The notes under the pieces were generated by a model that had not been told where the DNA came from, did not search any database, and worked only from the letters and a program-made list of their open reading frames with translations. From a virus, in the IMG/VR virus record IMGVR_UViG_3300031857_001283, positions 1 through 24,957 of that record: 24,957 bases of DNA; one strand, 5' to 3'. Below, piece after piece: positions 1 through 24,957 of this stretch (positions within the stretch are counted from its first letter, which is position 1; each line of letters starts with the position of its first letter). The position numbers and the translations under genes were made by a program.

Positions 1-22
1 TCCCAATTCCCCACAAAGTAAG

Positions 23-43
23 TTGACACAGGGGGGGTATAAT
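23..43 (+). promoter_or_regulatory. Promoter-like hexamers with an abnormally short spacer
   Basis: A perfect TTGACA (23-28) is followed by a perfect TATAAT (38-43), separated by only 9 bases that include a run of seven G. Sigma70 promoters normally need about 17 bases between these boxes, so the pair cannot act as an ordinary promoter together. The TATAAT could still be a -10 box used with an activator, as nothing resembling a -35 lies 16-18 bases upstream of it. Its position ahead of the terminase operon is suitable for a late promoter. That role is an inference. Confidence 0.35.
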
Positions 44-67
44 AGTTATCCTCAATCTATTACAAAA

Positions 68-125
68 AAATTCCAGAAATTTGGAGACATGGGAAAAAAT
101 TTCCAAAAATTTTGGAGACATAGGA
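68..125 (+). repeat. Tandem imperfect dyad repeat upstream of the small terminase gene
   Basis: Two imperfect direct copies lie at 68-94 and 97-125. They share the core TTCCAnAAATTT followed by GGAGACAT, and the GGAGACAT parts begin 31 bases apart, close to three helical turns. The second copy contains CCAAAAATTTTGG, a perfect inverted repeat around a central A; the first is a degenerate version. The second GGAG (114-117) also serves as a plausible ribosome binding site for the small terminase, 9 bases before its ATG. Repeats next to terS are often terminase recognition sites (cos or pac) or operators. Either role is inferred here. Confidence 0.6.
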
Positions 126-126
126 C

Positions 127-594
127 ATGAACAAGAAGCCGCCTGAGTTGCATTTGATTGACGGGACAACCCCAAGAGGGCAGAAGGCTGTCTTGTTGCC
201 GCAGAGTATTAGAAAAAGAATTCCCAAAGCCGAATGGATGGACAACCCTGACGCTTGGGACAAAGACAAGTTCATTGAGGAAACTTCGGCTTTTCTGTTT
301 GAGGTGTATGGCATTGGCAATGACCAAGACAAGCATGTGCTGTCCATTCTTGCTGACCACATTGACACCTATGTGCACTGCACCAGAAGCATTCGCAAGA
401 ACACACTCATCATCAACTACAACAACGGCTCTACGCCAGGACCGAACCCGCTCATTTCCATTCGCAACAAGACCACCACACTCATCATCCAACTGATGAA
501 TGAACTCGGGCTAACTCCAAGAAGCCGCCTGTCGGCAGGAAAGATGGAAGAAGACACCCCACTGGCAAAACTGATGCGTGGACCAAAGGGATAA
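127..594 (+). CDS. terS: Terminase small subunit, P27 family
   Basis: This 155-residue protein is probably the small terminase subunit, which recognises viral DNA and presents it to the large subunit during packaging. The C-terminal half carries features typical of the P27 family: a GPNP element (about residues 105-108) followed by a helix and then ELGLTPRSRL (126-135), which precedes the usual short C-terminal tail. The length is normal for the family. The ATG at 127 is preceded by GGAG at 114-117. The gene sits immediately before the large terminase, with its TAA at 592-594 and the next ATG at 596, which implies translational coupling. The tandem repeat just upstream may be its DNA target. 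No helix-turn-helix is obvious by eye in the N-terminal part. Confidence 0.88.
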   Translation: MNKKPPELHLIDGTTPRGQKAVLLPQSIRKRIPKAEWMDNPDAWDKDKFIEETSAFLFEVYGIGNDQDKHVLSILADHIDTYVHCTRSIRKNTLIINYNNGSTPGPNPLISIRNKTTTLIIQLMNELGLTPRSRLSAGKMEEDTPLAKLMRGPKG

Positions 595-595
595 G

Positions 596-2263
596 ATGGA
601 TTGGCAAACGGGTGTCCGTTATGCCATCGATGTGGCGAAGGGCGAAATCAACGTCAACCGAGACATTCGGTTGGCTTGCCAGCGGTTCATTAACCAGTAT
701 GAGAACCAAGAATGGGAGTGGGTGTTTGACCCTGACTACCCCCAGCACATTCTTGAGTTTGCCACCAACCTGCGGCACACCAAAGGACCACAGGCTGGTG
801 AACCCGTCATCCTAGAACCCTTCCAGATATTCTTCATCTGTGCGGTATATGGCTTTCGGTCAAAGCGTGACCATGCCAAACGCATGGTGACTGACGTAAT
901 ACTATTCATTCCCCGCAAGGCAGGTAAGTCAACCCTGACGGCAGTAATAGCCCTCTATGAGTTGGTGTTCGGGGAGGCGGGTGCTGAGGTGTTTACCTTG
1001 GCAACAAACCGTGAGCAAGCAACCATTGTCTTTGATGCCGCCAAAGGGTTTGTCGAAACCATGCCGTCAGCAATGGCTGGTCACTTTGCCCTGTCCAAGT
1101 ATCAGATTACTAAGGCAGGGGATACGCAATCCATGTTCAAAGCGTTGTCCCGTGATACCAAAAAAACGGGTGACGGTAAGAACCCATCTTGCGTCATTGT
1201 GGATGAGGCGGCGCAAATTATAGACCGCAACTCAATCGAGGTGCTCCACTCAGGTATGGTAGCACGGCAAAACCCGCTCCGTATCTACATCACCACCGCA
1301 TCATTTACCAAGGACACCAAGTTCTACGAAGACATGGCGATGTACGAAGCCATGCTCAACGGAGAGGCTAGGGATAACCCTAGATGGTTTGGATTGCTTT
1401 ACCGCCCTGACCCCGGTGACGATTGGCGGGAGCCTTCTACTTGGAAGAAGGTCAACCCAATGCACGGCATTTCTGTCTTTGAGGATGCCATCCAAAGCAG
1501 GGCAGAGGAAGCAAGGCACAAACCTGCCGCCCTAAATGAGTTTCTTTGCAAAACCCTTAACCTCTATGTCTCTGCCAATGCCGCATGGATTGACCGAGCC
1601 TACTGGGATGACCCTGTAAGTATTCGTAAGGAATCCAAGCCTGAACCAGAGGCGGTGTTTATTGGCTTTGACCTTGCCGCCACCCGTGACCTGAACGCTG
1701 TCTGCACCCTGCGCCGCTACGGGGAGAATGACTTTGAGGCTGACTTTAAGTTCTTCCTGCCAGAAGAAAGCATGGGGCTGATTCCCAAGCACTACCTCGA
1801 CATTTTCCGCACCGCAATATCGTCAGGTATCTTGCACCTCACTGAGGGCAACGTCATGGATGACCGAGAAATCTTTGAGTACATTCGTGGGGAGTGGGAG
1901 AAGTATCAGGTCAAGGAGGTGGGTTACGATGCCTATAACGCCGCCTCATTGGTTGCCCGTTTGTATGAGGCAGGGGTGCCCGTCAAGAAAGTGGGACAAG
2001 GCATGGCGGTTCTAAACAATCCATCGAAAACTGTGGAGAAATTGATTCTCAACAAGCAAATTCGTCATGACGGCAATCCATTCGTGGGCTGGCAGTTGGG
2101 CAACTGCGAGGTCTTTACAGATGTGAATGGAAACATTAAAGTCAGGAAGAATGAAGCCGATAAAGCCGCAAAAGTTGACGGAATCATTGCACTTATCATC
2201 GCAATGCACTGTTCGCTGGACAATCCTTTTGTGAATTCTTCTTTCGGTTTTAGGAGTTTCTGA
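596..2263 (+). CDS. terL: Terminase large subunit
   Basis: This 555-residue protein is the packaging motor ATPase and nuclease. Counting from the ATG at 596, a Walker A element PRKAGKST is at about 106-113 and a Walker B CVIVDEA at about 199-205, with the catalytic Glu after the Asp. The coupling motif IYITTAS follows at about 230-236. The RNase H-like nuclease domain shows FIGFDLAATRD (Asp about 359), GYDAYNA (Asp about 445) and VDGIIAL (Asp about 528), which together form the expected acidic metal site. An in-frame GTG at 578 is possible, but it overlaps terS. The ATG at 596 has AAAGGG 5 bases upstream and follows the terS stop by one base, so it was preferred. The length suits the HK97/P27-partner group of large terminases. 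Confidence 0.96.
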   Translation: MDWQTGVRYAIDVAKGEINVNRDIRLACQRFINQYENQEWEWVFDPDYPQHILEFATNLRHTKGPQAGEPVILEPFQIFFICAVYGFRSKRDHAKRMVTDVILFIPRKAGKSTLTAVIALYELVFGEAGAEVFTLATNREQATIVFDAAKGFVETMPSAMAGHFALSKYQITKAGDTQSMFKALSRDTKKTGDGKNPSCVIVDEAAQIIDRNSIEVLHSGMVARQNPLRIYITTASFTKDTKFYEDMAMYEAMLNGEARDNPRWFGLLYRPDPGDDWREPSTWKKVNPMHGISVFEDAIQSRAEEARHKPAALNEFLCKTLNLYVSANAAWIDRAYWDDPVSIRKESKPEPEAVFIGFDLAATRDLNAVCTLRRYGENDFEADFKFFLPEESMGLIPKHYLDIFRTAISSGILHLTEGNVMDDREIFEYIRGEWEKYQVKEVGYDAYNAASLVARLYEAGVPVKKVGQGMAVLNNPSKTVEKLILNKQIRHDGNPFVGWQLGNCEVFTDVNGNIKVRKNEADKAAKVDGIIALIIAMHCSLDNPFVNSSFGFRSF

Positions 2264-2292
2264 GTAGAATCATCAAAAAAGTGGGGTAAAAC

Positions 2293-3690
2293 ATGGCGAT
2301 TCTGGACATTTTTAAGCGGAAAAGTGTGGCTCAAAATGAAGCCAACACGGTGCTTGGTCAACTCCAGTTGGGTAACCAAGTCATCTATGGAACCGCCAAC
2401 AAAGGTCAGACAGCCCAGCAGTTGCTGTACGTCACTACCTCAAGCACAACGGTTGCAGGGCGGGTGCTGGACATTTCTGCACTTACCCGTAACAGCACAG
2501 TCATGGCTTGCGTAGGGGCTAAAGCACGGGCATTGGCGCAGTGTTCTTTGAGCATCATGTCCAAGCAGGATGACGGCACATTCGTTGACGCATTGCGGGA
2601 TGAGTCTGTCGGGGCAAGGGACAAAGCCAAAGCAAAGCAGGTATTGAATCTGCTCCAAAACCCCAACAACTTCCAGAACCAATACGAGTTCTGGTACCAG
2701 TGGTGTATGTGGCAGGATATTACTGGGGAGTCATTTACTCTGTGGTGGAGGAAAGACCAGAAAGACCCGAACCTGACTCCGATTGAGATGTATAACCTTG
2801 ACTCTACCCTGATTACGGTAGTGTTAACCCCTACTCGTTATCCCCAATACCGTCTGTCTACCCCATCCTACGGATTCTCAAAAGATGAGCCGCTCGACTA
2901 CCACCAAGTCATGCACCTCAAAGAAGCCGCTTGGCAAGGCTCGTCAGGCTTCAACAAAGGCATTCTTGCTTCAGAGTTGGTTGCCCTTGACCAAGACATC
3001 GACATCTATGCCAACTTCATTATGCAGAACGGGGCAAAGCCCTCGGGTATGTTCACTACTGACCAAGTCATCCCTGATGCCAAGTTCAAAGAAGTAGCAT
3101 CCCGCATCAAAGAGACTTGGAATGCTATGACGGGTGCCCGTAATAGTGACCCGTCAAAGGCTGGTCAGGGTATGCTTCTTGACCAAGGCATGAAGTACAC
3201 GCCCATCGATATGCTTACCCTACAAGATGCAGAGGCGGCGGCTTTGAAGGTGCAGACCATGAAGCGTATCTGCGGTCTGTTTGGTGTGCCACCTGCCATG
3301 CTGGGCATTGAAGACCAGAAGTACAACAATACCCAGACCATGCTGGATGAGTTCTACAAGACCGTCATGTATCCGATGGTCATTAACATTGAGCAGAAAC
3401 TCAAGCAACACCTATTCCGTGGCTACCCCAATCTGTGCGTCAGGTTTGATACCAAAGACTTCTTGAAGGGTGCACCGCTTGACCAAATGAATTTCGTATC
3501 TGCTGGGGTAAAAGCAGGAATTATGACTCCCAACGAGGCGAGGGAGTACCTCAATATGCCTGAGATGGATGGGGCAGATGAGTTGCAGGCTGGAGGCAAG
3601 CCTCAGGAGCCGCTACCGGGAAGTTCACCGCAAGACACGGGTGGCGGCGGTGGCAATCAAACTCGCCGCATGAATATCGGGAGCACTTAA
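2293..3690 (+). CDS. Portal protein, HK97 family
   Basis: This 465-residue protein would form the dodecameric ring at the capsid vertex through which DNA enters and leaves and to which the neck attaches. It resembles HK97-type portals. It has an N-terminal segment with RNSTVMACVGAKARALA (about 66-82), a region around residues 200-255 leading to NGAKPSGMF, and the characteristic helix and loop ICGLFGVPPAMLG (about 326-338) followed by NNTQTMLDEFYKTVMYP. The C-terminal tail is Pro/Gly rich (GGGGG near the end), as is common. The ATG at 2293 has a GGGGT element upstream. It lies between the large terminase and the prohead protease, which is the canonical HK97 order. Confidence 0.94.
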   Translation: MAILDIFKRKSVAQNEANTVLGQLQLGNQVIYGTANKGQTAQQLLYVTTSSTTVAGRVLDISALTRNSTVMACVGAKARALAQCSLSIMSKQDDGTFVDALRDESVGARDKAKAKQVLNLLQNPNNFQNQYEFWYQWCMWQDITGESFTLWWRKDQKDPNLTPIEMYNLDSTLITVVLTPTRYPQYRLSTPSYGFSKDEPLDYHQVMHLKEAAWQGSSGFNKGILASELVALDQDIDIYANFIMQNGAKPSGMFTTDQVIPDAKFKEVASRIKETWNAMTGARNSDPSKAGQGMLLDQGMKYTPIDMLTLQDAEAAALKVQTMKRICGLFGVPPAMLGIEDQKYNNTQTMLDEFYKTVMYPMVINIEQKLKQHLFRGYPNLCVRFDTKDFLKGAPLDQMNFVSAGVKAGIMTPNEAREYLNMPEMDGADELQAGGKPQEPLPGSSPQDTGGGGGNQTRRMNIGST

Positions 3691-3691
3691 A

Positions 3692-3907
3692 ATGAACCTG
3701 CTAAAGAAGGCGCTAGCGCATTTGACTTCACAAGTCAAGAAACCTAGTGTTAAACTTCCACTATTAGAAAAGCCCCATACGATACGACATGACAATCAAT
3801 CTATCCAAGACGGGGTGATACATGAAAAAACTGACTCTGGTATGCGAGGCGCAAGTAAAACTAGCGCAGGGCGCAAACGAAGCACAAAATCCAAGCGGAC
3901 GAATTGA
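3692..3907 (+). CDS. Hypothetical small basic protein, doubtful
   Basis: This 71-residue ORF starts one base after the portal stop codon and would fill the 131-base gap before the protease gene. It then overlaps the protease by 86 bases in another frame. GGGAGC lies a few bases before its ATG. The predicted product is rich in Lys and Arg, especially in the part that overlaps the protease, and I recognise no family. The start position directly after the portal favours a real coupled gene. The long overlap and the low-complexity tail argue against it. If it is not coding, the gap 3692-3821 holds only the protease leader. Confidence 0.35.
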   Translation: MNLLKKALAHLTSQVKKPSVKLPLLEKPHTIRHDNQSIQDGVIHEKTDSGMRGASKTSAGRKRSTKSKRTN

Positions 3908-4643
3908 AGCCCGAGTGACTACTTGGGGTGCCCGTGAAGGTGCTGACGGGCGCAAGTTCAATTACCAGCCAGAAGGTTTTGCAGATTGGGCAAAAGAATT
4001 CAAAGAAGCAGGTAAGCCCCTGCCAATGTTCTTAAACCACAATGACCTCGGTATGCCGATGGGCGAGTGGACAAAGTTTGAGTTCGATGATGACGGCATG
4101 ACTGCCGAAGGTCGGCTCTATCTCAATACGGTAGGCGGTAATGACCTCTACCAAATCCTCAAAGAATCTCCCAATATGTTCGGCGGTGTATCAGTTGGTG
4201 CATACGCCGAAGAGGCGTGCTGGGTAAATACTGAAGGCGACATCCTTGACCCTGAAGACATGGATTTTGATTTTGAGGATGCTTATTTTCAAATTACCAA
4301 AGGCGGTCTGCGTGAAGTATCGGTGGTTATGTACCCGAACAACCCAGATGCCGAAATTCAAAAACTTGAGATGTTCGATGCCACTGGGCATTTGAATGTC
4401 CGCTCAGTTGAGAAGACCTTGCGTGAGGCGGGTCTATCAAGAAAGGATGCGACCACCGCATCTTTGGTTTTCAAGCGTGCAGTTGACTTGCGTGAGGCAG
4501 TCACAAAGCCGCTTGATAAAACGCCAAGTCAGAGTGATTCTGATGCGGTGGCACAGGAAGCCAATGCACTCCTAGAGGCTCTTGCCGCAAGGGAACTCGC
4601 AAAGGCACTCGACAAACGCATTCAGAAAGGAATCGCAAAATGA
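3822..4643 (+). CDS. Prohead maturation protease, S78 (HK97) type
   Basis: This 273-residue protein is probably the serine protease that sits inside the prohead and removes the capsid scaffold domain before DNA fills the head. Residues expected for the catalytic site are visible: FLNHND with His73, a GVSVGA segment with Ser124 as nucleophile, and LREVSVV with Glu165 as the likely third member. The N-terminal RIEARVTTWG strand is also typical. Residues after about 185 form a charged, helical C-terminal extension (many Ala, Glu and Lys), probably involved in prohead targeting. The ATG at 3822 has GGGGTG a few bases upstream, and the next in-frame Met lies too deep in the domain. Its TGA overlaps the capsid ATG as ATGA, so the two genes are translationally coupled. 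Confidence 0.92.
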   Translation: MKKLTLVCEAQVKLAQGANEAQNPSGRIEARVTTWGAREGADGRKFNYQPEGFADWAKEFKEAGKPLPMFLNHNDLGMPMGEWTKFEFDDDGMTAEGRLYLNTVGGNDLYQILKESPNMFGGVSVGAYAEEACWVNTEGDILDPEDMDFDFEDAYFQITKGGLREVSVVMYPNNPDAEIQKLEMFDATGHLNVRSVEKTLREAGLSRKDATTASLVFKRAVDLREAVTKPLDKTPSQSDSDAVAQEANALLEALAARELAKALDKRIQKGIAK

Positions 4644-5983
4644 GTATCGAAAAAGTACTGGAGAAAGTTGATGCAATCGAAGCATCCAATCTCTCCAAAA
4701 TTGAAGAAATGAAATCGGAAGTGACCGCCTCGGTTGATGCCGCAAAAGCAGAAATCGAAGAGAAGTTCAATTCTCTTGAGGCAAAAGTTGCTTCTATCAA
4801 TGTGCCCGAAATCATGCGTGCACCCGCAAAGACTGTTCGTGCAGATGTGAACCGTATGGTCACTGAGCAACTGAAGAACTTTGCCAAAGGCAATGGTCGT
4901 GTGCAGAGCGAACTCAAAGTGTTCGAATCTGTTGACCAGTATGACGCATACATGAAGGAAGCCTCTGCGCTGACTGGCTCTGGTGCTGGCATTGGTGGTC
5001 GTACTGCGTATGACCCTGTGTTCCACCGCCTGCGTCTTGCTAACCCCTTGCGTGGTACTTCTCGCAATGTCTCTACTGATGGTGCAACCTATCAGTTCAG
5101 AGCCAAGACGGGCAACGCTGGACCCGCTTGGGGCTATGCCATTCAGAACAACGGTGCGGCAACCACTGAATCGACTTCCATTTGGCAGTTGAACCTCAAA
5201 GACCTGAATGTGCAGTTCCCGATTCGTACTGCCGCTCTAGACGACATTGATGGTTTGGAAGCCAATGTGGTTGACGACATGCTTGTGGAATTCAGTCAGG
5301 CTGAAGGCTCCAGCATGATTGTCAACAATGACCAAGCAGGTTCTACCACTACTGCAACTGGTGCAACTGATGGTTTGCGTGGTCTGGATTCATATCCCGG
5401 TGCGAATGCTTCTTACACTGGTGGCACTATCTCGACAGCCGCTTTCGGTTCTTCGGGTACTGCTAACTCTGACGGTATGCACTCCCTCGCCACCTATGAC
5501 CAGTTGACTACCAACGCCGCTGGCTCGGTAAACAATGTGTCGTTTGAAGACATCATCACGTTCTTGCACAGCCTGCCACAGCAATACTGGAGCAATGGCA
5601 ACAAGTTCTTGGTTTCGCCTCTGATGCTGGCGGCTATCCGTGGTCTGAAAGATGACAACGGTACCCCTGTGTTTGAGCGTATGTCTCCTCTGGTGTATGA
5701 GGGCATCGTTGGTAAGTTGCTTGGCTACGATGTGGTTGTCAACGCATACGTTGATAGCCCGATTGCCGCAGGTGCATCTCCCGGTACTGTTTCGCAGTAC
5801 CCAATGTACTTCGGTGACTTCAGCCGTGGTCACACCATCGTTGACCGTCTGAATATGGTTTTGCGCCGCTATGACCAAACGCAACCCGGATTTATCACCT
5901 TCTACGGTGAGAAGCGTTTGTGCTCGAGCGTGGTAGACCCGTTCAGCATCATCCGTTATCGCTCCACTGCAACTGGTGCGTAA
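4640..5983 (+). CDS. Major capsid protein with N-terminal scaffold (delta) domain, HK97 fold
   Basis: This 447-residue protein is the main shell subunit. Residues 1 to about 105 are charged and helix-forming with coiled-coil character (rich in Glu, Lys and Ala). This is the expected delta domain that acts as internal scaffold and is cut off by the upstream protease. The mature domain begins near EASALTGSGAGIGGRT (about 107-122) and ends with PGFITFYGEKRL and VVDPFSIIRY, a typical end for HK97-fold capsid proteins. The mature part would be about 340 residues, including only one cysteine. The gene follows the protease with an ATGA overlap. A second capsid-like gene directly downstream is clearly homologous to the mature part only. 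The exact cleavage site cannot be read from the sequence. Confidence 0.95.
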   Translation: MSIEKVLEKVDAIEASNLSKIEEMKSEVTASVDAAKAEIEEKFNSLEAKVASINVPEIMRAPAKTVRADVNRMVTEQLKNFAKGNGRVQSELKVFESVDQYDAYMKEASALTGSGAGIGGRTAYDPVFHRLRLANPLRGTSRNVSTDGATYQFRAKTGNAGPAWGYAIQNNGAATTESTSIWQLNLKDLNVQFPIRTAALDDIDGLEANVVDDMLVEFSQAEGSSMIVNNDQAGSTTTATGATDGLRGLDSYPGANASYTGGTISTAAFGSSGTANSDGMHSLATYDQLTTNAAGSVNNVSFEDIITFLHSLPQQYWSNGNKFLVSPLMLAAIRGLKDDNGTPVFERMSPLVYEGIVGKLLGYDVVVNAYVDSPIAAGASPGTVSQYPMYFGDFSRGHTIVDRLNMVLRRYDQTQPGFITFYGEKRLCSSVVDPFSIIRYRSTATGA

Positions 5984-5990
5984 CTTAAGC

Positions 5991-6012
5991 GAGGGGGGCG
6001 AAAGCCCCTCTC
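5991..6012 (+). terminator. Strong GNRA-loop hairpin after the first capsid gene
   Basis: GAGGGGGGC (5991-5999) pairs with GCCCCTCTC (6004-6012) around a GAAA tetraloop, giving nine pairs with one G-T wobble. It begins eight bases after the capsid stop codon. The 3' side is TCTCTTC rather than a run of U, so it may work as a partial terminator, a 3'-end stabiliser for the abundant capsid message, or part of a translation switch for the next gene. Confidence 0.65.
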
Positions 6013-6025
6013 TCTTCAACGAGAG
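6010..6025 (+). promoter_or_regulatory. Alternative hairpin that hides the ribosome binding site of the second capsid gene
   Basis: CTCTC (6010-6014) can pair with GAGAG (6021-6025) across the loop TTCAAC. GAGAG is the main part of the ribosome binding site GAGAGGA (6021-6027) for the ATG at 6034. The hairpin shares bases 6010-6012 with the stronger hairpin at 5991-6012, so the two cannot both form completely. The pairing is seen in the sequence; a regulatory role is inferred. Confidence 0.4.
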
Positions 6026-6033
6026 GAAATGAT

Positions 6034-7056
6034 ATGACCGCAGAAAAGAAAATTTTAGAAGGCATCAAACAGTCACTACTCACTGGTGAGCGTGTGACGA
6101 TTGACCTGCGTGAGGCTTCGACCCTTACGGGTTCGGGTCTGGATGTCGGCGGTCGTACTCACTTCGATGATGTCTTTGCCCGTGCCCGTCTTGCAAACCC
6201 TTTGCGTATGGGTGCACGAATCATCAAAGCACCGGATATGTCGGCAGTGGCTTTTGTTGCCAAGACAGGTAATGCCACTAATTCGACTAACCCGTGGGGC
6301 TACACTTTTACACCCAACTCAGGTAGTCCCAATGTGGCTACCACTTTTTGGCAACTGCCCACCCGTGTGGTAACGGCTCAGTTGCCTGTTCGTCTTGCCG
6401 CCCTTGACGACATCAATGGTCTAGAGGCTGGTTTGCTTGAAGACCTTGCGATGGAATTTGCACAAGTTGAAGGTGCATCCATGGCAACCAACAATGACCA
6501 ATCTGGAAGCACGACAACCATTACAGGCGCAACAGAAGGCTTGCGTGGTTTGGATATGTACCTGTCTGGTGCAACCTCTGCATACGGCACTAGCGGTGCG
6601 GCAATGACCAACGGCATCCACACCATTGCCACTGTGTCTCTTGGCGGTGTGACTGCAACTTACAACAAAATCGTAGACATTGCCAATGCACTTCCCGCTC
6701 AGTATTGGGCACGGAACACTTGTGCTTGGCACATGACCCCGACCATGATTCAGACCTTGCGTCAGTTGAAGGACACCAACAACTTGCCGCTGTTCTTGGA
6801 ATTGGGTGAACCCGGAGAGGGCGGTGCTGTCGGCTCTATCTTTGGCTGGCCTGTGATTCCAAACTCCTACCTGTCCAATACCTTCCCCATCTATCTTGCT
6901 TGCTGGGAATGCTTCCTGACGATTGCAGATGTGGAAGAAATGACTTGCCAAATGATGGAGGAAACCGCACCCGGATTTGTGACCATGTTCTGCGAAAAGC
7001 GGCTGGTGTCTACTGTCCGTGACCCGTTTGCGGGTGTTCGTGCATCTGCCGCCTAA
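6034..7056 (+). CDS. Second capsid protein paralogue lacking the scaffold domain
   Basis: This 340-residue protein is homologous to the mature domain of the upstream capsid protein. Matching landmarks are EASTLTGSGLDVGGRT against EASALTGSGAGIGGRT, then ARLANPLR, AALDDINGLEA, TGATEGLRGLD, and at the C-terminus PGFVTMFCEKRL with RDPF. The alignment offset is about 80 residues: only about 26 residues precede the shared block, so the delta domain is missing. Five cysteines fall in the C-terminal half, against one in the first protein. It has its own ribosome binding site, GAGAGGA, 6 bases before the ATG. It could be a minor capsid, vertex-type subunit that co-assembles with the first, by analogy with the T4 gp23/gp24 pair, or a recent duplicate undergoing divergence. 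The homology is seen; the role is inferred. Confidence 0.9.
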   Translation: MTAEKKILEGIKQSLLTGERVTIDLREASTLTGSGLDVGGRTHFDDVFARARLANPLRMGARIIKAPDMSAVAFVAKTGNATNSTNPWGYTFTPNSGSPNVATTFWQLPTRVVTAQLPVRLAALDDINGLEAGLLEDLAMEFAQVEGASMATNNDQSGSTTTITGATEGLRGLDMYLSGATSAYGTSGAAMTNGIHTIATVSLGGVTATYNKIVDIANALPAQYWARNTCAWHMTPTMIQTLRQLKDTNNLPLFLELGEPGEGGAVGSIFGWPVIPNSYLSNTFPIYLACWECFLTIADVEEMTCQMMEETAPGFVTMFCEKRLVSTVRDPFAGVRASAA

Positions 7057-7066
7057 GAGGTGACCC

Positions 7067-7720
7067 ATGCCAGTAGAAAACATGACGCTTGCTCCGTTTT
7101 ATGCGGGCAATCGTAACCCTTTCAACTATGCCAAGATTGAGCAGGTTTCGAGGGATTTGGCTACGGCATGGCTGACGCTGGACGAAATCACTCAGCAACT
7201 CAACCTGTTTCAAGACGAAAGCCAAGACCAGTATCTGGAGTCCATCGAACTTGCCACCCGTATGGCAATTGAGGATTTTCTTGGCATGGCAATCTTCCCG
7301 ACCACATGGCGCACTTACTACGCCAACTTGGGTGTCTACAACACTCAGTGGTTCCTTGACTTGCCAGAAGTGGGGCTTGGTGCAACTGGTGTGACCATCA
7401 ACAAAGTAGAGGTCTACACCACATCGAATACTGTGCCTGTGACGCTTGCGGCTAACTCATATTCGTATGACCCAACGGGCAACCGAGTCATCTTGAACCA
7501 GTTGCCAAACAATCTGAACCAGAACATCGTCAACCCGATTGTGGTGACCTACACCCAGAACACCAGCATCATTGCTCAGTACCCCGTCATTAAACAGGCA
7601 GGGTTGATGCTGTTGACTCACATTTACAACAACCGCTCCAACACTACCGACATGAACCTCAAAGAGATTCCGTTTGGTGTGGCGCAGTTGCTTCGTCCGT
7701 ACAAGCCGCTGGTCATGTGA
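7067..7720 (+). CDS. Head-tail connector protein (gp6-like)
   Basis: This 217-residue protein probably binds under the portal as the first ring of the neck. It has an N-terminal mostly helical segment (SLD-like LTLDEITQQLNL, then IELATRMAIEDFLG), a central beta-rich part with YSYDPTGNRVIL, and a C-terminal helix ending in IPFGVAQLLRPYKPLVM. The ending is very characteristic of HK97 gp6-like and phiE125 gp8-like connectors. Its position right after the capsid genes and before a head-closure protein fits. GAGGTG lies a few bases before the ATG at 7067, and only ten bases separate it from the second capsid gene. Confidence 0.87.
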   Translation: MPVENMTLAPFYAGNRNPFNYAKIEQVSRDLATAWLTLDEITQQLNLFQDESQDQYLESIELATRMAIEDFLGMAIFPTTWRTYYANLGVYNTQWFLDLPEVGLGATGVTINKVEVYTTSNTVPVTLAANSYSYDPTGNRVILNQLPNNLNQNIVNPIVVTYTQNTSIIAQYPVIKQAGLMLLTHIYNNRSNTTDMNLKEIPFGVAQLLRPYKPLVM

Positions 7721-7721
7721 T

Positions 7722-8066
7722 ATGGCAATCGTCAGATACGAGAACCTCACCATCAACAATGTCGCCAATGGTGTGAGTGCCATCGGTGAGCAGACCACGA
7801 CCATTACGCCGTGGTTTGAGACTCGTGGTCTGGTTCACGACATTGCCAACAGTCTGCGGATTTCTGAGCGGTATAGGGCTTACACTGACTTGGTGAGCAT
7901 TACCCTTAACTACACACCCAACATCAAACAGATGGTGGATGACCAAAACGCATACTCTATTACTTGGCGAAACAGGGATTGGCGAATCACGGATGTTCGG
8001 GAATCGAATGACCGTCAGAAAGCCACCTTTACCTGCTACCGCAATGACCCTGTGGTGCCAGTATGA
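7722..8066 (+). CDS. Head closure / head-tail joining protein
   Basis: This 114-residue protein probably closes the head after packaging and provides the surface for tail docking. The C-terminal half reads YSITWRNRDWRITDVRES then KATFTCYRND, which matches the short beta-barrel of phage head-tail joining proteins (SPP1 gp16 and lambda FII type). A longer reading from a start at 7674 would overlap the connector gene and add an unconvincing N-terminus, so the ATG at 7722, two bases after the connector stop, was chosen. It overlaps the next gene with ATGA. Confidence 0.82.
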   Translation: MAIVRYENLTINNVANGVSAIGEQTTTITPWFETRGLVHDIANSLRISERYRAYTDLVSITLNYTPNIKQMVDDQNAYSITWRNRDWRITDVRESNDRQKATFTCYRNDPVVPV

Positions 8067-8479
8067 GCGTACAGCAGAATCCCGTTGATTATGCGGAGGC
8101 AATACAGGCTCAGTTGTCCACTGTAGTGGCACCTGTCCCTGTCTATGCGGTATTTAACCGTAACTTTGCCACCCAGCCAAAATTCCTCACTTGGCAGTTG
8201 AGGAATGTCCACCAGCCCGTCTATACGGGTCAAATCCAGAGCAACAAGGGCATCGATAGACCTGTCTTTCAGGTTTCCATTTTTGCCCAAAGCATGCAGG
8301 ATGCTTTCTCTATTTCGAACACTATATTACAATCACTCCATGGGTATTCAGGGCAGTTTGGTGGAGTATCAGGGTTCGTTGTATCGAAAGTAGATGTGGA
8401 TTGGCTCTACAACACCTACGACAATGAACTCGGACTTAACCAAATTATCCTAGACTGCACTTTGGATATTCCGACATAA
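8063..8479 (+). CDS. Tail terminator-like protein (DUF3168-like)
   Basis: This 138-residue protein probably caps the tail tube and fixes it to the neck. The pattern of an N-terminal helix (VDYAEAIQAQLS), a strand pair, then PVFQVSIFAQSMQDAFSISNT followed by ILQSLHGYSGQFGG and a late acidic segment (DNELGLNQIILDCTLDI) is that of small tail-completion proteins of the DUF3168 or gpU-like group. Position between head closure and tail tube supports it. The start overlaps the previous stop as ATGA. The assignment rests on pattern and context, so the fold should be checked. Confidence 0.68.
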   Translation: MSVQQNPVDYAEAIQAQLSTVVAPVPVYAVFNRNFATQPKFLTWQLRNVHQPVYTGQIQSNKGIDRPVFQVSIFAQSMQDAFSISNTILQSLHGYSGQFGGVSGFVVSKVDVDWLYNTYDNELGLNQIILDCTLDIPT

Positions 8480-8517
8480 GACACGATTGACCAACTCATT
8501 TTTGAAAGGAACGAAAA

Positions 8518-9042
8518 ATGGCACTCATCAATAAAGTCATGCCGGGATATTCCGCAACACTGTGGATGCAGGATGACGTAACCCCTACGCCTTTGACTGA
8601 CGCTCAACTGGCAACATGGACTGCTCAAGTAGCAGACATTGTTGGAACTGCGGCTGGTGGCACTGGTACTGCTGGTTATGTGGTTCCTGTGGAGGCAATT
8701 CCTGCTTTTGGTGCAGATGACGCATTTGCCGCTTACTCAGTGGCTGGTGCTCGCACTGGTGCAAAAATCACCACACAGAACCAAGTCACTTCACTGACCA
8801 TCACTGCGGCATGGAATCCTGCTGATGCGGCAATGCTTCAGATTCGTGCAGACGGCTATGGCGGTACGACTATCCGTACCTACGTCATTGCTGTTTACGA
8901 TGGCACCAACACCGTTGCCTATGCGTTCAACGCCCGTGTCGGTGGTATGCAGTGGGATATGTCGCCAAGTGCAGAAGGTAAGTTCATCTTTACTTTGCAC
9001 CCAACTGGTGGCAACTCTTACGGCTGGTCTACTAACCCGTAA
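8518..9042 (+). CDS. Major tail tube protein
   Basis: This 174-residue protein is probably the tail tube subunit. It has an Ala/Gly/Thr rich, beta-strand-forming sequence with a central KITTQNQVTSLTIT and a long strand-rich second half ending in HPTGGNSYGWSTNP. Long non-helical chains of this size, placed between the tail terminator and the chaperone genes, are normally the tube. It has a strong ribosome binding site (AAAGGAACG before the ATG) and is followed by a very good rho-independent terminator, which is expected of an abundantly made protein. I do not recognise a precise Pfam family by eye. Confidence 0.75.
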   Translation: MALINKVMPGYSATLWMQDDVTPTPLTDAQLATWTAQVADIVGTAAGGTGTAGYVVPVEAIPAFGADDAFAAYSVAGARTGAKITTQNQVTSLTITAAWNPADAAMLQIRADGYGGTTIRTYVIAVYDGTNTVAYAFNARVGGMQWDMSPSAEGKFIFTLHPTGGNSYGWSTNP

Positions 9043-9045
9043 AGG

Positions 9046-9066
9046 AAGCCCCTTCGGGGGCTTTTT
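9046..9066 (+). terminator. UUCG-loop rho-independent terminator
   Basis: AAGCCCC (9046-9052) pairs with GGGGCTT (9057-9063) around a TTCG loop, and a T run follows (9062-9066). This is a textbook intrinsic terminator three bases after the tail tube stop codon. Downstream tail genes must rely on readthrough or on another promoter, so it probably lowers their expression relative to the tube. Confidence 0.88.
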
Positions 9067-9072
9067 CACACG

Positions 9073-9303
9073 ATGACGACAATACAAAACACCAATGACC
9101 TGCTTTCCTATCTAGTGACCCTCGCACAGACGGGTCAGAAGAATTGGTTTGGGTTCCCGCAACAACGCATTGCGGGGATTCACCTTGCCTACGAAATCGC
9201 CAAGATTCATGCCGACAAGATGTCGCCTGAAGAAGTTGTCGATTATGTGGTGCGGCTCAACAACGCCATCTTCCAAAAACTATTGAAGGGAACAGCAGAA
9301 TGA
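9073..9303 (+). CDS. Hypothetical small protein upstream of the tail chaperones
   Basis: This 76-residue protein is mainly helical: LLSYLVTLAQTG, then QQRIAGIHLAYEIAKI, then a charged SPEEVVDYVVRLNNAIFQKLLK segment. I recognise no family. The ATG lies only six bases beyond the terminator T run and has no clear ribosome binding site, so it is either poorly translated or uses an upstream coupling effect. Its last codons overlap the next gene by ATGA, and the amino acid composition looks coding. Location between the tube and the chaperones suggests a tail-assembly role. That role is not shown by sequence. Confidence 0.6.
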   Translation: MTTIQNTNDLLSYLVTLAQTGQKNWFGFPQQRIAGIHLAYEIAKIHADKMSPEEVVDYVVRLNNAIFQKLLKGTAE

Positions 9304-9818
9304 CTATCAGCAAAAAACTTGGCAAGGGCATCCAGCAAATCAGCGATGAGTTGCCCATTCGCAAGATTACGGTTGACCTTGGAGAGGTCAGGTTTGACCT
9401 TCGTGTCCGTGTGCCTCTGAAAAAGCAGATGGAAGAAATCACGGCTCGTATTCTTGCCCCTACCCCTGAGAAAGTAGAAGAAATCTACCAGCGGCTGTCT
9501 GCCCCTATGCGGCAAACCATTACCGAAGGTGGCGATGATTTTCTCAAAGCACTCAATGAAAAAAAGCAGACCGTAGTTATGACGGATGATGACCTCGTAT
9601 TCGATGGCACATCTTTGCGTCAAATTGCACAACTGCAAGCAATGGAAGAACAGAAAGTGGAAGAGTATTTCCACTTGCTGATGTCTGAGACTAACGAACC
9701 AGTGACTGAAAACTACGAGCAGATTGTTGCTGAGTTCCCTGAGTTTGTGGTCAAGGAGATTGTGTCGGCTATTCAGGGTGCAGTTGCCCCTGACTACAAG
9801 ACTACAAAAAAAAACTAA
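9300..9818 (+). CDS. Tail assembly chaperone, short form (gpG-like)
   Basis: This 172-residue protein occupies the lambda gpG position between tube and tape measure. It has a strand-rich start (LPIRKITVDLGEVRFDLRVRVPL) and then long acidic helices. In lambda-like phages this product binds tube and tape measure subunits and is not in the mature virion. The last codons are AAA AAA AAC TAA within a nine-A run, so a -1 slip produces a longer protein through the following reading frame. The start is an ATGA overlap with the preceding gene, with AAGGG about nine bases upstream. The role is supported by position and by the frameshift arrangement rather than by sequence similarity that I can see. Confidence 0.78.
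   Translation: MTISKKLGKGIQQISDELPIRKITVDLGEVRFDLRVRVPLKKQMEEITARILAPTPEKVEEIYQRLSAPMRQTITEGGDDFLKALNEKKQTVVMTDDDLVFDGTSLRQIAQLQAMEEQKVEEYFHLLMSETNEPVTENYEQIVAEFPEFVVKEIVSAIQGAVAPDYKTTKKN
9806..9818 (+). promoter_or_regulatory. Probable -1 ribosomal frameshift site, A_AAA_AAC
   Basis: A run of nine A (9806-9814) and a C give the slippery heptamer A AAA AAC at 9809-9815, in the correct phase with the upstream frame. A stop TAA (9816-9818) follows directly. After a -1 slip, reading continues from 9815 through CTA AGG AGA with no stop until 10171. No ATG or GTG exists early in that frame, and the only start before 9923 is a TTG at 9851. Translational or transcriptional slippage on the A run could give the same product. 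Confidence 0.82.
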
Positions 9819-10171
9819 GGAGAAGTCTTCGTAGGCAAGTCACCGCCGCCTTGATTTTCAATGGACATACGGAGAAGTCAGTCAGTGAAATAAGTGAGGA
9901 AACTTTTACGGAGATTCAGGTCATGTACGCAGACGGGATGCTTGGAAACAGAGCGGTCTTTGACTCCATAGCCCCACTGACGGCTGGTGTTTTCAATTAC
10001 ATTCGTCCGCAAGGCACACCAGCGTACAAATCCAATGACTTGTTCCCGTGGATTAACCTCTACTGGCAAAATCCAGACAATGAGCCGACTAAAGATGAGC
10101 AGGTGAGCAATTCCCTGCTGGGCTACATCGCACAAGCAAAAGGCTTTTCGCCAGAAAGGTTCAAGCGATGA
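9815..10171 (+). CDS. Frameshifted C-terminal extension of tail assembly chaperone (gpT-like)
   Basis: This is the downstream half of the tail assembly chaperone pair, which is expected to be made only as a fusion with the upstream 172 residues (about 290 residues in all). It contributes about 118 residues from 9815. It begins LRRSLRRQVTAALIFNGHTE and contains MYADGMLGNRAVFD and a YIAQAKGFSPERF end. In lambda the matching region of gpGT contacts the tube protein. As a stand-alone gene it would need the TTG at 9851, which has no well-spaced ribosome binding site. The stop overlaps the next gene by ATGA. The frame continuity is seen; the role is inferred from lambda. Confidence 0.75.
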   Translation, partial: LRRSLRRQVTAALIFNGHTEKSVSEISEETFTEIQVMYADGMLGNRAVFDSIAPLTAGVFNYIRPQGTPAYKSNDLFPWINLYWQNPDNEPTKDEQVSNSLLGYIAQAKGFSPERFKR

Positions 10172-10680
10172 CGGTCACTTTCAAAATGGAAGGCTTTGAA
10201 GAACTCATCAAGCAGATGGATGAGTTGGGCAAAGAAATTGGCAAAGCCAAGACAGACGCTATCTGGCGCAAGGCAATGGCGTATGCTATGCAACCTGTAC
10301 TAGAAGATGCTAAGTCATTTGCTCCGAAAGACACGGGGGAGATGGCATCACGCATCTACATGAAAGTCCATCGCCCAATGGCTCGGGATAAGCAGGGACA
10401 GCGGTATGCTGGTGAGGCATACATGGCACGGGTCACAGCAAGTCCGATTCGTTCTGATTCAGTGCTGAACTACACAGTCAACAGCAAGGGCAAATTACGG
10501 GCAACATGGGCGAACAAGTCACCTGCGCCTGTATCCCAAGAGTTTGGCAACGCCAATCATGGCGCAAAGCCATTTATGCGCCCTGCATTAGAACTTAACA
10601 TACCAAGAGTGGAATCTCGGCTTGGCTGGTCAGTGTGGCAAGCCATTCAAGAAATTGCTGAGAAGCGAAAGAAAGGATAA
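10168..10680 (+). CDS. HK97 gp10-like neck/tail completion protein
   Basis: This 170-residue protein resembles the HK97 gp10 family. It has an N-terminal VTFKMEGFEELIKQMDELG, an ALEDAK-like helix (YAMQPVLEDAKSFAPKDTGEMA, with the conserved P-x-DTG), and the signature C-terminal SQEFGNANHGAKPFMRPALE. Family members are neck or tail-completion components. In HK97 and relatives the gene lies between the head closure and tail terminator genes, whereas here it is placed between the chaperones and the tape measure. The start is an ATGA overlap. The motif evidence is strong; the precise function of gp10-like proteins is not well defined. Confidence 0.8.
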   Translation: MTVTFKMEGFEELIKQMDELGKEIGKAKTDAIWRKAMAYAMQPVLEDAKSFAPKDTGEMASRIYMKVHRPMARDKQGQRYAGEAYMARVTASPIRSDSVLNYTVNSKGKLRATWANKSPAPVSQEFGNANHGAKPFMRPALELNIPRVESRLGWSVWQAIQEIAEKRKKG

Positions 10681-10683
10681 GTC

Positions 10684-13188
10684 ATGGCGGTCATTGGCTC
10701 ACTAACCGTAAAACTTGGTCTTGTCACGGTCGAGTGGGACAAGGCGACTGCGAAAGCCAAGCAAGAGGCAAAGGACTTGCAGTCCGCATTTGCCAAACTT
10801 GGCTTGGACATGACCAACCTAAAGAACCTCTTTGCAAACCTTGGTGGTGCAGCAGGGCTGAGTGTTGCAGGTCTGACGGCAATGACTGCCGCCATTATGG
10901 ACATGGCAAGCAAGATGCAAGACCTTGCCGACTCCACAGGACTGACCGAAGGCAAGGTTCTGCAATTCCAAAAAGCATTGGTTGTTGCAGGGGGCAAGGC
11001 AGAAGATGCTGGCACTATTCTTGGGACATTGTTTACCAAGATTGCCGCCGCCCGTGACGGCAATGATGTCGCCATTGCTCAGTTTGAGCAGTTGGGTATC
11101 TCATTTCAAGAACTCAAAACAGCAACCCCTGACGAAGTCATTAGAAAGGTCTATGACGGGCTAGCGCAAATCAGTGACTCTTTTGAGCGTGTGCGGGTCA
11201 CCAAGGAACTGCTAGGCAAAGCGGGGCTTGGTAAATCCATCACTGAGATTGCTGATGCTCTTGGAAAGTCAACCAAGAAATTTGATGAGCAAGCCGAAAC
11301 CCTCAAGAAGTGGGACAAGATGGCTGATGCTCTGGAGCAGACATACGCCAATCTGAAAATGGCGATTGCCGAATTGCTGTCGCCATTCACCACACAAAAA
11401 GTGGTTACGGTAGAGCAGTTCAAAGCCGCCATTCTTGCCATAGGCTCGGCTTTTGTAGTCGGGCAAATTATGAATCTGGTTGCGGCTTTCAAAGCACTCA
11501 ATCTGGCTTTGAAAGGCACAGCGGCATTGTCTGCGGCTCTCGGCACCATGAAAGGCGGCAAAGGCTTGGCAATGGGTGCGGCTGGCATTGCCACTTATAT
11601 GGGGGTAATGAAAGCCCTAGAAGCAGATGAAGATGAAGAAACTGCGGCTACAACCACCAATGAGCCTAGTGAAAGACCAGAGGCAAAAGAAGGCAAGCAA
11701 GGCGGGGATGCGGCGCAACAAATGCGTCAGCGGCTGATGCTGTTACGAGCGCAAATTCAGTTTGAGAAAGAGCGCAATGCTCTGCAAATTGAATATCTAT
11801 CTGGCACACAAAGTCATCTCAAGGTGCTAGAGGCTGACCTGCAAATGGAGCAGGAAATTAACCGTGCAGGACATGAGCGCAACCAAGCCCTTGCCAAAGA
11901 AAATCTGAGCAGTGAGCAACGAGGTGTTATTCAAGAAGAATACAACGTCAAGGTTGCAAAAGCAAAGGGTGAGCATGAAAACACCATCAAACTTCTTCGT
12001 GCTCAAGAAATAAAAGTCAGGGAAATGACTAGGCTGGAACTTGACCAGTTAAAGGTCAGGAACAACTACGCTTTGCAGTTGCTTGGCTTTGAAGAACAGC
12101 GCAGGAGCATGAATGAGGCTGGATACGAAACAGGCAAAGCACAATTACAGCGTGACCAGCGGCTCAATGAGATTGCTCAAGAACGTGCACGGTATGAACT
12201 AGCCAATAAAGACGCTTACAAAGAAGGGTGGGAATATAAGTCAGCGATAGCGACTTTTGAAGAACAGGCACGGATAGCACAAGAGCAATACGCATCTCAA
12301 ATCAGAATCATTAACCGTGAAGAAGAGGTGCGGCTTGGCTTGTTGCGTCAAGATTTGGAATACATGAAGAAGCGCAACGACTTGGCATTGCAGTTGGGTG
12401 AATTGCAAAACAAAGCACGCTATATGAGCGACTTCGATGTCCGTAGGGCACAAGAAGGCATTGACCTCACTCAAAAACTTCGGGACATAGAACAACAGCG
12501 TGAAGCCCTGCGAACTAGCCGTCAAGATGTGGTTAGTGCGGAATACCAAGCGGAGGTGCAACGGCTCAACAACATGGAATCGTTCGCCCGTGCAGAAGCC
12601 AAGATTCGGTTAGAAGGCATTGCTCTTGATGAGCAAGAGGCTATGTCGTGGGCGGCTGGCTGGGAGGCGGCGTTGCGTGACTTTGGCAAGAATGTCCAGC
12701 GGTACGGGGATGTCGCTCGCAATATGTTTGACTCAGTTGTCGGCAACATGAATAGTGCCATCGATAACTTTGTGCGGACAGGCAAGTTGTCGTTTAAAGA
12801 CCTTGCCAAGTCAATCATTCAAGACCTAATTGCCATTCAACTCAAAGCACAAGCGGCTTTCTTGCTCAATGCCGCTCTCAAGGGCATGGGCTTTGCTGGC
12901 TTCACTGCCAAAGCAGGTGGTGGTGCAGTGTCACAAAGCATCCCGTATATGGTGGGTGAGAATGGTCCTGAGTTGTTCGTGCCTCAAGCGGGAGGCGCAA
13001 TCATTCCAACTCAACGCTTGGGCGGGGACATGGGCATGGGCGGGCAGGTAATTAACTACAACGGACCTTATATCCAGAACATGAGTGCTATCGACACACA
13101 GACGGCTTCTCAGTTCCTTGCAAAGAACCGAATGGCAGTTTGGTCTGCCAATCAGTCAGCAACAAGGTCACTCCCGCAATCGAGGTAA
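10684..13188 (+). CDS. Tail tape measure protein
   Basis: This 834-residue protein is the largest but one in the window and would span the tail lumen and set tail length. Residues about 45-80 and 240-300 are hydrophobic helices (GGAAGLSVAGLTAMTAA and FVVGQIMNLVAAFK), consistent with membrane-active segments used in DNA entry. Residues about 330-640 form long charged coiled-coil helices rich in Gln, Glu and Arg. The C-terminal part (SFKDLAKSIIQDLIAIQLKA, then AGGGAVSQSIPYMVGENGPE) matches the lambda gpH-type C-terminal domain. GAAAGGATAAGTC precedes the ATG. As expected, it follows the chaperones. Confidence 0.95.
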   Translation: MAVIGSLTVKLGLVTVEWDKATAKAKQEAKDLQSAFAKLGLDMTNLKNLFANLGGAAGLSVAGLTAMTAAIMDMASKMQDLADSTGLTEGKVLQFQKALVVAGGKAEDAGTILGTLFTKIAAARDGNDVAIAQFEQLGISFQELKTATPDEVIRKVYDGLAQISDSFERVRVTKELLGKAGLGKSITEIADALGKSTKKFDEQAETLKKWDKMADALEQTYANLKMAIAELLSPFTTQKVVTVEQFKAAILAIGSAFVVGQIMNLVAAFKALNLALKGTAALSAALGTMKGGKGLAMGAAGIATYMGVMKALEADEDEETAATTTNEPSERPEAKEGKQGGDAAQQMRQRLMLLRAQIQFEKERNALQIEYLSGTQSHLKVLEADLQMEQEINRAGHERNQALAKENLSSEQRGVIQEEYNVKVAKAKGEHENTIKLLRAQEIKVREMTRLELDQLKVRNNYALQLLGFEEQRRSMNEAGYETGKAQLQRDQRLNEIAQERARYELANKDAYKEGWEYKSAIATFEEQARIAQEQYASQIRIINREEEVRLGLLRQDLEYMKKRNDLALQLGELQNKARYMSDFDVRRAQEGIDLTQKLRDIEQQREALRTSRQDVVSAEYQAEVQRLNNMESFARAEAKIRLEGIALDEQEAMSWAAGWEAALRDFGKNVQRYGDVARNMFDSVVGNMNSAIDNFVRTGKLSFKDLAKSIIQDLIAIQLKAQAAFLLNAALKGMGFAGFTAKAGGGAVSQSIPYMVGENGPELFVPQAGGAIIPTQRLGGDMGMGGQVINYNGPYIQNMSAIDTQTASQFLAKNRMAVWSANQSATRSLPQSR

Positions 13189-13191
13189 AAA

Positions 13192-13872
13192 ATGAGTCTA
13201 ACTACTATCCTATCTATCTCAGAATCAGTGGGAATCAATGACCAACGCTTTGTGGGTCAGATGGTGTCCCGCAACCAGCGTATCAGCACTTCAGAAATCA
13301 TTACGGTAGTACCATTTGCTTTCGACATGAAGCCCATGAACTACCTGCGGTATTCAGAAAACAGGTCATTGCTAAATTCCTTGCGTATTCCTGACAAGGC
13401 TTTGGAGCAATACCTCAACTTTGGCTCTACAGGCTGGGTCAACTACATCAAGTACCAAGGGGATATGACCAGTGGTCAGATTGCCTCTTGTCAATGGCAA
13501 ACCAGTTCGGCGGCAAAGAATTTGGTGCTAGGCAACTTGCCGTCAATTTCTTCAAGTGCCTATATCGTCAGAGTGGGTGACTTTTGCCAAGTGGGGCGGT
13601 ATGCCTACATTGCCACAGCAGATGTCCAGAGAGGCGGGGCGGCAACCGTCACCATCCCTGTCCATCGCAACTTGATTGGCACACTAGCATCGCCTGTGGC
13701 GGCAGTCATTGGGCAATACGGCACAACGATTTCTTTGGGCGGGGCTTCTTATATTGGAGTGACCTTTCCTGTCATCTTGCGTGACTACCCCACCTATACC
13801 TTGGTTCCAATGACGAATGACTCATTTATTCAGTGGAGTGGGACATTCAATGCTTTTGAGAGTGTTCTGTGA
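13192..13872 (+). CDS. Minor tail protein, distal tail-like
   Basis: This 226-residue protein directly follows the tape measure, the place of distal tail or gpM-like proteins. It is strand rich, with a central MTSGQIASCQWQTSSAAKN and a C-terminal domain ending in PTYTLVPMTNDSFIQWSGT. I cannot assign a family by eye, so the name comes from position. It has a very good ribosome binding site (GAGGT, six bases before the ATG). Its TGA overlaps the start GTG of the next gene, GTGA, so the two are coupled. Confidence 0.6.
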   Translation: MSLTTILSISESVGINDQRFVGQMVSRNQRISTSEIITVVPFAFDMKPMNYLRYSENRSLLNSLRIPDKALEQYLNFGSTGWVNYIKYQGDMTSGQIASCQWQTSSAAKNLVLGNLPSISSSAYIVRVGDFCQVGRYAYIATADVQRGGAATVTIPVHRNLIGTLASPVAAVIGQYGTTISLGGASYIGVTFPVILRDYPTYTLVPMTNDSFIQWSGTFNAFESVL

Positions 13873-14462
13873 ATAACATCCCACCAGTTCAAAACACGAA
13901 CAACATTCGCTACGCTGACTTTGTGCGGGTCACAAGTCCAAGTGGCACTTATCGCTTTGCGACAACAGCCGCTCCATTGACCATCCCTGCGGTAGATGCT
14001 AACCCTTTCTCAGCCCTCGGTGTGCTGGTCAAAGTCGGTGATGCTCAACGGGACATCAAATCCACTGCCAATGAAACCACTTTCTCATTGGTGGGCATTG
14101 ACACTGCCATGCTTGGCTTTGTCTTGGGGCAACAGATTAAGGGGTCACAGATTGAGGCATGGAAGGGCTTTTTCGACACTGATGGCAACCTGATTACGAC
14201 AGGCGGCACAGGTGGTCTATACCAGTTCTTCAACGGCTACATCTCCACCTTCTCCATCACTGAGCAGTGGCTTGAGGAAGCACGGCAGTTTGTCGGGGTT
14301 ATTTCTGTGGCGGCATCTTCTATTCAACTGATTCTGCAAAACCGCATAGCGGGGCGATATACCAACGACAACTCATGGCAATTCTTTGCTCCCGGAGACA
14401 CAAGCATGGAGCGGGTGGCATTTATTACCACCATCAACTATCCATTTGGTAAAGACACATGA
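13869..14462 (+). CDS. Minor tail protein, DUF2163-like
   Basis: This 197-residue protein begins with GTG overlapping the preceding stop codon. The C-terminal half contains LILQNRIAGRYTNDNSWQFF followed by PGDTSMERV, a pattern of an Arg/Asn motif and an FxPGD element seen in phage minor tail proteins of the DUF2163 or lambda L-adjacent group. The N-terminal half (ADFVRVTSPSGTYRF, and later AFSALGVLVKVGDAQRDIK-like strands) is strand rich. In lambda-like and gene transfer agent tails the protein in this place helps connect the tube tip to the hub. No cysteines are seen, so an Fe-S cluster as in lambda gpL is unlikely. Confidence 0.62.
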   Translation: MNNIPPVQNTNNIRYADFVRVTSPSGTYRFATTAAPLTIPAVDANPFSALGVLVKVGDAQRDIKSTANETTFSLVGIDTAMLGFVLGQQIKGSQIEAWKGFFDTDGNLITTGGTGGLYQFFNGYISTFSITEQWLEEARQFVGVISVAASSIQLILQNRIAGRYTNDNSWQFFAPGDTSMERVAFITTINYPFGKDT

Positions 14463-14893
14463 TTCGTGAAGCCAACCGATACGACAAAGACGAAATCATT
14501 TCCATGATGAAAGAGTTTCGTGACTCTGCTGACTTCATTGAAGTGCTGGCAGAGGACAATGTGGAGTATTGGCATCGCTTGCTAGACAGCATCTTTGCAG
14601 GGGCAGGGAAAGTTTTTTACGCTGAAGGCAAGGGCTTGCTTATGTGCGTCATCATGCCGACAGTGTGGGATGACAAGATGTTCGCCTTGCATGAGTTGGC
14701 TTGGTATGTGCGCTTCCCATACCGAGGTGGAACAACTGGCTACCGCTTGTTTGATGAGTACATCAAATACGGCAAGGCTTTGAAAGAGGCAGGACGAATC
14801 AAATACTTCACGATGACGAAACTAGATGTAAGCCCTGACCTTGATTACGCTCGGTTTGGCTTTCGAAAAAAAGATGAGAATTGGATTCAATGA
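14459..14893 (+). CDS. GNAT-like acetyltransferase in the tail operon
   Basis: This 144-residue protein has the general layout of a GNAT N-acetyltransferase. It starts MIREANRYDKDEIISMMKEF, has a central strand pair, and then YRGGTTGYRLFDEY (about 88-101), whose RGGTTG is a candidate acetyl-CoA phosphate loop following the GNAT R/Q-x-x-G-x-G/A pattern. A final FGFRKKDENWIQ is usual for the last strand. The gene is translationally coupled on both sides (ATGA overlaps), so it is an integral part of the tail operon. It sits where lambda-like phages often have an NlpC/P60 peptidase (gpK). Its substrate is unknown. Confidence 0.7.
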   Translation: MIREANRYDKDEIISMMKEFRDSADFIEVLAEDNVEYWHRLLDSIFAGAGKVFYAEGKGLLMCVIMPTVWDDKMFALHELAWYVRFPYRGGTTGYRLFDEYIKYGKALKEAGRIKYFTMTKLDVSPDLDYARFGFRKKDENWIQ

Positions 14894-17800
14894 TGAGTAG
14901 ATTTGCCAAAATTTGGGTGTTGGTTTTAACAGTGGCATTTGCTGTAGATGCCTCTGCCGCTGGCTCTATCATCGTTGCGGCAGTCATGGGGGCATCGTGG
15001 GTTGCGGCAAACGCTGTGCTGGCTACTGTGGTTGCCTTTGCCATCAACATGGTGGTGTCCACTGTTATCTCAAAAGCCCTCTTTAAGCCGCCCAATCTTG
15101 GAGATGCAGGGGCGGCGGCACAAAGCCCCAATCCCGGCAACCGTCAGCAAGTGCCTCCCGCCACAGACAACAAGTTGCCCGTGGTCTATGGCTCTGCATG
15201 GCTTGGCGGCACTATCGTTGACTTGAGCATTACCAGCAACAATCAGAACATCTACTATGTGATGGCATTGTGCGAGGTGACCAGCACCAACACAGGACAA
15301 ACTCCTGACACCATCACTTTTGGAGATGTCTTCTACGGGGGCAAAAAAGTCACCTTCCAAGGTGACGGGTATACCGTTGCATCTTTGACAGATGAATCTA
15401 CTGGAGAGGTCAATACTCAAGTGGCAGGAAAGATTGCCATTTACCTCTATCGCAATGGTTCAAATAGTCCCGTCAATTCAAGTCAGTCGGCCATTGCAGT
15501 CATGTCTGACGCTAATTTGGTCTACCAATGGGATAACACCAAACTGATGACGAACTGTGCGTTTGCCATCATCAAACTGACTTACAACCAAGATGCCCGA
15601 ATTACTGGCATTGAGCAGACTCGCTTCCAAGTGACCAACTCCCGACACAAACCGGGAGATTGCTTCTATGACTATCTCATCAACACCCGATACGGTGCGG
15701 CGTTGCCATTGGCACAGATAGACACAACTACTCTGACGGCACTCAATGTCTATTGCGATGAGACATTCACCTATACCCCGTACTCAGGCGGTTCAGCCAC
15801 TCAAACCCGTTTTCGTTTTGACGGGACACTAGACACCAGCCGCACCATCATGCAGAACTTGCAAGACATGACGGCTTGCTGTGACTGCCAACTCAAGTAC
15901 AACGAAATCACTGCCAAGTGGGGTGTGATTGTGCAGAAGCCCACCTATACGGTGGCAATGGCGATTGATGACTCCACCATCATTTCGGCAATCCAAATTA
16001 CTCCCCTTGACTTGTCTAGCACCTTCAATGTGGTGGAAGTCAAATTCCCTGATAAGACAAACCAAGATGCGTTCAACTCAGTCACCTACGATTTGGCACA
16101 GATTGACCCTGCCTTGCTGTTTCCGAATGAACCAGTCAACAAACAGTCACTCTCATTGCCATTGGTCAATGACGATGTTCGGGCGCAATATCTTGCCAAC
16201 CGATTCTTGAAGAATGCTCGTGAGGACTTGCAAGTAGATTGCTCAGTCAACTATGTCGGCATCCAACTGGAAGCAGGGGATGTGGTCACTTTGACCAATG
16301 TGAACTACGGGTGGGTTGCTAAACTGTTCCGCATTACCAAAGTCACCGAAACCTTCAATGATGACGGGTCGATAGTTGCCAAGTTGCTTTTGCAAGAATA
16401 CAACCCGACCATCTATGACGATGTGTCCATTACTCAGTTCACACCATCAGTCAATACAGGTATCGGCAATCCGCTTTACTTTGGCACTTTGTATGCCCCA
16501 GTGGTCACGGTTCAATACCCGACAAACACCAACCCTGCTTTCGGGGTCACTGTGACCACTGCATCCTCAGGCATCACTCAGTATGCAGAGGTGTGGTATT
16601 CGGCTTTTTCTTCACCCACTTCCGCTCAACTGATTTTTGCAGGAACAAGTGAGGTTCAGGCAGATGGCACTCCTTGGAACACCAACACAGCATTGCCTCT
16701 TATCTCGCTGGTCAACATACCAGCAGGAAACTGGTATCTGTTTACCCGCATGGTCAATAGTTTGGGCACTTCCAACTTTAGTCCTGCCAGCACTTTGCTT
16801 CAATGGCGACCAACCACTTTCCAATACACAGAGAAGTATTTGGCAGTGGCGTATGCAGACAACATTACGGGGACAAGCAACTTCTCATTTAGCCCAACCA
16901 ATCGGTCTTACTTTGGCTTGTGCAACCAGAACAATATCAGCCCGTCATCTGACCCTGCTGTCTACACTTGGTATCTTGCGCAACCAACTTTTGGCACTAC
17001 TGTGTTCTTGGCTTATGCCAACCGCACAGGGCGCAAATTTTCGTTTGGGTCAGGCTTTGCTGACTATGCGGCAGGGTCAGGTGCTTTTGTGCCGACTCAA
17101 GCATCTTTGTTTGACCCTCGGCAATGGTCAGCCCTGCCCAATGGTGAGAACATCATTGACCTAGACCATTCGACAGGTCAAGTCATTCAAACAGGTAGCA
17201 CTACAGTGGGGACAGGTGAGATTGCTGTGCAAAACACCCCTGACGGGCGTGTGATTGCCGCTTTACAGCCTTACCTTGACTTTGGTGGGGCTTACCAGCA
17301 AACAGCAACAGTGGCACAGTTGACCATCGACATCTATGGTCGAGTGGTTGGCTTTGAGACACCAGACAATTTCTATTTGACTGCTGACTATTTCACAGCA
17401 ACAGCAGGGCAGACAGTATTCTCTGTGACCCGCTCATCTGGCTACATTTCGGGACAGTGCTTTGTTTTTCGCAATGGGGTGTTGCTAGACACTTCAGAAT
17501 ACACTGACACAGGCGGCACCACTGGTACGGTCACTATGGGCACTGCTTGTGCTGTTGGCACTCAGGTGGCAATCATTTCATTTAGAAGCGTCAACAGCAC
17601 CTCGGGTGTCTACGCTTCTTTTACCAGAACAACAGCAAACCTAACCAATGCCAGTTCCTATACCCCTGCTTCATTGCAGTCAGGGTACGAACTATTATTC
17701 CTCAACGGGGCAGTTTTGACAGACCAAGACTATGACTATGTGGGTGGGGTAATTACCAATTTGCCTAGTGTGGCGACAGGCTTGTTGACCATGATTGAGT

Positions 17801-18048
17801 GGTCGGCAAACAACCTAAGCACCCCCAACGGCAACCCCGTCAACAGCCTCATCTACTCAGTTATTGGGCAGACAGCCTATACCTTCAACTACACGACAGG
17901 TGCATTGAATGTCTACATGAACGGAGTTCTCCTTTCTCAAGGATTGGACTATACTGCCGTAAGTGGAGGCTACACCTTGACGAATTCACCAACTACTGTT
18001 AGTGAAACTCAACTCCAACAAACCTTTGCTAGAACGGGGGCAGTATGA
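14890..18048 (+). CDS. Tail tip hub protein, J-like (host specificity)
   Basis: This 1052-residue protein is the largest in the window and is probably the central tail hub that carries host recognition. A hydrophobic N-terminus (about residues 5-63, containing AKIWVLVLTVAFAVDASA and a second apolar stretch) is followed by the start of a J-type domain at NKLPVVYGSAWLGG (about 94-107). The middle part contains FRFDGTLDTSRTIMQNLQDMTACCDCQ, typical of J. After about 834 come three related modules around NGVLL or NGAVL, which are like those in the last fibre. The start is ATG 14890 or 14893; both follow the GNAT stop overlap, and TTG at 14881 is less likely. The N-terminal segment could reflect fusion with a gpI-like part. 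Confidence 0.88.
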   Translation: MMSRFAKIWVLVLTVAFAVDASAAGSIIVAAVMGASWVAANAVLATVVAFAINMVVSTVISKALFKPPNLGDAGAAAQSPNPGNRQQVPPATDNKLPVVYGSAWLGGTIVDLSITSNNQNIYYVMALCEVTSTNTGQTPDTITFGDVFYGGKKVTFQGDGYTVASLTDESTGEVNTQVAGKIAIYLYRNGSNSPVNSSQSAIAVMSDANLVYQWDNTKLMTNCAFAIIKLTYNQDARITGIEQTRFQVTNSRHKPGDCFYDYLINTRYGAALPLAQIDTTTLTALNVYCDETFTYTPYSGGSATQTRFRFDGTLDTSRTIMQNLQDMTACCDCQLKYNEITAKWGVIVQKPTYTVAMAIDDSTIISAIQITPLDLSSTFNVVEVKFPDKTNQDAFNSVTYDLAQIDPALLFPNEPVNKQSLSLPLVNDDVRAQYLANRFLKNAREDLQVDCSVNYVGIQLEAGDVVTLTNVNYGWVAKLFRITKVTETFNDDGSIVAKLLLQEYNPTIYDDVSITQFTPSVNTGIGNPLYFGTLYAPVVTVQYPTNTNPAFGVTVTTASSGITQYAEVWYSAFSSPTSAQLIFAGTSEVQADGTPWNTNTALPLISLVNIPAGNWYLFTRMVNSLGTSNFSPASTLLQWRPTTFQYTEKYLAVAYADNITGTSNFSFSPTNRSYFGLCNQNNISPSSDPAVYTWYLAQPTFGTTVFLAYANRTGRKFSFGSGFADYAAGSGAFVPTQASLFDPRQWSALPNGENIIDLDHSTGQVIQTGSTTVGTGEIAVQNTPDGRVIAALQPYLDFGGAYQQTATVAQLTIDIYGRVVGFETPDNFYLTADYFTATAGQTVFSVTRSSGYISGQCFVFRNGVLLDTSEYTDTGGTTGTVTMGTACAVGTQVAIISFRSVNSTSGVYASFTRTTANLTNASSYTPASLQSGYELLFLNGAVLTDQDYDYVGGVITNLPSVATGLLTMIEWSANNLSTPNGNPVNSLIYSVIGQTAYTFNYTTGALNVYMNGVLLSQGLDYTAVSGGYTLTNSPTTVSETQLQQTFARTGAV
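17389..18037 (+). repeat. Three diverged receptor-module repeats at the end of the J-like protein
   Basis: Reading the J-like protein from about residue 834, three related segments of about 65-75 residues occur. Each has a start like FTATAGQT or YSVIGQTAYTF, a short strand, then a VFRNGVLL, LFLNGAVL or VYMNGVLL turn followed by a D-Y or E-Y element. The same layout is seen in two nearly identical copies at the end of the fibre at 21409-23565. Repeats are visible at protein level; nucleotide similarity is weak. Confidence 0.7.
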
Positions 18049-18668
18049 CAGCGGCTTTTAACCTTGCACAACTTGCGAACAACCTAAACACTTCAGGTCA
18101 ACTTGATGCCACTGACGGGCTTACAGGGCTAGTTGCCAACGCAAACTTGGCATCAAGCGGCACAGCATCTTCAAGCACTTTTTTGCGTGGCGACAGAACC
18201 TGGGCTTCTGTGCCGCAAAAATTACTTCAAACGGTAGTTTCAACAACTACAACTTCAACAAGTTATGCTTACACTTCGGGTTGGACTTCTGATTTAATTA
18301 CCGCAACAATAACCGCAAATTCAACTTCAAACAGAATAATTGTTCAATTTAATTTGAACGGTTATATGCAATTAAAATCCGGTGCAGGTGATGCGCCGCA
18401 ATATTATAGAATTACAAGAAATGGTTCAGTTTTGGCTTATTATTGGGGCGGCAATTTATCGGGAAATGCTAACGCCGCATACTTTATGCCTTCTTTCTCT
18501 TATATTGATACCCCACCAAATACAACCGCACAAACTTATGCAATTCAATTTGGCGGGCGAAATGATGGCGATTATTGGACTTTGTTTGTAAATTCAATGC
18601 CAAGTACCTATCGCGGCAACCTTCAAAATATGCAAACATCAATGAATTGTTTAGAGGTGGCAATATGA
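18045..18668 (+). CDS. Tail fibre with AT-rich, swapped-looking tip domain
   Basis: This 207-residue protein starts with an ATGA overlap with the J-like gene. The first 58 or so residues (FNLAQLANNLNTSGQLDATDGL, then ASSSTFLRGDRTWASV) are a common phage fibre connector and have the base composition of their neighbours. The remainder is a strand-rich domain (VSTTTTSTSYAYTSGWTSD and later NCLEVAI), probably a beta-sandwich tip. From about 18215 the DNA turns AT rich: sampled 60-base lines have 32-45% G+C, against about 55% in a line from the J-like gene. The tip looks acquired by recombination. The next gene is its likely chaperone. Confidence 0.75.
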   Translation: MTAAFNLAQLANNLNTSGQLDATDGLTGLVANANLASSGTASSSTFLRGDRTWASVPQKLLQTVVSTTTTSTSYAYTSGWTSDLITATITANSTSNRIIVQFNLNGYMQLKSGAGDAPQYYRITRNGSVLAYYWGGNLSGNANAAYFMPSFSYIDTPPNTTAQTYAIQFGGRNDGDYWTLFVNSMPSTYRGNLQNMQTSMNCLEVAI

Positions 18669-19045
18669 TTACTATTAACAATTATTGGATTACCGAAGCG
18701 GTATCAAATTTGCGCCCAGGCGTTTATTTTAGTGTTGTTGGCGATTCTTATGATGGTATTGTTTGGACAAATCAAAGCCAAACAAAACCAACCGAAGAAG
18801 AAGTAAATGCAGAAATTGCAATTTTGCAAAACCAACAACCATTGGATGCGTGTAAAAAACAAGCAAGCCAACTTTTATATGAAACAGATTGGACAACAAT
18901 TCCCGATGTTGCTGATTCTACCAATTCGCCTTATTTGAAAAATCAAGCCGAATTTATTGCCTGGCGCAATGAAATAAGAAAGTTTGCAGTAAATCCAATT
19001 GCAAACCCTGTATTCCCAAGCAAACCGGAAGCCGTTTGGGGGTAG
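18665..19045 (+). CDS. Tail fibre assembly chaperone-like protein
   Basis: This 126-residue protein starts ATG at 18665 overlapping the fibre stop as ATGA; longer readings upstream run into the fibre frame and were rejected. The first 60 residues include GVYFSVVGDSYDGIVW. The C-terminal half contains KKQASQLLYETDWTTIPD and then AEFIAWRNEIRKFAVNP followed by FPSKPEAVW, which is the signature layout of phage tail APC-type chaperones (DWT..P.....W...R). Such proteins are often next to fibre genes and help their C-terminal domain fold. The DNA is AT rich, as in the fibre tip, indicating shared ancestry of the cassette. A terminator follows. Confidence 0.78.
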   Translation: MITINNYWITEAVSNLRPGVYFSVVGDSYDGIVWTNQSQTKPTEEEVNAEIAILQNQQPLDACKKQASQLLYETDWTTIPDVADSTNSPYLKNQAEFIAWRNEIRKFAVNPIANPVFPSKPEAVWG

Positions 19046-19048
19046 TAA

Positions 19049-19074
19049 AACGCCCTTCGGGGCGTTATACTTTT
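19049..19074 (+). terminator. UUCG-loop terminator after the fibre cassette
   Basis: AACGCCC (19049-19055) pairs with GGGCGTT (19060-19066) around TTCG. The 3' side is ATACTTTT, an imperfect U run. It lies four bases after the chaperone stop codon and ends the AT-rich cassette. Confidence 0.8.
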
Positions 19075-19092
19075 GAAAAGATAAAACAAGAC

Positions 19093-19137
19093 ATGATGGC
19101 GGCTACCCGTGAGTGCATGGGGGCTATAACCGAGTAA
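19093..19137 (+). other. Possible remnant or leader peptide between the fibre cassette and the next gene
   Basis: A 14-codon ORF reads MMAATRECMGAITE and ends ten bases before the next ATG. The same frame stays open upstream to 19042 (EKIKQDMMAATRECMGAITE at the end), even though it passes through the terminator hairpin. No ribosome binding site is evident. It may be the tail end of a gene cut off by insertion of the cassette, or a random ORF. The stretch 19075-19147 otherwise holds only the ribosome binding site of the next gene. Confidence 0.25.
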
Positions 19138-19147
19138 AGGAGCCGAC

Positions 19148-19636
19148 ATGGCGGTATTCAATAAAAACACGCTGACGCAAGTTAGCGGGTTCGACAATCC
19201 AATCATTGCAGGTGAGTTGGTTTACCAACAGCGCACCTTTTGGAATCTAACCCTGACGGCAGATGACAATGTGACTCCAGTTGACCTTACTGGGGCGACC
19301 ATTGACGCTCAAATCATTCGCCGCACCCTCTCCAATGTAAAAGACACTCGCTACGGGCTGACCTTTGACATTGGCAATTACACCCCTACTCCAAGTGCCA
19401 TTCCTCTAACCATTACCAACCGTGATGATGCGGCGGGGGAATTTACTTTGGTCATTGACGACACCTCTTGGGGACTACTTGCAAGTGATGCCGCTCTAAA
19501 CATTGACAGCATCAACGGGGCTGGATATTCGGGACGCATCAAAATTTCGTTTCCAGCCAGTGGGTCTACACCAGCAGAAGACAACATCATCTTCTTGCTA
19601 TTCATTGTTCGGTCAGATGCAATAGTGAAGGTGTGA
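19148..19636 (+). CDS. Hypothetical tail-associated structural protein
   Basis: This 162-residue protein is strand rich with no cysteines. It contains VDLTGATIDAQIIRR and a FTLVIDDTSWGLLASD segment and ends FIVRSDAIVKV. The general appearance (a short N-terminal tail, then DLTGATI strands) resembles upper-baseplate or tail-tip N-terminal domains, but I cannot assign a family. An excellent ribosome binding site AAAGGAG lies eight bases before the ATG, which supports the start. It is the first gene after the terminator, so it may depend on readthrough. It is grouped with tail-fibre genes downstream. Confidence 0.62.
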   Translation: MAVFNKNTLTQVSGFDNPIIAGELVYQQRTFWNLTLTADDNVTPVDLTGATIDAQIIRRTLSNVKDTRYGLTFDIGNYTPTPSAIPLTITNRDDAAGEFTLVIDDTSWGLLASDAALNIDSINGAGYSGRIKISFPASGSTPAEDNIIFLLFIVRSDAIVKV

Positions 19637-19637
19637 T

Positions 19638-19931
19638 ATGGGAAACATCTCTGTCCAAGCCGTGCCATCGAACACTTCGGTGACTGTGCAGGATGGCAAC
19701 AATATCACTGCCAACATCTCCAACGGCAACAACATCAATCTCCAAGTCACGCCACAGGCGAGACAGGTCATCAATGTAAGCCGTGGAGTTGCTGGTCCAC
19801 CCGGACCGAATGAGATTGGAGGCTATCCAATCAGCGTTACGACACCACAACCATACGATGCTTTAATGTTCGTCAGCAATGAGTGGACGAATATCCCCCA
19901 AACCGAAATCGCCGATGGCGGCAACTTTTAA
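19638..19931 (+). CDS. Small tail fibre-associated protein with collagen-like patch
   Basis: This 97-residue protein starts two bases after the previous stop, with GAAGGTG upstream. The N-terminal half is repetitive in Asn/Ile/Thr (VQDGNNITANISNGNNINLQV), suggesting a beta-helical or stacked strand structure. A short collagen-like segment RGVAGPPGP (about 49-57) follows, and the end is FVSNEWTNIPQTEIADGGNF, similar to repeats seen in phage fibres. It could be a fibre adaptor or hinge. No family is recognised. Confidence 0.6.
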   Translation: MGNISVQAVPSNTSVTVQDGNNITANISNGNNINLQVTPQARQVINVSRGVAGPPGPNEIGGYPISVTTPQPYDALMFVSNEWTNIPQTEIADGGNF

Positions 19932-19943
19932 GGAGCAACAACT

Positions 19944-21344
19944 ATGGCTAATACCATACGAATTAAACGCCGTGCCAACGGCGGTGGAGCAGGTGCACCA
20001 GCATCATTGGCAAACGCTGAATTAGCGTTCAACGAACAAACAAACATTCTCTACTACGGTACTGGCACGGGCGGTGCAGGTGGCACGGCTACCTCCGTCA
20101 TTGCCATTGCGGGTAACGGTGCTTTTGTGGATATGTCCAGCAACCAAACCATTGGTGGCATCAAGACATTTACCAGCACCATCAGTGGCTCGATTGACGG
20201 CAATGCTGGCACAGCGACCAAGTGGGCAACTGCCCGTGACCTGTCCCTGACAGGTGATGGTACGGCTACCCTGACTGCTGTCGATGGCTCTGCTAATGTG
20301 TCTGCGGCACTGACCCTTGCAACAGTCAACTCCAACATTGGCACTTATACCAAAATCACCATCAATGCCAAAGGCTTGGCAACGGCTGGCTCTCAAGCAA
20401 GCCTGTCTGACCTGTCTAGCCCCACTGGTAACTTCAGTTTTGCAAGCAATCGTCTGACTGACCTTGCTGACCCCGTGGCGAACTCTGATGCCGCAAACAA
20501 AGGGTATGTCGATTCTGTGGCGCAGGGCTTGGATGTAAAAGCCTCTGTGGTGGTAGCAACTACTGCCAACATTACTCTGTCGGGTGTTCAAACCATTGAC
20601 GGCATTTCTGTGGTGGCTGGTGACCGAGTGCTGGTCAAGAATCAAACCACTCAGTCACAAAACGGCATTTATGTGGCATCTGCTTCTGCATGGTCACGCT
20701 CATCTGATGCGGACACATGGCAAGAGTTAGTGTCGGCTTTCACTTTTGTTGAGCAAGGCACAACTCAAGCAGACACGGGCTGGGTGTGTACGGTTAACGC
20801 TGGCGGCACTCTTGGTTCTACTGCGGTCACTTGGGCGCAGTTCTCAGGTGCTGGCACTTACTCGGCTGGTGATGGTCTGTCCTTGACGGGCACTACCTTT
20901 GCTGTGGTTGGAACCACCAACCGAATTTCTGTGTCTGCAAGTGGTGTAGACATTGCCTCCACCTATGTCGGTCAGTCCAGCATCACTACACTGGGCACCA
21001 TTGGCACTGGCACTTGGCAAGCCACAACCATTGGCACAGGCTATGGCGGCACAGGGCTGACTTCCTTTACTTCTGGCGGTGCTGTCTATGCCACCTCTAC
21101 CTCTGCATTGACCACTGGCACTTTGCCTGTGACTGCTGGCGGTACTGGTGCAACGACTCTGACGGGCTATGTGAAAGGCAGTGGCACTTCTGCATTTACT
21201 GCATCTAGCACTATCCCGAACACCGACATCACTGGCTTGGGAACGATGTCGACTCAGAACGCCAACAATGTGGCAATCACTGGTGGTAGTATTACAAACC
21301 TGACCACCTTTGACGGAATCACCATCGACGGCGGCACTTTCTAA
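19944..21344 (+). CDS. Tail fibre protein 1
   Basis: This 466-residue protein begins IRIKRRANGGGAGAPASL, then ELAFNEQTNILYYG, a short attachment domain that matches the start of the next fibre and looks like Mtd-type N-terminal domains. It continues with a GNAGTATKWATARDL module, a widespread fibre segment with DAANKGYVDSVAQGLDVKAS and then GVQTIDGISVVAGDRVLVKN, and Gly/Thr-rich repeats such as GTGTWQATTIGTGYGGTGLT. The C-terminus ends TTFDGITIDGGTF. It is probably a trimeric fibre. The ribosome binding site AAGGAG lies eight bases before the ATG. It ends near two palindromes. Confidence 0.85.
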   Translation: MANTIRIKRRANGGGAGAPASLANAELAFNEQTNILYYGTGTGGAGGTATSVIAIAGNGAFVDMSSNQTIGGIKTFTSTISGSIDGNAGTATKWATARDLSLTGDGTATLTAVDGSANVSAALTLATVNSNIGTYTKITINAKGLATAGSQASLSDLSSPTGNFSFASNRLTDLADPVANSDAANKGYVDSVAQGLDVKASVVVATTANITLSGVQTIDGISVVAGDRVLVKNQTTQSQNGIYVASASAWSRSSDADTWQELVSAFTFVEQGTTQADTGWVCTVNAGGTLGSTAVTWAQFSGAGTYSAGDGLSLTGTTFAVVGTTNRISVSASGVDIASTYVGQSSITTLGTIGTGTWQATTIGTGYGGTGLTSFTSGGAVYATSTSALTTGTLPVTAGGTGATTLTGYVKGSGTSAFTASSTIPNTDITGLGTMSTQNANNVAITGGSITNLTTFDGITIDGGTF

Positions 21345-21352
21345 TCATCAAT

Positions 21353-21393
21353 GCCCACTACATAGTGGGCTGTAAACCCGCTCTATATAGAGC
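21353..21393 (+). terminator. Two adjacent perfect inverted repeats between the fibre genes
   Basis: GCCCACT (21353-21359) pairs with AGTGGGC (21364-21370) around ACAT, and GCTCTATATAGAGC (21380-21393) is a 14-base palindrome. They fill the short space between fibre 1 and fibre 2, just before the ribosome binding site AGGGGAG of fibre 2. No U run follows, so termination is not certain. They may be mRNA processing or stabilising hairpins, or a recombination hotspot for fibre exchange. Confidence 0.55.
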
Positions 21394-21408
21394 AGAAAGG
21401 GGAGCCAC

Positions 21409-23565
21409 ATGGCGAACATTATCAAGCCCAAGCGTAGCAATACGGGTGGGGCTGTGCCAACGACAGGTCAACTTGCCTCTGGTGAGTTGGCTGTCAACAT
21501 GGCAGACAAGAAGGTCTACATCAACAACGGCACGGCTGTGGTGCAGGTTGGTGCTGGCAACCTTGACGGGCTTGGCGATACCAACATCACCTCTCCCACC
21601 AATGGTCAAGGACTGTCCTACAACTCATCGACAGGCAAATGGGTCAATTCCAATGCTGGTACGGGGGATGTAGTTGGTCCTGCATCTTCAACAGACAATG
21701 CCCTTGCTCGGTTTGACGGCACAACGGGCAAACTGATTCAAAACGGCACAGTCACTCAAGACGACAACGGCAATCTGGCATCGGTCAATGGACTGTCGTT
21801 CAACACCAGCCCAACGAGTGCTCCAAGCACAGCAGGTTCTGTCTTTTGGGATTCAGGGGATGGCACACCCAGCGTTGTTCTCAATGCCAATACCTCTCTC
21901 CAGTTGGGTCAAGAAAGCATTGCCAAGGTCTACAACGGCACAGGCTCAACCATTGCCAAAGGCAAAGTAGTTGCAGTATCAGGGGCACAGGGTCAAAGAC
22001 CCTCTGTAGTCCTTGCAGATGCTGATTCTGAGGCTTTAAGTGCCCCGACACTGGGTATCACTGCGGAAGCCATTGCAAACGGCGCAGAGGGCTTTGTCTG
22101 CACTTTTGGCTTGGTTCGTGGCATAGACACCTCTGCTTTTACAGCAGGCAATCCAATTTACCTTTCGTCAACGGCTGGAGACTTCACGGCTACCAAGCCA
22201 GTTGCACCGCAACATATCGTTGCGCTTGGGTGGGTAATTAAGGTCAACGCATCTAGCGGTGAAGTGTTCGTCAATATCAATAACGGATGGGAACTTGATG
22301 AACTCCACAATGTTCTCATTACCTCTCCTGCCAGTGGCAATACGCTCATCTATGATGCAACCGCAGGGGTATGGGAAAACGCCAGCCTGACGGCTGGCAC
22401 AGGCATCAGCATTACTAACGGGGCGGGAGCCATTACGGTTACTAACTCTGCCCCTGACCAGACAGTCTCGTTGACGGGAGCAGGGGCGACCACTATTAGT
22501 GGCACATACCCTAACTTCACTATCACTAGCGTCAACACCACATACTCAGCCGCCACTAGCACAACACTGGGTCTGATTGAGTTGGGTTCTGATACTGTGC
22601 AAACCACTGCCGCTAATGCAGTGACTAGCACGGCTTCCCGTACCTATGCTTTGCAGGTCAACTCTGCTGGGCAGGGGGTGGTCAATGTTCCTTGGACAGA
22701 CACTAACTCAGGCGGCACAGTCACAAGCATTACGGCTGGCACAGGCTTGTCTGGTGGCACCATCACTACTAGCGGAACCATTGCCCTTGCAAATACGGCA
22801 GTGACCGCTGGCTCATACACCAATGCCAACATCACTGTCGATGCTCAAGGTCGGATTACTTCTGCATCTAACGGCTCTGCTGGTGGGGTGACTTCATTTA
22901 GTGCAGGGTCAACTGGATTGACTCCAAGCACTGCCACTACTGGTGCAATTACTTTAGCAGGAACTTTGGCAGTCGCTAACGGTGGCACAGGGCAAACTAC
23001 TTACACCAACGGTCAACTGCTTATTGGCAATACGACAGGCAATACGCTTACCAAAGCCACTTTGACGGCTGGCACTGGTATCACCATTACCAATGGTGCT
23101 GGAAGCATTACGATTGCCGCTTCATCTGCAAGCAGTCAGTCATTGACTTATGACCAATTTACGGCAACTGCTAGTCAGACCACTTTTAACACTTCTCAGT
23201 CATACACCTCTGGAAAAATTCAAGTTTTTCTGGATGGGGTATTGCAACGAAATGGTGTAGATGTGACAGTTACTAGCGGCACTCAAGTGGTGTTTGCTAC
23301 TGCTTTGGATGCCAATGATTTAGTAGACATCATTTACCCGCCAGCCGCATCTAGCGGAACCATGCGGTATGACCAATTTACTGCAACAGCAGGACAAACA
23401 TCCTTTACCACTTCTGCCACTTACACCAACAGCAAAATCCAAGTTTTTGTCGATGGTGTGCTTCAGCGCAATGGTGTGGATGTGACTGTGACCAGTGGGA
23501 CGGCTGTGGTGTTTGCCACAGGTTTGACTGCTGGTGACTTGGTAGATGTATCGTATCCAGTTTAA
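21409..23565 (+). CDS. Tail fibre protein 2, with tandem C-terminal modules
   Basis: This 718-residue protein shares with fibre 1 a start of the type MANIIKPKRSNTGG and ELAVNMADKKVYINNGT (about residues 26-42), probably the domain that docks to the tail. A module LGDTNITSPTNGQGL (about 55-69) recurs as LHNVLITSPASGNTL (about 299-313). The region 165-300 is a beta domain (KVYNGTGSTIAKGKVV), and after 330 come Gly/Thr-rich repeats and VANGGTGQTTYTNGQLLIGN. Two near-identical modules of about 63 residues (starting at 581 and 654) form the C-terminus. It is probably the receptor-binding or hub-binding fibre. The ribosome binding site AGGGGAG precedes the ATG. Confidence 0.87.
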   Translation: MANIIKPKRSNTGGAVPTTGQLASGELAVNMADKKVYINNGTAVVQVGAGNLDGLGDTNITSPTNGQGLSYNSSTGKWVNSNAGTGDVVGPASSTDNALARFDGTTGKLIQNGTVTQDDNGNLASVNGLSFNTSPTSAPSTAGSVFWDSGDGTPSVVLNANTSLQLGQESIAKVYNGTGSTIAKGKVVAVSGAQGQRPSVVLADADSEALSAPTLGITAEAIANGAEGFVCTFGLVRGIDTSAFTAGNPIYLSSTAGDFTATKPVAPQHIVALGWVIKVNASSGEVFVNINNGWELDELHNVLITSPASGNTLIYDATAGVWENASLTAGTGISITNGAGAITVTNSAPDQTVSLTGAGATTISGTYPNFTITSVNTTYSAATSTTLGLIELGSDTVQTTAANAVTSTASRTYALQVNSAGQGVVNVPWTDTNSGGTVTSITAGTGLSGGTITTSGTIALANTAVTAGSYTNANITVDAQGRITSASNGSAGGVTSFSAGSTGLTPSTATTGAITLAGTLAVANGGTGQTTYTNGQLLIGNTTGNTLTKATLTAGTGITITNGAGSITIAASSASSQSLTYDQFTATASQTTFNTSQSYTSGKIQVFLDGVLQRNGVDVTVTSGTQVVFATALDANDLVDIIYPPAASSGTMRYDQFTATAGQTSFTTSATYTNSKIQVFVDGVLQRNGVDVTVTSGTAVVFATGLTAGDLVDVSYPV
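23149..23565 (+). repeat. Tandem C-terminal module of fibre 2, two copies
   Basis: Both copies begin YDQFTATA and share GVLQRNGVDVTVTSGT and VVFAT. They start 219 bases apart (codons at 23149 and 23368). The bases differ in many third positions (for example ttacggcaact against ttactgcaaca), so the duplication is not recent. The same module layout is seen more diverged at the end of the J-like protein. Confidence 0.88.
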
Positions 23566-23578
23566 GAAAGGACAAGAC

Positions 23579-23743
23579 ATGACTACGATAAAACTTGAAC
23601 TAGAAATCCCTGAGGTCAACTTTATTCTTGAAGCATTGGGTGAGATGCCAGCGAAAACCAACGCATCTTTCTTGATGGTAAAAATCAAGCAACAAGGAGA
23701 ACCACAGGTTCCAGAAGAACTAAAAATAAAGAAAGAGCAATAG
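23579..23743 (+). CDS. Hypothetical small protein between fibre and lysis genes
   Basis: This 54-residue protein starts at ATG 23579 with GAAAGGA upstream; a longer reading from 23546 begins inside the fibre frame and was rejected. It has a LELEIPEVNFILEALGEMP helix region and a basic C-terminal tail (KIKQQGEPQVPEELKIKKEQ). It looks coding and lies two bases before the next ATG. I do not recognise its family. It resembles small conserved proteins in phage late regions. Confidence 0.6.
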   Translation: MTTIKLELEIPEVNFILEALGEMPAKTNASFLMVKIKQQGEPQVPEELKIKKEQ

Positions 23744-23744
23744 C

Positions 23745-24047
23745 ATGACGGATGAAGTTCACCTTGCCAAAAGTGACAACGCTCACATAGACAAGAGGTT
23801 CGATGAGGTTATGAGCGAACTCCAAAAAATAAGTGGAGCATTTGCTCGTGCCCCTGACGGCACGGTGGACTATGACGGGCATCGCCGTTATCACGAATCC
23901 ATGATTGCGGCGGCTGAAGCACAGACACAGTTTTGGCGTGAGTTAAAACTGGAGATTGCGAAGAAAGGAATTTGGGGTCTGCTAGTCATCATTTGTGGTC
24001 TGGTGCTAGTTGGGCTATCGGCAAAACTTGGACTAGGAGGAAAATGA
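23745..24047 (+). CDS. Membrane protein, holin or holin-antiholin candidate
   Basis: This 100-residue protein has a charged helical N-terminus (about residues 1-72, e.g. HIDKRFDEVMSELQKI) and a single hydrophobic segment WGLLVIICGLVLVGLSA (about 77-93) followed by a short Gly-rich tail. Single transmembrane proteins beside a three-helix holin and endolysin are commonly class III holins, antiholins or membrane-anchored lysis regulators. AAAGAG lies upstream of the ATG. The stop overlaps the next start in an ATGATG region. The lysis role is inferred from position. Confidence 0.62.
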   Translation: MTDEVHLAKSDNAHIDKRFDEVMSELQKISGAFARAPDGTVDYDGHRRYHESMIAAAEAQTQFWRELKLEIAKKGIWGLLVIICGLVLVGLSAKLGLGGK

Positions 24048-24418
24048 TGCTACTCGAAACCATCTTGGGGGCACTTGTCCCTGTGGCAGTTGAAGGCGGC
24101 AAGCAACTCATTACCAAGTGGATGGGCGGGGTCAAACCAACCACCATTGATGAGCAAATCAAACTTGACCAAAATGAGATTTCTCGCATTGAGGCTCTTG
24201 CTAAACTAGATGCCCCAATCGGAACCCCTAGCCAATGGGTCATAGACCTTCGTGCTTCAGCCCGCTATGTCGGGGCACTACTGGTGATAGGTGTCGGGGT
24301 TTCAACCCTGTATTACCCCGTTTCTGACGCAATACGCACCCTTGCCCTAGAAGCGGCAAACATTGCTTTCGGTTTCTTATTTGGCTCACGCATCGTTGCT
24401 GGGTGGGGTAAGAAATGA
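24047..24418 (+). CDS. Three-helix holin, GTA holin-like
   Basis: This 123-residue protein is probably the holin. Hydrophobic segments are visible at about residues 3-14, 73-89 (YVGALLVIGVGVSTLYY) and 104-116 (NIAFGFLFGSR). The GTPSQWVIDLRASAR segment (about 59-73) before the second helix, and the FGSR end, match the pattern of 3TM holins used for release in gene transfer agents. ATG occurs at 24044 and 24047. AGGAGG (24035-24040) is six bases before the second and three before the first, so the second was chosen. It directly precedes the endolysin. Confidence 0.78.
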   Translation: MLLETILGALVPVAVEGGKQLITKWMGGVKPTTIDEQIKLDQNEISRIEALAKLDAPIGTPSQWVIDLRASARYVGALLVIGVGVSTLYYPVSDAIRTLALEAANIAFGFLFGSRIVAGWGKK

Positions 24419-24876
24419 CTTTTCAACTTTCCAAGCGCAGTCTTGACCGATTGGTGGGAGTGGATGAACGCTTGGTGGAGTGTGTCAAGAAAGCCATTCA
24501 ATACACCAGCGTTGATTTTGCTGTGACTGAAGGGCTGAGAACTAAAGAGCGGCAGATTGAACTATTCAACAAAGGTGCCAGCCAAGTAAAAGAGGGTGGC
24601 ACTCATGTGCTGGGCAAAGCGGTTGACCTAGTAGCATTTGTCGGTGACCGTATTTCTTGGGAATTGAATCTCTATGACGACATTGCTTTGTCGATGGCAA
24701 CAGCCGCCCGAGAAATCAAATTGCCTCTGAGGTGGGGAGCCGCTTGGAATATCCCTGACATTACCAAGTGGAACGGGACAATGGAGGCGGCAATGCAGTA
24801 CTACATTGACTCACGGCGCAAACAAAATGCACGCCCGTTTATCGATGCTCCACACTTTGAGATAGTAGGGAAGTGA
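24415..24876 (+). CDS. Endolysin, peptidase M15 family
   Basis: This 153-residue protein is probably an L-alanyl-D-glutamate or D,D-type peptidase that cuts the peptidoglycan cross-bridge. It starts LSKRSLDRLVGVDERLV and has DFAVTEGLRTKERQ (about 34-47), which is the usual M15 loop with Arg42. The zinc ligands are seen as GGTHVLGKAVDL (His64 and Asp71) and IDAPHFEI (His147), with Asp144 in the normal place. The length is normal for a stand-alone M15 endolysin without a signal peptide, so a holin is required, as found just upstream. The start overlaps the holin stop as ATGA. Confidence 0.92.
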   Translation: MTFQLSKRSLDRLVGVDERLVECVKKAIQYTSVDFAVTEGLRTKERQIELFNKGASQVKEGGTHVLGKAVDLVAFVGDRISWELNLYDDIALSMATAAREIKLPLRWGAAWNIPDITKWNGTMEAAMQYYIDSRRKQNARPFIDAPHFEIVGK

Positions 24877-24957
24877 CCCGCTCTAGCAGGTCTTCTTCAG
24901 TCAGCCCGTAGTGACGGGCAAAGGCTTTGCGCCCCATGCCATGCACCCCTGAGTTGC
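24839..24957 (-). CDS. Convergent gene, C-terminal fragment only
   Basis: On the - strand an open frame enters from the right edge of the window and ends at a TAA whose complement is at 24839-24841, so it overlaps the last 38 bases of the endolysin tail to tail. The 38 visible residues contain KAFARHYGLTEEDLLERVT, a helical, credible protein sequence, and the end is SVEHR. The start is outside the window. This suggests that a leftward gene begins to the right of the late operon. The function cannot be given from this fragment; the other frames in this stretch have early stops. Confidence 0.5.
   Translation of the reverse strand, partial: NSGVHGMGRKAFARHYGLTEEDLLERVTSLLSQSVEHR

Follow-up and report, generated by a model that had tools for sequence, protein, structure and literature searches.

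Bacteriophage T4 is, according to a 2025 paper, the single virus known to employ two HK97-fold proteins in separate roles, and nearly all other HK97-fold shells are formed from one flexible subunit (PMC12407261). In T4, gp23 forms the hexamers and gp24 the vertices; one protease removes 65 residues from gp23 and only 10 from gp24, the latter being probably of duplication origin (PMC9958956). The scaffold core of this large myovirus is a separate structure, its protease is gp21, and its two paralogues are only approximately 20% identical. HK97 gp5, RcGTA and Pseudomonas phage D14E present the order portal, S78 protease, delta-domain capsid protein, with a single capsid gene serving hexamers and pentamers alike. 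Two adjoining HK97-fold shell genes are also found among the family 2B encapsulins (Streptomyces lydicus Enc1/Enc2), whose products co-assemble into one shell and display consistent sequence differences in the A-domain (PMC12407261), although these are cellular nanocompartments and lack a packaged genome as well as the portal, protease and delta domain. In a siphovirus, Caulobacter phage Colossus (gp36/gp81), the major capsid gene has a divergent duplicate; this case comes from one genome only, and the duplicate is located in a non-tandem position approximately 21 kb away (PMC3556154). The open-licence literature yielded no description of a siphovirus with a delta-less capsid paralogue in tandem.

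Gene order and features of the locus

The DNA analyzed here (the window) comprises the 24,957 nucleotides of IMG/VR record IMGVR_UViG_3300031857_001283. Its structural module encodes the terminase small subunit, TerL, portal, S78 prohead protease, two capsid proteins (MCP1 and MCP2), connector, tail proteins and endolysin, and thus follows the HK97, RcGTA and D14E order with the exception that a second capsid gene is positioned between the capsid and connector genes. The two capsid open reading frames are uninterrupted. The features relevant to this study, all on the + strand, are as follows.

3822 to 4643, +: prohead protease of family S78, 273 aa (PF04586, E 1.9e-09; PHROG head maturation protease)
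4640 to 5983, +: MCP1, major capsid protein with an N-terminal delta domain, 447 aa (PF05065, E 3.9e-30)
4640 to 4963, +: delta (scaffold) domain of MCP1, residues 1 to 108, with a cut predicted after A108 in EA|SALTGSG
5991 to 6012, +: terminator-like hairpin in the MCP1-MCP2 gap, with a 9-bp GC-rich stem and a GAAA loop, followed by TCTTCAAC
6034 to 7056, +: MCP2, delta-less capsid paralogue, 340 aa (PF05065, E 2.9e-17; 39% identity to MCP1, E 1e-83)
6034 to 6117, +: MCP2 leader, residues 1 to 28, ending in IDLREA|S, a putative short propeptide
6280 to 6288, +: MCP2-specific insertion of three residues (83 to 85) at the E-loop tip, absent in >90% of MCP1s
7067 to 7720, +: head-tail connector (gp6-like), directly 3' of MCP2 (PF05135, E 9e-06; PHROG head-tail adaptor)

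The protease retains readable His (LNHND), Ser (GGVSVGA) and Glu (LREVSVV) residues, which we take to be those of the S78 family. An Rfam search of the window returned no family. Elsewhere in the window, the adjoining proteins encoded at 19944-21344 and 21409-23565 have similar N termini (MANTIRIKRR and MANIIKPKRS), gave numerous hits to families of head-decoration and tail-fibre proteins, and are possibly related surface proteins. A small open reading frame of the tail module (14459-14893) resembles a GNAT acetyltransferase by eye, with no Pfam match at E 0.01.

MCP1 and MCP2 are paralogues of the HK97 fold

The preliminary description of two HK97-fold capsid genes lying head to tail was confirmed by BLASTP, PF05065 and PHROG. 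The 39% identity between MCP1 and MCP2 extends over 364 alignment columns, far above chance, and MCP2 is thus a paralogue of the major capsid protein of its own genome, as is T4 gp24. Both proteins pass the curated cut-off of Pfam Phage_capsid (PF05065) and match the PHROG annotation "major head protein". Every sequence block previously named as common to the two is present, and the offset between them, formerly given as approximately 80 residues, is exactly 80 (MCP1 E107 corresponds to MCP2 E27). At E 0.001, PF05065 was the sole Pfam match of MCP2, which therefore does not belong to the T4 gp23/gp24 sequence family.

The nearest solved relative of MCP1 is the RcGTA capsid protein (E 5e-08), while a profile of MCP2 yielded no match to solved structures at E 0.01. 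Structures of both proteins were predicted from alignments composed of the window and IMG/VR sequences, with the P19250A row (see below) left out. The MCP2 model, of modest confidence (pLDDT 57, pTM 0.59), adopts the HK97 fold; its best matches are the RcGTA and HK97 capsid chains (Foldseek E 2e-08, VIA Z 13), with Z values of 11 to 13 against the RcGTA, HK97 and T5 capsid proteins, and encapsulin shells were also matched. The MCP1 model is too poor for interpretation (pLDDT 46).

The tandem pair is widespread and old

The search for the tandem pair in other genomes, suggested in the preliminary description, was performed through five IMG/VR scans and one GTDB genome scan, which gave 211 distinct MCP2 sequences. 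MCP1 is located immediately 5' of MCP2 in all 204 testable cases, and the connector gene immediately 3' in all 193 testable loci. Carriers make up a sizeable group of tailed phages, most of which come from freshwater; plasmid relatives of MCP2 were not found. An MCP2 match was obtained in just one of 50,697 deposited phages, namely, Methylophilaceae phage P19250A (KX815270). It carries the same tandem pair (0005 and 0006, with identities of 58% and 52%) in the order S78 protease, MCP1, MCP2, connector, and the record labels 0005 "gene transfer agent capsid protein" and 0006, the MCP2, "hypothetical protein", leaving the pairing unremarked.

The MCP1-MCP2 gap is longer in nine loci, several of which contain an extra small gene. 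A gene of approximately 105 residues (PHROG 2859) is present between the two capsid genes in L171, L172, L173, L175, L176, L195 and L197, and an HNH-like endonuclease gene in L212; in L174 the long gap is only apparent because MCP2 itself holds an insert. MCP1 appears to be split in L145. One candidate for an MCP1 without MCP2 (L221) was rejected: the capsid sequence is a fragment of 69 residues at a MAG contig end, the remaining open reading frames of this contig look bacterial, and a misassembly is probable.

In a tree of 98 rows from 49 genomes, MCP1s and MCP2s are split with 100/100 support. When rooted with an outgroup of phages with a single annotated capsid gene, each family again forms one side of a branch, with support of 85 and 56 and a long outgroup branch. 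The simplest reading of these trees would be a single duplication prior to the split between the group of the window and that of P19250A. The earlier suggestion of a duplicate in transition toward a new role is not supported, as the duplication predates the entire clade sampled here and each copy has become fixed as a lineage of its own. The MCP1 and MCP2 trees conflict in places (L171 and its relatives group with the clade of the window by MCP1 and with L199 by MCP2), which suggests that capsid partners may have been exchanged between lineages by recombination.

MCP2 possesses a short leader and the predicted cut motif of MCP1

The S78 protease gene adjoins a capsid gene, that of MCP1, whose N-terminal domain is predicted to be helical (residues 3-52, 66-83 and 98-111, at low confidence). 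The predicted cut site of MCP1 lies in the motif E-A-S-[AT]-[LI]-T-G-S-G, which is nearly invariant in both families: among 123 distinct MCP1s, E is found in 122, A in 104 (S in 17) and S in 122, and the corresponding counts among 126 distinct MCP2s are 125, 123 and 125. E27 and A28 are invariant across 41 MCP2s. In MCP2, the motif is preceded by a conserved 28-residue leader (predicted helix at 3-17, strand at 21-24), so that the previous characterization of MCP2 as the mature domain only stands with respect to the absent delta domain and fails with respect to the leader. This leader ends in the predicted MCP1 cut motif and, if cut there, would be comparable to the short propeptide of T4 gp24. 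It could not be aligned to the MCP1 N terminus, and the notion that it represents a remnant of that region was rejected, since an ungapped profile comparison performed no better than column-shuffled leaders (fraction 0.5).

The RcGTA capsid chain has 297 of its 386 residues modelled, and profile alignment places its residue 110 opposite MCP1 residue 126. The motif would accordingly be located close to the start of the ordered chain of RcGTA, which fits the cuts predicted near MCP1 residue 108 and MCP2 residue 28. The S78 protease is expected to cut MCP1 and probably MCP2 as well.

Selection, codon bias and the intergenic hairpin

MCP2 is under purifying selection, with a median omega of 0.10 that resembles the values for MCP1 (0.11) and the protease (0.12). 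Frameshifts and relaxed selection, the sequence-based signs which the preliminary description had set against its own reading, were looked for in MCP2; no frameshifts were seen, and omega is not near 1. That MCP2 is a redundant or decaying duplicate without a distinct function, for which the duplication itself might speak, is highly improbable and was rejected on the basis of this omega, the old 100/100 split, the strong codon bias described below and the universal retention of MCP2, with no loss wherever this could be checked.

Of 58 non-redundant loci, nearly all have a GC-rich hairpin with a T-rich tail approximately 7 bases after the MCP1 stop codon. The median folding z-score of this hairpin is -3.2, as against approximately 0 for the sequences that follow the protease, MCP2 and connector genes, and compensatory changes occur in 7 of 9 consensus pairs in a 28-locus alignment. 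Several outgroup phages also harbor such hairpins 3' of their single capsid gene; the hairpin is, therefore, likely to be an inherited feature 3' of which MCP2 came to lie, and its origin need not be connected with the MCP1:MCP2 ratio. The only comparable hairpin in the head-to-tail-tube stretch of the window (9043-9066; -14 kcal/mol, with a TTCG loop and a T-rich tail) is located 3' of the gene at 8518-9042, which is likely to encode the tail tube based on its position and which has no Pfam or PHROG match.

Codon usage sets the two capsid genes apart from their neighbors, with a median ENC of 41.4 for MCP1 and 43.4 for MCP2, as against 48.8 to 50.7 for TerL, portal, protease and connector. 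MCP2 favors the preferred codons of MCP1 with a median z of 4 over an amino-acid-matched background, and to a far greater extent than the portal, protease, connector and terminase genes. The likely tail tube gene, whose product is probably abundant too, is without such bias, so that dose can be read from codon usage only imperfectly. The intergenic hairpin, coupled with the MCP1-like codon choice, suggests that MCP2 is probably an abundant virion protein whose dose would be below that of MCP1.

Loop differences between MCP1 and MCP2

MCP2 retains the N-arm, spine, C-terminal motifs and predicted cut site at approximately the level of conservation of MCP1. Three loops of MCP1 (residues 254-261, 290-295 and 375-382), which lie past the spine helix and before the last P-domain strands, are missing from MCP2, and we infer that they belong to the A-domain region which rings the capsomer. 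The same region is also the site of some of the T4 gp23 mutations that allow gp24 to be replaced (PMC9958956). At the E-loop tip, where MCP2 has its insertion of three residues, the MCP2 of L174 carries an in-frame, repetitive, Gly/Thr-rich insert of approximately 70 residues (from L174:6095 onward), which is possibly a surface-displayed domain; an inserted domain is found in the E loop of T4 gp23 as well (PMC9958956).

Proposed role of MCP2 and alternative readings

We consider it somewhat probable that this lineage possesses an obligate two-component HK97 shell in which delta-bearing and delta-less paralogues would co-assemble into fixed positions, representing a T4-independent division of labor between capsid proteins in a small and widespread siphovirus lineage that is common in lakes. 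For the position itself, we propose, at roughly an even chance of being correct, that MCP2 serves specifically as the vertex (pentamer) subunit, is assembled and processed together with MCP1, and has converged on T4 gp24 in a different, S78-protease siphovirus lineage. In this scheme, one shell would be constructed from the two HK97-fold proteins. MCP1, bearing the delta domain, would drive procapsid assembly and form the hexamers, while MCP2, lacking it, would not nucleate a shell alone and would join MCP1 procapsids as the pentamer subunit, numbering approximately 55 in the case of a T=7 shell that has a portal vertex. Cleavage by the S78 protease at EA|SxLTGSG would then release the delta domain from MCP1 (108 residues) and the leader from MCP2 (28 residues), with expansion of the shell to follow. 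A leaky terminator-like hairpin after MCP1 would hold MCP2 below MCP1, and MCP1-like codon choice would keep its level far over that of the portal and connector proteins, with their 12 copies. Cleavage, relative dose, co-assembly, vertex position and copy number are matters which we infer rather than observe directly.

The minor or vertex subunit envisaged in the preliminary description is consistent with the genetic linkage, purifying selection, codon bias, hairpin and cut-site motif, the position itself being presumed. The parallel with T4 lies in HK97-fold paralogues with a long and a short propeptide and one prohead protease, the cuts here being predicted. The present system differs from T4 in its genome of approximately 38 kb, its S78 protease, the fusion of the delta domain to MCP1, the higher identity of the paralogues and the tandem genes with their hairpin.

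A possible but clearly less favored arrangement is a mixed two-component lattice, in which MCP2 and MCP1 would both occupy hexamer (or any) positions, at random or in fixed quasi-equivalent ones, thereby tuning stability, size or surface. Two HK97-fold paralogues tile one shell irregularly in two-component encapsulins (PMC12407261), although the parallel is loose, given that encapsulins are without a portal, protease or delta domain; the pair described here, for which co-assembly is presumed, sits among terminase, portal, protease and connector genes. The strong MCP1-like codon bias of MCP2 would suit a high copy number, and being nearly equal to that of MCP1, it fits 55 copies as well as a more even mixture. 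The conflicts between the MCP1 and MCP2 trees (e.g., L171) also suggest partner exchange, but the fixed pattern of A-domain loop loss and E-loop gain in MCP2 points to a specialized position, and the hairpin between the genes suggests an unequal dose.

It is unlikely that MCP2 instead is confined to one particular position, for example in the capsomers that surround the portal vertex, or represents a surface variant, or one that binds decoration proteins, of low copy number. MCP2 is always directly 5' of the connector gene, in a common downstream transcription segment, but adjacency of capsid and connector genes is the ordinary gene order. The insert of L174 indicates that the E-loop surface can bear extra parts, whereas a codon bias far above that of the portal and connector genes argues for more than 12 copies. 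More doubtful again is a role for MCP2 as an assembly factor outside the final shell, in which this delta-less protein would, for example, cap growing shells, set their size or end their growth and then be absent from the virion. Such a role would accord with a protein that keeps the fold and lacks the scaffold domain, but the N-arm, spine, C-terminal motifs and cut site of MCP2 are conserved in the manner of a mature shell protein.

If the vertex assignment of MCP2 is correct, the pair would constitute a second, independent and genetically fixed case of two HK97-fold proteins in separate roles, in small S78-protease siphophages with hundreds of members, in which the scaffold is borne by one subunit and borrowed by the other. 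The origin of vertex specialization would also become testable, as the copies are still 39% identical, the genome is small and P19250A is cultured. The annotation of P19250A would be corrected, because its MCP2 is labelled as hypothetical.
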